From Loigolactobacillus binensis (GTDB taxonomy: Bacteria > Bacillota > Bacilli > Lactobacillales > Lactobacillaceae), in the NCBI RefSeq assembly GCF_005405165.1, contig NZ_BJDN01000001.1, positions 124,001-188,000 on the forward strand: a stretch of DNA of 64,000 nucleotides, written 5' to 3'. Below, piece after piece: positions 1-64,000 of the stretch. The position numbers and the translations under genes are program-made. The notes beneath the pieces were generated by a model. It did not search any database, had not been told where the DNA came from, and saw only the letters and a program-made list of their open reading frames with translations. The stretch's first letter is position 1. Every line of letters begins with the position of its first letter.

Positions 1-303
1 TATTCATCTTCTATGTGGGGCGAGAACAGTTTAGTTGAAGCGAGTACGCAGACCATGAAATCTGATGCTCATGTTATTATTCAAACAGATAACACACAAA
101 GCGTGGTTACTGCTGACCAGGCCCAAGCTACCATGGCTGCTGGTGTGACGGCAATTAAACCAACGGTGATCGTAACCACAACTGCATTGCCTCAAACTGG
201 GGCTGATCATGAACAGACACTAATGATTACATTAGTCGGTATGATTGGTATAGTTAGTGCAATAGGATTATTAAATTTAAGAAGGAGCGGCACTATAAGT
301 TAG
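1..303 (+). CDS. LPXTG-anchored small surface protein, 5' partial
   Basis: The frame is open from base 1, so the gene starts before the window and its signal peptide is not visible. The readable part is a Thr/Ala/Val-rich stretch that ends in LPQTG, a hydrophobic segment and a basic tail (LRRSG), which is a complete class A sortase sorting signal. The protein would be linked to peptidoglycan. A short LPXTG protein next to WxL and DUF916 genes matches the CscD-type partner of lactobacillar cell-surface complexes. An ATG at 13 lies in frame, but nothing after it looks like a signal peptide, so it is unlikely to be the true start. The role is inferred from context only. Confidence 0.8.
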   Translation, partial: YSSSMWGENSLVEASTQTMKSDAHVIIQTDNTQSVVTADQAQATMAAGVTAIKPTVIVTTTALPQTGADHEQTLMITLVGMIGIVSAIGLLNLRRSGTIS

Positions 304-376
304 CTTTATTAGTAGCCTATTGCAATTGGACGGTTAAATCGTCAAAAAAATAAGGACCTTGAGAGGGGAAAACATC

Positions 377-1129
377 ATGCAACTTTCTACTAAGTTAGTG
401 ACATTAATGGGGACAGCGGTGTTAGGTTTCAGTGCATTTGTGCCCGCCATTGGCGTAAGTGCCGCCACTGGATTTATTACTGGGACAAATGAGCCGACCG
501 CTACTTTGCCGGCAGCTACTTCTGCCGATCCGAATGACACTGCTGGAACTGCTTCTGGCCAGTCTGATGCACATGTTACTGTGACTACTGGTTATTTGAC
601 TTTAATGCAGGTGCCAGATTTTAACTTTGGCGTGGTTCAACCAGGAACTAATAACAAAATTTTAAAAGATAACGTCGGGTTGGCTACGGATGATGGTAAT
701 AGTGACGGGATATTACAGGTCAATGATTATCGTAGCGGTGCTGATGATACTGCCACAGGTTTAGGGTATACAGTAACTGCTAAATTAGGGACTTTTACCG
801 GCTTAGCTGACCCCACCGGTGTTGCGGGTGGCGCTGCAGAAGCCGGGACTTCAACTGATGCTGGGTTTAAACTTAACCTTAATCAGGCAGCCTTAGGAAC
901 GCAAACGGGTAGTACCACAACTTCAGGTGAATCTGTAGCGGCAGCCTTAACTGAAGGTGGCTCTGGACAAGTTATTAATTTTGCTGCTGGTAGTGGTTAT
1001 GGTTCAACGGTTGTTGACTACGCCGCCAAATCTGCCGCAACCTTGAATGTACCGGCGACGGTAGCGAAAGGTTCATATGATGCACCGATCACTTGGACAG
1101 TCAGTGCTGCCCCAGGAACCAATGCTTAA
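377..1129 (+). CDS. Small WxL-domain surface protein
   Basis: A secreted protein of 250 residues with a signal peptide ending near VSAATG. ATG 377 was chosen because GAGAGGGG (361-368) lies 8 bases upstream; the in-frame TTG at 359 has no such site. The C-terminal half has the WxL layout: a proximal motif GYTVTAKL and a distal motif ITWTVSAAP eleven residues before the end. WxL domains bind peptidoglycan non-covalently. The usual proximal Trp is replaced by Tyr, and both motifs end in Val rather than Leu, so this is a divergent member. It is followed by a terminator and then by the DUF916 genes with which it probably forms a surface complex. Confidence 0.88.
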   Translation: MQLSTKLVTLMGTAVLGFSAFVPAIGVSAATGFITGTNEPTATLPAATSADPNDTAGTASGQSDAHVTVTTGYLTLMQVPDFNFGVVQPGTNNKILKDNVGLATDDGNSDGILQVNDYRSGADDTATGLGYTVTAKLGTFTGLADPTGVAGGAAEAGTSTDAGFKLNLNQAALGTQTGSTTTSGESVAAALTEGGSGQVINFAAGSGYGSTVVDYAAKSAATLNVPATVAKGSYDAPITWTVSAAPGTNA

Positions 1130-1159
1130 TTAGCTTCATAATGAGTTAGGATCATTTGC

Positions 1160-1201
1160 TAAAGGGGGAAGGCAGCTGAGCTGGCGTACCCCTTTATTTT
1201 T
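1160..1201 (+). terminator. Intrinsic terminator after WxL gene
   Basis: TAAAGGGG (1160-1167) pairs with CCCCTTTA (1189-1196) around a further palindromic core (CAGCTGAGCTG), followed by five T residues. It separates the WxL gene from the DUF916 operon. Bases 1202-1324 hold no gene and no clear promoter consensus. Confidence 0.8.
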
Positions 1202-1339
1202 ATAGCGTATCAGGGAAACGGTCGGTCTGATCAAAGCATTAGATATTGTATTCAGGATTATTCGGCTGGGTAGCCAAAGGCAGCAATTAGGTTCAAGATG
1301 ATATTATCAGTAGTTGTAAATTGAGTGGGGGTCGATGAA

Positions 1340-2383
1340 ATGAAATGGTTACGAACTTGGGGACTAGCATTATTAATCTTATTTTTGGGTGGCTTAATTG
1401 GTGGTCGCCAAGTGCAGGCAGCAACGAACAGTAATTTTACGGTGCTGCCGCAGTATTCAGAAAATCAACGGGCCCAGAATGGGTATATTAATGTGTTGGC
1501 AACACCAGGCCAACAACAAACGATTACCGTGGCCGTTAAGAATTTAACCCAAAAAGAGCGTACTTTCGCTGCCGCACTTTACACCGGCTACACCAGTGCT
1601 AATGGGCAAATTGCTTACGATAAGGCGGCAATACCTAAAGATAGTACGCTGACTTATTCATTACGCCAACAAACCGAAAAGCCAAGGAAGCAGATCGTCA
1701 AGGTCGCCGCGAATGGCAGCACCAATGTGACCTTTATCGTTAACGTGCCTAACAAAAGCTTTCCTGGATTGATCGCCGGTGGGGTACGAGTATGGCCTTT
1801 GCATGAAAAGGCTGAAGTGACCACTACGCAAAAGCAGACCTTGATGCGAAATAAATATGCCTTTGGGATGCCGGTGTTGATTCGGGTTCGCGATGTGGTG
1901 GGTAACGCCAAGCTAAAATTAAATAATATTTATCCCGGGATCAAAAATGGGCGCACTACGGTTTTTGTGAATACGCAAAATACAGCGCCGTGGCTATTAC
2001 CGGCGGCAACAATGACCGCCAAGATCAGTAAAAAAGGAAGTAGCCAGGTTCTGCATAAAACAGTGACCAGCAGTATGTCGATGGCGGCCAATTCAAATTA
2101 TAATTTGGCAATTGATTGGGACAAGCAACGTTTAGAAGCCGGCACCTATCATTTGAGTTACACGGCTAAGGCAACTGGCGGGACATTAGGCTGGCACTTC
2201 GCGCGTGATTTTACGATCTCAGCGGCCGCCGCGGCCAAATATAACAAGCAGGCTGGATACAAACCAAATTATCTGTGGCTATACATTGTGATCGGTGCTT
2301 TGATCCTGATCCTGTTAGTTCTTAGTGGTTATTTACTCGGTCGGCGTGGCCGGCAAGCGGATGATCGCAATGAAAAAGCTTAA
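1340..2383 (+). CDS. DUF916/DUF3324 membrane-anchored surface protein 1
   Basis: A protein of 347 residues. ATG 1340 is preceded by GTGGGGG (1325-1331). It has an N-terminal signal peptide cleaved near VQAAT, a DUF916 domain with the characteristic opening NFTVLPQYSENQ and a later segment FPGLIAGGVRVWP, then a DUF3324-like beta domain, one C-terminal membrane helix (about residues 312-333) and a basic cytosolic tail. Proteins of this type are the CscA partners of WxL proteins. It is the first of three paralogues in a row, overlapping the next by 14 bases, so translation is probably coupled. Confidence 0.87.
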   Translation: MKWLRTWGLALLILFLGGLIGGRQVQAATNSNFTVLPQYSENQRAQNGYINVLATPGQQQTITVAVKNLTQKERTFAAALYTGYTSANGQIAYDKAAIPKDSTLTYSLRQQTEKPRKQIVKVAANGSTNVTFIVNVPNKSFPGLIAGGVRVWPLHEKAEVTTTQKQTLMRNKYAFGMPVLIRVRDVVGNAKLKLNNIYPGIKNGRTTVFVNTQNTAPWLLPAATMTAKISKKGSSQVLHKTVTSSMSMAANSNYNLAIDWDKQRLEAGTYHLSYTAKATGGTLGWHFARDFTISAAAAAKYNKQAGYKPNYLWLYIVIGALILILLVLSGYLLGRRGRQADDRNEKA

Positions 2384-3320
2384 TTATTGGTTATTAGCGT
2401 TGGCATTTCTGGTCCTACTATTAGCTGGTCAACCGGTTATAGCCGCGAGCAACAATATTGCGGTGGTGCCGCAGATCACAGGCAGTCATTCAGAACGGTT
2501 TCAGCTTATTGTTAAGCCGGGTACGACCCGCAAGTTGCAAGTGACGCTCACTAATTTTGCTGCAACCAGCCAAACAATCGTACTGACCCCGCGTAACGCC
2601 ACTACCTCCGCACAGGGAAAAATCGGGTTTACTCGTGCCGGTAAGCTTAATGAGGCACCGGATTTTCGCCAAATGGTCACGCCGCAACGGTATAAATTAG
2701 CCGCACACGCTAAAAAGTTAGTAACGATCAGGCTGCAGGTGCCGCCGCAAAAATTTAGCGGCTTACTGATTGGGGGGCTACATTTTTATTCGGCTACTGA
2801 TCACGCTGCGGTGGTAGATGTGCCGGTGTGGCTTACTGAAACGAATCGTAGTGTGCCACCTCGACTGGCTTTAGCCGGCATAACGGCACGGACGTATGGT
2901 GGCCAACCGTATTTGCTGATCAATTTGGAGAACCGTAGTGAGGCTTTACTGAAAAAGGTTACCGTTGATTTGAAAATCACACATGCTGGTTTATTGGGTA
3001 TCGGCAGTACAACTAATTCCTTTGTCCAAACGTATCCGTCTTTCGCACCGTACACGCAACTGCCGCTGGTTTGGGGACGAGCTAAGAATCCTGTTCAAAG
3101 CGGCCGCTATCAGATTACCGGCACGATCACCAGTCAAGGGAAGCAGTGGTCTATCAAGCAACGAACGGTATTAACGCGAGCTGCTGCCAAACAGGCCAAC
3201 GCTAAAGCCTCTAATTTAGTTCAAGATTATACCTGGCTACTGCTGTTGGTGATCGGTTTGTTGATCGTTGTGAATGTCCTGGTTATTGCCAAGATCATCC
3301 GCAAATACAAGCGGAGATAG
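2370..3320 (+). CDS. DUF916/DUF3324 membrane-anchored surface protein 2
   Basis: A protein of 316 residues, paralogous to its neighbours. The signal peptide ends near VIAASN and is followed by IAVVPQITG. The central KFSGLLIGGLHFYS corresponds to the GLI(A/I)GG segment of protein 1, and one C-terminal membrane helix is followed by KIIRKYKRR. ATG 2370 overlaps the end of the upstream gene; ATG 2361 is a possible alternative, and neither has a strong ribosome binding site, which suggests translational coupling. It is the shortest of the three copies. It probably acts at the membrane-wall interface with the WxL proteins. Confidence 0.85.
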   Translation: MKKLNYWLLALAFLVLLLAGQPVIAASNNIAVVPQITGSHSERFQLIVKPGTTRKLQVTLTNFAATSQTIVLTPRNATTSAQGKIGFTRAGKLNEAPDFRQMVTPQRYKLAAHAKKLVTIRLQVPPQKFSGLLIGGLHFYSATDHAAVVDVPVWLTETNRSVPPRLALAGITARTYGGQPYLLINLENRSEALLKKVTVDLKITHAGLLGIGSTTNSFVQTYPSFAPYTQLPLVWGRAKNPVQSGRYQITGTITSQGKQWSIKQRTVLTRAAAKQANAKASNLVQDYTWLLLLVIGLLIVVNVLVIAKIIRKYKRR

Positions 3321-3406
3321 TGTGGTGGCCGCCTGATTGCTGGTAATTTGGTAGAAAATAAAGTTAACAGTGTAAGCGACGGCTGCTTTTGGAAAGGATG
3401 ATCGCA

Positions 3407-4465
3407 GTGAATAAGTGGAGCTGGCGAAGGGTTGGTTTAATGTTGCTGGGGTTGGTGGCCAGTTTGAGTATTGGGGCACAGTCAGTCACTGCTAAGGTAC
3501 GCAACAGCTATTCGTTGACGGCACAGCTACCGGTCACGCAAACCAACGCTAACGTCACTTACTTTGATTTAACGGCGCCGGAAAATAGTGTGCAGCCACT
3601 GACCGTGATCGTGACCAATCATGCGGCACAAGCGCAGCAGGTGACCGTCAGTGCCAATGATGCTTATACCGCCAATAGTGGCTTGATCAGCTACGATCAT
3701 GCTGCAGTCAAAACGTTAAATTCGCCGCAAGCATTGCGTTTCAGCAAGTTAGTGCAGGGTCGGCGCACGCAAACCGTTAGTGTTGCGGCTGGTAAGGCCA
3801 CCAAGGTCACGTTTAAAGTTAAAATGCCGGCTACCCCATTTAACGGGCTGATTCTCGGTGGTATTCGTTCAGTGGCGGTGGTCGGTGCCGGCAGTGCTGG
3901 GGTACAAAGCCAGGTGGCCTATAATTTAAGCGTGGTATTACGGCATAATGCCACACCGGTAATGCCTAAAGTGCAGCTCAAACGTATTTTACCAGGTGTA
4001 CAGTTAGGAAAATCCGGTATCCGTGTGCAGCTACAAAATACGCAGGCGGCCATTGTCAGTCAAATGACTTTTACCGGAACTGTGACTAAACGTGGTGCTG
4101 ATAAAGCAAGCGCGCACTACCAACAACACCAATTACAAATGGCGCCGCATTCAGAATTTAATTATTTTATGCCCACTAAAACACTAGCGCCAGGTCATTA
4201 TAAGCTACAAGTGCGGTTAACTGGGCGAAATGGATATGCACAGGTATTGACTAAGCAATTTCACGTGACTGCCGGCCAACAACTTAGTTCGACTGCGCCA
4301 GCCTTAAAAGCGCAAGCAATTAATTGGTGGTTTTATGGGATTATGGCGGCATTAGGCTTATTAAGCGCAATGATTTTAATTTATTGGGGCTATCGTCAGG
4401 GCCGTATTGGCGGACCGCGCCACCGGCAAAAGGCACGAGGAGGCCATGATAATGATAAAAGTTAA
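3407..4465 (+). CDS. DUF916/DUF3324 membrane-anchored surface protein 3
   Basis: A protein of 352 residues. GTG 3407 was chosen because GGAAAGG (3391-3397) lies 9 bases upstream; ATG 3398 is too close to that site. The signal peptide ends near SVTAK. The DUF916 region starts with SLTAQLPVTQ and contains PFNGLILGGIRSV. A DUF3324-like region, one C-terminal membrane helix beginning WWFYGIMAALG, and a highly basic tail follow. The gene overlaps the next by 14 bases, tying the last DUF916 protein to the large WxL protein in one operon. Confidence 0.86.
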   Translation: MNKWSWRRVGLMLLGLVASLSIGAQSVTAKVRNSYSLTAQLPVTQTNANVTYFDLTAPENSVQPLTVIVTNHAAQAQQVTVSANDAYTANSGLISYDHAAVKTLNSPQALRFSKLVQGRRTQTVSVAAGKATKVTFKVKMPATPFNGLILGGIRSVAVVGAGSAGVQSQVAYNLSVVLRHNATPVMPKVQLKRILPGVQLGKSGIRVQLQNTQAAIVSQMTFTGTVTKRGADKASAHYQQHQLQMAPHSEFNYFMPTKTLAPGHYKLQVRLTGRNGYAQVLTKQFHVTAGQQLSSTAPALKAQAINWWFYGIMAALGLLSAMILIYWGYRQGRIGGPRHRQKARGGHDNDKS

Positions 4466-7400
4466 ATCACGGTTGAAATTTGGACTGCTAATTATTTCTG
4501 GTTTTGCGGTGTTGCTATGGGCCGGCGTTAACGTTCAAGCAGCAGTGACGGTCTATGATAATACTGGTAGTGGGACTGCCAGCTTTGATAATAACAATTA
4601 TACAAGCACAACTGGCATGACCATGAAAACTGGGAGCGCGACACAAGGGGGAACGTCACTAAGTGATGAATCAGGCGTTAGTTTGGCTTTCAATAGTGCT
4701 AATTTGACGACACAATATAATGCTGATACGACTTACAATAGCAATAATAATTTGGAAGCGGGTAGTGGAACCGGTGCTAAACTTAATATCACTAATGGTT
4801 TAATGACCAACGGCAACCCGCCTTATACAGGTGGGTACATTAAGGTAGCGGGCACACTAGGTTTTACCGCAAATATTAAATCTAGTTTGGATATTAAAGA
4901 AGTCGAAGCAGGTAATTATGGGGCGATGGTCAAAGTAACTTTGCCAACTGATGTTGATGCTAGTCAGTTGCAAGATGCGATCAAATGGGATAAAGCTTAT
5001 TTCTCGCTTACGTTAAGCCCGCCCTTAAGTGGGCTGATCGGAACGCCTAACTTCCCAATGCAATTTGATCACCACGTTTATTTAGATCCCGATAATAAAA
5101 ATATATTCTATTTAAAAGTTAAAGGCATTCCGATCCAGGCGGTGACCAGTGGCTCTTCGGCCTATTTAAAAATGATGCGCAGCCAAGATCAAACTGATTT
5201 AGCTAATAATATGACTTCAGCCGGCAATCAGTTGAAGCCAACTGCATTGGCCACAGCCGGTGTTACCAGTAAAACGAATGGGGCGGGCTTAGTTGTGCCG
5301 GGTGGCTATGATTATGGCTTCAGCGTGCTTTTTAATCCTAGCCTTTCACCGAGCCTAATTAATTATGGGAGTGCGATGCAAGCCCAAGGTGATATTGGTT
5401 GGAGCTTTGCAATGGTCAAAAACTTTAGTGCCTTAGGCTTTAGTAATATTCAAGGAACTGCTAATATCAACTTCTATGTTGATGTGGCTAAATATCAGGG
5501 GAATGTCGCTGATCATTCACCTAATAAGCAATTGACCGCCGGTAAGTTACCGCCATCACCTCGAGCTGACGGCTTGTTTGCTATGAAGATCGGTGTTTAC
5601 GGCACCGATCAATTGAAGGATCCCTTTTCTAGTAGCGCTAGTCGCACCACCGCTGGGAAGACCCCATTGGAATATGCATTGGTTGACCCAGCGGCCACGC
5701 CGTTAGCAAGTACCCTCACCACTAATATGACTTCCTGGAATGCTTACGTTAGCCCTTGGGATACAAAGCAGTCATTGAATACAGCGACCTCAGCGTGGGA
5801 ATCAGTTGGCGGCGTTAAAACACGACTAAATAATATTTCGTTAGCCGATACCTTAACTGATCGAACGGTGACTTTAAATGCACTGACTGACGGTATCCTG
5901 GTGACAAAGGGTAAGGGAAGTGACGTTGCTGGGACTGATTATTCTGGCACCACCGCGCCAATATTAGGTGCCGTTGGGACTGATCGCTTTGCCCGGGTCG
6001 TGGATTATTTTGATACCACAACTGGTGATGCGACAACTGCGGCGACTGACAAAATACTGAATACTAAGGCGACGCTAACAACTAAGGCCTATACCGCAGC
6101 TACTGCAGGCCAGGCCGCACCTAGTACGGATCCCAGCCTGACCTTACCGACAACTGATACCACCGCTAATAAGAACTACCTTTATTACACAGGAACTAGT
6201 ACAAGTACGGCCGGTACGGCGATCCCGATCTTAGGGGCGCCATTGTTCTTCACTCAAACCAACCTGCCAGCAGCGCCAACAATCAATTGGAATAGCGATA
6301 ATGTGTATTACATCAAAAAAAGTGAAATAACGGCCGGTAAAACGGTGACGCTAAAAGGAACGTGGGCCGACGATTATGCCAATACTGATACACTCAGTGC
6401 CAGCGATGACAAATCAGGTAATACACTGAATGACTTTGCTAAGGTAGAAACAACGGATAATAAAACATTTAGTTTGGCGGTTACTAGTGGTGTTAAAGCC
6501 GCAACGTTGAATTTAGGTAGTGCTGGAACAGTGAGTGGTCTGCACACCATCACCGCAACGATCCAACGACCGGCACTTAAATTAGCCAATGGGGAAACGC
6601 TTATTGCCAATGCTAGCGCCAAAGCAGTCATCAACGTTTATGTCGTCGATGACTCAGTTGACTATCAGGTCACGGCACAGAAATATATTGCGAATAATGG
6701 TAATCAATTGACGCAGCAATATGTTCATGGACCGACCGCTGGCAACGATCAAACCGGTGACACACTAACCATGGTTGCCGTGTTTACAAATAATGGAAGC
6801 CAAACGATTACCACCCCGATCGTGGTCGTGCCGCTAGCCGCGCAGTTGCAACAAGTTGGTACGCCAACGGTCACCGTCAATGGTAAGGTGGTGACTGCCC
6901 AAGTTGTGCCGCTGGCTGGGTACTTCAATATTGTGTGGCCGGGGCCAATTGTTAAGGGCGATAAAGTGGTAGTCAAATATCAGGTCCAAGCGGTTGAGGC
7001 GCTACCAACTTTGGGACTGACCCCGGCTGACGTATTGATGGACCAAAGTGCCTATGTTGGCGCCACTAATAAGGTGACGTTATTACCGGCGGCTACGACT
7101 GGAAGTGTGGAAATAACACCGCCGACTAATTTAGAATTTGGCACTCATGCTGCCACACCCGGGGTGTACAAGAATATTGATGGGGATAAAACTCTGCTGG
7201 TTACTGATAATCGGGTAACGCCAGGACCGTGGACGATCACTGCCCAGCTTAGCGCGTTTGCTGCTGGCAGTCGTCAACTCACCGGAGAAACGGCCAAAAT
7301 TGATTTTGGCACACCAGCATTAAATAGTGCTGTTTTTACCGCTGGTGGCAGTGCCAATAAGTTGCTTAGTTACGATTATGCCGACAAGCAAACCAGTATG

Positions 7401-7505
7401 GCCTATACTTTCAAAAATATTCAGCTTCAATTAGCAGGGAATGCGATTCAACCAGGTGATTACCATGCTACGATCACGTATTCGTGGACTAATGGTGTGG
7501 AATGA
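4452..7505 (+). CDS. Large WxL-domain cell-surface protein (1017 residues)
   Basis: A secreted protein of 1017 residues. ATG 4452 lies 8 bases after GAGGAGG (4437-4443); ATG 4446 is only 2 bases away from it. The signal peptide ends near VNVQAAV. The body is rich in Thr, Ala, Asn and Gly, with beta-rich repetitive character and no Cys noticed. The C-terminus has the WxL layout: proximal GPWTITAQLSAF and distal YHATITYSWTNGVE at the very end. It should bind the wall through this domain and display the long N-terminal part. Ligand or adhesin activity cannot be read from sequence. It is the last gene of the surface operon. Confidence 0.86.
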   Translation: MIKVKSRLKFGLLIISGFAVLLWAGVNVQAAVTVYDNTGSGTASFDNNNYTSTTGMTMKTGSATQGGTSLSDESGVSLAFNSANLTTQYNADTTYNSNNNLEAGSGTGAKLNITNGLMTNGNPPYTGGYIKVAGTLGFTANIKSSLDIKEVEAGNYGAMVKVTLPTDVDASQLQDAIKWDKAYFSLTLSPPLSGLIGTPNFPMQFDHHVYLDPDNKNIFYLKVKGIPIQAVTSGSSAYLKMMRSQDQTDLANNMTSAGNQLKPTALATAGVTSKTNGAGLVVPGGYDYGFSVLFNPSLSPSLINYGSAMQAQGDIGWSFAMVKNFSALGFSNIQGTANINFYVDVAKYQGNVADHSPNKQLTAGKLPPSPRADGLFAMKIGVYGTDQLKDPFSSSASRTTAGKTPLEYALVDPAATPLASTLTTNMTSWNAYVSPWDTKQSLNTATSAWESVGGVKTRLNNISLADTLTDRTVTLNALTDGILVTKGKGSDVAGTDYSGTTAPILGAVGTDRFARVVDYFDTTTGDATTAATDKILNTKATLTTKAYTAATAGQAAPSTDPSLTLPTTDTTANKNYLYYTGTSTSTAGTAIPILGAPLFFTQTNLPAAPTINWNSDNVYYIKKSEITAGKTVTLKGTWADDYANTDTLSASDDKSGNTLNDFAKVETTDNKTFSLAVTSGVKAATLNLGSAGTVSGLHTITATIQRPALKLANGETLIANASAKAVINVYVVDDSVDYQVTAQKYIANNGNQLTQQYVHGPTAGNDQTGDTLTMVAVFTNNGSQTITTPIVVVPLAAQLQQVGTPTVTVNGKVVTAQVVPLAGYFNIVWPGPIVKGDKVVVKYQVQAVEALPTLGLTPADVLMDQSAYVGATNKVTLLPAATTGSVEITPPTNLEFGTHAATPGVYKNIDGDKTLLVTDNRVTPGPWTITAQLSAFAAGSRQLTGETAKIDFGTPALNSAVFTAGGSANKLLSYDYADKQTSMAYTFKNIQLQLAGNAIQPGDYHATITYSWTNGVE

Positions 7506-7559
7506 TCAAATTGGACTGGGCGCGGCGATGAATATTAGGGACGTTCAAATAAGCGCTAA

Positions 7560-7607
7560 AAAATAGGCGGTGGTGACATGATTAGCAATGTCACCGCCGT
7601 CTATTTC
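7560..7607. terminator. Bidirectional terminator between WxL gene and ade
   Basis: AAATAG-GGCGG plus GTGACAT (7573-7579) pairs with ATGTCAC (7588-7594)-CCGCC-CTATTT. A-rich and T-rich flanks on both sides let it serve both converging genes. Confidence 0.75.
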
Positions 7608-7611
7608 AGGT

Positions 7612-9390
7612 CTACTTGGTCTGACTTAAAATTGGGTCAAAATATTGTAATTTAGTGTAATCAACGTTACCGCCATCAGTGATGGCAAGATCAGGGATCG
7701 CTGTGATCGGTAAGAATGATAGGTAGAACAATGGATCTGGTAAGTGACTACCTAATTGTTCTGCTGCGTGTTTTAATTCTACTTCTTTAGCTGCTAGGGC
7801 TGGCGGGGTTAGGTCCGTCACGATCCCGGCGATCGGCAATTCTAGTAGCGCTAAGATCTGGCCGTCTTTAACCACAACTTGACCACCACCAACTTTGATC
7901 AGGGTGTTAGCCGCCAGGGCCATATCGGCAGTGTTAACCCCGGCAACAACTAAATTATTATCGTCCGGTGAGGCTGAGGTCGCGATGGCGCCAGCCTGTA
8001 ATGACCAGCCGGAAATAAACCCGCGGGCGTGATTGCCATTGATGCCGTAGCGTTCGATCACTGAAATTTTGGCCACATCTTGAGCAGGATCGGGTTGCAC
8101 AACGTGATTTTTAATGGTTAAGGTCACGTTCCGTTGTTTGCGAACAAAGGGACCGATACTTTTAATGGTAGCAACTTCCGCATGCCCTTGTGCTTGATCG
8201 ACTTGATAAGCAAAATCAGCAGCGGCTAAAGGGGTTAATTTAAGCTGGCCTTGAAGTTGTGGGCTCCGCTTCGGGGGAATAAAGTCGCTGACTACTTTTT
8301 GCTGCTTCGTGATGACTTGGCCTTTGCTAATGACCGTTTCGATGTTGAAGCTACCAGGTTGATCAACTAATAAAATATCGGCGGCTTTACCTGGCGCGAT
8401 CGAGCCCACTTGATCGTCGATCTGGTAAGCTTCGGCGCTATTGATCGTTGCCATTTGGATCGCGGTCATTGGGGCAACGCCTGCGTTAATGGCCAAACGC
8501 ACCATATGATCTAAATGCCCGTGTGCTAATATATCACGCGCGGTGACGTCATCGGTGCAAAAGCTTGTGTGGCGCGCCATTCCCGGTGCATTTTCCGTTA
8601 ATGCTTTGATATTCTCACTGAGAAATTTGGTGACGGATGATTCGCGGATCACCACGTGGACACCTTTACGTGCCTTTTCCAAAAATTCTTGGTGGCTGTA
8701 GCTTTCATGATCGACACGTACGCCGCTCATTAAAAATTGATTTAGGGCTCGGCCAGTAGCCATCGGGGCGCAACCGAAAATAGGTTGGTGGTAACGTTGC
8801 GCCGTGATCAAGGCGGCTAATGTGGCAGGATCCTTAGTTTGAACGGCCTCACGCACCGTTTCCCAGACTCCGTAACAATTTTCTGCTTGTTGGTAGCGCT
8901 CGTGATCGGCAGGGGTCACGTTATAAGCAATCGTGGATTTGGGAATTGTGTAGGGCGTTTTATAAGGTAGCCCCCAGAATACTTTAAGCGCGCTGGCAGT
9001 GATCTCAGTAAAGATCTCGGTTAGATCGGTTAAGCCGATCACGGAAATATATTCGTCTAAGCCAGAGACGATGCTGGTAGTGCCGTGGGGAACCACAGCT
9101 TCTGCAAAGCGGGTCATACTTAATTTGCTGCATTCCACATGAATATGACCGTCGATCAAACCAGGAACTAAATATTGACCACTGGCGTCAATGTGCCGGG
9201 TGTGCTCATCAACATAGGCCGTCACATCTGGATCCACGGCAACGATTTTACTTTTATAAATGGCGATGTTGGCAGGGTAGTATTCGGCGGTATTAACGTT
9301 GACTAAGGTACCATTTTCGATCACCAAATCAGCGGCCTGCTTAGCGGCACCGGCATCAATGTAACGACTTAATTCTGCTGTAGTTAACAA
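7612..9390 (-). CDS. ade: Adenine deaminase
   Basis: A protein of 592 residues in the amidohydrolase superfamily that converts adenine to hypoxanthine and ammonia. Visible features are the metal-binding GLIDGHIHVECSK near residue 78, a later HGHLDHMVRLA segment, IAPGKAADILLVD, and the C-terminal adenine deaminase domain with NGNHARGFISGW and SHDDNN-like SASPDDNN. The length is typical of AdeC. The start is TTG, preceded by GGAGG with 8 bases spacing. The NCS2 permease lies just upstream on the same strand (66 bases apart), so uptake and deamination of adenine are probably co-expressed. Confidence 0.92.
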   Translation of the reverse strand: MLTTAELSRYIDAGAAKQAADLVIENGTLVNVNTAEYYPANIAIYKSKIVAVDPDVTAYVDEHTRHIDASGQYLVPGLIDGHIHVECSKLSMTRFAEAVVPHGTTSIVSGLDEYISVIGLTDLTEIFTEITASALKVFWGLPYKTPYTIPKSTIAYNVTPADHERYQQAENCYGVWETVREAVQTKDPATLAALITAQRYHQPIFGCAPMATGRALNQFLMSGVRVDHESYSHQEFLEKARKGVHVVIRESSVTKFLSENIKALTENAPGMARHTSFCTDDVTARDILAHGHLDHMVRLAINAGVAPMTAIQMATINSAEAYQIDDQVGSIAPGKAADILLVDQPGSFNIETVISKGQVITKQQKVVSDFIPPKRSPQLQGQLKLTPLAAADFAYQVDQAQGHAEVATIKSIGPFVRKQRNVTLTIKNHVVQPDPAQDVAKISVIERYGINGNHARGFISGWSLQAGAIATSASPDDNNLVVAGVNTADMALAANTLIKVGGGQVVVKDGQILALLELPIAGIVTDLTPPALAAKEVELKHAAEQLGSHLPDPLFYLSFLPITAIPDLAITDGGNVDYTKLQYFDPILSQTK

Positions 9391-9456
9391 AAGTTATTCC
9401 TCCGTTTTCTTAGGTGAGTTCAAAATCAGCGTGAAGGGATCAGGTCACACGTCTAA

Positions 9457-10800
9457 TTAGGGCAAAATATTCAACACATAGAGCAAAATGACGAAGACAA
9501 CGAGCAGGAGCCACATGATGTAATTAACTTCTTTGCGGCGGCCAGCTGCAGTCATCAGAATTGGGTAAGTCAAGAAGCCAAAGGCGATCCCGTAGGAAAT
9601 ATTATAAGTTAGCGGCATACCGATCACCGTTAGAAAGGCTGGGGCAGCGACCTCAAACTTATCCCACTGAATATCCCGTAAGGCCGAAACCATTAAAACA
9701 CCGACGATGATCAGAGCTGGGGCGGTGACCTGATCGGTAACGACGGTTAAAAGTGGTGAAAATAACATGCTAAATGCGAAAAAGATCGCAGTCACTAAAG
9801 CAGTCAGACCAGTTCTGCCACCGATGGCGATGCCGGCCGAAGATTCAACGTAGGCAGCTGTGGGTGTAGTTCCCATGACAGAGCCCGCTAACATGGATAG
9901 CGAATCAGCCATCAAAGCGCGGCCGATCCGCGGCATTTTATTGTTTTTCATGATCCCAGCTTGTTGGGCTAAACCGATCAAGGTACCAGCAGTATCGAAG
10001 AAAGCAACTAACAGGAAGATCAAGACGACAGCCCACATTTGTGGATCCGCCATTGATGGTAGATGGGTAATACCCACTCCAAAAGTTGGTTTCAGGCTAG
10101 GTGCTAAGGAAATGATCTGGGTCGGCATTTTGATCAAGCCGGTAACTAAACCGAGGATCGTAGTGGCGATAATACCGATAAAAATTGAGCCCGGAATTTT
10201 TTTAGCCATTAAAATGGCGATCACGAAAATACCGAAAATCGTTAACCAAGTGGTTGGAACAGTTAAGGAGCCAATGCCAACTAAGGAAGATTTATTTGCG
10301 ACAACTAGGCCGCCACCTTGTAAACCAACGAAGGCAATGAAGATCCCGATCCCCGCCGCCATGGCTAGCTTTAGATCATGGGGAATGGCGTCAATGACGA
10401 TTTCCCGAATTTTAAATAAAGAAAGTAAGGTAAAAAGGATCGCGGCAACGAAAACACCGGCCATGGCTTTTTGCCAAGAAATTCCCATCGCCAACACCAC
10501 TGAATATGTAAAGAAGGCATTGTCACCTAAACCTGGTGCAATTGCGATCGGGTAGTTGGCGAGAAAAGCCATTAAAAGGCAGCCAATGATCGCGGATAAG
10601 GCAGTTGCCGTAAAGACCGCGCCTTTATTCATCCCGGCAGCACCAAGAATACTGGGATTAACGAATAGAATATAGGCCATTGAGACGAAGGTGGTCGTAC
10701 CGGCTAAAGCTTCACGTTTAACCGTTGTTTGCTGTTCGGAAAGGTGGAATATCCGATTTAACCAATTTGATCCATTACTATTGTTCGTACTTTCATCCAT
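9457..10800 (-). CDS. NCS2-family purine permease (adenine/guanine/hypoxanthine type)
   Basis: A membrane protein of 447 residues with about twelve hydrophobic segments. Near the N-terminus it has REALAGTTTFVSMAYILFVNP, typical of AzgA/PbuG/PbuO-type permeases, then AIAPGLGDNAFFTYSVV, and further on FFDTAGTLIGLAQQAG and TTPTAAYVESSAGIAIGGRTGL. ATG 10800 is preceded by GAGGTG; a longer in-frame extension upstream has a hydrophobic stretch but no ribosome site and crosses the promoter. The adjacent ade gene suggests adenine as one substrate. No purine riboswitch was recognised in the leader. Confidence 0.9.
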   Translation of the reverse strand: MDESTNNSNGSNWLNRIFHLSEQQTTVKREALAGTTTFVSMAYILFVNPSILGAAGMNKGAVFTATALSAIIGCLLMAFLANYPIAIAPGLGDNAFFTYSVVLAMGISWQKAMAGVFVAAILFTLLSLFKIREIVIDAIPHDLKLAMAAGIGIFIAFVGLQGGGLVVANKSSLVGIGSLTVPTTWLTIFGIFVIAILMAKKIPGSIFIGIIATTILGLVTGLIKMPTQIISLAPSLKPTFGVGITHLPSMADPQMWAVVLIFLLVAFFDTAGTLIGLAQQAGIMKNNKMPRIGRALMADSLSMLAGSVMGTTPTAAYVESSAGIAIGGRTGLTALVTAIFFAFSMLFSPLLTVVTDQVTAPALIIVGVLMVSALRDIQWDKFEVAAPAFLTVIGMPLTYNISYGIAFGFLTYPILMTAAGRRKEVNYIMWLLLVVFVILLYVLNILP

Positions 10801-10834
10801 TATGTCAGTCACCTCAACGTTTAATATGGCTAAA

Positions 10835-10863
10835 ATTATGGCACATGAAATGGAAATAATCAA
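10835..10863 (-). promoter_or_regulatory. Promoter for purine permease-ade
   Basis: On the minus strand TTGATT, 17 bases, CATAAT. It lies about 35-60 bases upstream of the permease start. Confidence 0.5.
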
Positions 10864-10886
10864 GCCTATAATTCGTGTTTTTGTGA

Positions 10887-10914
10887 TTGACAAGTTTAAT
10901 TACCGTGATATCAT
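10887..10914 (+). promoter_or_regulatory. Promoter for deaminase gene
   Basis: TTGACA (10887-10892), 16 bases, TATCAT (10909-10914), about 50 bases before the ATG at 10967. It is divergent from and close to the permease promoter, so one regulator could act on both. Confidence 0.65.
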
Positions 10915-10966
10915 ATTGATATATTCATTAAAAACGAACGTTAAATCACAATGGAGGCTATTCATA

Positions 10967-11983
10967 ATGTCAACAGCAGTTACACGTGAATTTACGCAGG
11001 GTTTACCAAAAGCCGAATTACATGTTCATATTGAAGGTACTTTAGAACCAGAATTAAAATTGGCATTGGCCAAACGCAATCAGATCGACATTGGTCAAAG
11101 CACGATCGAAGAAGTACAGGCCACTTATCAGTATACGGATCTAGCTTCTTTTTTAGCGGTCTATTATCCCGGTATGGCTGTTCTTCAGCAGGAGCAGGAC
11201 TTTTATGATCTCGCCTTTGCCTACCTTAAACGCGCTGCTGCCAACAATGTTCGTCACGTGGAGATCTTCTTCGATCCCCAGGCCCACACAAGTCGCGGCG
11301 TCGCCTTTGCCACAGTGATCAACGGGCTGTATCGTGCAGTCGTTGATGCGCGCGCATTGAATATTGATGCAGCGTTGATCATGTGTTTCTTGCGTGATTT
11401 TTCGAAAGAATCGGCGCGGCAAACATTGCTGACCGCGTTAGACTACCGGGATAAAATTTTGGGTATCGGTTTAGATTCTGATGAACATAATAATCCGCCA
11501 TTAAAGTTCGCCCGCCAATTTGAAGATGCTGTCGCTAATGGTTTTCACATTACAATGCACGCTGATGTGGACCAAAAGGAATCGATCGACCATATTCGCC
11601 AAGCACTGGAGATCATTGGTGTTGAGCGTTTGGATCATGGAACCAATATTGTTGAAGACCCTGACTTAGTCGATTTTGTGGCGAAGCAACAGATCGGTTT
11701 AACTTCCTGTCCCTTATCTAATGCCTTTGTTAGTCCCGAAATGAAAGGTAAAGAAGTTTTGGCCCTTTTGGCAAAAAACGTGCCGGTTTCGATCAACTCC
11801 GATGATCCGGCTTATTTTGGTGGGTATATCGCTGATAATTATTACGCGTTAGCCGAAAAATTTGCGTTGACGAAAGCACAAGTCGTGCAGTTGGCGCGCA
11901 ATTCATTTACCACTGCCTGGATCAGTGCTGAACAAAAGGCCTTGTATTTAGCCGAACTCGATCAGTACGTGGCACAACATTGA
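10967..11983 (+). CDS. Adenosine/adenine deaminase family protein
   Basis: A protein of 338 residues. ATG 10967 follows TGGAGG (10952-10957). The opening GLPKAELHVHIEGTLEPEL carries the HxH metal site of the adenosine deaminase family. Later segments EIFFDPQAHTSRGV, GIGLDSDEHNNPP, ERLDHGTN, CPLSNAF and INSDDPAYFGGY resemble the fungal/bacterial adenine deaminase (Aah1-like) branch more than true adenosine deaminase. The usual HAGE motif, whose Glu is the catalytic acid, reads HADVDQKES here. Substrate is therefore uncertain: adenine, adenosine or a modified purine. Its place opposite the permease-ade pair supports purine salvage. Confidence 0.82.
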   Translation: MSTAVTREFTQGLPKAELHVHIEGTLEPELKLALAKRNQIDIGQSTIEEVQATYQYTDLASFLAVYYPGMAVLQQEQDFYDLAFAYLKRAAANNVRHVEIFFDPQAHTSRGVAFATVINGLYRAVVDARALNIDAALIMCFLRDFSKESARQTLLTALDYRDKILGIGLDSDEHNNPPLKFARQFEDAVANGFHITMHADVDQKESIDHIRQALEIIGVERLDHGTNIVEDPDLVDFVAKQQIGLTSCPLSNAFVSPEMKGKEVLALLAKNVPVSINSDDPAYFGGYIADNYYALAEKFALTKAQVVQLARNSFTTAWISAEQKALYLAELDQYVAQH

Positions 11984-12019
11984 TCCGTAAATAGATCATT
12001 TACTTAAACGAGACAAACA

Positions 12020-12067
12020 AATAGCGCCAGTAAAAGTAGCTGCTTGACTACTTTTACTGGCGCTATT
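12020..12067. terminator. Bidirectional terminator
   Basis: A perfect 20-bp inverted repeat (12020-12039 with 12048-12067), starting AATAGCGCCAG, with an 8-base loop. It lies between the convergent deaminase and LysR genes. Confidence 0.85.
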
Positions 12068-12090
12068 GTGTGTTGGCTTTATGCTCATTT

Positions 12091-12957
12091 TCATACGTGC
12101 GCCGCGATGGCCTGATATTGTGCGGCAAAATAGCTATTTTTCAGATAAACTAAATTGATCTCATGCTGGAGCTCGAAACCGCGTACTGGTAATTGGACGA
12201 GTTGACCACTGGCTAATTCGGCGCTGACTAATGAGCGGTACATAAAACTGATCCCGCAACCGGTGGTCAATAATTGAATGATCGGCGTTGGCGTCGCGAT
12301 CTCGATCACTTGCTGAAAATCTTTGATCTGAGCATTGTGCATGGTTAACCAATTCTGAAAAATTTCTCGGGTTCCTGAACCTGGCTCACGAACTAGCAAG
12401 GTTTGTGAAAGTAATTGGGCCAAAGTCAGGGGTTGCCCAGTAAGTAAAGGATTATCCGCATAGGTGATACCAATAAAAGGTTCTTGGCGCAAGGTGACAA
12501 AGGCAAAGCGTGTTTTATCAAAATTACCTTCGACTAGACCGAAATCAATATTACCAGCGGTTAATGCTTTTAAAATTGTGTCGGTATTGGCGATCTGACA
12601 GCGGATCTGCTGACTTTTAGCATGTAATTGCTGTAAGACATGGGTCAATAGAAAAGAACTTAGCGAACGGGTGCAACCTAGCCTGATCGGTGTTTGCTGG
12701 TTAGGCAATTTAAGTTGGGTCAACAACTTCTGGCTTTCGTGATCGATCTTGTTGATGTAACTAGCTAATTGTTGGCCTGCCGGGGTGATCGTTAAATGCG
12801 CGTGTTGATAGCTAACCAATTGCAGGCCTAACTCGCTTTCCAGGCTTTTGATCTGTTGGGTGACCGCCGGTTGGGTCAAATAAAGCCGCTGTGCAGTAAC
12901 CGTATAAGATTTAGTTTGCGCCAGTAAAGCAAAAGTATGCATTTTCTTGTCTAACAT
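12091..12957 (-). CDS. LysR-family transcriptional regulator
   Basis: A protein of 288 residues. The N-terminal winged helix-turn-helix contains SYTVTAQRLYLTQPAVTQQI (about residues 17-36), followed by the usual KSLESELGLQLV; the remainder is a periplasmic-binding-like effector domain. ATG 12957 has GAGG about 10 bases upstream. It is divergent from a YeiH-type exporter gene, the same arrangement as YeiE/YeiH in enterobacteria and CysL-like regulators elsewhere, so it probably controls that exporter. The effector is unknown; sulfur compounds such as sulfite are a guess from the family. Confidence 0.88.
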   Translation of the reverse strand: MLDKKMHTFALLAQTKSYTVTAQRLYLTQPAVTQQIKSLESELGLQLVSYQHAHLTITPAGQQLASYINKIDHESQKLLTQLKLPNQQTPIRLGCTRSLSSFLLTHVLQQLHAKSQQIRCQIANTDTILKALTAGNIDFGLVEGNFDKTRFAFVTLRQEPFIGITYADNPLLTGQPLTLAQLLSQTLLVREPGSGTREIFQNWLTMHNAQIKDFQQVIEIATPTPIIQLLTTGCGISFMYRSLVSAELASGQLVQLPVRGFELQHEINLVYLKNSYFAAQYQAIAAHV

Positions 12958-13089
12958 CGTTAGCCAACCTCGATTTTCATTAGTGGTTTACCTTTATTAT
13001 AAATAAATTTTATAGGCTTACAATAATTACTAATTTTTTCTTATAAAGTTTAACTGGTAAGCTTAATGAATCAGGAAGGGGATTTTACG

Positions 13090-14112
13090 ATGTTAGCTTT
13101 GTTTAAGTCAAGTCGCTTTTATTTAGCTGTAGCGCTGACTTTGTTCTGTTCGTTGTTGGGTAGTTTTTTAGCCAGTTTTCCGTATTTACAGGTTATCGGC
13201 GCCTTGGTGCTGGCCTTGGTGTTAGGAATGGTGTTACAACTTTTTCAGCCGGTGGTGAATCAAGCCAAAGTTGGGATCGGCTTTATTTCCAATAAGTTTC
13301 TTCGTTTAGGGATCATCTTATTGGGCTTTAAGCTTAATTTAGTTGATTTGGCCCAAGCTGGGGTCAAAACGATCCTATTGGCAATTTTTGTGGTGACAGG
13401 CACGATCTTGTTGACCTATAATTTAGCCCGTAAATTTGGCGTCAACCAACAATTAGCGCTTTTAGCCGCTAGCGGGACCGGAATCTGTGGTGCCGCCGCG
13501 ATTATGGGGATCTCGCCACAATTGCCAGTTACGCCAGAACAAGAAGAGCAAAAACGTGAGGATGAAGTGTTGGCAGTCGCGATCGTAGCTATTTTAGGAA
13601 CTGTTTTTACGCTGATCGATTTAGGATTAAAGCCGCTTTTACATATGACGCCGCAACAATTTGGGGTAATGACCGGCGGTTCACTACATGAAATTGCGCA
13701 TGCTGTCGCTGCAGGTAGCGCCGGTGGACCAGTGAGTCTGGATACTGCGATCATTACCAAATTATCCCGGGTTTTGCTGCTAGCACCAGCGGCCTTGATC
13801 ATCGGTCTTTGGTATCATCGCAAAAATCATATCGGTAGTGCTGATGGTCAACATAAATTACCAATTCCGTGGTTCATGGGTGGTTTTATTCTGGCCAGCA
13901 TTGTGGGGACTTTTTTGCCATTAGGTGCGGCGGTTTTAGCCGCGTTGGTCAAGCTAGCTTACCTATTTCTCGGGATGGCCATGGCCGCGTTGGGCATGAG
14001 CGTTAATTTTCGGGTCATTCTCCAACGTGGCGGTAAAGCCTTTGGTGCCGCGACGATCAGTTCCTTTGTCTTACTTGCTTTCGTGATCGTGGTCAGTAAA
14101 ACATTCTTCTAA
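13090..14112 (+). CDS. YeiH/UPF0324-family putative sulfate exporter
   Basis: A membrane protein of 340 residues with about ten hydrophobic segments. ATG 13090 follows AGGAAGGGG; the in-frame ATG at 13066 has no good site. Family features are KFLRLGIILLGFKL-like FLRLGIILLGFKLNL, ASGTGICGAAAI, the charged loop EEQKREDEVLAVAIVAILGT, and GGSLHEIAHAVAAG. The family is annotated as putative sulfate exporter, but transport has rarely been tested. The last four bases overlap the end of the convergent secreted-peptide gene. Confidence 0.88.
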   Translation: MLALFKSSRFYLAVALTLFCSLLGSFLASFPYLQVIGALVLALVLGMVLQLFQPVVNQAKVGIGFISNKFLRLGIILLGFKLNLVDLAQAGVKTILLAIFVVTGTILLTYNLARKFGVNQQLALLAASGTGICGAAAIMGISPQLPVTPEQEEQKREDEVLAVAIVAILGTVFTLIDLGLKPLLHMTPQQFGVMTGGSLHEIAHAVAAGSAGGPVSLDTAIITKLSRVLLLAPAALIIGLWYHRKNHIGSADGQHKLPIPWFMGGFILASIVGTFLPLGAAVLAALVKLAYLFLGMAMAALGMSVNFRVILQRGGKAFGAATISSFVLLAFVIVVSKTFF

Positions 14113-14360
14113 ATGACTTTAGTGCGGCCGCTAACTTCAATGGTAGCGGCCGTTGTTTGTGTGGTGTAAACGACGGCTTCATTGGTGGTGGTCAGACCAC
14201 TATCAGGATTGACGCTAGGGTTTGGTTTGGCGTTCAAAGTCGTTGTGGTTATCGCTGGAGCAGTGCTGGTGGTGACGACGGCTGCTTGAACCGGTGAATG
14301 CGGCATACTGCCAAGTAAACTTAAACCGATAATTGCACTTAAGACCATGTGTTTTTTCAT
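14109..14360 (-). CDS. Small secreted Thr-rich protein
   Basis: A protein of 83 residues, not recognised. It begins MKKH with a hydrophobic core and a signal peptidase site near VQAAV. The mature part (about 57 residues) is Thr/Val/Ala-rich, with runs of TTT and no Cys, LPXTG or WxL motif. AAAGGGAG precedes ATG 14360 at a good distance, so translation is likely. It ends 3' to 3' against the YeiH gene, sharing four bases. Its composition resembles the region before the sorting signal of the LPXTG protein at the left edge, but no anchor is present. Function unknown. Confidence 0.62.
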   Translation of the reverse strand: MKKHMVLSAIIGLSLLGSMPHSPVQAAVVTTSTAPAITTTTLNAKPNPSVNPDSGLTTTNEAVVYTTQTTAATIEVSGRTKVI

Positions 14361-14534
14361 AATGATCAGCTCCCTTTAGTTGATGAACCTGACTATAAAG
14401 GGATGAACTTAAAACAGGCTTAAGGTAACGGCGCTAAAAAATAGCAGGCGTTATTATTGCTAGCCCTTGGCAACCTCTATAATATAGGAACTAGGATATC
14501 AGTCGCTAAAAACTGTTTGCTTGGGGGAATGCGC

Positions 14535-14765
14535 ATGTACTTCGTTAAAAACTTCAATAACAACGTTGCTTTAGTCAAGGATCAATTAAATATTGCTTGG
14601 GTCGTTATTGGTAACGGGATCGGTTTTGGCAAAAAGTATGGTGAACCAATTGATGAGACCCAAGTCGAGCAACGCTTTATTGCAGTGGCGGAACATGTTG
14701 CAGGTGCCCAAACTCAGTGCTTGCGTTGTGCTAACCGTCCGGTCCCAAGTCAAGTCAGCGTTTAA
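14535..14765 (+). CDS. CAT RNA-binding domain of a BglG/LicT antiterminator, without PRDs
   Basis: A protein of 76 residues. ATG 14535 follows GGGGG (14523-14527). Residues 1 to about 52 match the co-antiterminator domain of LicT/BglG proteins: FVKNFNNNVALV, then WVVIGNGIGFGKKYGEPID and EQRF. The two PRD domains that normally follow (about 220 residues, the phosphorylation-controlled part) are absent; only about 24 unrelated residues remain before the stop, and the RAT/terminator starts eight bases later. A candidate -10 TATAAT is at 14478-14483. It is either a free-standing constitutive antiterminator or the remnant of a deletion. Confidence 0.8.
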   Translation: MYFVKNFNNNVALVKDQLNIAWVVIGNGIGFGKKYGEPIDETQVEQRFIAVAEHVAGAQTQCLRCANRPVPSQVSV

Positions 14766-14773
14766 AAACTAAA

Positions 14774-14805
14774 GGTGTGTTACTGAACTTATTCAGGCAT
14801 TAACC
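14774..14805 (+). promoter_or_regulatory. RAT antiterminator RNA site
   Basis: A 32-base element beginning GGTGTGTTACTG and ending CAGGCATTAACC, close to the LicT/SacY RAT consensus (GG-TTGTTACTG, CAGGCAAAACC). It is imperfectly self-complementary around ACTG/CAG. Its last four bases form part of the 5' arm of the terminator, so binding of the CAT protein would block termination. Confidence 0.85.
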
Positions 14806-14861
14806 CAAATATCTAAGTTGTGTGGCCAAGTGCCAGCAGCGTGATATTTGGGTTTTCTTTT
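14802..14861 (+). terminator. RAT-controlled terminator before PTS operon
   Basis: AACCCAAATATC (14802-14813) pairs perfectly with GATATTTGGGTT (14843-14854) and is followed by TTCTTTTT. It lies between the CAT gene and the PTS gene and is mutually exclusive with the RAT structure. Confidence 0.85.
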
Positions 14862-14896
14862 TCTCATTTGTTCGTTGCAACATAATTCAAGAATAG

Positions 14897-18356
<3,460 letters not shown>

Positions 18357-18420
18357 CCGGAAAGTTAGTGACCACACGTTAAAGGCGGCTACCACCTTAT
18401 TTTGTACCAAGCTAAACCGG

Positions 18421-18466
18421 CAACTAGAAAACTGCGCCGCACAATGTGGTAGCAGTTTTTTAGTTG
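18421..18466 (+). terminator. Terminator of the beta-glucoside operon
   Basis: The arm 18421-18435 (CAACTAGAAAACTGC) pairs with 18452-18466 (ending TTTTTTAGTTG) around a short loop. A second pairing, GCTACCAC (18388-18395) with GTGGTAGC (18446-18453), overlaps the 3' arm by two bases. Confidence 0.75.
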
Positions 18467-18601
18467 CTAGCGCCCGAACGCACTGACATTTGCAACAAAA
18501 AGCTTAAATTCCTAACTAGCGCTAGGCAAGCCCGAATACTATCGCTTATAATGAAGGCAGATCTTTTTAACCAGAATTAAATTAAGAATAGGATGACTAA
18601 A

Positions 18602-19435
18602 ATGGCTGAAGCAATTGAAGCCCGCCTGCGGAGCTACTATCAATGGAATTTACCAGTTAAAATCGTGATCGATGATCTAGAAATCTCGGCAACTGGCATC
18701 ATGTCGAATGCACAAATTTATGTTCCTTTAAAAACGGTGTTCAAAGAAATTAAACAGCCGTTGCGGATGCAAGGCTTTAATGGTAGTGGCACTTACAAAG
18801 GTAATTTATTTGATTTTACTGTTGGGGCACAAACGTTGCGTTTAAACGGCCTACCTTATCACTTGGACGCCGCGCCATTCGGGACTAATCAGGAAATTTA
18901 TGTGACCACTTTCTTTGTTGCCGTGGTGACCCAGCACATTTATGAATGGTTTGATGATAATCGGATGTTGGTGTTTGAAGGCCTAGAAAACGAAACGTTT
19001 CAGATCGCTGCGCGGGAGTTTGCCCCGTTCAATGTTTTGCCACCGCAATTTATGGGTGCGGATATTGGTGGACAGGCGCAACTGCCCACACTAGAATGGG
19101 CCGGCGTGCCAGCGGGAACCAAGTCGATGGCGCTATTTCTCACTGATGAGCACCCATTGGCGGCTGGTTACAGTTATTGGACGGTGCTGCCACTGGCACC
19201 GACGATCAAGCGGATCGCCAGTGACGCGCCCCAGCAACAACAGACCATGCACCGTTTTCAAGGAATCGCACCGGTTCAAAATACCGGCTATCATGAATAT
19301 TTATTCCGGATCTTTGCCTTGGATACGGAACGGCCAATTTATACTGGTCAGTTGAATACCGCCAACGAAGCGCGGGCTGCCTTTGATAAGCATTTATTGG
19401 ATGTGGCGGTTTATCCAGTCTTCGCCAAACTATAA
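18602..19435 (+). CDS. PEBP-family protein with N-terminal copper-amine-oxidase-N-like domain
   Basis: A protein of 277 residues without a signal peptide. The C-terminal half (about 150-277) resembles bacterial PEBP/YbhB proteins: PTLEWAGVPAGTKSMALFLTDEHP, then YSYWTVLPL; the family's DPDAP and HW motifs are altered to DEHPL and YW. The N-terminal part (about 15-125) has two lines reading IYVPLKTVFKEI and IYVTTFFVAVV, each followed by a hydrophobic strand, like the stalk fold of copper amine oxidase N-domains, which is normally secreted. ATG 18602 has AGGAT at good spacing; ATG 18593 does not. TATAAT lies at 18547-18552. Function unknown. Confidence 0.65.
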   Translation: MAEAIEARLRSYYQWNLPVKIVIDDLEISATGIMSNAQIYVPLKTVFKEIKQPLRMQGFNGSGTYKGNLFDFTVGAQTLRLNGLPYHLDAAPFGTNQEIYVTTFFVAVVTQHIYEWFDDNRMLVFEGLENETFQIAAREFAPFNVLPPQFMGADIGGQAQLPTLEWAGVPAGTKSMALFLTDEHPLAAGYSYWTVLPLAPTIKRIASDAPQQQQTMHRFQGIAPVQNTGYHEYLFRIFALDTERPIYTGQLNTANEARAAFDKHLLDVAVYPVFAKL

Positions 19436-19511
19436 CCTGACTTCCACTTTGTTTTCTGAAAAAATATGCTACACTATTATTCAGAATAGAAATCAGAAAC
19501 GAGGGCACTAA

Positions 19512-20246
19512 ATGTTAGACTGGGTAGTTAAGCTTTACGGGCCGTTTTTTGATGTGCACGCTTGGGAGAACATCGTAAGTTCAGGTGCTGATTGGGCCGT
19601 GATCTTTTCCTTGATTTTGATCGAGTGCTTATTGTCAGTGGATAATGCGGTGGTCTTAGCTGCCCAGACGCAAAGCTTACCAACACTGCGGCAAAAGGAA
19701 AAAGCATTGATCTATGGCCTTTGGGGCTCGTACGTAATGCGCTTTTTGATGATCGGGTTAGGGACTTTTTTGATCAAAGTCTGGTGGGTCAAAGTTGTTG
19801 GTGCCATCTACCTGATGTATTTGTCGGTTCACTTCTTTTATCAGCGGCGCGGCGGCCAAAATAAGCAGAGTAGTGGCGCCAGTCAATTATGGCTGGCTGT
19901 GATCCAGATCGTTTTTATGGATGCTATCTTTTCTGTTGATTCGGTGTTAGCGGCCTTGGCAGTTTCCAGTCAGCCGATCATCGTGTTGATCGGCGGATTG
20001 ATCGGTATTTTAGTCATGCGGGGTGTGGCCCAGCTTATTTTACGGGTGATGCAGCGAATTCCTGAGCTGGAACCGATGGCCTATTGTTTGATCGCCATTA
20101 TTGCCGTTAAGTTATTTATTGCGATTCCGCAAATTAATATTGAGATCCCCGCTAGTTGGTTTGTCGCTATTTTACTGACGGCGATCGGGGTGACCTTGAT
20201 CATTCATTATTGGCGCGTAAAAAAAACTTCAGTAGATAAAAAATAG
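19512..20246 (+). CDS. TerC-family integral membrane protein
   Basis: A membrane protein of 244 residues with about seven hydrophobic segments. It contains the TerC signatures LILIECLLSVDNAVVLA (about residues 35-51) and VFMDAIFSVDSVLAALAVS, with the acidic Glu/Asp residues thought to bind metal. Family members export Mn2+ or support exoenzyme metallation at the membrane. ACGAGGG precedes ATG 19512. Upstream, TTCTGAA (19454-19460) and TTCAGAA (19480-19486) form an inverted repeat flanking TACACT, a possible operator. No yybP-ykoY manganese riboswitch is seen; the leader is too short. Confidence 0.9.
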   Translation: MLDWVVKLYGPFFDVHAWENIVSSGADWAVIFSLILIECLLSVDNAVVLAAQTQSLPTLRQKEKALIYGLWGSYVMRFLMIGLGTFLIKVWWVKVVGAIYLMYLSVHFFYQRRGGQNKQSSGASQLWLAVIQIVFMDAIFSVDSVLAALAVSSQPIIVLIGGLIGILVMRGVAQLILRVMQRIPELEPMAYCLIAIIAVKLFIAIPQINIEIPASWFVAILLTAIGVTLIIHYWRVKKTSVDKK

Positions 20247-20250
20247 GGTA

Positions 20251-20294
20251 AACCACTAGAGACCGCATTTGTCTGCGGCTTTAGTGGTTTTTTA
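20251..20294 (+). terminator. Terminator after terC
   Basis: AACCACTA (20251-20258) with inner ACCGCA pairs with TGCGGC-TAGTGGTT (to 20289), followed by TTTT. Bases 20295-20575 hold a TATAAT at 20463-20468 without a convincing -35, and otherwise nothing recognised. Confidence 0.8.
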
Positions 20295-20575
20295 TATACA
20301 TATTTTGCATAAAACAGAGCAAGCTACTTATCATTGCGGCCGATTTATGAGAAAATAAAACGGCTGCCAATAATGTAGCAATATTAAGGGTTAATTTTTT
20401 ATTGAATTTAGTAGATTATTTAGTTAGCACAAGAATTAAACCACTAGACCGCAAAAATAATGTATAATTAATGATATATGGTTATCATTCTTATTTTTAA
20501 TTGCTAATAGATTGAACGACCGTTAAAAGCGGCGGCTAGGAGCGGGGTCAACAGTGAAGGAGTGATTATTGACGA

Positions 20576-21916
20576 ATGCTGGATAACGTATTTTTAACAC
20601 CACAAAAGCAGCGTGAACTGAAGGTATTTCGTGCCACTAACATTGCCGGCGATTTAAACTTAGCCGCTTTGGCAGAACAAGATGGCATGAGTTATGTCGA
20701 ATTTTATCGCACTTTTCGCTCGTTGCCTGACGAGCTAACAGCGGATGCCTTACCAGATCAGCGCTACTCGATGAGTGCCAGTGGGTACCGCCAATTATTG
20801 ATCAAGCAATCGGTGGCGTATCAAATTATTTATGCAACTTATCAAGTTGAGATCACTTCCTTGGCGCAAGTCTTGACGAAGTTGAAGATCAGTCAGTCAA
20901 CACTGCAACGGCGGCTAAAAAATCTCAAAGCGTTTTTAAGTCAGCGCGCTATTCGTTTAGATTTAAGTCATATGCGTTTGCGTGGTGATGAACGGCAGAT
21001 CCGCGTCTTTTATTGGTATCTATTTTCTGACGTTGCCGAAGATATGGTCGATTTGGCGCCTAAGATCGCTGAATGGATGCCAGCGGCGACCCATTATTTC
21101 AACTTGCCGACGACGGCACAAACGCCGCGGCAGGCGATGCAGTTAGGGTATATTCAGGTAACATTAGGGCGAATTTTGTCGGGAATTACAGTAAGTAAAT
21201 TAGGCTATGTTCAACTAATGGAGATCAGTGATTCTGCTGAATTAAATAAGTTAGCGGTGGCGATGCAACTATCAACGCTTGAGTTACGCCGGGAATTGAC
21301 TTGGCTTAATGAGATTTTATATCATTCGCCTTATTTTTGGCCGCCGGCGCAGATCGCTAATTGGCATACAATTGAAGGACTTAGTGAACGTTTGATTGCG
21401 GATCTGAACCTTACTTCATCGACTCATTATTTTAATGGGCTCGTGAATTATTTAAATGCGTGCATTAGCTATGTCATTACAACTGATCTGCCAGTAGTGA
21501 TTTGGTCCTTAATGAATCCGCCAACTAGTCAACAAACGGTGGAAATCAAGCAGGCTATTCGCTTGAGTTTACCGTTGTTACCAGAACGGCAGGTGCAATT
21601 GTTAACGGCTAATCTGGCTTTGATCTTAGCCCCATTTGTTGAGGTCCAAGAACTGACGATTTGCCTATGGTTATCGGTTGATCCGTCGATCCATAATCGT
21701 TTGATCAATTGTCTAAAGGCATTTAGCCCGTATACGCTGAAGATCATCGACGGTATCACTTATCCGGCCGATCTGATCATCACCAGTCAACCGCTACTAG
21801 TTACTGATTTACATGATACCCCTAACTATCAGTGGGAAAACGGTAAATCGATCACCAAGAACCTGCGTGATCTTCTGGAATTATTTTATGGTATCGTCCA
21901 AGTTAATGGTGGTTAA
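20576..21916 (+). CDS. Mga-like helix-turn-helix regulator
   Basis: A protein of 446 residues, probably cytoplasmic. Two helix-turn-helix segments can be read near the N-terminus: about residues 28-50 (NLAALAEQDGMSYVEFYRTF) and 94-120 (TSLAQVLTKLKISQSTLQRR, then LKNLKAFL). LRGDERQIRVFYWYLFSD follows, as in Mga/AtxA-family regulators. The long helical remainder would correspond to divergent PRD- and EIIB-like regions. GAAGGAG lies 13-14 bases before ATG 20576, rather far, so expression may be weak. It stands alone between terminators, so its target is not evident. Confidence 0.75.
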   Translation: MLDNVFLTPQKQRELKVFRATNIAGDLNLAALAEQDGMSYVEFYRTFRSLPDELTADALPDQRYSMSASGYRQLLIKQSVAYQIIYATYQVEITSLAQVLTKLKISQSTLQRRLKNLKAFLSQRAIRLDLSHMRLRGDERQIRVFYWYLFSDVAEDMVDLAPKIAEWMPAATHYFNLPTTAQTPRQAMQLGYIQVTLGRILSGITVSKLGYVQLMEISDSAELNKLAVAMQLSTLELRRELTWLNEILYHSPYFWPPAQIANWHTIEGLSERLIADLNLTSSTHYFNGLVNYLNACISYVITTDLPVVIWSLMNPPTSQQTVEIKQAIRLSLPLLPERQVQLLTANLALILAPFVEVQELTICLWLSVDPSIHNRLINCLKAFSPYTLKIIDGITYPADLIITSQPLLVTDLHDTPNYQWENGKSITKNLRDLLELFYGIVQVNGG

Positions 21917-21960
21917 AAAGAGCCTCAATCCTGACGTCAACGGATTGAAGCTCTTTTTTT
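21915..21960. terminator. Bidirectional terminator
   Basis: AAAGAGC-TCAATCC pairs with GGATTGA-GCTCTTTTTTT around TGACGTCAAC. It serves the regulator and the convergent small membrane protein. Confidence 0.85.
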
Positions 21961-21961
21961 A

Positions 21962-22162
21962 CTAGCGATTCCAATAAATATAGAAGATCAGGAGTAAAGA
22001 GATAATGAAAAGCCAGCTCACCGGGTTGACTAGCCAAGATCCATAGATATTAAAAACGTTTCTTAATGACCGATCCTGACGAGGTAAACGTAACGCCTGC
22101 CAGATGAAGCCAATGAAGCCAAGTAAACCAAGGATAACGGCAAAAATTGCTAGATTATGCAT
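21962..22162 (-). CDS. Small two-helix membrane protein
   Basis: A protein of 66 residues, not recognised. The first helix is MHNLAIFAVILGLLGFIGFI, followed by a basic loop (LRLPRQDRSLRN) and a second helix WLFIISLLLIFYIYW. ATG 22162 follows GGAGC at 7 bases spacing; an in-frame TTG at 22168 is inside the ribosome site and is rejected. It resembles small YuzI/DUF-type membrane proteins of Firmicutes in layout only. It faces the Mga-like gene and is divergent from the mntH region. Confidence 0.65.
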   Translation of the reverse strand: MHNLAIFAVILGLLGFIGFIWQALRLPRQDRSLRNVFNIYGSWLVNPVSWLFIISLLLIFYIYWNR

Positions 22163-22345
22163 AGGCAAGCTCCTTTATTATAAATGAACCGCTACAAGTG
22201 GCGGTTTAAGATTAAAAACCCTTGGGGCCACTCTTTAGCGTACTGGAAAGACCATGAAAAAGAAAGCTATTTAATTGCTTTTATAGTTGATATTTAAAAA
22301 GTTAACCATACCTAAACTTTTTATTTACTTTATCTGATTTTAGTG

Positions 22346-22517
22346 TAGAATACAGAGTGGGTCAAGGGCCAAAACTATCTATTCAATTAATTATGTGCTA
22401 AATTTGGAGGTGGCTAAGTAACTAAACCATTCAGGCTGATCAGGAAAAGCAATTCTGAAAAATACATTTATTTTTCATGAAAGAGCCACTGATCAGGCAT
22501 CAAAATTTAATCTCCGT
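22346..22517 (+). other. Upstream region of mntH: stem-loops without a gene
   Basis: No convincing coding frame was found here. There is a possible -10 (TAGAAT, 22346-22351), a 6-bp pairing GTGGCT (22410-22415) with AGCCAC (22484-22489), two copies of the self-complementary CTGATCAG (22436-22443 and 22489-22496), and between them a perfect AT hairpin TGAAAAATA/TATTTTTCA (22456-22477). It could be a small structured RNA or a long 5' leader. The 180 bases before it (22163-22345) show nothing recognised. Confidence 0.4.
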
Positions 22518-22545
22518 TTGACATCCACCGGTAAAGCGGTACACT
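22518..22545 (+). promoter_or_regulatory. Promoter upstream of mntH
   Basis: TTGACA (22518-22523), 16 bases, TACACT (22540-22545). It would give a leader of about 130 bases. Confidence 0.65.
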
Positions 22546-22570
22546 GTAACTCGGAATTAACTCAGCTATC

Positions 22571-22642
22571 CAGTAGCGTGTTTGTGATAGAACGTTAGTC
22601 GCTAAACAAGATCAGCGCCTTTTATCACAAGCGTCACTACTG
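22571..22642 (+). promoter_or_regulatory. Structured 5' leader of mntH
   Basis: CAGTAG (22571-22576) pairs with CTACTG (22637-22642). After an internal loop TTGTGATA (22582-22589) pairs perfectly with TATCACAA (22623-22630). The 33-base apical part includes CGCT/AGCG. No T-run follows, and the ribosome site (about 22665) lies outside, so simple attenuation is not obvious. It does not match the yybP-ykoY riboswitch motifs I know. Confidence 0.5.
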
Positions 22643-22680
22643 TATACAATTGAAAATTAAACTGGAAGAGAGGGCTTGAA

Positions 22681-24066
22681 ATGAGTCAACAACCAACGAA
22701 GAAATCGCCGCGGGAGAAGAAACATTTCTTGTATACCACTGATAGTGATAACAAGAGTTTGGATGAAGTCAACGGTAGTGTCGAAGTACCGGAAAATGCC
22801 GGTTACTGGCGAACCTTGCTCGCATTTACTGGACCAGGGACACTGGTGGCGGTAGGGTATATGGATCCTGGTAACTGGATCACATCAATTGCCGGTGGTG
22901 CGCAGTATAAGTACACGTTACTGACGGTCGTTTTGATCTCTAGTTTGATCGCCATGCTGTTACAGGCAATGGCTGCCCGGTTAGGGATCGTTACCGGTAA
23001 GGATCTAGCACAGCTGACCCGAGAACGGACTAGCAAAGGGATGGGAATCTTTTTGTGGATCATCACTGAATTGGCGATCATGGCCACCGATATGGCCGAG
23101 ATCATTGGTTCTGGGATCGCGTTGAAGTTACTGTTTGGGTTTCCTTTGATCGTCGGGATCATTATTACTGCTTTTGACGTTTTACTACTATTATTATTGA
23201 TGAAGTTGGGTTTCCGCAAAATCGAGGCTATCGTGGCCGGTTTAGTGGCAATTATTTTGATCGTTTTCACCTATGAAGTTATTTTAGCGCGGCCGGATAT
23301 TCCCCAGATCTTTGCTGGTTATGTACCGACTAGTGCGATCATGACTAATAAAGGTATGCTGTATTTGTCATTAGGGATCGTCGGCGCTACAGTGATGCCC
23401 CATAATTTATACCTTGGTTCTTCAATTTCACAAACACGGAAGTACGATCGCCATGATAAGAAAAGTTTAGCTCAAGCGATTCGTTTTACCGTCGCTGATT
23501 CTAATATTCAATTAACATTAGCTTTTGTGGTCAATAGCTTACTGTTGATCTTAGGCGCCGCTTTATTCTTTGGGACTAACAGTGAATTGGGTCGGTTCGT
23601 CGACCTGTTCAATGCTTTAAATGATAAAAAGATTGTTGGCGCGATCGCGAGTCCATTACTAAGTAGCTTATTTGCAATCGCACTGCTATCTTCTGGACAA
23701 AGCTCAACGATCACTGGAACCTTATCCGGACAGATCATTATGGAAGGCTTTATTCATTTGAAGATGCCGTTATGGGCACAGCGTTTGCTGACACGGTTAT
23801 TGTCCGTATTGCCGGTGCTGGCATTTGCAATTTACTATCATGGGAATGAAGCACGAATTGAAAACCTACTGACTTTCTCGCAGGTATTTTTGAGTATTGC
23901 CTTACCTTTTGCCATTATTCCGCTGGTGATTTTCACTAGTAATAAAGATTTAATGGGTGATAATGCGAACCATACTTGGGTCAAATATATTGCGTGGGTC
24001 ATTGCGATCATCTTGATCATTTTGAACATTTATCTAATCTTACAAACCGTAGGCGTTATGGCCTAG
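22681..24066 (+). CDS. mntH: NRAMP-family Mn2+/Fe2+ transporter (MntH type)
   Basis: A membrane protein of 461 residues with about eleven helices. Metal-binding motifs of NRAMP proteins are present: [10 protein letters not shown] in helix 1 (about residue 60) and [15 protein letters not shown] in helix 6 (about residue 240). It imports Mn2+ and other divalent metals with protons, important in manganese-rich lactobacilli. The N-terminus has a 40-residue charged cytosolic extension. GAAGAGAGGG precedes the ATG. A long leader with stem-loops suggests post-transcriptional control. A terminator follows directly, so usp is a separate unit. Confidence 0.93.
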
Positions 24067-24067
24067 T

Positions 24068-24099
24068 AAAAAAGCATTCCCAATTGGGGATGCTTTTTT
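24068..24099 (+). terminator. Terminator after mntH
   Basis: AAAAAAGCATTCCC pairs with GGGGATGCTTTTTT around AATT. Confidence 0.88.
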
Positions 24100-24293
24100 G
24101 GTTGGTCGTAAATGCTGGCCGCAGAACGTTCTAAAAATCAATTCTGCTGGCCCATTAAAGTTAGGATCAAAGGCGGAAGTGGCTTGGCAAATCACGCGGC
24201 GCTTGATTTACATTTGTTAAGCGGCATAAAACATTATTTTGGACTATAATAGAAGTGGAAACATCAGTATAGAAACTGAGGAGGATGATCGTT

Positions 24294-24773
24294 ATGCTAC
24301 AAGAATATCGGAATATTTTGGTGCCAGTGGATGGTTCCACAGAAGCTGAATTGGCCTTGGCTAAAGCCGTTGAGGTCGCTAAACGTAATGATGCGCATTT
24401 GGATGTATTAGACGTATTAGCAACGCAACAATTTGAAGTCAGCTATTCTAGCTTTGTTGATGGCGACGTCATCTATAAAATGTCGGAAGATGTTAAGGTT
24501 TATCTGAATAAATTAGTGGCCCAAATCGCAAAGGAAACGGGCTTTAACAATCTGGATATCCATATTCGCTTTGGTAATCCGAAAACCGTGATCGCCCGTG
24601 ATTTTCCCCAAGAGCACAAGAATGACCTGATCATGATCGGGGCGACAGGTTTAAATGCGGTGGAACGGATGCTGATCGGTTCAGTAGCTGCTTACGTTAA
24701 TCGCAGTGCCGTGACTGATGTGTTGGTGGTCAAAACTGATCGCAATAATCAACTCCCTAAAACTGATAAGTAG
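24294..24773 (+). CDS. Universal stress protein (UspA family)
   Basis: A protein of 159 residues. ATG 24294 lies 9 bases after GAGGAGG (24278-24284); ATG 24285 touches it. Residues 7-16 NILVPVDGST form the first strand and nucleotide loop, and the ATP-binding motif near the end reads MIGATGLNAVERMLIGSVAAYV, matching G-2x-G-9x-G(S/T). It is probably a cytosolic ATP-binding stress protein. TATAAT lies at 24245-24250. Seven bases separate it from the SpoIIM-like gene, so the two are likely cotranscribed. Confidence 0.92.
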   Translation: MLQEYRNILVPVDGSTEAELALAKAVEVAKRNDAHLDVLDVLATQQFEVSYSSFVDGDVIYKMSEDVKVYLNKLVAQIAKETGFNNLDIHIRFGNPKTVIARDFPQEHKNDLIMIGATGLNAVERMLIGSVAAYVNRSAVTDVLVVKTDRNNQLPKTDK

Positions 24774-24780
24774 GTGACCC

Positions 24781-25407
24781 ATGGATAACACAACCGCGCT
24801 GAAGCAATGGCGCCGGCGACAAATACGGGACAACTTCGTGGCTGCCTGGGTGGTCCTAATCCTTGTAGCGGCCTTAGTTTATGGGCTGTTAGTTTGGTTT
24901 AAACCAGATATCACACCCTTAAAACAGGCGTTACGTGCTTCCTTAAGTGGCATCAAAAGTAATTCCACTTGGCAAACCTTTCTGCAGATTGCTTGGCACA
25001 ATGAGCGGGCGGTTGGGGTCGTTTTCTTGCTAGCGCTGATTCCGGTGCCATTACTTTACTGGTTGAACCTTGTTGGTACAGCGGCCAGTATCGGTTTAGT
25101 GCTGTATATTAGCGGTCATCAGACCAATACTGGGTTGTTGATTCTCACCGGATTATTGCCCCACGGGATCTTTGAAATTTCTTGTTTTGCACTGGCGCTG
25201 GCACTAGCCAGTCAGCTTAATTATTATATGCGTAGCCGTACCAAAAATTGGCGGGCGCGCCGCTATGATTGGATCGGCCAATTGTCGTGGCGATCATTTG
25301 TCGGTCCGTTGGTGCGTCAATATTTGCTCATCATCATACCGGGCTTAATCTTGGCAGCGGTGATCGAAGGTTTTGTAACGCCGTGGTTGCTAACTTTAGT
25401 GCGTTAA
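24781..25407 (+). CDS. SpoIIM/DUF95-like membrane protein
   Basis: A protein of 208 residues with about five hydrophobic segments. The segment GLLPHGIFEISCFALALALAS is the hallmark of the SpoIIM (DUF95) family. Such proteins occur in many non-sporulating Firmicutes, where their role is unknown. In spore formers SpoIIM belongs to the DMP engulfment complex, but no partner is present here. TAGGTG precedes ATG 24781. Position seven bases after usp suggests a shared transcript, ended by the terminator at 25405-25436. Confidence 0.82.
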   Translation: MDNTTALKQWRRRQIRDNFVAAWVVLILVAALVYGLLVWFKPDITPLKQALRASLSGIKSNSTWQTFLQIAWHNERAVGVVFLLALIPVPLLYWLNLVGTAASIGLVLYISGHQTNTGLLILTGLLPHGIFEISCFALALALASQLNYYMRSRTKNWRARRYDWIGQLSWRSFVGPLVRQYLLIIIPGLILAAVIEGFVTPWLLTLVR

Positions 25408-25436
25408 AAAAAGATGGATCAACGTCCATCTTTTTT
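25405..25436 (+). terminator. Terminator after SpoIIM-like gene
   Basis: AAAAAAGATGGA pairs with TCCATCTTTTTT around a short loop. It overlaps the stop codon. Confidence 0.85.
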
Positions 25437-25537
25437 AGCGTCATACAAAAGCGCAGGTGAGCTGACGCGTTGTTGTTATTGTGCGGGAAAACGAATAACG
25501 CGCCACGCCGTGGAACGCTTAATACAGCGCTAATAAA

Positions 25538-25879
25538 TCAGCCAGTAACTTGTTGAATGCGGTACGCCACGATCTGTTTGATCAGTTTCACCGGTAACGG
25601 TTGATCGTAGGGCAACTGGATCGCACCTTTACTGGTGGGATAGTCAGTGAGCTGTGCCGCAAAAGCGGTGATCGGTGCCGGTGTTGGGTAGAAACCTAAG
25701 TGCTTTTTAGCCGGGGCAAAATAAACCAGCACTTGCCCGTTTTGTTTAAAGGCCGGCATATTGTAGGCGATGGTCTCGGTTGCTTGTGGCGCCGCGGTGT
25801 GTAATAATTCACGCATGATCTGGGCTACTTCCTGCTGCATTGGGGCTAACGTGGCGATGTACGCATCAATTGTTTGCAT
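25538..25879 (-). CDS. DUF1801/YdhG-like protein
   Basis: A protein of 113 residues. Recognisable family segments are YIATLAPMQQEVAQIMRELL, ETIAYNMPAFKQNGQVLVYFAP, KKHLGFYPTP and SKGAIQLPYDQPLP. The fold is small and soluble, related to frataxin-like/YdhG proteins of unknown biochemical role. ATG 25879 has GAGG six bases upstream; the in-frame ATG at 25891 has none. It stands alone on the minus strand next to the ECF gene, 28 bases downstream of it, so it may be read on the same transcript. Confidence 0.8.
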   Translation of the reverse strand: MQTIDAYIATLAPMQQEVAQIMRELLHTAAPQATETIAYNMPAFKQNGQVLVYFAPAKKHLGFYPTPAPITAFAAQLTDYPTSKGAIQLPYDQPLPVKLIKQIVAYRIQQVTG

Positions 25880-25907
25880 GAGCGACCTCATTTCTGATCG
25901 GTCTATT

Positions 25908-26444
25908 TCAGGATAGGCCTTTATCTAAGTGTAATTGCAGTAAAAGCTTATTTAGCGGTGGAATCAAAATAAAGTAGAGCATTAAGTTACCGCCGGCATG
26001 TAAGGTATCAAAAGATAAACCGGCAAGATAATAAGCGACAAATTGGGGCCAGCCACCAAATAATGGGTATTGGCCGATGCTGACGCAAAAGCCATATAAG
26101 TAACCGGCAAATAAACTAAATAGCGCCTGTAACCAAAGTCGGTGGCGTAAATAGGACCAATGGCTCACCAACCAAGCACAACCCACCACCATTAAGTAGG
26201 CAAAAAGCTGCGGTAAAGTCCAGATCCCAAAACCAAGTAATACATTGGAAATTAAAATTGACAAAATGGCAATGTAACTGCCAGTCACGAAACCGTAAGT
26301 TAAGGTCATGAAAATAATAATATCAGTGACCGGTTGTACATTAGGAATAAATTGAAATAAATAGCGCCCGACAACGCATAAAGCAGTGATCAGCGCCACT
26401 AACGCAATATAGCGTGTCGTGTAGCGCGGTTTATTTCTCGGCAT
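25908..26444 (-). CDS. ECF transporter S component
   Basis: A membrane protein of 178 residues with about six helices: YIALVALITALCVVGRYLFQ, IIIFMTLTYGFVTGSYIAIL, GFGIWTLPQLFAYLMVVGC, and the later HAGGNLMLYFILIPPLNKLL. This is the layout of substrate-binding S components of energy-coupling factor vitamin transporters. The energising EcfAAT genes are not in the window. Its start overlaps the end of the secreted DUF4430 gene by 14 bases and has no own strong ribosome site, so translation is coupled. DUF4430 is related to the transcobalamin C-terminal domain, which points to cobalamin or a similar ligand, but this is inference. Confidence 0.8.
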   Translation of the reverse strand: MPRNKPRYTTRYIALVALITALCVVGRYLFQFIPNVQPVTDIIIFMTLTYGFVTGSYIAILSILISNVLLGFGIWTLPQLFAYLMVVGCAWLVSHWSYLRHRLWLQALFSLFAGYLYGFCVSIGQYPLFGGWPQFVAYYLAGLSFDTLHAGGNLMLYFILIPPLNKLLLQLHLDKGLS

Positions 26445-26802
26445 TTAAGGTAAAATTAACGTGGTCGTTATTTTTTAGGTAAGTTTTGCTGGCGCCTTTA
26501 GTTGCATCCTTACCGTTGATTTTATACAGCCAATATTTTTGTGTTTTAGCGTTTTGTTTGTGACCGTTGATTGCAGTGATGAAACCTTTATTTTGTTTGA
26601 TCGTATAGTGTTTTTGTAGTACCTTCATCAACGTGGTCTTGCTGGTCGTCGTCACCTTTTTTTGACTGATTTTTTTGTGATCGACGGTTAAGGTGATCCG
26701 CGCCTTGACAGTCTTTGTTTTTGCGGCTGCTGGCTGCACGCCAGCACCGAGTACACCTAGGCCTAACGTAAAAATTGTGGTTATTTTAACTAATTTTTGC
26801 AA
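26431..26802 (-). CDS. Secreted DUF4430 (transcobalamin-C-like) protein
   Basis: A protein of 123 residues. TTG 26802 was chosen because GGAGGG lies 7 bases upstream; the longer frame lacks a site and a clean signal peptide. The signal peptide ends near PAAAK, with no lipobox Cys. The mature domain shows TLMKVLQKHYTIKQNKGFI, then YWLYKINGKDATKGA and LKNNDHVNFTL, the pattern of DUF4430, a small beta-grasp-like domain also found at the C-terminus of transcobalamin and intrinsic factor. The overlapping ECF S component suggests it captures the substrate outside the membrane. It is very basic. Confidence 0.8.
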   Translation of the reverse strand: MQKLVKITTIFTLGLGVLGAGVQPAAAKTKTVKARITLTVDHKKISQKKVTTTSKTTLMKVLQKHYTIKQNKGFITAINGHKQNAKTQKYWLYKINGKDATKGASKTYLKNNDHVNFTLNAEK

Positions 26803-26907
26803 AGTTGATCCCTCCAATAATAATAGTATACCGTGAAATTGACTGCTGGTGGTCAAAAAATTGCGACGCACCATAACAGAATTAGATTGAAGAAATGAGG
26901 GAGAGTT

Positions 26908-27630
26908 ATGCAATTAATTGATGCGCATACCCACGCAGAAGAACAAAGTTACGTTCGTTTATTGAAACGCGAAAAGATTTATGCGACGATCAATTGTGCA
27001 ACACCAACTGAATTTACCCGTAATCAGGCTTGGGTCGGTCGTAGTCAGCGCCTGCGCCTTAGTGCCGGCATTCATCCCTGGCAAGTTGATCAAGTGACTT
27101 GGGCCGCCATGGCACCAATTTTGACCCAAGTGCCGATCATTGGGGAAATAGGGTTAGATAATGTGTGGACCAAAAATGATCTGCAGTTACAACAACAGAT
27201 TTTCACTAAGCAGCTGGCCTATGCTGAACAAGTCCACAAGCCGGTGATCATCCACACCAAGGGGATGGAGCGAGAAACACTGCGAATTTTGAAAACGTAT
27301 TTTAATACGTATCTGCTGCACTGGTATTCTAGCACTGAATATATCGAGGACTATTTGGATCTAGGCTGTTATTTCAGCATTGGACCGTCATTTGCCAGTG
27401 AGGCCAGTGTTCATTATCTGCTGAGCGCCGTGCCGTTGGATAAGGTATTGCTGGAATCGGATGGCATGGCTAGTATTGCTTGGGCGCTGAATCAAGAGCT
27501 GCCGCTAAGCGCTTATCCGCAAATCTTGAACTCCGGTGTGCAGGCTTTATCACAAGTGCACCATATTGCACCGGCGGCCGTGGCCACCCAGTTGGTCGCG
27601 AATCTACAACATTTTTGGGCCGGCGCATAA
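26908..27630 (+). CDS. TatD-family metal-dependent hydrolase
   Basis: A protein of 240 residues. The start QLIDAHTHAEEQ gives the HxH metal site; SAGIHPWQVD, IGEIGLDNVW, KPVIIHTKGMERETLRIL and LLESDG correspond to the remaining TatD motifs. The family includes 3'-5' DNases and other phosphoesterases. It is slightly shorter than TatD (about 260), and the Glu of IGEIGLD is kept. GAGGGAG precedes the ATG. It is divergent from the DUF4430-ECF pair and followed 53 bases later by a Gfo/Idh oxidoreductase. Confidence 0.85.
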   Translation: MQLIDAHTHAEEQSYVRLLKREKIYATINCATPTEFTRNQAWVGRSQRLRLSAGIHPWQVDQVTWAAMAPILTQVPIIGEIGLDNVWTKNDLQLQQQIFTKQLAYAEQVHKPVIIHTKGMERETLRILKTYFNTYLLHWYSSTEYIEDYLDLGCYFSIGPSFASEASVHYLLSAVPLDKVLLESDGMASIAWALNQELPLSAYPQILNSGVQALSQVHHIAPAAVATQLVANLQHFWAGA

Positions 27631-27683
27631 TCGTTGTGGTGTTCCAAGTTAAACGCTAAAATAAATCTAAATGAGGTGAGCAG

Positions 27684-28607
27684 ATGTTAAAAATTGGGGT
27701 TCTTGGCTTAGGTAATATTGCCCAAAAAGCCTACCTACCAGTAATGGCACGCATGCAAGATCAGGTTGACTGGGTGCTATGTACCCGTAATGTGGCAAAA
27801 TTAAAGCATTTACAACAGCAGTTTGGTTTTCAGCATACCGCAGCGGATCTGGAGACGTTGTTAGCGCAAAAACCAGCCGCGATCTTTATTCACACACCCA
27901 CACCGACCCATGCCGCTTACATTGAAAAATGTTTGCGCGCCGGCGTGCATGTGTACATCGACAAACCGGTCAGTGCCAACGCAACCGAAGTCAAGCGACT
28001 TTATCAATTGGCTGCCCAAAAAGGATTATTATTGACTGCTGGTTTTAATCGGCGTTTTGCACCGTTTAATGCGAAGCTGCGCCAACATCAGCCAGCACAA
28101 CTAGTTTTAGTACAGAAAAATCGGGTCGCCACGGCACAGCCGGTTCCCTTTGTTATTTTTGACCTAATGCCCCACGTGATCGATACCGCCCTTTTCTTAC
28201 TAGGCCAAACGCCAACTCAGTACCATTATCGGCTTTTGGCGCAGCAGGGAAACTTACAGCAAGCTAGTGTGGTTATGGCAACACCGACCGCTACAGCGTA
28301 TGCTTTGTTGAACATGCAGGCTGGCGCGAATAGTGAAACGGCTGAGGTGCAAAATCCGCAGGGTATCGTCCGCGTCACTGATCTAGCGACTTACAGCGTT
28401 CAAGCTAATGGGGTCACCACCCAAGAACAGTTTCCTGATTGGACACCTAATCTTGAGCGGCGTGGTTTTGCGCCGGTCATTCGTGATTTTATCGCTGCCG
28501 TTAATGGCACGCAGGCCAATCCGGTTAGTCCAGCATCTAGTATTTTGACCCACGAAGTTTGCCAAAATTTACTGGCCTATGCGCAGCAAAATGGGCTGAC
28601 TGATTAG
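27684..28607 (+). CDS. Gfo/Idh/MocA-family oxidoreductase
   Basis: A protein of 307 residues. An N-terminal Rossmann motif GVLGLGNIAQKAY (residues 5-17), then FIHTPTPTHAAYIEKCLRAGVHVYIDKPVS with the catalytic Lys of the DKPVS-type EKP motif, and HVIDTALFLLG in the C-terminal domain. These enzymes oxidise or reduce sugar derivatives with NAD(P). The substrate cannot be inferred; no sugar transporter is adjacent. GAGGTGAG precedes the ATG. It is probably cotranscribed with the TatD gene. Confidence 0.88.
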   Translation: MLKIGVLGLGNIAQKAYLPVMARMQDQVDWVLCTRNVAKLKHLQQQFGFQHTAADLETLLAQKPAAIFIHTPTPTHAAYIEKCLRAGVHVYIDKPVSANATEVKRLYQLAAQKGLLLTAGFNRRFAPFNAKLRQHQPAQLVLVQKNRVATAQPVPFVIFDLMPHVIDTALFLLGQTPTQYHYRLLAQQGNLQQASVVMATPTATAYALLNMQAGANSETAEVQNPQGIVRVTDLATYSVQANGVTTQEQFPDWTPNLERRGFAPVIRDFIAAVNGTQANPVSPASSILTHEVCQNLLAYAQQNGLTD

Positions 28608-28629
28608 GGGATTGCCAGTAAGCTTTAAA

Positions 28630-28686
28630 AAAAATCGAGTTTGAGTTCATGGCCATAACGCCAATGAATCCAAACTCGATTTTTTA
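28630..28686. terminator. Bidirectional terminator
   Basis: AAATCGAGTTTG-GTTCAT pairs with ATGAAT-CAAACTCGATTTTTT. It lies between the convergent oxidoreductase and ABC genes. Confidence 0.85.
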
Positions 28687-28719
28687 TTTGTTTATTAAGA
28701 TCAAAATTTATATCAGAAA

Positions 28720-30702
28720 CTAATCAGCAGACAACGCATCGATTGGGTTCAGCCGGGATGCTTTGCGGGCTGGTAGTAAAGCGGCAATGAAGGAAATTGC
28801 GATCGCCGCGACAACAGTAAAGATAATATTACCTGGCGTGATCTGTACCATATTGAATTTCACAATGCTATACAGCACGTGATTCAGACCGAGGCTGGCG
28901 GCGTAAGCTAGAACTAAGGCTAATGCGGCCGAGAATAAACCGATCAAAACCGATTCAGCAGTGAATAACCGCCGAATATCTTTTTTCCGTTCGCCTAAGG
29001 CCCGCAGAATCCCGATTTCTTTCGTTCGTTCAGACACTGACATGTACATGGTCACAATGATCATCAGAGCAGAAACGACTAGTGAAATACCGGCAATGGC
29101 TGCAAGTACGATCGACGCAATGCTGACGTATTGATTGACGGTGTCCAGCATATCGCCTACAGTAATGGCGCCAAAGGTGTATTTGCCGTTATCCTTAATA
29201 CTAGTGATCTTTTTAGCTACTGATTTCACGTTTTTCGAATTATTAACGTTGACGGAGACAAAGTTAGCTTGAGTGTCGGCTTTGGCGTTGCTGAGTAAGT
29301 GCCGCATGGTACTGTAATTAGTGCCAGTGATTGCCCCAGTTTGCCCACCATTAGTGAAGCCAACAACCGTTAACTCAGCGGTAACTTGTACCGGATGATT
29401 GTTTTTGTCGATCCAAGGAAGGGTCAGCTTAACTTTTTTACCTAATAGCTGTTTATATTTTTTAGTGCTGGTCAGTGTGGCTGCCTGGGCTTTATCCAGT
29501 ACGATTTGGTTCGCCTTTGGGGCATGGCCGGTTTTTACCGTATCACTGGCGTAGGCCTTGGTCCAAGTCTGGAAACCAGAACCATTGGCATTCTTACTGT
29601 TATAAGATAATGTGTAGGTGCTCAACTGGTAACCAGGTTCCACCTTATCCACATGTTTTAAATTTTGTAAATGGTTAACTTCTTTGTCGGTGAGTAATAA
29701 TTTACTTGGGTCATTGGCAAATTGGCTCATTGATTGTTCAAATTTGGCGGTACTCATTTTTTTACCCGCCGGATTCTTCATGACGGTGATCGAATTTGGG
29801 TTGATCATCGAGTTGATCTGGTCCTGGATGAAGGCGTTGACCCCGTTACCGATGCCACTGAAAAGCAGAACCGCAAATAGGCCGATCGCTGTGCCTAACA
29901 TGATCAATGAATTGCGCCAGAAGTTATAGGATAAGTGTTGGAAGGCATTTTTGTAGCTGGCCCCAGCCGATAAAACTTTTGGTTTAACGTTAGGTTGTTC
30001 AACGGTGGTTTTATAAGCTGGTTTCAAACGTGTATCGTCTTCAATTTTGCCGTCCGCTAAACGCACGATCCGAGTACCGTAGTTAGCCACATCTTGGGAG
30101 TGGGTCACGGTGATGACTAGTTTGCCTTCGGCCGCGATTTTTTCTAAGATTTCTAAAACTTCGGCGGTGTTTTTTGAATCCAACGCACCGGTTGGTTCAT
30201 CGGCAATGATCACCCGCGGATTACTGGCTAAAGCACGGGCGATCGCGACCCGTTGTTTCTGCCCACCAGAAAGCTGGTTAGGGTGTTTTTTCAATTGGTC
30301 GCCTAAGCCGACTTGTTTCAATAATTCAATTGCGCGGTCTTTTTTCTCCCGATTGTTTAGATTGGTCATATTTAATGAAACCAACACATTGTCAACAATA
30401 TTTAAATGGCTGATCAGGTTGTAGGACTGATAAATGTAACCGATCGTACCACGACGATAATCATCTAATTGTTTTTCTTTTTTATGGTCCAACAATTGGC
30501 CGTCAGCGCGAACCTCACCTTCAAAGTTACGATCGAGCCCCCCGATAATGTTCATTAACGTTGATTTACCACCACCGGATTCGCCTAGGATCGAAACAAA
30601 TTCGCCAAGCTCAAAGTCCAGATCAATTCCGTTTAAAACGGGAAACTCTTCTTTGCCTAAAAAATAGGATTTATGGATGTTGTGTAGTTCTAAGAATGCC
30701 AT
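28720..30702 (-). CDS. MacB-like ABC transporter, fused ATPase and FtsX permease
   Basis: A protein of 660 residues. N-terminal ATPase: Walker [10 protein letters not shown] (residues 40-48), signature [16 protein letters not shown], Walker [13 protein letters not shown]. One membrane helix (about 265-290) follows, a large extracytoplasmic domain (about 290-520), and three helices with the FtsX motif [17 protein letters not shown] and a final [16 protein letters not shown]. This MacB topology handles export or mechanotransmission of peptides or lipophilic compounds; in Firmicutes relatives confer peptide-antibiotic resistance. No two-component system is adjacent. GAGGAGG precedes the ATG. Confidence 0.9.
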
Positions 30703-30734
30703 GTTGGCACCTCCTCTTTTTTATGTACCGGGAT

Positions 30735-30763
30735 ACTATACAGAAGCGCCACCATGGTGTCAA
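30735..30763 (-). promoter_or_regulatory. Promoter of the MacB-like gene
   Basis: On the minus strand TTGACA, 17 bases, TATAGT, a near-consensus sigma-A promoter 33 bases before the start codon. Upstream, 30764-31053 contains no gene or repeat that I can recognise. Confidence 0.75.
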
Positions 30764-31053
30764 TCACGTGTGCACTTTTTACTGAAGTAACGTTTGGTGC
30801 TAAACGCTGCCTTTTTTATCCAACCGATCTAAAACTGCTGCTAGACAAACGAAAATCCAAACGGTGCGGTAGCGTTATGTAGGATCAAGTCACAAGCCAG
30901 CTCACTAACTCAATGCTCAAATTTTCGATCCTTGTAAAATATAAACTGTTTGTCAATGAATTGTATCCGGCTAAGGTGGGGACAATAACCCGACTTTAGG
31001 CGGATTGCATTATCGTGATTAATACGAATGAAAGGATGGACTGCCCGTAAAAT

Positions 31054-31092
31054 AAAAATGGTGGGCACCAAATTTCGGTGCCCGCCATTTTT
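31054..31092 (-). terminator. Terminator after DUF2187-like gene
   Basis: AAAAATGG-GGGCACC pairs with GGTGCCC-CCATTTTT around AAATTTC. It is symmetric, and directly follows the stop of the minus-strand gene. Confidence 0.85.
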
Positions 31093-31094
31093 AC

Positions 31095-31340
31095 TTATTC
31101 TTTATCTTTTTTTAAATGCCGGTAACTGACAACGTAGCGACCATTAATTTCTTCCATGATCTTTTGCGTGATCTTGCCACCAACTTCCAATTTGACTAAC
31201 GCACTATTAACATATTTCTTAGCAATAACGCCAGTGCAATCAGGAATGCCTTGTTCCTTAGTCACATTAACTTGATCGCCGGTGACAAAGCGTTTACTTT
31301 GTTCGTTCTCTACTGGAACGGTACTATTAGGTTGTGCCAC
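31095..31340 (-). CDS. DUF2187-like small protein
   Basis: A protein of 81 residues. The core FVTGDQVNVTKEQGIPDCTGVIAKKYVNSALVKLEV, with GRYVVSYRHLKK at the end, fits the short KOW-like DUF2187 (YkvS) family of Firmicutes. No function is known. GTG 31340 follows GAAGGAT; an in-frame ATG at 31367 gives nine extra residues but lies before that ribosome site. TATAAT on the minus strand (31385-31390) supports an own promoter. The gene stands alone. Confidence 0.72.
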   Translation of the reverse strand: MAQPNSTVPVENEQSKRFVTGDQVNVTKEQGIPDCTGVIAKKYVNSALVKLEVGGKITQKIMEEINGRYVVSYRHLKKDKE

Positions 31341-31390
31341 GTTAATCCTTCTTTCATTAATTGACACTATTTCTCATTAAATCAATTATA

Positions 31391-31588
31391 ACACTTTTTA
31401 GGTTTGCTAGGCGTAGTGTAAGCTTAACCGACCAGATGGCTGTATTTGTGCAAGCGAAAGGAAGTATAAATTTAAACTGGCAGTGTGATTAACTAAATAA
31501 ATAACCATCGTGATCTAAAAACGCTAACTGCTCGTTGCTAAAGGCCAAGACCACTGCGGCAGTTAACTAAGGTCATGGTAGTTACTGC
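31391..31588. other. Intergenic stretch with no recognised feature
   Basis: No open frame, repeat or structured element could be supported between the promoter of the DUF2187-like gene and that of the SDR gene. Confidence 0.5.
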
Positions 31589-31616
31589 TTGACTTCATTG
31601 ATAAATCCGCTATATT
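31589..31616 (+). promoter_or_regulatory. Promoter of SDR gene
   Basis: TTGACT (31589-31594), 16 bases, TATATT (31611-31616). Confidence 0.6.
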
Positions 31617-31726
31617 CGAAGTAGTGAGAACGCTTTTAGATCGGCGTGTGGCTGCCGATCTAAAATACTAAAGGACTAACCAATAATAGCGCTAATATTT
31701 TGACATTGAAGGGAATCGGTGAGGAT

Positions 31727-32641
31727 ATGCGATCTTTTACACAGCAAGTGGTTTTATTGACAGGTGCTTCATCTGGGATTGGCGAAGCAACGGCGATTCG
31801 GTTACGGCAGCGCGGTTTTATTGTTTATGCTGCTGCCCGGCGCGTCGAGCGCATGCAGCACTTGGCGGGGTTAGGGATCCATCCTTTGGCCTTAGATGTG
31901 ACGGATGAGGCTTCAATGCAAAATGCAGTCGCTCAAATTATGGCGCAAGAGCAACGGCTCGATATTTTGATCAATAATGCTGGTTTTGGCGAATACGGCG
32001 CAGTGGAAGATGTTCCCTTAACGGCTGGGCGGCAACAATTTGAGGTCAATGTGTTTGGGGCGATGCGTTTGATCCAGTTGGTGTTACCGATCATGCGGCG
32101 GCAACATTTTGGTCGGATCATCAATACCAGTTCCATCGGCGGGAAAATTTATCAACCGTTGTCGGCCTGGTATATGGGCACTAAGCACGCGCTGGAAGGA
32201 ATGAGCGATTCGCTACGAATGGAGGTCCAGCCTTTTGGGATTGCGGTGGTTCTGATCGAGCCTGGTGCTACGCAAAGTGAGTGGGCCGGTATTGCTAAGG
32301 ATAAGTTAACTAAGATCTCCGGGCATGGTGCTTATGCCAAGGCGGTACGCGATATGGCAGCACAACTTAGCTTATTTGCTAAAATGGGCTCCAAAGCAAC
32401 GGTGATCGCGGCTTTAATGGAACAGGCCGCAACTGCGTCACGGCCACGAACGCGCTACGTTGGCGGTTTTGGCGGGCGTGCCTCAGTTATTGGGCGGCAG
32501 TTGTTGTCCGATCGGCAATTTGATAAGGTCATGACGGCCACCTTAGGGTTAAGTTACCAAATCTATCGGCATCAGCAAAAAAAGCATACGATTAAAAAAA
32601 TAAAGATCTCTGGGGATAAAGTCAAAGTGAAGTATCGCTAA
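31727..32641 (+). CDS. Short-chain dehydrogenase/reductase, long variant
   Basis: A protein of 304 residues. NAD(P)-binding TGASSGIGEATA near residue 12, DINNAGFG-like LINNAGFGEYGAVED, catalytic Ser in NTSSIGG, and YMGTKHALEGM with the YxxxK pair. The C-terminal extension beyond a typical SDR (about 50 residues) is basic, ending KIKISGDKVKVKYR. The family acts on alcohols, ketones or sugars; the substrate is unknown. ATG 31727 is the first ATG and GAGG is very close; upstream TTG 31700 is possible. It is followed 80 bases later by the alpha/beta hydrolase. Confidence 0.85.
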   Translation: MRSFTQQVVLLTGASSGIGEATAIRLRQRGFIVYAAARRVERMQHLAGLGIHPLALDVTDEASMQNAVAQIMAQEQRLDILINNAGFGEYGAVEDVPLTAGRQQFEVNVFGAMRLIQLVLPIMRRQHFGRIINTSSIGGKIYQPLSAWYMGTKHALEGMSDSLRMEVQPFGIAVVLIEPGATQSEWAGIAKDKLTKISGHGAYAKAVRDMAAQLSLFAKMGSKATVIAALMEQAATASRPRTRYVGGFGGRASVIGRQLLSDRQFDKVMTATLGLSYQIYRHQQKKHTIKKIKISGDKVKVKYR

Positions 32642-32721
32642 CCTTTAGCGCAGAGGAAGGACGTCAGTCTAAGACGCCTAGCTTTAAACCAGTTGTTGAT
32701 CCTCAATTAGGAGGCGATCAC

Positions 32722-33660
32722 ATGAAAAAATCAACGCAGCGGTTATTAACCGCTACTTTAGTAGGCAGCGCCGGCTTTTTGCTTGGCGGTTATATCACTT
32801 TTCAAGGTTCAACGATGAATTATCATAAGGCCAGCCGTAAACAGCGCGATATTGACTTTGATGATCGCGATCCCTGGGTATTAGAAAAACAATGGTATCA
32901 GGCCCAAAAACGTGAAGCCCGCCAAATTATTACGGCGGACGGTTTAACGCTACAGGCAGTTTTATTGCGGCAAGCGCAGGCCACAACAAAGGTTGCGATT
33001 TTAGCGCATGGTTACCACCATTCGTTGGAACAAATGGCGCCTTACGCTAAGTTATTTTTCGATCTTGGTTATAATGTTTTAGTGCCAGATGCACGGGGCC
33101 ATGGCGATAGTGAGGGGCATACCATTGGTTTTGGGTGGCTAGATCGGCGCGACTATGTTCAGTGGGCTCAATTGATGACGCGGGAATTTGGTAGTCAGGC
33201 AACGCTACTATTATTTGGTATCAGCATGGGTGCCGCGACAGTCATGGCCGCCAGTGGGGAGGCTGATCTACCAGTAACCGTTAAAGCTGTGATCGAAGAT
33301 AGTGGCTTTAGTTCGGTGGCTAAAGAAGTCAGTTATCGTTTGCGCACCCATTATAAAATACCCCAGTACCCATTTTTTCCGCTAATGGCGTTATTTGCTA
33401 AGGGGCAAGCTGGTTATTCGTATTATCAGGGTAATATTTTGAAGCAGTTAGCCCGCAGTCACACACCGACCTTATTTATTCATGGTGGTGAAGATGGCTA
33501 TGTGCCGCCACGGGCTTTTCATGTACTTTACAAAACCGCACCGATGCGAAAAATGGCTTATTTTGTGCCGCAAGCGGACCATATTGAGGCCTATCAAGTC
33601 AATCGTGCCCGCTATGAGGCGGTACTTCGGCAATTTTTGACCCGGTTGAATTTACTGTAA
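32722..33660 (+). CDS. Alpha/beta hydrolase, membrane-anchored
   Basis: A protein of 312 residues. The N-terminal hydrophobic segment (LLTATLVGSAGFLLGGYITF) looks like an uncleaved anchor or signal. The hydrolase domain has VAILAHGYHHS (oxyanion loop), VLVPDARGHGDSEGH, nucleophile Ser in FGISMGAATV (about residue 173), Asp in HGGEDGYVPP and His in QADHIEAY. It resembles YfkD/BAAT-like lactobacillar hydrolases of unknown substrate. GGAGGCGATC precedes the ATG. The C-S lyase gene begins 17 bases later, so an operon is likely. Confidence 0.88.
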   Translation: MKKSTQRLLTATLVGSAGFLLGGYITFQGSTMNYHKASRKQRDIDFDDRDPWVLEKQWYQAQKREARQIITADGLTLQAVLLRQAQATTKVAILAHGYHHSLEQMAPYAKLFFDLGYNVLVPDARGHGDSEGHTIGFGWLDRRDYVQWAQLMTREFGSQATLLLFGISMGAATVMAASGEADLPVTVKAVIEDSGFSSVAKEVSYRLRTHYKIPQYPFFPLMALFAKGQAGYSYYQGNILKQLARSHTPTLFIHGGEDGYVPPRAFHVLYKTAPMRKMAYFVPQADHIEAYQVNRARYEAVLRQFLTRLNLL

Positions 33661-33677
33661 TGTAAGGGAGTTATGAA

Positions 33678-34826
33678 ATGGATTTTGATACAATAATCGA
33701 TCGGACTAACACTGGCAGTTATAAATGGTTATTAGCGGATCAGCCGGCCCATAAAGCGGTCACGGCGATGACTGTGGCGGATATGGATTTTGCGACCCCT
33801 AGTTTTATTCGCGATAATTTAATGCCCCGCTCACCAATTCTGGGCTATACAGCGACTCCAGCCAGTTATTTTACGGCGATCATTAACTGGCAGGCGCAAC
33901 ATCATCAGGTAACGTTGACCCCGGAACAAATCATTCCCCTGACTGGCGTTTTACCAGGAGTTTCTTTTGCGTTACGCACACTGACCCAGCCAAATGACCA
34001 TGTTTTGATTTTTGATCCAGTTTACGCCCCATTTGCAAGCGCGATCCGTAACGCTGGCCGCCAAGTCCTGAATTATGAATTAACGATCGACGAGCAAAAT
34101 CAATATTGTATTGACTTTGCCCAAGTTGAGCATCTATTGGCCACACAACGCGTACCAGTCATGATTTTATGCAATCCGCAGAATCCTAGTGGCCATTTAT
34201 GGTCCAAAGCCGATCTGACTAAATTGGTGGCTTTAGCCAAGCAATACAATACTTTTATTATCGCCGATGAAATTCATCAAGACTTAGTTTATCAACCAGC
34301 TGACTTCACATCGCTATTTGAAATCCCGGGAACTGCTAGTGTAGGTTTAGTGATCACTGCGGCCACTAAAACCTTCAACATGCCTGGGGTTAAAAATGCT
34401 TATTTGTTGGTTAAGGATGGCTACTTAGCTCATCAGATCAATGCATTGATCACCGCTGAATTTGGTGCGGAAATTAACATATTTGGGATCAACGCGACAA
34501 CCGCAGCGCTGACCAAAGGCGAACGGTGGCAGGCAGAACTGTTGGCTTATTTACAAGAAAATCGGGATACCGCGTACCGTTTATTTGCGGACAGTTCAAT
34601 CAAGGCAATGTTGCCCCAAGCTACTTATTTGATGTGGCTTGATTTCAGCCAAACTGGTTTAAGCGACGATGTGATTGAACAGCGACTGATCAATGACGCT
34701 CAAGTTCAGCTCAATCGCGGGTCGCAATATGGTGCCAATGGTGTCCACTGGTTCCGCTTGAATTTTGCCACGCCTAAATCGCAGTTGGTGGCCGCAGTTC
34801 AACGGATCATTGCAACCTTTGGGTGA
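33678..34826 (+). CDS. PatB/MalY-type aminotransferase (C-S lyase)
   Basis: A protein of 382 residues in the PLP-dependent fold type I group. Landmarks: VADMDFATPSFI near the start (MalY/PatB signature), LTGVLPGVSFALRTL, NPQNPSGHLW, IIADEIHQDLVY and the PLP Lys in TAATKTFNMPG. Family members cleave cystathionine or other cysteine S-conjugates to thiol, pyruvate and ammonia. TAAGGGAG precedes the ATG. It is probably cotranscribed with the upstream hydrolase. Confidence 0.9.
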   Translation: MDFDTIIDRTNTGSYKWLLADQPAHKAVTAMTVADMDFATPSFIRDNLMPRSPILGYTATPASYFTAIINWQAQHHQVTLTPEQIIPLTGVLPGVSFALRTLTQPNDHVLIFDPVYAPFASAIRNAGRQVLNYELTIDEQNQYCIDFAQVEHLLATQRVPVMILCNPQNPSGHLWSKADLTKLVALAKQYNTFIIADEIHQDLVYQPADFTSLFEIPGTASVGLVITAATKTFNMPGVKNAYLLVKDGYLAHQINALITAEFGAEINIFGINATTAALTKGERWQAELLAYLQENRDTAYRLFADSSIKAMLPQATYLMWLDFSQTGLSDDVIEQRLINDAQVQLNRGSQYGANGVHWFRLNFATPKSQLVAAVQRIIATFG

Positions 34827-35008
34827 ACAAAGTACGGCAGCATTGCTTGCAAGCAATTGATTTGATGTTGGGTTTAGTGGTGGTTAAAAAAAACGGTAAC
34901 CGCCTGATGAAAAATATTTGTTATAATACAAATGATTACTTTTGTGGAAGTTTAGCGGGACTGATTGCGACTTTTACAAGCAATATTTGATAAATGAGGT
35001 AGCGTATT

Positions 35009-35656
35009 TTGAAAGTAAAGAAGATAGGGCGCGGGTTGCTGGTATTAGTGCCGTTGTTGGCGGTGGTGATCGCTAGTTTATTATTTGTGGGCTGGCATAC
35101 GGTTCCCAGTGGCACTTCGGCGCCTGTGGCTTTGGAAAATGGGTGGGATAAGCTGACCAAACAACAGCCGGTGGCCTTTCAGTTACAGGTTGCTGCTAAA
35201 GCGCAGCGGCCGGTGCTGCCAACTGGCTGTGAGATCACCGATGTGGCCATGCTGCTGGCTTTTCGGGGCAAACCGCAGTCGTTAACTAAGATTGCTAACG
35301 AAATTCCGTATACTGATGATCCGGAAACTGGGTTTTGGGGCAATCCGTTTACGGATACCGGTTATACGATGTATCCACCAGCGTGGCGTAGTTATTTTGA
35401 AAAACATTTAGGCAGTTTTACTGACCTTTCTAAAAAGCCAGTCAGTACTTTTCGGACTGAATTAGCGCAGGGTAAACCGATCGTAGCTTGGGTCAAAATG
35501 CACGGCTTCCCGGCCCACGCGATTTTATTGACCGGCTATGCGCAGGATAACTTTGTTTATAATGATCCTTGGACTGGTAAAAGCGATCGCCGTATCAGTG
35601 GCCAGCAATTGTGGCAAAGAATGGCCTCGCAACATTATCGGGCAATGACTTATTAA
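35009..35656 (+). CDS. C39-like cysteine peptidase, secreted or anchored
   Basis: A protein of 215 residues. TTG 35009 lies 8 bases after GAGGT. An N-terminal hydrophobic helix (LLVLVPLLAVVIASLLFVGW) acts as signal or anchor. The papain-like C39_2 domain shows the Cys in LPTGCEITDVAMLLAF (Cys74), His in HGFPAHAILLTGY and Asn/Asp in FVYNDPWTGKSD. Such proteins are exported peptidase-like proteins; the C39 name comes from bacteriocin-processing peptidases, but there is no bacteriocin locus here. TATAAT at 34922-34927 may be its promoter. Confidence 0.85.
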   Translation: MKVKKIGRGLLVLVPLLAVVIASLLFVGWHTVPSGTSAPVALENGWDKLTKQQPVAFQLQVAAKAQRPVLPTGCEITDVAMLLAFRGKPQSLTKIANEIPYTDDPETGFWGNPFTDTGYTMYPPAWRSYFEKHLGSFTDLSKKPVSTFRTELAQGKPIVAWVKMHGFPAHAILLTGYAQDNFVYNDPWTGKSDRRISGQQLWQRMASQHYRAMTY

Positions 35657-35776
35657 TAAACTGCTGATCACCAGTTGTTTTCCGGCTGTTTTTAATAACG
35701 CGGCTAAGCTAGCGGATGGGGATAAAACTGACCTGCCTTTAGTTGCGCGCATGATGCTAAAAGTCGTTAACTATAA

Positions 35777-35812
35777 CTAGTCCAATAACCGTATTCTGGT
35801 TATTGGACTAGT
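35777..35812. terminator. Perfect 15-bp inverted repeat, terminator-like
   Basis: CTAGTCCAATAACC pairs perfectly with GGTTATTGGACTAG around GTATTCT. A weak T-run (TTT) follows. It is probably a terminator of the C39 gene; it lies in the 340-base gap before thrE, where nothing else was recognised. Confidence 0.6.
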
Positions 35813-35997
35813 TTGCGTTAGGCAGAAAACTGACTTTTGCGCGATACTTTCTGCTTTATTAAGCGCATGAACTGAATCATGGCGAGTTTGCAGCGAGGCA
35901 AGCAAATTGAATGCCGTTTGCATTTAATAAAGTAAAAATTTGGCGTTGTCAGAGGTTACTTTTGCCGATATACTAGATGCAACTGGGGGTGGCGCAG

Positions 35998-36744
35998 GTG
36001 GCTGAGCAGAATGAAATCTTAGATACTTGTTTGATGGCGGGACGGATCATGATCGAAAGTGGTTCAGAAATGTATCGTGTGGAAGATACGATGCAGCGAA
36101 TCGCTCATAATGCTGGTGCCAGCGCCAGCAGCATTTTTTCAACACCGACAGGCTTATTTATGGCGTTACCGGACCAAGATGTTGTGCAGATCCAACCAGT
36201 GACTACACGGACGATTAATCTGGAAAAAGTGGACCGGGTCAACGCGTTATCGCGGCAATTCGCTGATCACAAGGTGACCTTAACTCAGTTGCATTCACGG
36301 TTACGATCGTTGGATCGAGATGTACCGTTTTTTCCGTTATGGTTACAGATCATTGCGGCGGCTGTAGTTAGCTGCACATTAATGATCATCTATGGGGGTG
36401 TTTGGGCGGATTTTATTCCCAGTGCTTTAGTCGGTGCCGTGGGCTACGCGGTTTTTTACTTTATTCGTGAGCGGTTAACGGTAAGTTTTCTCAGTGAATT
36501 TATGGCGGCGTTCACGATTGGGTTATTAGCCTGGCTATTAGTGCATTGGCATTTAGGCCAAAGTTTGGATATGATCATTATTGGTGCCGTTATGCCGTTG
36601 GTGCCGGGGGTGGCGATCACTAATGCTGTGCGTGATATGCTGGCGGGACATATTTTATCCGGTATTGCCCGTGGCATGGAAGCTTTATTCAGTGTCAGCG
36701 CTATTGGTATCGGTATTGCGCTGATTTTTCGGTTCTTCTCTTAA
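35998..36744 (+). CDS. Threonine/serine exporter family, large subunit (ThrE N-part)
   Basis: A protein of 248 residues. The cytosolic N-terminal segment CLMAGRIMIESGSEMYRVEDTM is the signature of the ThrE (DUF1212) domain, with TPTGLFMA further on. Four or five helices follow, including MPLVPGVAITNAVRDMLAG. The family exports threonine and serine or, in some bacteria, other small acids. GTG 35998 has GGGGGTGG at good spacing; ATG 35977 lacks a site. The C-part is the next gene, 27 bases downstream, the usual split arrangement in Firmicutes. Confidence 0.88.
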   Translation: MAEQNEILDTCLMAGRIMIESGSEMYRVEDTMQRIAHNAGASASSIFSTPTGLFMALPDQDVVQIQPVTTRTINLEKVDRVNALSRQFADHKVTLTQLHSRLRSLDRDVPFFPLWLQIIAAAVVSCTLMIIYGGVWADFIPSALVGAVGYAVFYFIRERLTVSFLSEFMAAFTIGLLAWLLVHWHLGQSLDMIIIGAVMPLVPGVAITNAVRDMLAGHILSGIARGMEALFSVSAIGIGIALIFRFFS

Positions 36745-36771
36745 GCAGGCTTGTAAACTGGAGGTGGCAAA

Positions 36772-37215
36772 ATGTGGGGCCAAATTATGTTACAGGCAGT
36801 GTTTAGCTATTTAGCGACGGTGGCCTTTGGGATTTGTACCAACGTGCCACACCGGGCATTAAATGCTTGTGGCTTAACGGGGGTTGCCGGTTGGTTGGTT
36901 TATTGGGGACTGGTGCAATTTAAATTAGGTCACATGTTACCTAATTTAGTGGGTGCTTTCGTGATCGCTATGGTCAGTTTATTCTTTGCCCGGCGGAATA
37001 AAATTCCGGTGATCATTTTTAATATTCCTGGTTTGGTGCCGCTGGTACCAGGTGGGATCGCTTACCGGGCAGTGCGCTCCTTTGTATTAGGTGATTATAC
37101 GCAGGGGATCGGTTTTGCCGTGCAGGTCTTAATGATCGCAGGTGCGATTGCGGTGGGATTTATGCTGGCCCAATTGGTTGGCTCACCAAGCCAATTATTG
37201 AAGCGCAAAGACTGA
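36772..37215 (+). CDS. Threonine/serine exporter family, small subunit (ThrE C-part, DUF3815)
   Basis: A protein of 147 residues with about four helices. FGICTNVPHRALNACGLTG and the late FNIPGLVPLVPGGIAYRAVRS match DUF3815, the C-terminal half of ThrE. The PLVPG motif repeats that of the N-part. GGAGGTGG precedes ATG 36772. It should form one transporter with the upstream subunit. Bases 37216-37334 contain no clear terminator. Confidence 0.88.
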   Translation: MWGQIMLQAVFSYLATVAFGICTNVPHRALNACGLTGVAGWLVYWGLVQFKLGHMLPNLVGAFVIAMVSLFFARRNKIPVIIFNIPGLVPLVPGGIAYRAVRSFVLGDYTQGIGFAVQVLMIAGAIAVGFMLAQLVGSPSQLLKRKD

Positions 37216-37334
37216 CTGTTACCGTTGCCATCAAAATTTTACTTAATTGTAATAGTATTTTCGTGAAAATGATGATATAACAGTCGTAAGTTGAATTTTG
37301 GCTTAAAATCTTTTTGGGAAAGTAGGCAGTGATC

Positions 37335-37553
37335 ATGTTTTTTAACAAACCGATGGATTATTGGGTAACTGGTATTTACACTGTGGCGAATATGCGCAAA
37401 ACCGAACACTGCATCATGCATAACGCCACAAAACGGGAGGCCAAGCAACAGATGCTGAATTATTTGACTAACAAATTAAGTCAATATGACGGTTCTTATG
37501 CAGATATTGTGGCCATCAACGTGACCAAACCGACAGCGGCTAAAATTAATTAA
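37335..37553 (+). CDS. Small hypothetical protein
   Basis: A protein of 72 residues, not recognised. It reads MFFNKPMDYWVTGIYTVANM followed by a polar, Lys/Asn/Gln-rich part (TKREAKQQMLNYLTNKLSQ) predicted helical. There is no signal peptide or membrane helix. The ribosome site is weak (GGCAG). TATAAC near 37276 could be a -10. A good terminator follows at 37612, which supports a real transcription unit. The amino acid composition looks coding, but confidence is limited. Confidence 0.5.
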   Translation: MFFNKPMDYWVTGIYTVANMRKTEHCIMHNATKREAKQQMLNYLTNKLSQYDGSYADIVAINVTKPTAAKIN

Positions 37554-37611
37554 TTCAAGTTAACAAAGCGTGCCTTATGGAACACGTTTTGACTAGTTGG
37601 GAAGTATAAAC

Positions 37612-37653
37612 AAAGGGTTGTGACATAAATGACATTGTCACAGCCCCTTTTTT
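37612..37653 (+). terminator. Intrinsic terminator
   Basis: AAAGGG-TTGTGACA pairs with TGTCACAG-CCCTTTTTT around ATAAATGACAT. Confidence 0.82.
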
Positions 37654-37763
37654 AATTCGGTGCGTGTTAGGTCATTTTAATTAATGGCTCAGGTTAACAA
37701 TTTGTTTAGGCGCAACGCCGGTTAAGCTGACGCAACAGTGATACTTGCCGCGCAAGCATCATT

Positions 37764-38522
37764 TCACCAGGCGACAGTGCCGGCGGTATTGGTAAAGGTG
37801 GCCGTAGTCAAATCAGTGGGATCGGTTGCCAATTCAACGGTGCGGGCAACGCCGGTGGTCAAGGGTTTAGCCCCCATTTGTTTGGCCAATTCTGGGGTAA
37901 CACCGCCGAATTCTGTGGCAACCATTCCGGGATCAATTGCGTTAACGGTGATCGGCAATTGTTTTTTGTGTAATTCCTTTGCTAACTGGACCGTATACAT
38001 GTTAGCCGCTGCTTTGGCCGACTGATAGCCAACAGCGCTGGCGTTGTAAACCGTTGAAGTTGGATTCAACGCCTCAGTTTTAGAGCCCATCATACTAGAA
38101 ATATTGATAATCTTGGCCTGCGGACTTTTTTGTAGAAGTGGCAACATTTTTTGTGTGACTGCGATCAGGCCGAAAAAATTTAAGGCGAAGTCGGCCTGTA
38201 GATTGGTTTGGCTAATATTGGACGGCATTTGCCTGTGATCAAAAACTGCCCCGGCGTTGTTGATCAGAATGGTCAGGTAACCGTATTTAGCGGTAATTTT
38301 TTGTGCAGCTTGGTCAATTGATTCCGGATCAGTGACATCTAGTTGAACTAAGTCAGCCTGAAGACCGTTCTGGGCGAGCTTGGCAATCGCTGCCTGACCA
38401 TTGGCAAGGTTACGTGCACCTAAAATGACTTGTTGGCCCTTTTGACTGAGCTCTTTGACGATTTCTAGGCCCATACCGCGATTGGCACCAGTAACCAGCG
38501 TTAATGTTTTAGTTGAATTCAT
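37764..38522 (-). CDS. Short-chain dehydrogenase/reductase
   Basis: A protein of 252 residues. VTGANRGMGLEIVKEL (NAD(P) loop), LINNAGAVFDH, Ser in INISSMMG, YQSAKAAANMYT with the YxxxK pair, and DPGMVATEFGG. It is close in pattern to carbonyl-reductase-like SDRs. AAAGGATGG precedes the ATG. It is divergent from a MerR regulator, and the shared gap carries a MerR-type promoter facing this gene, so it is probably the regulator's target. Confidence 0.9.
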   Translation of the reverse strand: MNSTKTLTLVTGANRGMGLEIVKELSQKGQQVILGARNLANGQAAIAKLAQNGLQADLVQLDVTDPESIDQAAQKITAKYGYLTILINNAGAVFDHRQMPSNISQTNLQADFALNFFGLIAVTQKMLPLLQKSPQAKIINISSMMGSKTEALNPTSTVYNASAVGYQSAKAAANMYTVQLAKELHKKQLPITVNAIDPGMVATEFGGVTPELAKQMGAKPLTTGVARTVELATDPTDLTTATFTNTAGTVAW

Positions 38523-38592
38523 AATTGTCCATCCTTTCGTTGTTGCAAAAAATAGGTAGCCGTTGATCAGCTATCTTTTATCCTTAATTGCT

Positions 38593-38623
38593 AATTTAAC
38601 ACGCTGGTGTTACACTAGCGCAA
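38593..38623 (-). promoter_or_regulatory. MerR-type promoter and operator for the SDR gene
   Basis: On the minus strand TTGCGC (38623-38618), a 19-bp spacer, TAAATT (38598-38593). The spacer holds the dyad GCTGGTGT/ACACTAGC (one mismatch) centred at 38611. An overlong 19-bp spacer with a dyad is typical of MerR-activated promoters. Confidence 0.65.
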
Positions 38624-38651
38624 ATAAAATTTTAAAAAAGGAGCCTAGCTA

Positions 38652-39074
38652 ATGCACGCAATTCGCGAGGTAGCGACACAATTTAATTTAACTTATGATG
38701 CCTTACGTTATTATGAAAAAATTGGGTTATTGCCAACGATTCACCGCGATCGACAAGGTCGCCGCGAATATTCAGATGATGATTTGGCAGTGCTGAATAA
38801 ATTAGTTCATTTACGTCATTTAGGTGCTTCGGTTGCAGAGACGCGGCAAATACTGGCATTATTTCAGACGAAACAGATCACAACTGCAACTTATGACGCC
38901 GGCTTGGCTATTTTAGCGCATTTAGATCAGGAACTGGATCGCCGCAGCGCTGAACTTAAAACGCAAAAAGCTTTTTTGGCCGAAAAAACGGCCCGGATCC
39001 AGGCGGAACATAAGCAGGCCCTGATGCAGGATCTAAAACCGGTAGCAGTAGATGGGAAAGCGATAGGTAAGTGA
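38652..39074 (+). CDS. MerR-family transcriptional regulator
   Basis: A protein of 140 residues. The winged HTH begins IREVATQFNLTYDALRYYEK (residues 4-23) and continues IGLLPTIHRDRQGRREYSDDDL. A dimerisation coiled coil follows (about 78-125, AHLDQELDRRSAELKTQKAF). There are no Cys residues in a metal loop, so it belongs to the small-molecule or redox-stress branch (compare AdhR/NmlR-like). AAAGGAG precedes the ATG. It is divergent from the SDR gene. Confidence 0.9.
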   Translation: MHAIREVATQFNLTYDALRYYEKIGLLPTIHRDRQGRREYSDDDLAVLNKLVHLRHLGASVAETRQILALFQTKQITTATYDAGLAILAHLDQELDRRSAELKTQKAFLAEKTARIQAEHKQALMQDLKPVAVDGKAIGK

Positions 39075-39172
39075 CTTCTACAACATGACACTTGCTATTG
39101 GTAAATCGAACCGGCTATAATGGAATTAGGATAGGTTCATGCTAGACCAGAAAAGTGAGGTATAGATAGAAG

Positions 39173-39667
39173 ATGAGCGCAAAAAATACGCAGGATCCAT
39201 TAGACTTTGAAGTGCAAACGATGGCATTTCGGCGGCTTTTAGTGGCCGTGGATGAGGATGATTCGACCTCGTCAATTCGCGCTTTTAACTATGCGGTAAC
39301 ATTGGCTAAGTCATACCACATTCCCTTAGCTGTGGTGACCATTTTAGAAACTAGTGACTTAAATATCTATGATTCCTTATCACCGGATGTTTTGGCTAAT
39401 CGCCGGGAGGAAGTTTTGGCTAAGGTCAATCACTATGCTGCCAAGGCCAAGGACTTCGGGGTGATCGAAGTTTCATCACTGATCGGTGAAGGCAAACCAG
39501 GTAAAGTTATCGTTGAACGGGTGATCCCAGAATGGCAGCCGGATCTATTGATCGTCGGTTCAGAGACCAAGGAAAAAGGACGGCTATTTATTGGCTCACA
39601 GGCCAGTTATATGGCTCAAAATGCCCCGTGCTCGGTGATCGTAGTCCGGGCAAATGACGGCTATTAA
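39173..39667 (+). CDS. Universal stress protein (UspA family)
   Basis: A protein of 164 residues. After an 18-residue extension, FRRLLVAVDEDDSTSSIRAF forms the first strand and loop; LLIVGSETKEKGRLFIGSQASYMAQNAPCSVIVV carries the nucleotide motif, here G-S-E-T-K-E-K-G rather than the canonical G-2x-G, so ATP binding is less certain than for the usp at 24.3 kb. The ribosome site is weak (GAAG or a distant GAGG). It is a single gene, ended by the hairpin at 39679. Confidence 0.87.
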   Translation: MSAKNTQDPLDFEVQTMAFRRLLVAVDEDDSTSSIRAFNYAVTLAKSYHIPLAVVTILETSDLNIYDSLSPDVLANRREEVLAKVNHYAAKAKDFGVIEVSSLIGEGKPGKVIVERVIPEWQPDLLIVGSETKEKGRLFIGSQASYMAQNAPCSVIVVRANDGY

Positions 39668-39678
39668 TGACAAAAAAT

Positions 39679-39716
39679 AATAAGGCGCCCGGCGTTAACG
39701 CTGTGCGTCTTATTTT
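39679..39716 (+). terminator. Terminator after usp
   Basis: AATAAG-GCGC pairs with GCGT-CTTATT followed by TTAA, with a long GC-rich loop. Confidence 0.6.
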
Positions 39717-39735
39717 AATCTAAGGAGCGATTTGT

Positions 39736-40458
39736 TTGGAATATCCCAACAGTTATTTGGCCCAATTTGTGGCGCGACCTAATCGGTTTGTGGCCACTTG
39801 TCGCTTAAATGATGAGCTGATCAAAGTTCACGTTAAGAATACAGGCCGCAATAAAGAAATTCTGAAGCCAGAGGTGCCAGTGGCGTTGGTTAAAAGCGCT
39901 AATCCGCAGCGCAAAACGCAATATGATCTGGTGGCGGCGCAGGTTGGCTCGCGTTGGATCAATATTGATAGTCAAGCCCCTAATCAAGTGGCGTTTGACA
40001 GCATTCAAGCTGGTACGATCCAGTTACCGGGAATTGCGACTGCCGATATTTTAACCTTAAAGCGTGAGGTGACTTTTGAAGATGCCCGCTTTGATATTTT
40101 TGGCAGTACTGCGACCCAGCCATTTTTTGTGGAATTAAAAGGGGTGACCTTAGCCAATGGTCCATTGGCGGCTTTTCCTGATGCCCCAACTAGTCGGGCA
40201 GCTAAGCACGTGGCGACCTTGATTCGTGCACAGCAAGCAGGCTACCAAGCCTATTTATGTTTTATTGTCCAGATGAGTGCCATCAGTAAAATGACGATCT
40301 ACGCCCAACGTGACCCCACTCTGTATGCCGCGATTTTGCAGGCGCAAAAAGCCGGTGTTCACCTACTAGCCTATGGCTGTACGGTGACACCGGCAACACT
40401 ACAAGTTACTTATCCGCTAGTTCTCGACTTAACGCAGGTGTTCACCGAAGTGAGCTAG
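39736..40458 (+). CDS. sfsA: SfsA-family sugar fermentation stimulation protein homologue
   Basis: A protein of 240 residues. TTG 39736 follows AAGGAG at 8 bases. FVARPNRFVATCRLNDELIKVHVKNTGRN, then LKREVTFEDARFDIF, FFVELKGVTLANGPLAAFPDAPTSRAAKH and YLCFIVQMSAIS match SfsA, whose C-terminal half has a nuclease-like fold. DNA binding is reported for the E. coli protein, but its role is unsettled. The conserved acidic residues of VELKGVTL are kept. Its last 17 bases overlap the end of the convergent dehydrogenase gene. Confidence 0.88.
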   Translation: MEYPNSYLAQFVARPNRFVATCRLNDELIKVHVKNTGRNKEILKPEVPVALVKSANPQRKTQYDLVAAQVGSRWINIDSQAPNQVAFDSIQAGTIQLPGIATADILTLKREVTFEDARFDIFGSTATQPFFVELKGVTLANGPLAAFPDAPTSRAAKHVATLIRAQQAGYQAYLCFIVQMSAISKMTIYAQRDPTLYAAILQAQKAGVHLLAYGCTVTPATLQVTYPLVLDLTQVFTEVS

Positions 40459-41377
40459 CTGCTAATGAATTGAGATGTTTTTGAATATAAACAGCTGAAT
40501 GATTGAATTCTTGTTGTTCAACTTTAGTTAAACCAACATCGACGACGCGCAAAACGCCGGTACGGCCGATCAAGGTCGGTTGACCGATATACAATTGGTG
40601 TTCGGCGTCCCAGCTGGAAACCGGTAAAGTGGTGTGCGCGTCGCTAAAAATAGCTTGGATCACGGTAACGGCCGCCGCCGCGATCCCATAATTAGTGAAG
40701 CCTTTGCCGTTAATGATCTGCCATGCGCGACTGCGGATGGCTTTTTCTAATCCAGGAATATCTGTGTCGTGTTGCGCCAGTAAGTCTTTGATCGGTCGGG
40801 TGCCCACTGTGATCGTTGACCAAGCAGTGAATTGTGATTCGCCATGTTCCCCTAAATTGTAGCCTTGAATATCTTGAAGAAAAACGTGGAGGATCGCTGC
40901 TAAAGTCCGCCGCATCCGCATAGTGTCTAACAAAGTACCGGTGCCAAAAACCTGTTGGTAAGGCAAGCCTGTCAATCGTTGCAAATAGGTGGTGACAACA
41001 TCACAAGGATTGGCAATGTTCAGTAAAATACCATGAAAACCACTAGCCATGATTTTAGGCGCAACCATCTCAACCACCCGACTGGTAACAACTAGCTCGG
41101 CCTGGCGATTATTGACGTCACCACTACTAAAAATTGAGCTGTCGCCAGCAGCCAAGATCACGATTGCGGCATCGCGCAGCTGGCTAAAATCTTGAATCAT
41201 GATCTGTGTGTGCGTGATCAAACCGGCTTGGGTGTCTTCCAGGTCCAGTTTTTCGGCTTGTGCCACCTCTTCGTTTTGATCGATCAATACGAGTTCATCG
41301 GCAATTCCCTTAGTTACAAGCGTATAAGCAACGGTAGCGCCAACGTGACCAAGACCAATAATTCCAATTTTACGCAC
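40442..41377 (-). CDS. L-2-hydroxyisocaproate dehydrogenase (LDH superfamily)
   Basis: A protein of 311 residues. GIIGLGHVGATVAYTL (NAD loop), NPCDVVTTYLQ, VFGTGTLLDTMRMRR and GYNLGEHGESQFTAWSTITV with catalytic His, then NGKGFTNYGIA. The GTLLDTMRM and AWSTI variants match L-2-hydroxyisocaproate dehydrogenase rather than L-lactate dehydrogenase. It would reduce branched 2-oxo acids such as 2-oxoisocaproate to the 2-hydroxy acid with NADH, linking to the branched-chain amino acid genes of this region. Upstream lie a fold-back element, a CRE-like site and a TATACT box. Confidence 0.87.
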   Translation of the reverse strand: MRKIGIIGLGHVGATVAYTLVTKGIADELVLIDQNEEVAQAEKLDLEDTQAGLITHTQIMIQDFSQLRDAAIVILAAGDSSIFSSGDVNNRQAELVVTSRVVEMVAPKIMASGFHGILLNIANPCDVVTTYLQRLTGLPYQQVFGTGTLLDTMRMRRTLAAILHVFLQDIQGYNLGEHGESQFTAWSTITVGTRPIKDLLAQHDTDIPGLEKAIRSRAWQIINGKGFTNYGIAAAAVTVIQAIFSDAHTTLPVSSWDAEHQLYIGQPTLIGRTGVLRVVDVGLTKVEQQEFNHSAVYIQKHLNSLAASSLR

Positions 41378-41398
41378 AAAAAAACCTCCTCAAAAATT

Positions 41399-41477
41399 AG
41401 CGGGAGTGTGACAAAGTGATTTGCTGCAGAAGTAGGTGCAGCCGACTTTGTTCATGAGCAAACCGCTTTTGACACAA
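41399..41477. repeat. Fold-back sequence in the dehydrogenase leader
   Basis: GAGTGTGACAAAG at the left end faces CTTTTGACACAACTC at the right. Inside are ACAAAGT/ACTTTGT and GCTGCA/TGCAGC pairings. The left end matches the first 12 bases of the fold-back element at 49910; the rest differs. It lies in the transcribed leader of the minus-strand gene. Confidence 0.5.
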
Positions 41478-41482
41478 CTCTT

Positions 41483-41497
41483 GTGAAAGCGTTTACT
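41483..41497. promoter_or_regulatory. Candidate CRE (CcpA) site
   Basis: GTGAAAGCGTTTACT matches the WTGNAANCGNWNNCW consensus except for the first base. It lies about 10 bases downstream of the minus-strand TATACT (41513-41508), where CcpA binding would repress the dehydrogenase gene. Confidence 0.6.
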
Positions 41498-41552
41498 TTA
41501 CGTTTTTAGTATACACGTAATCACTAACTAATGCGAAAATTTTTTGGGAAAT

Positions 41553-42767
41553 TCAGGCTTCATTTTCGGTGGGGTGTAATAGTGGCCGACTGGCAAAGTG
41601 GATCACGATCAAATTAATCAATAATAAAATGGCGGTCATCACGAAAACGCCCCGATAATCAAATTGGCCTGAGATAACGGCACCTAACATCGGACCGATA
41701 ACACTACCGATGGCTTGGAAGGATTGATTGTAACTAAAAATACGACCAAATACGCTTTGCGGCACATGTTGGGTCATGATCGTTTGCACAGCAGGTAACA
41801 AAGCTGCGTCAGATACACCGACTAGTAAACGCAAAAAGCCAAGCTGCCAAATGTTTTGGACAAAACTCATTGGAATAAAAACTAAGGTGGCGAATAATAG
41901 GCCAACTAACAGTACTTTTTCTGGGCCAACGCGGTCACTTAAAGCGCCTAGACTAGGGGCACTGATCAAGGTGACGACACCCGGTAAAGCAGCGATCACG
42001 CCACTAACCATGGCGATCGGACCGTGCTGATGCAATAATTCCCCAACGAATAAACTGATGATCGGCGTGACCGACATATTGGCCGCCTGAATGATCAAGG
42101 TGGTGATAAACATACCGATGATCAATTGAGGGTAATGTAGCCGTTGGAAAATTTGTTTCGTAGGCAGTAGATCAGCCGGTGCAATCGGTGTGAATTGTTC
42201 GTGAACTAACAATAGAGTTGCCACAAACACAATGGCCATTAAAGCCCCAGTGACAAAAAAGGTACTACGGTAACCAAAAGTACCAGCGATCACACCGCCT
42301 AATAACGGGCCTAAAAGCGTGCCGACCACGTTGCCGGTGGCTAAAGTTCCCATGGCTTGACCGCTGTGTTCACGTGGTGCTGCGGCGGCAACGATGGCAT
42401 TGGCGTTGTTGATATAGCCAGAAAAACCGCCTTGTAATGCGCGTAAAATAATTAAACTAACGATTCCTTGGACCATACCACAAGCAGTGATCGTAAAAGT
42501 CATCCCTAAAGCAGCACGCAGGCACATGATCTTGCGGCCGTGTGCATCGGCCAAACGTCCCCAAAATGGTGAGACGATCGCCTTAACTAAAAAAGTGATC
42601 GCAAAGGCCGTGCCGCTGAGCAGCGTCAGTTCTGATTTACTAAAGTCACCTAAAGTTTTAATAAACAGTGGCAAAAACGGCATGGTCATGGAGAAGCCCA
42701 TGCCGGTCATAAAGTTACCGGCCCAAAGTACGGCGAGGTTTTGCCGCCAAGTGGTCATTTTTTGCAT
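41553..42767 (-). CDS. MFS transporter, multidrug-efflux type
   Basis: A protein of 404 residues with about twelve helices. LWAGNFMTGMGFSMTMPFLPLFI is typical of helix 1 of PmrA/YttB-like drug:H+ antiporters, with the MFS motif A region GRLADAHGRKIMCLRAALG after helix 2 and motif C-like GTLLGPLLGGVIAGTFGYR in helix 5. The substrate is unknown. The ATG at 42767 or the one three codons later may be used; GGCGAG lies upstream. It stands between terminators, on the same strand as the BASS-family gene. Confidence 0.88.
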   Translation of the reverse strand: MQKMTTWRQNLAVLWAGNFMTGMGFSMTMPFLPLFIKTLGDFSKSELTLLSGTAFAITFLVKAIVSPFWGRLADAHGRKIMCLRAALGMTFTITACGMVQGIVSLIILRALQGGFSGYINNANAIVAAAAPREHSGQAMGTLATGNVVGTLLGPLLGGVIAGTFGYRSTFFVTGALMAIVFVATLLLVHEQFTPIAPADLLPTKQIFQRLHYPQLIIGMFITTLIIQAANMSVTPIISLFVGELLHQHGPIAMVSGVIAALPGVVTLISAPSLGALSDRVGPEKVLLVGLLFATLVFIPMSFVQNIWQLGFLRLLVGVSDAALLPAVQTIMTQHVPQSVFGRIFSYNQSFQAIGSVIGPMLGAVISGQFDYRGVFVMTAILLLINLIVIHFASRPLLHPTENEA

Positions 42768-42842
42768 AAACTCGCCTGATTTCTAGAAAATAAAATAGCC
42801 GTAAACGCTGATTAGATTTATTATAACTTAAATTTGTTGAAT

Positions 42843-42886
42843 AAAAATAGAGCCGCCGTTAATTTTCCGGCGCGGCTCTATTTTTA
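42843..42886. terminator. Terminator between BASS and MFS genes
   Basis: AAAAATAGAGCCG pairs with CGGCTCTATTTTT around a GC-containing loop. It is symmetric. Confidence 0.87.
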
Positions 42887-42914
42887 TTAACTACTTAAAC
42901 GGTGTTTATGCGGT

Positions 42915-43889
42915 TTAGCTGTGTTGTAACGTTGTTTTGGCCGCTACGAGCTGTTCGTCTTTGTTAGCCTTATTGCGCCAATAGGAAGATAAGACGGAGC
43001 CGGAAATGTTGTGCCAAATACTGAAGATTGTTGATGGAATCGCCGCTGCCGGATGGAAATATTGCATGGCCAGCGTTGCCCCTAAGGCTGAATCCTGCAT
43101 ACCAACTTCAAAGGTGATCGCCTTGCGTTGCGGATAATTTAGCCGAATAATGTGGGCGAATAGGAAACCTAGACCATATCCGGATAAGTTATGGAGCATG
43201 ACTACTGGGATCACTAAAGCTGTTTGGCCTGTGAATAAATGTGCGTGATTAGCAGCAAAAACAGCACAAACGATCAAGAGGATCGCGGTTTGGGATACTA
43301 AAGGTAAAACATGATTAACGGCTGCGATCCGATCGCCAAAAATGGTATGTACTAAAACACCTAGAAAAACGGGTAGTAAGACGATCCGGATCGCCCCTAA
43401 GAATAATGAGGCCGCCGGGATGGTCACCCACTGGCCGGCGTATAATAACAGTAATGAAGGCAACATGATCGGTGCTAGTAAGGTCGATAACATCCCAATG
43501 GAAACGTCTAAAGCAACATCACCACCAGCTAAGTAGGCCATAACATTGGAGGAAGTGCCACTTGGACACGAGCCAACTAAAATAACCCCAACGGCAGTGG
43601 GCCCTGATAAATGAAAAATTAGACAAAGTAAGTAGGCGATCCCGGGCATGATCACGTAATGAGCAACTGTACCGGCAATCACCGGCCATGGCCGCCGCAA
43701 GATCCGGGCGAAGTCTTTGCGACTTAGCGTCAACCCCATACCGAACAAAACGACGCCTAGTAATAGTGATGTATGGGGTGCAATGGCGGTACCAAAACTA
43801 GGAGCGAAGAAACTAAATGCAGCAACAACAACGACTAATAGGGTAAACCATTTGCTGACCCAATTACCAACGGCTTCAACTTTTTGCAT
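42915..43889 (-). CDS. Bile acid:sodium symporter family (BASS) transporter
   Basis: A membrane protein of 324 residues with about ten helices. LGVVLFGMGLTLSRKDFARILRRP and the sodium-site segment VGSCPSGTSSNVMAYLAGGDVALDVSIG are the BASS family landmarks, with FEVGMQDSALGATLA in the second half. Bacterial homologues carry organic acids such as 2-ketopantoate (PanS) or bile acids. The substrate here is undefined. It is monocistronic by appearance, followed by a terminator. Confidence 0.9.
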   Translation of the reverse strand: MQKVEAVGNWVSKWFTLLVVVVAAFSFFAPSFGTAIAPHTSLLLGVVLFGMGLTLSRKDFARILRRPWPVIAGTVAHYVIMPGIAYLLCLIFHLSGPTAVGVILVGSCPSGTSSNVMAYLAGGDVALDVSIGMLSTLLAPIMLPSLLLLYAGQWVTIPAASLFLGAIRIVLLPVFLGVLVHTIFGDRIAAVNHVLPLVSQTAILLIVCAVFAANHAHLFTGQTALVIPVVMLHNLSGYGLGFLFAHIIRLNYPQRKAITFEVGMQDSALGATLAMQYFHPAAAIPSTIFSIWHNISGSVLSSYWRNKANKDEQLVAAKTTLQHS

Positions 43890-43975
43890 ATAAAAACCTC
43901 CAATGTATGTGAACGGACTCAGTGGTCAGTGCCACCAGTCACGAATTTAAAAATAATAAAATAATAATGAAAACT

Positions 43976-44293
43976 TTAGTGAACGCCTAATGCGATGCGC
44001 GCATACCGGCTCATTTTGTTAATATCCCAGGCCGGCTCCCAAACCAAATTGATTTTAACTGCGGTCACTTCTGGTAAATCGGTTAACGCATTGTCGATCA
44101 TTTGCTCTAACACATCAGAAATGGGACAGCCCATCGTGGTTAAAGTCATGGTGACGGTAACCACGTGATCAGTCAGGCTTAAGCCGTAAATTAAGCCGAG
44201 ATTGACCACATCACAACCAAGTTCCGGATCGATTACCGTACTAAGCGCTGTTAACATACGGTCTTGTAAATCAAGGGCAGTCTTTTCTACCAT
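43976..44293 (-). CDS. MIP18-family (DUF59) metal-sulfur cluster assembly factor
   Basis: A protein of 105 residues. DPELGCDVVNLGLIYGL (the DPE motif), then VTVTMTLTTMGCPISDVLEQMI with conserved Cys, and VNLVWEPAWDINKMS are the DUF59/SufT-like features. Such proteins help deliver Fe-S clusters to client proteins. ATG 44293 has GGAAGGAG eight bases upstream; the ORF's upstream extension lacks a site. ilvD, encoding a Fe-S dehydratase, is the neighbour on the same strand, which fits a role in maturing that enzyme, though a terminator-like hairpin separates the two. Confidence 0.88.
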   Translation of the reverse strand: MVEKTALDLQDRMLTALSTVIDPELGCDVVNLGLIYGLSLTDHVVTVTMTLTTMGCPISDVLEQMIDNALTDLPEVTAVKINLVWEPAWDINKMSRYARIALGVH

Positions 44294-44330
44294 GTTACCG
44301 ACTCCTTCCACCGTTTTTGTGTATAAAGTA

Positions 44331-44378
44331 GGGACAAAAGGCGTTCCAATACTCTTGCTGGCGTCTTTTATCCCTACC
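44331..44378 (-). terminator. Terminator-like hairpin after ilvD
   Basis: On the minus strand GTAGGGA-AAAAG-CG pairs with CG-CTTTT-TCCCTAC, with a loop of about 20 bases and a weak T-run. Confidence 0.55.
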
Positions 44379-44388
44379 CGATAAATGA

Positions 44389-46134
44389 TTATTTTTCTGG
44401 ACCAAATAATTCATCGGCACCTTTCATGATGCCGCCAGTATTGGCCGAAGTTACTAAATAGGTATAGCGTGCTAAGTAGCCTTGCCGAACTTTAGGCTGG
44501 AACGGTTTCAATTCCTTACGCCGTTCTGCAAATTCTGCTTCGGAAACTTTAACATTTAAGGTCCGTTTGATCATGTCGATGGTGATCTCATCGCCGTCTT
44601 TGATCAAGGCGATGGGGCCGCCAGCGGCTGCTTCTGGAGAAATGTGGCCAACGGCGATCCCGTGCGTCGCACCGGAGAAGCGCCCATCAGTGATCAAACC
44701 AACATCGCGCCCTAGGCCACGTCCAACTAGGTCAGAAGTCGGGTTCAACATTTCGGGCATGCCGGGGCCACCTTTAGGGCCTTCATAACGGATAACAACC
44801 ACGTCACCTTTTTTAACCGTACCATCATCGATTCCGGCAACGGCTTCATCATGGGAATCGAAGCAAACTGCTTTACCCGTGAAGACCCGAATGTCAGGAT
44901 CAACCCCGCCAACTTTAAGAACGGAACCATCAGGGGCGATATTACCATAAAGTACAGATAGGCCACCTTCGTTAGAATAAGGATCAGCCAATGGCCGAAT
45001 AACTTCATGGTTCAAACTCTTTGCGCCCGCAACATTTTCCCGCAAAGTTTTACCAGTGACCGTTGGCCGGTCGGGATGGATGATGCCTCCTTTTTCGATC
45101 AATTCATTAATAATCGCAGGCATGCCACCTGCTTCATGCACGTCCTGCATCGTCCAGGAAGATGATGGAGCGATTTTAGCCAAAAATGGCGTTTTGGCGG
45201 CAATGGCATTGATATCGCGTTCGCTGTAATCAACGCCGGCTTCGTGAGCGATCGCTAACACGTGCAAAACTGTATTAGTTGAACCTCCCATAGCCATGTC
45301 AAGTGCAATACAGTCGTCAAAGGTTTCTTTAGTCAAAAGATCACGGGGCCGAATATTATTTTTGACGACGTTCATTAATTGTTTAGCGGCTTGGCGTACA
45401 AGATCACGGCGCTCTTCAGAAACTGCTAAGGCCGTGCCGTTATAAGGTAACGCTAAACCACTCATTTCCATCAAGCAATTCATTGAGTTGGCGGTAAACA
45501 TACCCGCACATGAACCGCAACTTGGACAAGCGTTTTGTTCCAATTCAAGGAAATCTTCTTTACTTAGCTTGCCGGACTTAAAGGCGCCGACGGCCTCGAA
45601 CATGTTGGATAGCGTTACTGCTTTACCGTTTGGATCCAGGCCGGCCTTCATGGGACCACCGGAAACAAATACGGAAGGGACATTGGTCCGAGCAGCGGCC
45701 ATCATCATACCAGGTGAGATCTTATCACAATTAGGCATGTAGAGGACACCATCAAACCAGTGCGCGTTGACCACGGTTTCAGCAGCATCGGCGATAATTT
45801 CTCGACTTGGTAAGGAATAGCGCATCCCAATGTGGCCCATGGCGATCCCATCATCAACACCGATCGTGTTAAACTCAAACGGAATACCGCCAGCTTCACG
45901 GATCGCTTGCTTAGCGATGTCGGCAAGCTCACGTAAATGAACGTGGCCAGGGACGATTTCAATATAGGAATTACAAATTGCGATAAACGGTTTCTTCATA
46001 TCGTCGGTATTTTTAACTTTACCAGTGGCGTATAACAGACTACGTCCCGGTGCGCGATCCGTGCCGACCTTAATTTCGTCACTACGCTTCTGCATATCTT
46101 TACCTGAGATCGAAAAATTCAAGGTGTCACTCAT
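44389..46134 (-). CDS. ilvD: Dihydroxy-acid dehydratase
   Basis: A protein of 581 residues. It dehydrates 2,3-dihydroxyisovalerate and 2,3-dihydroxymethylvalerate to the 2-oxo acids of valine and isoleucine synthesis. Fe-S and metal motifs are visible: [46 protein letters not shown] and [21 protein letters not shown] precedes the ATG. It is transcribed away from ilvBN, on the other side of the T-box region. A perfect hairpin (46188-46211) lies in its leader. The DUF59 gene follows. Confidence 0.95.
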
Positions 46135-46187
46135 TTGATCAGCTCCTTTTATGATTAAAAAATGTGAATTCGATTAGGAAAACATGT

Positions 46188-46211
46188 AATGGTGCAAATG
46201 TTAGCACCATT
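46188..46211 (-). promoter_or_regulatory. Hairpin in the ilvD leader
   Basis: AATGGTGC (46188-46195) and GCACCATT (46204-46211) form a perfect 8-bp inverted repeat around 8 bases. It lies about 55 bases before ilvD and may be an operator or leader hairpin; its role is unknown. Confidence 0.5.
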
Positions 46212-46261
46212 ATTTTTAATCGTCAACTGCAAAAAATAATAAACTTTTTTCTAAAAGCCTG

Positions 46262-46290
46262 TTGACATAGCATATATGGCCGTGTAAAAT
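46262..46290 (+). promoter_or_regulatory. Promoter of the first T-box leader
   Basis: TTGACA (46262-46267), 17 bases, TAAAAT (46285-46290). Confidence 0.8.
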
Positions 46291-46329
46291 TAGCCTCAAT
46301 CGAAATAAAATTTAATTTTTATCTAATCT

Positions 46330-46684
46330 AATGGCTTCGACGAGGAAGAGTAGTCGGTAGCAGTACCTGAACAGAGAGCCTTGTAAGCTGAGAGAGGCAG
46401 TACTGTTATTGATGAAAGTAACCTTTGAGCTGTCCGGCTGAATAAAGTAGGCGGGATTGGGAGTGCCCATTATCGCACCAACGCATCAACTCTAAAAGGG
46501 ATGAGCTAGCTCGTTTCTACGTTTGTGTTTTATCTACAGGCTCCAAGCAGACGTAGCATTCTGTTTTTTAGAAGTTTGTGCGCGGCAGAGGCATTTACGG
46601 TGACGTAGATGTAAATTAAAGGTGGTAACACGCGAACAGCGTCCTTAGTGATCTAATCATAGATCACTTTGGGCGCTTTTTTTT
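46330..46684 (+). ncRNA. T-box riboswitch 1, specifier reads GTA (Val)
   Basis: Stem I opens with GACGAGGAAGAGTAG, the usual GA-rich and AGTA motif; its 3' side reads GATGAAAGTAACCTTTGAGC, with the specifier by alignment to leader 2 at 46418-46420 (GTA). The T-box itself is GGTGGTAACACGCG (46621-46634). The terminator is AGCGTCC-AGTGATCT with AGATCACT-GGGCGCT followed by eight T residues (46638-46684). Uncharged tRNA-Val would block termination. The first gene downstream is the zinc-ribbon protein, with ilvB further on behind a second T-box. Confidence 0.9.
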
Positions 46685-46687
46685 GTG

Positions 46688-46805
46688 GAGTGCGACAAAA
46701 GGCGCTCAGCTTCTGGAGTATAACCTAGCTTAGTGATAAAGAGACACGCAGTGGCTCGTTCGCTAAGCGTAGTTATACGGAAGAAGTTGCCTTTTGAAGC
46801 ACGTT
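46688..46805. repeat. Fold-back element copy 1
   Basis: About 118 bases starting GAGTGCGACAAAAGGCG. The arms CTTCTGGAGTATAAC-TAGCTTAG and CTAAGCGTA-GTTATACGGAAGAAG fold back, with outer AAAAGGC/GCCTTTT and inner GAG-ACACGCAGTGG-CTC. It is about 75-80 percent identical by eye to the copy at 49910. No ORF. Confidence 0.8.
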
Positions 46806-46965
46806 CGCGCCAACAAGCGCGATTCCACAGCCTTTAGACTAGATTGTTCTTTGACAACTACATCTTGAAGGCGGCATCTGGATCCAACTGTATCTGAGTA
46901 AAGATGACTAGTGTCCTTGGCTAGTGACTCACCGTTATTGTTGATTTTGAAAGGGGAATACCATT

Positions 46966-47178
46966 ATGGAAACAACTTATGAAATGATCGTCTGCGCGAA
47001 CTGCAACCATACCGTACCTAGCGGCAACTTCTGTACTTGCTGCGGACAACACCTCTTTGAAGAACAAGGGCATAACGTATTTAGTACCAGCTTCTGCGTC
47101 AATTGCGGCGCCCAAACACCGAATGCAAAGTATTGTAGCGTTTGTGGGTTTGAAAAAGATTTTGATCGTTATTTCTAA
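46966..47178 (+). CDS. Double zinc-ribbon small protein
   Basis: A protein of 70 residues. It carries four Cys pairs: VCANCNH and CTCCGQ form the first ribbon, FCVNCGA and YCSVCGF the second. This is the DZR/zinc-ribbon fold, a nucleic-acid or protein-contact module of unknown role here. GAAAGGGG precedes ATG 46966. It sits between two T-box leaders, downstream of the Val-type T-box, so it may be read on that transcript. Its stop is only seven bases before the promoter of the second leader. Confidence 0.8.
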   Translation: METTYEMIVCANCNHTVPSGNFCTCCGQHLFEEQGHNVFSTSFCVNCGAQTPNAKYCSVCGFEKDFDRYF

Positions 47179-47185
47179 AAAAGTG

Positions 47186-47215
47186 TTGACAATGAGATAA
47201 TACCAAGCGTATTAT
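47186..47215 (+). promoter_or_regulatory. Promoter of the second T-box leader
   Basis: TTGACA (47186-47191), 18 bases, TATTAT (47210-47215). Confidence 0.75.
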
Positions 47216-47254
47216 GAGCAATATAGAAATTCAATTACATTTAAATTAATACTG

Positions 47255-47523
47255 TGTTGATGAGCAAAAGTATTTTTCCTGATTTGATTAAGCGAACCGC
47301 GTTTGGTGAGAGGCGGTACCAATTAGGTTAAAGAAAATCGGCTCTGAGCAATGAATCGAAACTTAGTAGAATTCACTGGCTGCCACCATTATCTGGCTAG
47401 CGTATCGGCATTTTATGCCTGCACGTGAAGAGGTGGCTACGGCAATGTAGCTACGAATAAAGGTGGTACCACGTTAATATAACGTCCTTCAAGATATAAT
47501 TTTATCTCGAGGGGCGTTTTTTT
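47255..47523 (+). ncRNA. T-box riboswitch 2, specifier reads ATC (Ile)
   Basis: Stem I begins GATGAGCAAAAGTA; its 3' side reads GAAAATCGGCTCTGAGC, with ATC at 47337-47339. The T-box is GGTGGTACCACG (47462-47473). Terminator: AACGTCC-AGATA with TATCT-GGGGCGTT followed by seven T residues (47481-47523). Isoleucine starvation would allow read-through to ilvBN. Stem I is shorter than in leader 1. Confidence 0.9.
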
Positions 47524-47650
47524 ATTGGCAATAACGATTTACTGAAGCATTGTTCTCAAATTAGTTTGATCATTAGTTTCCAGAAAAGTGCATGTCACCG
47601 CCTTTTAGAGCCGCTGTTAAAACAATTTTAAAAAAAGTTTCAAAAAGCAG

Positions 47651-47678
47651 TTGACAATTTCAAAAATAAGAGTAAATT
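47651..47678 (+). promoter_or_regulatory. Possible promoter directly before ilvB
   Basis: TTGACA (47651-47656), 16 bases, TAAATT (47673-47678). It lies downstream of the T-box terminator, so it would give T-box-independent expression. The 125 bases before it show nothing else. Confidence 0.55.
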
Positions 47679-47725
47679 AAGTTACATCAATTCTAATCGT
47701 ATTTTAATCAAACGGAGGTGAGCAG

Positions 47726-49426
47726 ATGCAAGCACCAGAAGAACAGGCCATGCCAGAACGTAATGGCGCTGAATTATTGCTTGATACATTAACTGCACAA
47801 AATGTCGAAATGATTTTCGGCTATCCGGGTGGCGCAGTCCTCCCGCTCTATGATGCCGTTTATCGGCAACAATTCCGCCACATACTTGTTCGTCATGAGC
47901 AAGGGGCTGCACATGCTGCTGAAGGTTATGCCAAGGCAACTGGTAAACCGGGGGTTGTCTTCGTTACTAGTGGACCTGGTGCCACTAACGCGATCACCGG
48001 GATTGCCGATGCTATGATGGATTCCGCCCCGATCGTCGTTTTTACTGGCCAAGTTGGGACTGGCGCGATCGGCAGTGATGCCTTTCAAGAAGCTGATGTG
48101 CTCAGCATGACCGCTTCGATCACGAAAAATAATTATCAAGTGCATGATGTTCGCGATTTACCACGGATCATCAACGAGGCCTTTTATGTTGCGACTACTG
48201 GTCGTAAGGGGCCCGTCTTGATCGACCTGCCTAAGGATATTGTTAACGCCACAACTAATGCACCCTTACCGGCTGCGGTCAACTTACCACAATATCGGCC
48301 AACACCAGAAATTGATAAGCGGCAGGTAGCGGCGTTGATGGCTGCCTTGAGTCAGGCTCATAAACCGCTACTCTTAGTCGGCAATGGCGTTCACGCCGCC
48401 GCAGCGCAAACCGAAGTGCAACGATTTGCGCAGCGTTACCAAGTCCCAGTTGTTTCGACATTATTAGGACTTGGGGTCATGCCCAATGCGTCACCGTTAT
48501 TTCTCGGTATGGGTGGTATGCACGGTGTTTATACGGCTAACATAGCGTTATCCGAATGTGATCTGTTAATTAATGTAGGTTCGCGGTTTGATGATCGTTT
48601 AGCAACCGCTCCACAAAAATTTGCACCTTACGCGACGATCGCGCACATTGATATTGATGCGGCTGAACTTGGGAAGATCATCCCAGCCACCTACCCAATC
48701 GAAGGTGATGCCAAAGCCGTTTTACAATTGATGTTACGTAGTTCAGCAACTAAACCGGAAGTCAGTGCTTGGCAGCAACAGTTACAACAATGGCAAGCGG
48801 CACATCCGTTAAGTTACGAAAAAGGCACAGCGGAGATCAAACCCCAGCAAGTTGTTGAATTAGTGGGAGAGCTAACTCACGGCGATGCCTACGTGGTCAC
48901 CGATGTCGGGCAACATCAAATGTGGGCGGCACAGTATTATCCGTTTAAACATCAGCACCAATTGATCACCAGTGGTGGTTTAGGCACGATGGGCTTTGGT
49001 ATTCCGGCAGCAATTGGTACTAAGCTAGCTGCACCGGACAAGCAAGTGGTTTTGTTTATTGGTGATGGCGGTATCCAAATGACCAGCGAAGAGCTGGAAG
49101 TGATCGCAGCTAATGATCTGGATATCAAAATTGTACTATTAAATAACCACATGTTAGGGATGGTTCGGCAATGGCAAGATTTATTTTATGATCGTCGTCG
49201 TTCGGCTACGGTTTTTGACCATCAGCCTAATTTTACTAAGTTAGCTGAAGCGTATGGGATCACAGCACATCATCTTACCGATCCGCAAACAGTTGCCGCC
49301 GACTTGGCCGCCGCTTTTGCCACAACCCATGCCGCGCTGATCGAAGTGGCGATTCCGGAGTTAGAACCCGTTATGCCAATGATTGCACCAGGTAAGCCGA
49401 ATAATGAAATGATGGAGCGTGATTAA
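47726..49426 (+). CDS. ilvB: Acetolactate synthase, large catalytic subunit
   Basis: A protein of 566 residues dependent on thiamine diphosphate. GAELLLDTLTAQNVEMIFGYPGGAVLPLYD at the start, the catalytic Glu in RHEQGAAHAAEGYAKATGKPG, and the ThDP-binding GDGGIQMTSEELEVIAANDLDIKIVLLNN. It condenses two pyruvates to 2-acetolactate (valine branch) or pyruvate and 2-oxobutyrate (isoleucine branch). CGGAGGTGAG precedes ATG 47726. It touches ilvN (TAA then ATG), so the two subunits are translationally coupled. Expression depends on the T-box leader(s) upstream. Confidence 0.95.
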   Translation: MQAPEEQAMPERNGAELLLDTLTAQNVEMIFGYPGGAVLPLYDAVYRQQFRHILVRHEQGAAHAAEGYAKATGKPGVVFVTSGPGATNAITGIADAMMDSAPIVVFTGQVGTGAIGSDAFQEADVLSMTASITKNNYQVHDVRDLPRIINEAFYVATTGRKGPVLIDLPKDIVNATTNAPLPAAVNLPQYRPTPEIDKRQVAALMAALSQAHKPLLLVGNGVHAAAAQTEVQRFAQRYQVPVVSTLLGLGVMPNASPLFLGMGGMHGVYTANIALSECDLLINVGSRFDDRLATAPQKFAPYATIAHIDIDAAELGKIIPATYPIEGDAKAVLQLMLRSSATKPEVSAWQQQLQQWQAAHPLSYEKGTAEIKPQQVVELVGELTHGDAYVVTDVGQHQMWAAQYYPFKHQHQLITSGGLGTMGFGIPAAIGTKLAAPDKQVVLFIGDGGIQMTSEELEVIAANDLDIKIVLLNNHMLGMVRQWQDLFYDRRRSATVFDHQPNFTKLAEAYGITAHHLTDPQTVAADLAAAFATTHAALIEVAIPELEPVMPMIAPGKPNNEMMERD

Positions 49427-49909
49427 ATGCGGCGAGTACTTACTTGTTTACTAAGCAATGATCCGGGCGTACTGAATCGCTTTACCGGCACGCTGACCAG
49501 ACGGCAAGTCAATATCAACAGTATTTCGATCAGTCCGGTAGGTGATAACAGTGCCTCGCGGGTAACGGCCATTGTCTATTTAGATAATGAAACAACCGCC
49601 AAACAGCTAGTTGCACAGCTGAATAAGCAAATTGACGTGCTGGAGATTCATGATATTACGGATCAACCACATGTTGAACGTGAGTTAGCGTTGATTAGAG
49701 TCAACGCAGCTGCGAACAAACGGGCGGAGTTGTTCGCAATGGTGCAACCGTTCCGCGCTGACGTCGTGGATGTCGCACTGGATTCACTCATGTTACAGAT
49801 CACCGGTTCACGTGATAAGGTCAATGCCTTACTTCGCGTGGTTCAACCGTACGGTGTTACTCAAGTTGTCCGAACAGGGGTTGCAGGCTTTACCCGAGCA
49901 GAAGGCTAG
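49427..49909 (+). CDS. ilvN: Acetolactate synthase, small regulatory subunit
   Basis: A protein of 160 residues. The N-terminal ACT domain is RRVLTCLLSNDPGVLNRFTGTLTRRQVNINSISI, which binds valine for feedback inhibition; the C-terminal domain starts near ERELALIRVNA. The length is typical. It starts directly after the ilvB stop, with GGAG inside the ilvB end. The stop codon is immediately followed by the second fold-back element. Confidence 0.93.
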   Translation: MRRVLTCLLSNDPGVLNRFTGTLTRRQVNINSISISPVGDNSASRVTAIVYLDNETTAKQLVAQLNKQIDVLEIHDITDQPHVERELALIRVNAAANKRAELFAMVQPFRADVVDVALDSLMLQITGSRDKVNALLRVVQPYGVTQVVRTGVAGFTRAEG

Positions 49910-50025
49910 AGTGTGACAAAGGGCGCCCAGCTTCTGGAATATAGCCTAGCTTGACGATAAGCTACACGCAGTGGAGCGTTCGGCAAGCGTAGCTATATGG
50001 AAGAAGTTGCCCTTTGGAACACGTT
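49910..50025. repeat. Fold-back element copy 2
   Basis: About 116 bases starting GAGTGTGACAAAGGGCG. The arms CTTCTGGAATATAGC-TAGCTTG and CAAGCGTA-GCTATATGGAAGAAG fold back, with outer AAAGGGC/GCCCTTT and inner GCT-ACACGCAGTGG-AGC. Differences from copy 1 are mostly compensatory pairs. It sits between ilvN and ilvC. Confidence 0.8.
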
Positions 50026-50125
50026 TTAGCTATTCAATGTGAGTGAACCAGTCAACAATCGCGTTCAACTTCACAATGCTATCTCAAAAAAGCCTGAAAC
50101 ATAGGTTCCACTAATTGTAGGTCAC

Positions 50126-50140
50126 AATTTTCAGAACTTT
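50126..50140 (+). promoter_or_regulatory. CodY-like box upstream of ilvC
   Basis: AATTTTCAGAACTTT matches 13 of 15 positions of the CodY consensus AATTTTCWGAAAATT. It ends one base before a possible -10 (TATTAT, 50142-50147), a position suited to repression. A hairpin GAAAACAGT/ACTGTTTTC (50188-50211) follows in the leader. Confidence 0.6.
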
Positions 50141-50151
50141 CTATTATATAG

Positions 50152-51246
<1,095 letters not shown>

Positions 51247-51298
51247 TCGTTAGGGACAGCGTTTGTGCCAAAAGCGCTTAAAATGAGCGTTGGAAAAA

Positions 51299-51333
51299 TG
51301 AGTCAAGGGTAACTTGGTCCCTGGCTCTTTTTC
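51299..51333 (+). terminator. Terminator after ilvC
   Basis: GAGTCAAGGG pairs, with G-T pairs, with CCCTGGCTC, followed by TTTTTC. Confidence 0.75.
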
Positions 51334-51435
51334 TTTACATATCGCCAGTCTAACTGGCGAAACTATTCATAACACATAATGCAGTACAGATAATTTTAAA
51401 TTTGCATGACCAATAACTTGAAGGGATGTGACTAG

Positions 51436-52707
51436 ATGGTCGCGCTACAATCCGCATTACTTACTAAATCTGACGTCGACAAAGCTTATGAGGTGTTGCG
51501 GCCGATTATTCGCCACACGCCATTACAATATGATGTTTATCTGTCACAAAAATATCATTGCCAGGTCTACTTAAAACGTGAAGATCTACAAAGTGTCCGT
51601 TCATTTAAAATTCGTGGCGCTTATTACGCTATTGCCGATACACCGGCAGAACAGCGAAAACACGGCGTTGTTTGTGCCAGTGCCGGTAATCATGCCCAAG
51701 GGGTGGCTTGGACCTGTCATCAAATGCGCGTACCAGCGACAATTTTTATGCCGGTGACGACACCTAAACAAAAGGTAGGCCAAGTGAAGTTCTTTGGCGG
51801 CGATGATGTGACCATTAAGCTGATCGGTGACACCTTTGATGCCGCCGCAGCTGCAGCGGAAGCTTTTTGTCAGGAACATCAGCAGACTTTCATTGCACCA
51901 TTTAATGATAAGCGAACGATGGCTGGCCAGGGAACCTTAGCAGTGGAAACTTTAGCCGATGCCGCTAAGGCCGGGGTCAACGTTGACTACATGTTTGCTG
52001 CAATTGGTGGTGGCGGCCTGATCAGTGGTGTGGCCGCTTACGTTAAAGGCACCAATCCAACGACAAAAGTAGTTGGCGTTGAGCCGGCTGGTGCTGCTTC
52101 CATGAAGGCGGCCCTGGCTACTGGGGGACCGATTGCGCTTAGCGAAATGGATAAATTTGTGGACGGGGCTGCGGTGGAAAAAGTCGGTGATCTGACTTAT
52201 GCCAACGTTAAAGCATATGTCGATGATGTGATCGCCGTACCGGAAGGCCAAGTTTGCAGCGCCATTTTAGATTTATATAGCAAAGAAGCCATCGTAGCTG
52301 AACCGGCCGGTGCCTTAAGTGTGGCGGCGTTAGCAGATCAACAAGAAAAAATTGCGGGCAAAACAGTCGTCTGCGTGGTCAGTGGCGGTAACAATGATAT
52401 TAACCGCATGCAAGAGATCGAAGAACGTTCCTTGATTTTTGAAGGTTACCAGCATTACTTTATCGTCAATTTCCCGCAACGACCAGGCGCCTTACGGGAA
52501 GTGGTCAGCGAAATTCTCAGTCCCGATGATGATATCACTAAGTTTGAGTACACCAAGAAAGTTAATCGCGGCGAAGGGCCTGTTCTGATCGGTGTTCGCC
52601 TAGGTGACAAAGCCACGTTACCTGGTTTGCTGGAACGACTGGCACAGTTTGATCCGCATTATATCAACTTAAAAGAGAATCAGATGTTATACACAATGAT
52701 GGTTTAG
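51436..52707 (+). CDS. ilvA: Threonine ammonia-lyase (threonine deaminase)
   Basis: A protein of 423 residues. PLP Lys in VRSFKIRGAYYA (about residue 57), ASAGNHAQGVAW, AIGGGGLISGVAAYVKG, and a single C-terminal ACT-like regulatory domain beginning YFIVNFPQRPGALREVV. This is the short IlvA form with one ACT-like domain. It makes 2-oxobutyrate, the isoleucine precursor, by way of a reactive enamine. AAGGGATG precedes ATG 51436. An ABC ATPase gene follows after 18 bases, and ridA, which disposes of the enamine, lies convergent beyond it. Confidence 0.94.
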   Translation: MVALQSALLTKSDVDKAYEVLRPIIRHTPLQYDVYLSQKYHCQVYLKREDLQSVRSFKIRGAYYAIADTPAEQRKHGVVCASAGNHAQGVAWTCHQMRVPATIFMPVTTPKQKVGQVKFFGGDDVTIKLIGDTFDAAAAAAEAFCQEHQQTFIAPFNDKRTMAGQGTLAVETLADAAKAGVNVDYMFAAIGGGGLISGVAAYVKGTNPTTKVVGVEPAGAASMKAALATGGPIALSEMDKFVDGAAVEKVGDLTYANVKAYVDDVIAVPEGQVCSAILDLYSKEAIVAEPAGALSVAALADQQEKIAGKTVVCVVSGGNNDINRMQEIEERSLIFEGYQHYFIVNFPQRPGALREVVSEILSPDDDITKFEYTKKVNRGEGPVLIGVRLGDKATLPGLLERLAQFDPHYINLKENQMLYTMMV

Positions 52708-52725
52708 TCTTGTGGAGGTGAAGTC

Positions 52726-53508
52726 ATGGCAAAAATCTTAGATTTCAAAAATGTATCTTTAGAGCGTGGCGACCGGACAATTTTGAAGCATATTACTTGG
52801 ACGACGCAGACTAAGGAAAATTGGGCGATCTTAGGTTTAAATGGTGCGGGTAAAACCACACTTTTAAAGTTGATCTATGGTGATCTCTGGCCCACTACTG
52901 GTCGCTTAGAAGTTTTAGGTGGTGTTTTTGGGCACACCTCAATTCCTGAATTACGCCGCAAAATTGGCTGGGTCAGTACTGCCTTACAAGATGCGTTACA
53001 TGTCGGCGACCGGGTAGAAAAAATCGTTTTATCCGGTAAATTTGCCAGTATTGGTGTTTACGAGGCGTATACGCATGCCGATATGGCGCAAGCTAAACAG
53101 ATCCTTAGCCAAATGGGGGGCGGGGATTTGATCGGCAAACGTTATCAAGTTTTATCTCAAGGTGAACGTCAGACGGTGCTGATTGCACGAGCTTTGATGG
53201 CACAGCCGCAATTATTGATCTTAGACGAACCTTGTAATGGGCTCGATCTGTTTGCCCGCGAACGTTTGTTACAGCGCGTGGCTAGGCTGGCGGAAGCACC
53301 AGATAGTCCGGCCTTGTTATTCGTTTCGCACTACACAGAGGAACTGCTGCCGTGCTTTCAAAACGTTTTGTTATTACGTGATGGGCAGATCGTTCGTCAA
53401 GGAACGCGTGCGGAGTTGCTGACTAAAGAAGTGCTGTCTGATTTTTATCCAGCACCGATTCAGACAGCGACTTTAGGTGATCAGCGGTTGGCTGTTTATC
53501 CGCAATAA
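52726..53508 (+). CDS. ABC transporter ATP-binding protein (YlmA-like)
   Basis: A protein of 260 residues, a single ATPase domain without membrane segments. Walker A GLNGAGKTTL (about residues 38-47), signature LSQGERQTVLIARALM (Ser-Gln instead of Ser-Gly), Walker B LLILDEPCNGLD, and the H-loop VSHYTEE. No permease gene is adjacent, so its partner is unknown; YlmA- or ModF-type proteins are similar stand-alone ATPases. TGGAGGTG precedes the ATG. It is likely cotranscribed with ilvA. Confidence 0.88.
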   Translation: MAKILDFKNVSLERGDRTILKHITWTTQTKENWAILGLNGAGKTTLLKLIYGDLWPTTGRLEVLGGVFGHTSIPELRRKIGWVSTALQDALHVGDRVEKIVLSGKFASIGVYEAYTHADMAQAKQILSQMGGGDLIGKRYQVLSQGERQTVLIARALMAQPQLLILDEPCNGLDLFARERLLQRVARLAEAPDSPALLFVSHYTEELLPCFQNVLLLRDGQIVRQGTRAELLTKEVLSDFYPAPIQTATLGDQRLAVYPQ

Positions 53509-53518
53509 GAGTGAACGC

Positions 53519-53552
53519 AAAAAACGCGCAGCCACTACGGTGCGCGTTTTCC
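53519..53552. terminator. Bidirectional terminator
   Basis: AAAAACGCGC pairs with GCGCGTTTT. It lies between the ABC gene and convergent ridA. Confidence 0.75.
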
Positions 53553-53555
53553 AAC

Positions 53556-53939
53556 TTATTTAGTTGCGATGAATTCAATTTCGATCAATGCACCAGCTGG
53601 TAATTTTGCAACTTCAACGGTGGAACGGGCCGGTAACGCCGGCGCATCAGCAAAAGCGGCGGCGTATAGATTGTTGACGGTGGCAAAGGTAGCCACATCG
53701 TCGAGAAAAATCGTGGTTTTAACGATGTCGGCATAAGTCATGTTTGCTGCGGCTAAAACTTGACCAATATTAGCCAAAACTTGTTTAGTTTGACCTTGGA
53801 TATCGGTGGCCACTAATTGACCAGTGGCAGGGTCGAGCCCGACTTGGCCGGAAGCGTATAAGGTACTATCGACTAAAACAGCCTGCGAATAAGGCCCTAA
53901 AGCAGCAGGTGCTTGGGTTGTGGCAATTACTTTTTTCAT
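53556..53939 (-). CDS. ridA: RidA-family enamine/imine deaminase
   Basis: A protein of 127 residues. AALGPYSQAVLVDSTLYASGQVGLDPATG, TKQVLANIGQVLAAA, VKTTIFLDDVATFATVNNLY and the Arg motif PARSTVEVAKLPAGALIEIE are complete RidA features. It hydrolyses 2-aminoacrylate and related enamines released by PLP enzymes such as IlvA, protecting other PLP enzymes including IlvE. ATG 53939 has GAGGTG upstream. Its position between ilvA and ilvE fits this role. Confidence 0.93.
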   Translation of the reverse strand: MKKVIATTQAPAALGPYSQAVLVDSTLYASGQVGLDPATGQLVATDIQGQTKQVLANIGQVLAAANMTYADIVKTTIFLDDVATFATVNNLYAAAFADAPALPARSTVEVAKLPAGALIEIEFIATK

Positions 53940-54054
53940 GAGAACACTCACCTCAAAATATAGATTAACTTAACTATACGTTATATTAAGATTAAAGTAA
54001 ATGTAATTATAATACCTAAAAGGCCCAGTTTAAACAGGAATTTCCGAAACAAGG

Positions 54055-54083
54055 TTGACAAAGTTGCGGTAGGTTACTAAACT
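54055..54083 (+). promoter_or_regulatory. Promoter of ilvE
   Basis: TTGACA (54055-54060), 17 bases, TAAACT (54078-54083). A small palindrome TTTCCGAAA lies just upstream, too weak a match to call CodY. Confidence 0.75.
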
Positions 54084-54140
54084 TAATATTAAAATTAAAT
54101 AATAAAAATCATTGTTTTATAATTTTAAGGGGGAAACATC

Positions 54141-55175
54141 ATGTCAGTTAAAGCAAGTGAAGTTGATTTTGATAATTTAGGGTTCAATTATATGGACCTG
54201 CCATACCGTTTTCGCGCGTATTACCGTGATGGTAAGTGGCAAGATGAAGGTTTAACTGATGATGCTAATATCCACATCAACGAAGGTTCAACTATCTTAC
54301 ATTATGGTCAAGGCTCATTTGAAGGTTTGAAAGCTTATCGGACTAAAGACGGCAGTATCAACTTATTCCGGCCTGACGAAAATGCTAAGCGGATGGCTAA
54401 ATCATGCGAACGCCTTTTGATGCCAGCTTTCCCAGAAGACAAATTTGTTGACGCCGTTAAGCAAGTGGTTAAAGCCAACAAAGATTTCGTGCCTGCTTAC
54501 GGTAACGGTGGTACTTTGTACTTACGGCCTTACATGGTTGGTGTCGGTGGTAACATTGGTGTTCACCCCGCTAAAGAATATATTTTCTCAATTTTCGCCA
54601 TGCCCGTTGGTAACTACTTCAAAGGCGGCTTGACGCCAACCGCATTCATCACTTCCGAATATGATCGTGCGGCCCATAAAGGGACTGGTGCTAACAAAGT
54701 CGGCGGTAACTACGCAGCTAGCTTGTTCCCAGGCCAATATGCACATGAAAATGGCTATAGTGATTGTATCTACCTTGATCCCGTTTCTCATCGTAAAGTT
54801 GAAGAAGTTGGTTCAGCTAACTTCTTTGGGATCACTAAGGATGATGTTTTTGTGACACCTAAATCACCATCGATCTTACCTTCGATCACTAAATTCTCCC
54901 TATTGTATTTAGCTAAAGAACGTTTAGGCTTAGGCACTGAACAAGGTGACGTTTACGTTGACCAATTCGACCGCTTTAAAGAAGCCGGTGCCTGCGGGAC
55001 TGCGGCAGTTATCTCACCGATCGGCAGTGTTACCCATGAAGGCAACAAGCACGTCTTCTACTCCGAAACTGAAGTCGGCCCAGTGACGAAGAAATTATAC
55101 GACACATTGACTGGCATCCAGTTCGGCGATGTTGAAGCGCCAGAAGGCTGGATCCAAAAAGTCGACGTTGACTAA
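54141..55175 (+). CDS. ilvE: Branched-chain amino acid aminotransferase
   Basis: A protein of 344 residues, fold type IV PLP enzyme. HYGQGSFEGLKAYRTKDGSINLFRPDENAKRM near the start, LRPYMVGVGGNIGVHPA, PLP Lys in GTGANKVGGNYAAS, and EEVGSANFFGI. It transaminates the 2-oxo acids to valine, leucine and isoleucine, or runs in reverse for catabolism. AGGGGG precedes the ATG. Codon use is that of a highly expressed gene, as in ilvC. It is a single gene with its own promoter and terminator. Confidence 0.95.
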   Translation: MSVKASEVDFDNLGFNYMDLPYRFRAYYRDGKWQDEGLTDDANIHINEGSTILHYGQGSFEGLKAYRTKDGSINLFRPDENAKRMAKSCERLLMPAFPEDKFVDAVKQVVKANKDFVPAYGNGGTLYLRPYMVGVGGNIGVHPAKEYIFSIFAMPVGNYFKGGLTPTAFITSEYDRAAHKGTGANKVGGNYAASLFPGQYAHENGYSDCIYLDPVSHRKVEEVGSANFFGITKDDVFVTPKSPSILPSITKFSLLYLAKERLGLGTEQGDVYVDQFDRFKEAGACGTAAVISPIGSVTHEGNKHVFYSETEVGPVTKKLYDTLTGIQFGDVEAPEGWIQKVDVD

Positions 55176-55237
55176 TTAAGGTTGTTAAAAGCAACTTTGA
55201 AAAACGCGCTGATCTCAAAATTTCACTGATATCAAAT

Positions 55238-55283
55238 AAAAAACTCATCAATGACCACTTTTTAGTCGTTGGTGAGTTTTTTT
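55238..55283 (+). terminator. Terminator after ilvE
   Basis: AAACTCA-CAA-GAC pairs with GTC-TTG-TGAGTTTTTTT around a short loop. Confidence 0.85.
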
Positions 55284-55419
55284 GCGCTGATCGGATCGAT
55301 GGCATTCCAATTAGCGAATTGACAATAGTTATGGCTCAGTTGAGCATAGATACATTGGAAAGTGATCAATTCAGCGATCCGGCTTAATTTATGATTGGCG
55401 GCGCCACAATAGCTAAAAA

Positions 55420-55677
55420 ATGACCTACTGGATCAAGCAACCAAGTATAGTTGTTACAATAACACAGCTAAAGCACTATTTGGCCGATAAAACAGTTGGT
55501 GAGGTATACAACCAAAAAATACTTGCTACGCATAATAAGCGAGGTCCACCAAAAATCTGGCGATGATTAGGTGACGCGTTATTTGCTGATAAAGTGGCTA
55601 GGATAACTTTGAGATCTGGCTATTTTTTGCGTTTATATGAATTTGGTTATCAAATTTTTTCGCAAAGCTTAAACTAA
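55420..55677 (+). pseudogene. Decayed coding remnant with in-frame stop
   Basis: From ATG 55420 the frame reads about 48 residues ending RGPPKIWR, then TGA (55564-55566), then continues open as LGDALFADKVARITLRSGYF to TAA at 55675. A Trp (TGG to TGA) at the stop would restore an 85-residue protein. No ribosome site precedes it. A second short open stretch (about 55283-55387, containing RIDGIPISELTIVMAQ) in another frame may belong to the same broken gene. The family is not recognised. GC is lower than in the neighbours. Confidence 0.45.
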
Positions 55678-55716
55678 CCGCAAAAGATATTTGATTGAAC
55701 TGATCTGCATGAGGTT

Positions 55717-56649
55717 TCATTGCGCAGTCATCGAAATTACGATCTTGCCAGTTGCTTGATGTGATTCACTCAAGCGCTGTGCGGCCCTAACGCCTTGTTC
55801 AGTGAATGGAAAAAGACGGTCGATCGGGACAACGATTTTATCTTGTTCTAGCATTTTAGCAATTGTTTTTAAGTCCTTATTGTTTGGGTCGGTCCACCAG
55901 TAGGAAGCTGTTTTTCCGTGTGGCCATTTTTGTTTTCCGGGATCTTTTTCAATTGATACCAGCCGGCCGTTTGGTTTTAAAGTTTGCATACCTTCGCTGA
56001 TTGCACCTATTGTGTCAAAAACAGCATCGAATTTAGTGGTCAAATCAGTGATCGATTGCTCATGATAGTCAATTACAGTCGTAGCACCAAGATCTTTAAC
56101 AAATTTAAAATTATGCCGACTGGCCGTTGTTACGACCTTAGCGCCTAATTCATTTGCAAATTGAATGGCAAACATGCCAATACCACCAGCACCAGCCTGA
56201 ATTAACACTTGTTGTCCAGATTTAATGTTTAACTGGTCGTGAATTACTTGCCAAGCGGTAATTGCGGTTAACGGAACCGCAGCGGCTTCATTAAACGTTA
56301 AATTTTTTGGTTTCTGTGTCACTTTATTTGCCTTAACAATTGTTTGTTGAGCATAAGTACCTAGTCGGCTCATATCTGGCCGTGCGAATACAGCGTCCCC
56401 TACTTTAACATTCGTAACCGATCGGCCGGTTTCTAGTACTACTCCAGAAACATCCCACCCGAGAATGATCGGAAACGCCCATGGGAATTGCACCTTTAAA
56501 TCGCCGCGGCGTAGTTTCCAATCAACAGGATTGACTGCGGTTGCTTTAACCGCAATCAGGACTTCATCAGCTTTGATTTTAGGTAAGGCTATGTCGATTA
56601 TTTTTAATTGATCTACGGAACCATATTCATTGATCACGGCTGCTTTCAT
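55717..56649 (-). CDS. Zinc-independent alcohol dehydrogenase/quinone oxidoreductase family protein
   Basis: A protein of 310 residues in the MDR superfamily. VLIAVKATAVNPVDWKLRRGDL, GWDVSGVVLETG, and the nucleotide-binding VLIQAGAGGIGMFAIQFANELGAKVVTTAS. There are no structural-zinc Cys residues, so it belongs to the quinone oxidoreductase-like branch using NADPH. The substrate is unknown; it may reduce quinones or reactive enals. GAGGT precedes ATG 56649. It is divergent from the DJ-1-like gene, which also points to electrophile stress. Base composition is more AT-rich than average here. Confidence 0.88.
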   Translation of the reverse strand: MKAAVINEYGSVDQLKIIDIALPKIKADEVLIAVKATAVNPVDWKLRRGDLKVQFPWAFPIILGWDVSGVVLETGRSVTNVKVGDAVFARPDMSRLGTYAQQTIVKANKVTQKPKNLTFNEAAAVPLTAITAWQVIHDQLNIKSGQQVLIQAGAGGIGMFAIQFANELGAKVVTTASRHNFKFVKDLGATTVIDYHEQSITDLTTKFDAVFDTIGAISEGMQTLKPNGRLVSIEKDPGKQKWPHGKTASYWWTDPNNKDLKTIAKMLEQDKIVVPIDRLFPFTEQGVRAAQRLSESHQATGKIVISMTAQ

Positions 56650-57028
56650 AAAAATTTACCTCGTATTCATAAAGGATTGCATAAAAATGTTTTTTAACCT
56701 AATTATTAAAAACAGTAATTCATGGTTGTGCTGTTTTGCTCTTAATCTTAGCATAAAATTTCTGCTTTTTTAGCAAAATTGACTTTAGCAGGCAATGCGC
56801 AAATAGCGATCACGGATAATTTAACGACCATACTTAAGTTACTAGTTCTACGCCCACATCTGAATTATTATCAGATTATTTAAGTAAATGAAGTGCTATT
56901 ACGCCATTAAAGAATAATAACATTCCAAACACGAATTGATATTATTCAAGTTTTGCTATACTGTAATCATGTGCTTATAAAAAGTAAGCTTTTGCTTTAA
57001 CTACTTAGTATACGAGGAGGTAATTTCA
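56650..57028. other. Divergent intergenic region
   Basis: AT-rich, with no gene. A weak promoter toward the DJ-1-like gene is possible (TTGATA 56936-56941, 15 bases, TATACT 56957-56962). No repeat or structured RNA was recognised. Confidence 0.45.
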
Positions 57029-57712
57029 TTGTCTAAAGTATTAGTTGTTTTGACCAATGTAAACAAATTTGCCACACTTGACCGAGCTACTGGTGTCTGG
57101 TTAAGTGAAGCAGCACATTTTAATGAAGTTATGGTGGAGCATAATATTGATGTGGATTACGTTAGTCCCCAAGGTGGTTATGTGCCCCTAGATCCAGGAA
57201 GTGTATCTAGCACGGCAATGGACGCAACTAACTGGAAATTCTACAATTGTGCCGACTTTCGCAATGATGCCCTAGGCAAGTCTAAAAAGCCCAGTGAAAT
57301 TGACCCTGCCGACTATGATGCAATCTATTATGCTGGTGGTCATGGTGTCATGTGGGACTTTCCGGACAACACAGAACTGGCAACGATTGCGAAGGCAATT
57401 TATGATCGTGGCGGAATAATCGCAGCAGTGTGCCATGGCGTTGTTGGCTTATTACCTATTACTAATGAAGATGGTTCAAAGTTTATTGCAGGTAAGAACC
57501 TCACTGGATTCACAAATGAAGAAGAAGCAATCAATAAACTGACTCAGGCTGTACCATTTCTCGCTGAAGACGAACTGAAAGCAGCAGGTGCAAATCATAC
57601 CAAGACCGCAGCTTATACAGAAAATTTAGTTGTCGATGGCCAGTTGATCACTGGGCAAAATCCGCAATCTGCTCGTTTAGTTGGGGAGGCCGTTGTAAGG
57701 GCGCTTAAATAG
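57029..57712 (+). CDS. DJ-1/PfpI-family protein (class I glutamine amidotransferase-like)
   Basis: A protein of 227 residues. TTG 57029 lies 8 bases after GAGGAGG. Nucleophile Cys135 in IIAAVCHGVVGLL, the partner Glu in WLSEAAHF (about residue 27), and YYAGGHGVMWDFPDN are the Hsp31/YhbO-like features. The family includes glyoxalase III-type and deglycase-type enzymes that remove methylglyoxal. Divergent to an MDR oxidoreductase, it may belong to a response to reactive carbonyls. It is followed by a terminator. Confidence 0.9.
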   Translation: MSKVLVVLTNVNKFATLDRATGVWLSEAAHFNEVMVEHNIDVDYVSPQGGYVPLDPGSVSSTAMDATNWKFYNCADFRNDALGKSKKPSEIDPADYDAIYYAGGHGVMWDFPDNTELATIAKAIYDRGGIIAAVCHGVVGLLPITNEDGSKFIAGKNLTGFTNEEEAINKLTQAVPFLAEDELKAAGANHTKTAAYTENLVVDGQLITGQNPQSARLVGEAVVRALK

Positions 57713-57792
57713 TTTGGCTATTTTAATGATCGCAATAAAGCGGATCAGTTCGGTCAGGTAAACTCAAGTAGTATTTTCATGCTCAGCAAAAG

Positions 57793-57816
57793 AAACCGCT
57801 CTAATCGGCGGTTTTT
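57793..57816 (+). terminator. Terminator after DJ-1-like gene
   Basis: AAACCGC pairs with GGCGGTTT, followed by T residues, with a 6-base loop. Confidence 0.75.
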
Positions 57817-57902
57817 TGGTATGATTGTTTTTGTAGTATGAATTAGTTTCATAATGGGCGATGATCACAAGTAAAGCAGATTGCAACCTGCGAGCAGTTC
57901 AA

Positions 57903-58002
57903 ATGATGGCCGAAAAAGGGAGCGAAGCGGAAATCTGAGATCTTAGCAGTTTTTCGTCAAGTGTGCGATGAAATTGAGCAGCGAGTGAAAGAACTGAAGT
58001 AA
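57903..58002 (+). pseudogene. C-terminal remnant, arsenate reductase-like (LMW phosphatase type)
   Basis: GCCGAAAAAGGGAGCGAAGCG reads AEKGSEAEI, and after a 7-base insertion (TGAGATC) the reading continues in another frame as LAVFRQVCDEIEQRVKELK to TAA at 58000. Joined, it resembles the C-terminal helix of thioredoxin-coupled arsenate reductases (compare GSEEEILAVFREVRDEI). The rest of the gene is missing. The assignment rests on about 30 residues and is tentative. Confidence 0.4.
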
Positions 58003-58007
58003 GAAAA

Positions 58008-58044
58008 CGGCCTAGACGATTAATAGTTTTAATCGCCTAGGCCG
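58008..58044. terminator. Hairpin after the remnant
   Basis: CGGCCTAG-CGATTA pairs with TAATCG-CTAGGCCG around a short loop. It is followed by CGTTCTTG on the plus strand, so it is a moderate terminator. Confidence 0.55.
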
Positions 58045-58106
58045 CGTTCTTGCATGTATTAATAAACTGTTGTGTAGAAATAAAAATAAAGTAAAAAACA
58101 CATTAT

Positions 58107-58790
58107 TTAACTCAACGAAGCAATCGTCGTACCAGCACCAAAGTTACTTTCCCAATCGCTGGTAAAATCAGCCACAGCTTGGCCGATTGCGGGCATACCT
58201 AAGCCGGCCTTTAGAATATCCACGCCCATGGTGACGGCTTGCGCACCAGTGTTCAGCGCCGTGGTCACTTGTTCAACATTATGGAAGCTGGCGGCCAAGA
58301 CTTTAGTTTGGGCGTGATCACGTTGGATCGCGCTAACAAAATTGGCGATCACTTGGGTAGCGTCGATATTCATGTTGGCCATCCGATTATAGTAGGGAGC
58401 GATGTAATCAGCGCCGGCTTGAATCGCCAGCAGGCCTTGAAAGCTGGTATAAATTGCTGTTGCCGTGACGTGCACATTTTCGGCTTTCAATTGTTTGATT
58501 GCCTTTAATCCAGCCTCATTAGTTGGAATTTTAATATAAACTTGATCATCGATTTCACGTAAAATCGTGTGGGCATCGGCCAGCATTGCTTCAGTCGTTT
58601 GACCAACGGCTTGAACGTGTAAGGTTTTGTCCAGACCGATGATTTTACGAATGGCCCGCATGTGGTCAAAAAATTCGAAGGGACCTTCCTTTTTGCAAAT
58701 CGTTGGGTTAGACGTGATGCCACTTAACGGGATAATCGCGTTATATTTTTCAATGTCGGGGATATGAACCGTATCTAATAGAAATTCCAT
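58107..58790 (-). CDS. Transaldolase-like fructose-6-phosphate aldolase
   Basis: A protein of 227 residues, the length of the FSA/TalC branch. EFLLDTVHIPDIEKY at the start, ITSNPTICKKEGP, the Schiff-base Lys87 in QVYIKIPTNEAGLKAIK, VTATAIYTSFQGLLAIQAGADYIAPYYNRM, and KVLAASFHNVEQV. It would cleave fructose 6-phosphate or transfer dihydroxyacetone units. AAAGGAG precedes ATG 58790. The SorC-type regulator lies 183 bases upstream on the same strand and may control it. Confidence 0.9.
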   Translation of the reverse strand: MEFLLDTVHIPDIEKYNAIIPLSGITSNPTICKKEGPFEFFDHMRAIRKIIGLDKTLHVQAVGQTTEAMLADAHTILREIDDQVYIKIPTNEAGLKAIKQLKAENVHVTATAIYTSFQGLLAIQAGADYIAPYYNRMANMNIDATQVIANFVSAIQRDHAQTKVLAASFHNVEQVTTALNTGAQAVTMGVDILKAGLGMPAIGQAVADFTSDWESNFGAGTTIASLS

Positions 58791-58973
58791 GATCAGCGCT
58801 CCTTTTTTTATTGCCTTTGTTTTGATAAATTAAGCATAACAAGTGTGCTTTTGTTTGACCATAAAAATGGAACGCGGGTGAGCGCTTTATCCGGCTAAAA
58901 TGCTGATAAACCGGTATTTACTGAATTAAGAAAGACTAATTTAGCACAGATGTGCAAAAATGATTCAAGCTGA

Positions 58974-59921
58974 TTATAAATCCAGCACCCGTAATGCTGT
59001 TTCTTCATCAATGATCAAGGTATTTAAGATGTGCATCCCCAATAGCGCTTTGATCGAAGGGGCTTTGGTCAGCGAATGGGCGACCCCCACTGTGTTGGCG
59101 ACAGATTTTAATTGTTCCAACGGAATGGCGATCGTTCGTTGGAGCAGATCGCCAGTCAGAATTTTGCCGTGGCGATTATAAAAAGTACAGCAACAATCAC
59201 CGATTGCTTGCCGTTCCTTGAGGAGATCACGGTCCGCAGCAGTTAATAGATCACGCCAACGACTAGAACTATTGGTTAGTGGACCGCCAATACCGACAAA
59301 CGCAATATCTAAGTGTTGCCAGTAGTATTGAATGGTATTAAAATACTTTGAATTCATAATGCCATTGCGAATGTATTTGGATTCTTGAACGGCTGCTGCG
59401 TCAACGAACAGGCTATGACCGCCGAATTGACGCGCGGCATCGTAGACGATGCCGTTAACATGATATTGGGAATTTGATGGGCTGGGTCCGCCAACCAGTG
59501 GCACAAAGGTCGCATCGGTTTTGGCGGTATTATGCAGTTGGCCGACCATGCCGGCTAAAACGGCGCCCCAAGCAAAACCAACCACGCTTTTAGGCTTGAT
59601 AATTTGTTTGAGGTAACGGGCGGCTGCGGCTGATAAGCGCTGTTCTTTTTGTTGGTTGTTTTCACCAGAATAATTAGGAATAATGATCACTTGTTTAAGC
59701 CCAAAGTGTTGCTTGAAACGTAATTCTAAATCAAATAAATCAGTATTAAAATGATTGATCTGAATCGTGACGATTCCTTGATCACGAGCTTGTTTCAGCA
59801 TTCGGCTGATCGTTGTGCGATAAATATTTAGTTCTTGGGCAATTTCGGCTTGGGTGAAATCTTCCACATAGTATAAATAGGCCACTTTAGCGAGCAGTCT
59901 TTTTTTATCGTCAGCTTTCAT
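58974..59921 (-). CDS. SorC/DeoR-type sugar-binding transcriptional regulator
   Basis: A protein of 315 residues. The N-terminal HTH is YYVEDFTQAEIAQELNIYRT, then TISRMLKQARDQGIV (residues 17-51); the rest is the SorC effector domain with VGFAWGAVLAGM, VPLVGGPSPSN and FVGIGGP, which binds phosphorylated sugars. CGGAGG precedes ATG 59921. The adjacent fructose-6-phosphate aldolase gene downstream suggests a sugar-phosphate effector, but no matching sugar permease is present. Confidence 0.88.
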   Translation of the reverse strand: MKADDKKRLLAKVAYLYYVEDFTQAEIAQELNIYRTTISRMLKQARDQGIVTIQINHFNTDLFDLELRFKQHFGLKQVIIIPNYSGENNQQKEQRLSAAAARYLKQIIKPKSVVGFAWGAVLAGMVGQLHNTAKTDATFVPLVGGPSPSNSQYHVNGIVYDAARQFGGHSLFVDAAAVQESKYIRNGIMNSKYFNTIQYYWQHLDIAFVGIGGPLTNSSSRWRDLLTAADRDLLKERQAIGDCCCTFYNRHGKILTGDLLQRTIAIPLEQLKSVANTVGVAHSLTKAPSIKALLGMHILNTLIIDEETALRVLDL

Positions 59922-59959
59922 GAGCAGGACCTCCGTGAACTGCTTTATTGGATCAATAG

Positions 59960-60625
59960 CTAGTTTTTTGTTGGTAAGTGTTGCTTTAATCCTTCAATAA
60001 TAAGATCTAGGCCCATTGCAAATTGTTGCTTAGCGGAAAACTGATTGCGCATTTTGATCGAAGTTTGCATGTGGGTCAAATGATGACTTTGCGCTAATTC
60101 ATGAATTTTTTTAACGTGGGTCAATAAATTCTGATTTTTTTCGGCCGTGATCTTTTGCCGAAAATGAGCCTCAGTTGTCAGATCGATCATCACCCCAGTT
60201 AACAGAAAATCAATGGAAGTCACGGCAACGTTGGCCGTTTGCTCGTCGATCCCAACATCCGTCATGATCGCAATGGCCCGCTCGATCAACTGTAAACGAA
60301 CCAGTGCTGAGGGGATCGTTTCGATCATTAAGGTGGCTGATAGCGGGTATTGTTCATAAATGTCAAAAACATTACTGAATAATTGCTTTAATTGGGTCGT
60401 CCATTCTAAATCGGTGGCGGGGATCGTTACTTGGGTGATCACGGCTTCCGCCATAGCTTGTAATATTTCTTGTTTGTTTTTAAAATGCCAATAAAGGGTT
60501 GACACGTCAATGTGTAGATCAGCCGCAACTTTACGTAGGGAAAAATCGGCGAAAGAGTTGCTGGTTGCTAAGGTTTTTAAGGCTTGTTCAATAATCTGTT
60601 CACGGTCGATTTTACGGGTCGCCAT
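59960..60625 (-). CDS. TetR-family transcriptional regulator
   Basis: A protein of 221 residues. The HTH region is DREQIIEQALKTLA, then FSLRKVAADLHIDVSTLYWHFKNKQEILQAM (about residues 27-57), in the true TetR-class pattern (LYWHFKNK). The C-terminal domain resembles TetR_C in length. AAGGAGGAG precedes ATG 60625. It is divergent from the two-gene ABC exporter and probably represses it; the gap holds GTTGG-TAT-CCAAC (60770-60782) and ATTGTAT/ATACAAT (60705-60734) as candidate operators. Confidence 0.88.
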   Translation of the reverse strand: MATRKIDREQIIEQALKTLATSNSFADFSLRKVAADLHIDVSTLYWHFKNKQEILQAMAEAVITQVTIPATDLEWTTQLKQLFSNVFDIYEQYPLSATLMIETIPSALVRLQLIERAIAIMTDVGIDEQTANVAVTSIDFLLTGVMIDLTTEAHFRQKITAEKNQNLLTHVKKIHELAQSHHLTHMQTSIKMRNQFSAKQQFAMGLDLIIEGLKQHLPTKN

Positions 60626-60704
60626 CAGCTACTCCTCCTTAATGACTAAGCTTTATTTTTAGCTGTGCTGTCTAAGAATAGTCCAAAACAGTCGCAAAAA
60701 AGAG

Positions 60705-60767
60705 ATTGTATTGTTGTTTAATATTTGATACAATAAAAACCGCTTTGTTTTTTAAAGCGATTTTTTT
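60705..60767 (+). promoter_or_regulatory. Promoter followed directly by a hairpin and T-run
   Basis: TTGTAT (60706-60711), 17 bases, TACAAT (60729-60734). Seven bases on, CGCTTT (60741-60746) pairs with AAAGCG (60754-60759) and is followed by TTTTTTT. A second possible promoter, TTCATT-17-TATAAC (60799-60827), lies beyond the hairpin and closer to the ABC gene. Confidence 0.5.
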
Positions 60768-60852
60768 GCGTTGGTATCCAACACTGTTGGAGTACTAATT
60801 CATTATAACTTACTTCGGCATTATAACAAATTGTACATGGAGGAATACTGAT

Positions 60853-62589
60853 ATGATGATCAAGGCAATTAGTAAGTATAAAATGCTGGTCATTGCGGCG
60901 TTGCTGACGATGTTGATCCAAGTCGGGGCAACCTTATGGCAACCAAGCTATATGAAAAGCATTTTAAGTGTCATGGCAAATACTTCGTTATCAACGGCAG
61001 GAAAAATTGATAAAATCAGCCACTACGGGGTGGCATTATTAGTGATCGCAGTTATTGGTTTGCTAGGTTCAGTTTTGAATACGATCACGGCGGCTAAGAT
61101 TGCCCAGGTGATCTCAGCTGATCTGCGGGAAATGACTTTTCGTAAAATTCAGACTTTTTCGTACGCTGATATTGAAAAGTTTAAGTCGGCTAACTTAGTT
61201 GTGCGCATGACGAACGATATTAATCAGATTCAAATGTTGATGATGATGGTCTTCCAAATTTTGATTCGGGTGCCGTTGTTATTTGTCGGTGCGTTCATCC
61301 TATCAATTATCACTTTGCCACAACTGTGGTGGATCATTGTTGTGATGGTTGTTTTGATCGTGATCGTCACTGGGTTATCAATGCGGTCAATGGGCCCGCA
61401 TTTTTCGGCCTTTCAGAAATTAATGGATCGTATCAATGCGATTGCGCGCGATAATTTACGTGGTGCCCGCGTGGTCAAATCATTTGTTCAAGAAAAAAAT
61501 CAAACTAAAAAATTCGATAAAGAATCTGACGAATTGCTAGGGCATAACTTAGCAGTTGGCTATATTTTTTCGACGATGATCCCCACCTTTACGATTATTT
61601 CGCAATTAGCTATTTTTGGGGCGATCATGTTTGTTTCCACCTTTATCACTAAATCACCGTCAACGGCACAAGACCAATTAGGCGGTATTATGTCGTTTAT
61701 GCAATATATGATGCAGATCATGTTCGCCATTATTATGGGTGGCATGATGTCGATGTTTGCTTCCCGTGGCTTTGTTTCCATGGGGCGGATCCGCGAAGTC
61801 TTAGATGTTAAGACTTCAATGCATTATGACACGGTTGCCGATGAGGACCTTGACGGCTCAATTGAATTTGATCAGGTTTCCTTTGCCTATCCCAACGATG
61901 AAACGCCGACATTAAAAAATATCAGCTTTAAAATCGCTTCTGGGCAAATGGTTGGGATCGTTGGTGCAACTGGTGCTGGTAAGTCGACGTTAGCGCAATT
62001 GATTCCGCGGCTATTTGATCCCACTGAAGGTACCGTTAAAGTCGGTGGCAAAGATATTCGCCATGTTTCACAAGGAACATTGAAGAAGACAATCTCCATC
62101 GTTTTACAAAAGGCGATTCTTTTTTCCGGCACGATCGCTGGTAATTTGAAGCAAGGTAAGGCCGACGCCAACGCAGCAGATATGGATCGTGCTGCCAAAA
62201 TCGCACAGGCCGCCGAATTTATTGATCGGCTACCGGAACGTTATGATGCAACTGTTGAAGAACGGGGTAACAACTTTTCTGGTGGCCAAAAGCAACGCTT
62301 GTCGATCACGCGGGGAATCATTAAGCAACCTAAAGTTCTGATCTTAGATGATTCAACTTCTGCGCTGGACGCGCGATCCGAAAAATTGGTGCAAGAGGCC
62401 TTTAACCGGGAATTAAGTGCTACCACAACGATCATTATTGCCCAGAAAATTTCTTCAGTTGTCCATGCTGATAAGATCTTAGTGCTGGACGCTGGTAAAT
62501 TAGTGGCTACAGGTACGCATAAGGAATTAGTGGCTAGTTCAGAAGTTTACCGTCAAATCTACGCAACGCAGAAAGCAAAGGAGGACTAG
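60853..62589 (+). CDS. ABC exporter half-transporter, subunit 1
   Basis: A protein of 578 residues: six-helix membrane domain (about 1-315) with LRGARVVKSFVQEKNQTKKF, then ATPase with Walker A GATGAGKSTL (about residue 374), signature FSGGQKQRLSITRGI and Walker B KVLILDDSTSALD. The Walker B catalytic Glu is replaced by Asp (LDDSTS), as in the degenerate-site subunit of heterodimeric exporters (EfrC/BmrC/TM287 type). Drug or lipid export is likely. GGAGG precedes the ATG. It overlaps no gene and is followed four bases later by its partner. Confidence 0.92.
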   Translation: MMIKAISKYKMLVIAALLTMLIQVGATLWQPSYMKSILSVMANTSLSTAGKIDKISHYGVALLVIAVIGLLGSVLNTITAAKIAQVISADLREMTFRKIQTFSYADIEKFKSANLVVRMTNDINQIQMLMMMVFQILIRVPLLFVGAFILSIITLPQLWWIIVVMVVLIVIVTGLSMRSMGPHFSAFQKLMDRINAIARDNLRGARVVKSFVQEKNQTKKFDKESDELLGHNLAVGYIFSTMIPTFTIISQLAIFGAIMFVSTFITKSPSTAQDQLGGIMSFMQYMMQIMFAIIMGGMMSMFASRGFVSMGRIREVLDVKTSMHYDTVADEDLDGSIEFDQVSFAYPNDETPTLKNISFKIASGQMVGIVGATGAGKSTLAQLIPRLFDPTEGTVKVGGKDIRHVSQGTLKKTISIVLQKAILFSGTIAGNLKQGKADANAADMDRAAKIAQAAEFIDRLPERYDATVEERGNNFSGGQKQRLSITRGIIKQPKVLILDDSTSALDARSEKLVQEAFNRELSATTTIIIAQKISSVVHADKILVLDAGKLVATGTHKELVASSEVYRQIYATQKAKED

Positions 62590-62593
62590 GACA

Positions 62594-64000
62594 ATGAATG
62601 ATACCATGCGCGCAATAAAATTCTTTTACCTCTATTTAAAGAAATATAAGCTCCAGTTTTTGGTCATTGCAGTATTTATTTTTGTTGCCACCTATCTCCA
62701 AGTTGCAGCGCCAGTGGTGCTAGGAGATGCGATCACACATCTGACTACTTACGTGACCGACTTTTTCACCCATCAACACGCGGGTGATGCGATCAAGGCC
62801 TTGAAGAAAATCGCCGCCGGGGCCGCACAATCTCAAGATGCTTTGCAAAACATTGCGGCTAAAATGAGTCAGGCCGCTGGACATAACATTGATTGGACGA
62901 CTTTGACCAGCAGCAATGTACCGCAGCAAGTTTTATCAAGTCTGCCTAAAGGGACGACCATTGATAGTTTACAGAAAATGGCCGCAATGCCGACTAACTG
63001 GAAACATTTAACGGATGCCAATGTACCGGCTAGCATTTTGTCCTCCTTACCTAAAGGGACGACGATCAGTAGTTTGCATCATGTGGCATTATCGGCACCG
63101 GCTAGTAAAGCCAACTTCTATGCGTCAATGCAAAAGTTATTTAGTTTCTACGTTATGACGGGTGTCGCGCAGCTGATCTATACGCTGTTATTTACACGGA
63201 TCGTGGCGCATTCCACCAATCGAATGCGGAAAGGTCTTTTTGGCAAATTAGAGCGAATGACGATTGCGTATTTTGATCGGCACGAAGATGGCGATATTCT
63301 CGCTCGTTTTACTTCTGACTTAGATAATATTCAAAATACATTAAACCAGGCAGCAGTCAATGTGACGACTAACGTGGCTTTATTTATCGGGGTATTGATC
63401 ATGATATTCCGGCAAAATGTGAGCATGGCGTGGGTCACGGTTTCCACGACGCCGATCGCGATTTTATGCGCGATCGTGATCATTATCCAATCCAAACGCT
63501 ACACTGACCGCCAACAAGCCGATATTGGCGATTTAAACGCCTATATGGATGAAAAAATTTCTGGTCAAAAAGCGATCATCGTTGAAGGCCAACAACAAGA
63601 CGCTATTGATGGTTTTGTTGTGCGCAATAAAAAAGTTCAAAAATCAGTTTTTGGTGCACAATTGTGGTCAGGAATGATCATGCCATTGATGAACGGTTTT
63701 TCGTTGTTAACAGTGGCTTTAGTGATTTTCCTAGGGACTAAAATTGCGTTAAATGATAAATCGTTAAGCGCCGCGGCCGCGTTAGGTTTAGTGGTCACAT
63801 TCATTCAGTACGCACAGCAGTACTATAATCCGATCATGCAGATCTCATCATCGTTTGGTCAACTACAGTTAGCGATAACTGGGGCCACGCGCTTAAACGT
63901 GATGTTCGATGAGCCAGATGAAGTGCGTCCAGAAAATGGTGCGCAATTTGACCGCATGGATCAAGGTATTCAGATCGAGCACGTTGATTTTGGCTATTTA
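62594..64000 (+). CDS. ABC exporter half-transporter, subunit 2, 3' partial
   Basis: 469 codons are visible; the gene runs off the right edge just where the ATPase domain starts (IQIEHVDFGYL). ATG 62594 follows GGAGG in the end of the upstream gene. After helix 1 (LQFLVIA-like QFLVIAVFIFVATYLQVAAP) there is an insertion of about 115 residues before helix 2, containing two imperfect copies of a NVP-x3-LSSLPKGTTI-xSL unit. FGKLERMTIAYFDRHEDGDILARFTSDLDNI is the usual coupling region. It should carry the consensus ATPase site of the heterodimer. Confidence 0.92.
   Translation, partial: MNDTMRAIKFFYLYLKKYKLQFLVIAVFIFVATYLQVAAPVVLGDAITHLTTYVTDFFTHQHAGDAIKALKKIAAGAAQSQDALQNIAAKMSQAAGHNIDWTTLTSSNVPQQVLSSLPKGTTIDSLQKMAAMPTNWKHLTDANVPASILSSLPKGTTISSLHHVALSAPASKANFYASMQKLFSFYVMTGVAQLIYTLLFTRIVAHSTNRMRKGLFGKLERMTIAYFDRHEDGDILARFTSDLDNIQNTLNQAAVNVTTNVALFIGVLIMIFRQNVSMAWVTVSTTPIAILCAIVIIIQSKRYTDRQQADIGDLNAYMDEKISGQKAIIVEGQQQDAIDGFVVRNKKVQKSVFGAQLWSGMIMPLMNGFSLLTVALVIFLGTKIALNDKSLSAAAALGLVVTFIQYAQQYYNPIMQISSSFGQLQLAITGATRLNVMFDEPDEVRPENGAQFDRMDQGIQIEHVDFGYL

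Follow-up and report, generated by a model that had tools for sequence, protein, structure and literature searches.

We found that the ilvBN operon in the 64,000-nucleotide stretch of DNA analyzed here (the window) is preceded by two complete T-box leaders, the first with a valine and the second with an isoleucine specifier, that a gene for a 70-aa double zinc-ribbon protein (ZR) lies between them, and that a conserved boxA-like element sits between the first T-box terminator and ZR. We put it at roughly an even chance that ZR is controlled by valine and ilvBN by isoleucine plus a bypass promoter, with the candidate boxA aiding valine-triggered transcripts. The order of the locus is ilvD (minus strand), P1, T-box 1, ZR, P2, T-box 2, P3, ilvB, ilvN, ilvC, and ilvA, and, judged by the ZR protein, its closest named relatives are Loigolactobacillus species.

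T-boxes of this kind are known, and tandem T-boxes before ilvB have already been published for the Bacillota, as described in the excerpted text of PMC12452182. The combination with ZR and a boxA-like element looks unusual. What is new is the linkage of ZR to ilvB in three layouts and the presence, downstream of terminator 1 and ahead of ZR, of an element resembling boxA. A search of the open-access literature, limited in coverage, found no report joining T-box, boxA, and processive antitermination and nothing on branched-chain amino acid biosynthesis in Loigolactobacillus; for tandem ilv T-boxes in Lactobacillus, it led to work on methionine regulation in Proteobacteria. The T-boxes, their specifiers and terminators, the linkage of ZR to ilvB, and the conservation of these features and of the boxA-like element were read directly from the DNA. 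The features are as follows.

44389..46134, minus strand: ilvD, divergent (PF00920, PF24877)
46262..46290, plus strand: P1, putative promoter of the valine leader (TTGACA-17-TAAAAT, matching the consensus at 11 of 12 letters; alignment of the region covers 6 lineages)
46328..46649, plus strand: T-box leader 1, valine (RF00230, 89.0 bits, E 1.3e-19, full model)
46418..46420, plus strand: specifier GUA (Val), from the Rfam alignment
46638..46686, plus strand: predicted intrinsic terminator 1, competing with the T-box 1 antiterminator (-20.2 kcal/mol, then a T run)
46846..46860, plus strand: boxA-like element GTTCTTTGACAACTA, with the core CTTTGACAACT at 46849-46859 (core shared by all 7 Loigolactobacillus loci)
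46966..47178, plus strand: ZR, gene for a 70-aa double zinc-ribbon protein (four CxxC pairs)
47186..47215, plus strand: P2, putative promoter of the isoleucine leader (TTGACA-18-TATTAT; in register in 5 of 6 lineages)
47248..47492, plus strand: T-box leader 2, isoleucine (RF00230, 112.6 bits, E 4.3e-24, full model)
47337..47339, plus strand: specifier AUC (Ile), from the Rfam alignment
47482..47524, plus strand: predicted intrinsic terminator 2 (-19.4 kcal/mol, then a T run)
47651..47678, plus strand: P3, putative promoter behind both T-boxes (TTGACA-16-TAAATT; TTGACA in 6 of 6 aligned lineages)
47692..47710, plus strand: conserved element TCTAATCGTATTTTAATCA, possible operator, behind P3
47726..49426, plus strand: ilvB, acetohydroxyacid synthase large subunit (PF02776, PF00205, PF02775)
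49427..49909, plus strand: ilvN, small subunit (PF10369, PF22629)

Two T-box leaders with valine and isoleucine specifiers

The sequence-only reading had proposed two T-boxes with GTA (Val) and ATC (Ile) specifiers, each with its own promoter and terminator. Both leaders matched RF00230 over the whole model, leader 2 above the curated cut-off of 93 bits and leader 1 just under it, so that a default Rfam scan misses leader 1. The identity of leader 1 is little in doubt, given its E value of 1.3e-19 and its presence across Loigolactobacillus and Paucilactobacillus: we found T-box 1 in all six other Loigolactobacillus loci and in both Paucilactobacillus loci. T-box 2 was present in five of the six Loigolactobacillus relatives, and the contig of the sixth (L. 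iwatensis) stops before leader 2.

As the specifier we took the triplet after GAAA on the 3' strand of the specifier loop in the Rfam alignment. This covariance-model alignment gave GUA at 46418-46420 and AUC at 47337-47339, the same codons as proposed. GUA occupies this position in all nine first leaders (seven from Loigolactobacillus including the window and two from Paucilactobacillus), and AUC does so in all six second leaders covered by sequence. Because the window's own genome (G000, Lactobacillaceae) contains many T-boxes (46 matches at E <= 0.001, 30 of them under Rfam's cut-off), the reading of specifiers could be calibrated on leaders of the same genome. The ValRS leader (L002) has GUA, the leader of a BrnQ-type transporter (L010) has AUC, and the IleRS leader (L023), read by eye, likewise has AUC, these three names having been assigned by reading the protein sequences, without a family search.

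In each leader, an antiterminator and a terminator can both be folded, and the two are mutually exclusive, with the strand CGTCC in common; both antiterminators contain a UGGU bulge, which we take to be the T-box motif. Terminator 1 is kept in the alignment of the relatives' leaders. The predicted stabilities of the two terminators (-20.2 and -19.4 kcal/mol) and the consensus matches of P1 and P2 agree with a promoter and a terminator for each leader. Together with the leaders of the same genome and of the relatives, these matches confirmed, at the level of sequence, that both T-boxes with Val and Ile specifiers are real.

A large stable hairpin was also predicted at 46690-46800, between terminator 1 and the boxA-like element (z -4.77 for the stretch 46690-46985). 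We rejected it as a third conserved switch: it is kept in the complete genome of a relative (G003) but gapped in most relatives.

Predicted promoters of the locus

A promoter scan of the stretch returned 8 sites on both strands, compared with 4.2 (sd 2.0) in shuffled sequences, and is therefore weak evidence by itself. In L. backii, a P2-like site was seen by eye farther downstream. That a further TTGACA promoter follows the second terminator was borne out by P3 at 47651, whose -35 element is kept in all six lineages, along with a downstream element, TCTAAT...ATTTTAATCA. By eye, a similar promoter and element precede ilvB in Paucilactobacillus and at one other locus (L143), which has neither a T-box nor ZR before ilvB and carries the P3-like site alone. 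The recurrence of this site suggests that P3 is probably an old ilvB promoter, perhaps controlled by a regulator, that the T-boxes supplement. The sequence-only reading had mentioned neither the conserved element at 47692-47710 nor the boxA-like element.

The sequence TCTAATNNNATTTTAAT behind the ilvB promoter (47692-47710) recurs, with 1 mismatch to the search pattern, just upstream of a homoserine-kinase-like gene in both the window's genome and G003 (L156 and L155, near position 1501), making it a possible candidate operator for an Ile/Thr regulator. Scans with an operator-like pattern gave 6 and 3 matches in G000 and G003, respectively, versus 2 and 3 control matches, and because the control matches were similar in number, we claim no regulon. 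On the ilvD side, an inverted repeat, TAATGGTGC-8-GCACCATTA at 46187-46212, overlaps the predicted -10 element of the ilvD promoter; relatives keep only part of it.

A zinc-ribbon gene linked to ilvB in three genera

ZR was found at high score in 17 of 397 genomes of the family, belonging to three genera, and is the next gene directly upstream of ilvB in 16 of them; in L. iwatensis, the contig stops first. All 17 are among the 48 family genomes that encode KARI (ilvC), and every KARI genome of the three genera carries ZR (7/7 in Loigolactobacillus, 2/2 in Paucilactobacillus, and 8/8 in Liquorilactobacillus). Two genomes of the same genera without KARI (G006 and G009) have no ZR. Matches of 30.7 to 36.7 bits in ORFs of 216 to 507 aa (G058, G138, G161, G267, and G299 and a second match in G002) were not counted as ZR. 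When genome contigs were scanned with one peptide pattern, 14 ZR loci in the three genera and one short match were returned, the latter being a Pyrinomonadaceae match over 30 residues that was not counted. An order-wide sample of 395 genomes gave a ZR match at E<=1e-9 only in the window's own genome, and as it missed other known ZR carriers, it says little about other families. The linkage to ilvB strengthens the suggestion that ZR may be part of the ilv pathway.

Three layouts were distinguished. The Loigolactobacillus loci have the Val T-box, the boxA-like element, ZR, and the Ile T-box. In both Paucilactobacillus loci, the Val T-box is followed by ZR and then by ilvB, with no second T-box. 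By eye, the Liquorilactobacillus loci have a promoter, ZR, an Ile/Val-rich leader peptide, and an attenuator-like hairpin, and no T-box was found within 1.5 kb upstream of ZR at any of the eight. In the sequence-only reading, no gene other than ZR stood directly behind the Val T-box, which is true of the Loigolactobacillus layout, and the possibility was raised that valine controls ZR. For Loigolactobacillus, valine control is a fair reading; it is not general, since ZR in Liquorilactobacillus lacks a T-box and precedes a leader-peptide attenuator. As ZR is encoded before the ilvB attenuator in two of the three genera, it could be made while ilvB is shut.

Upstream of ilvB, Ile/Val-rich leader peptides were seen at L090-L097, L127, and L137, where a CDLM tail is conserved past the control codons and attenuator-like hairpins follow (partly by eye).

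The eight cysteines of ZR, arranged in four CxxC pairs, are invariant in all 17 members, and ZR is under purifying selection (dN 0 to 0.06 at dS 0.9 to 1.6 among four close relatives). All 17 members match both PF12773 (DZR) and PF13240 (Zn_Ribbon_1) at E up to 0.01. The window protein scores 22.8 bits against PF12773, below the Pfam gathering cut-off of 27.3, and reaches the cut-off of no NCBIfam model. Matches to zinc ribbons in a search of PDB profiles were weak (best E 0.0041), and an AlphaFold2 model was weak (pLDDT 65.8, pTM 0.33). ZR was rejected as an attenuation leader peptide on the basis of its few branched-chain residues and eight invariant cysteines.

It was also rejected as a substitute for IlvN, since four Loigolactobacillus loci carry both ZR and ilvN. 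Elsewhere, ZR occurs without ilvN between ilvB and ilvC at both Paucilactobacillus loci and at two of five Liquorilactobacillus loci inspected (L109, L110, L111, and L114 in all), and the other three (L112, L113, and L116) have a short ilvN of about 100 aa in that position. We favor the view that ZR would be a zinc-binding accessory factor linked to acetohydroxyacid synthase or to its expression.

History of the operon

We fetched 31 other KARI loci. One of these (L129) spans only 1.1 kb, and three (L129, L147, and L148) had no ilvB by motif, leaving 28 in the IlvB tree; a further locus, L107, was left out because its contig stops before ilvB. An Rfam search of 10 of the 31 found two T-boxes (L127 and L119), neither of which lies on the strand of ilvB, and the remaining loci were screened for T-boxes by regular expression only. 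Four IlvB lineages without ZR (L143, L127, L137, and L120/L149) lie among the carriers, which implies that ZR is dispensable; the deepest fork uniting them is weak (75/92).

L143 and Paucilactobacillus form a clade whose sister (100/100) is L. bifermentans, a species with both the boxA-like element and T-box 2; both features are absent at the Paucilactobacillus ZR loci of that clade. The ZR protein of L. bifermentans (L108) shares 51/69 and 50/69 residues with those of Paucilactobacillus (L109 and L110) versus 40/70 with other Loigolactobacillus proteins. With both IlvB and ZR closer to Paucilactobacillus than to the rest of Loigolactobacillus, horizontal transfer of the L. bifermentans ilv operon seems likely. 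The boxA-like element and T-box 2 may be gained and lost as a pair; the number of independent changes is small, and this association could reflect recombination.

Proposed regulation

We propose that three promoters would serve this one locus. P1 would start the valine leader, and uncharged tRNA-Val would allow transcription to pass terminator 1 so that ZR is made. P2 would start the isoleucine leader, with uncharged tRNA-Ile allowing passage of terminator 2 into ilvBN, and P3 would supply ilvBN independently of tRNA charging, perhaps with a DNA-binding regulator acting at TCTAATCGTATTTTAATCA. Promoter use, the logic of the switches, the function of boxA, and the role of ZR are what we infer from the arrangement of the locus.

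Two terminators in series would by themselves impose AND logic on P1 transcripts. Transcripts from P2, which meet only the Ile switch, and from P3, which meet no T-box, are free of the valine check, so that a lack of valine alone would raise ZR and hardly affect ilvBN unless something else intervened, although acetohydroxyacid synthase is needed for valine. The position of the boxA-like element just behind terminator 1 suggests that it could repair this missing valine input to ilvBN. Once past the valine switch, P1 transcripts would carry a boxA-like NusB/S10 site, and this site would shield polymerase along the roughly 280 nt of untranslated RNA ahead of ZR and the roughly 550 nt from ZR to ilvB. 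The site may also raise read-through of terminator 2, in which case valine starvation alone would add to ilvBN expression. That valine and isoleucine starvation are integrated at this locus, as the sequence-only reading had envisaged, is plausible.

In its strongest form, this proposal would have boxA load the rRNA antitermination machinery after the valine checkpoint, so that polymerase runs through the isoleucine terminator and the locus acts as an OR gate instead of an AND gate, with ZR made whenever the first switch opens. This form we consider doubtful.

A boxA-like element between terminator 1 and ZR

The stretch from T-box 1 to ZR is 190 to 347 bases long and is poorly aligned and gapped save for one block, the boxA-like element. 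Its core, CTTTGANAAYT, is present in all seven Loigolactobacillus loci and in neither Paucilactobacillus locus; Markov shuffles of the seven leaders contained it in 18 to 51 of 20,000 sequences per locus. The same core occurs in the rRNA leaders and spacers of G003, where we take it to be boxA by analogy with other Firmicutes. A strict 15-base pattern, CTTTGANAAYTGDAY, was found 12 times in G003. The five rRNA operons account for 10 of these sites; of the other two, one precedes xis/int-like genes and one falls within a gene. The reversed control of the pattern had 0 sites in a set of 8 genomes and 1 in a set of 4. The pattern is exact in the ZR leaders of L. backii, L. bifermentans, L. iwatensis, and L. 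zhaoyuanensis (G001, G002, G004, and G007). The leaders of the window, G003, and L. jiayinensis have the core only. Because Paucilactobacillus genomes carry the rRNA-type pattern elsewhere, its absence before ZR in that genus is probably not due to a change of consensus.

Across 8 genomes, we inspected 12 strict sites that seemed not to belong to rRNA; 6 were in the leader of a mobile element and 6 in or near unrelated genes, and the latter imply that the pattern also arises by chance. The mobile-element sites are boxA-like copies, CTTTGANAAYTGAAT, in a conserved leader at L076, L079, L081, L082, L083, and L087 (near 1984, 2040, 142, 1518, 1643, and 1997 of the oriented locus, respectively). 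At five of the six, small excisionase-like and integrase-like genes (read from ORFs) follow, with a pemK RNA (RF02913) nearby; at L079, the contig stops soon after the copy. The element may borrow rRNA-type antitermination.

Published statements on boxA point both ways. As described in excerpts, an E. coli boxA partly rescued expression over a 567-bp noncoding 5'-UTR (PMC4807359), and the rRNA antitermination complex with SuhB also suppressed intrinsic termination in vitro (PMC6614801). On the opposing side, robust rRNA antitermination is stated to occur without Nus factors (PMC4807359), and the excerpted text of PMC10931766 describes uS4-dependent rrn antitermination as confined to Rho-dependent terminators, with the boxA of suhB acting on translation. 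Rho is present in all eight genomes of the genus.

The same block allows another reading, in which plain tandem logic applies: ZR would respond to valine alone, ilvBN would be expressed from P2 and P3, P1 transcripts would extend into ilvBN only if neither tRNA is charged, and the block would be a hairpin or other element with no part in antitermination. Contiguous T-boxes do need two uncharged tRNAs, an AND logic, in the excerpted account of PMC12452182. In four of six lineages, a small hairpin is also predicted for the block (z -1.5 to -2.4), which would either hide boxA or be the true signal, and the window copy has 11/15 identity to the rRNA leader boxA copy of G003 (13/15 for the best relative; 4 lineages compared). 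Against this, L. jiayinensis and L. bifermentans keep the boxA core with no hairpin predicted, and the core is that of the rRNA boxA of the genus, with 10 of the 12 strict sites in G003 being rRNA sites. We regard plain tandem logic as a real, if minority, possibility.

ZR and ilvBN might instead be two separate units, with P1 transcripts stopping after ZR, through Rho or processing, and ilvBN transcribed from P2 and P3 only, so that valine would have no action on ilvBN via RNA. The conservation of P2 and P3, the apparent sufficiency of P3 for ilvB at L143, and the presence of Rho are consistent with such a separation. However, no terminator was listed between ZR and leader 2 (a weak argument, as the terminator pattern scan listed neither T-box terminator), and at both Paucilactobacillus loci ilvB comes after the Val T-box and ZR with no second T-box in between. 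On balance, separate units seem unlikely.

A last explanation, that the TTGACA found in the block at six of seven loci is the -35 element of an additional promoter for ZR rather than a piece of a boxA, is very improbable, since no -10-like hexamer is conserved 16 to 18 bases away (alignment, by eye), the site is absent from the promoter scan, L. bifermentans has TTGATA, and conservation spans GTTCTTTGA and bases beyond it.

Comparison with known systems

Natural variation at this locus in the presence of T-box 2 and of a boxA-like element, between two separately promoted T-boxes, makes both the logic of terminators in series and the use of Nus antitermination on mRNA in Gram-positive bacteria testable in lactic acid bacteria. 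It also puts an uncharacterized zinc-ribbon protein beside acetohydroxyacid synthase.

Compared with RF00230, both leaders have the full-length match, specifier loop, antiterminator, and intrinsic terminator of a T-box; leader 1 differs in scoring just below the cut-off and in a long insert before the antiterminator. The excerpted text of PMC12452182 describes tandem T-boxes ahead of ilvB and of trp genes; the arrangement of two T-boxes upstream of ilvB is shared, whereas here ZR and the boxA-like element lie in between, each leader has its own putative promoter, and a third, bypass promoter follows. ZR resembles the Pfam zinc ribbons DZR (PF12773) and Zn_Ribbon_1 (PF13240) in its four CxxC pairs and in the match of all 17 members to both models, but the window protein is under the Pfam cut-offs and ZR is found beside ilvB in three genera. 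Set beside rRNA boxA and the mRNA boxA of E. coli suhB, the boxA-like element has the CTTTGANAAYT core of the rRNA leaders and spacers of the genus and is located in a long untranslated leader; it differs in following the terminator of a T-box within a biosynthetic operon, at a distance of about 105 nt from the start codon.
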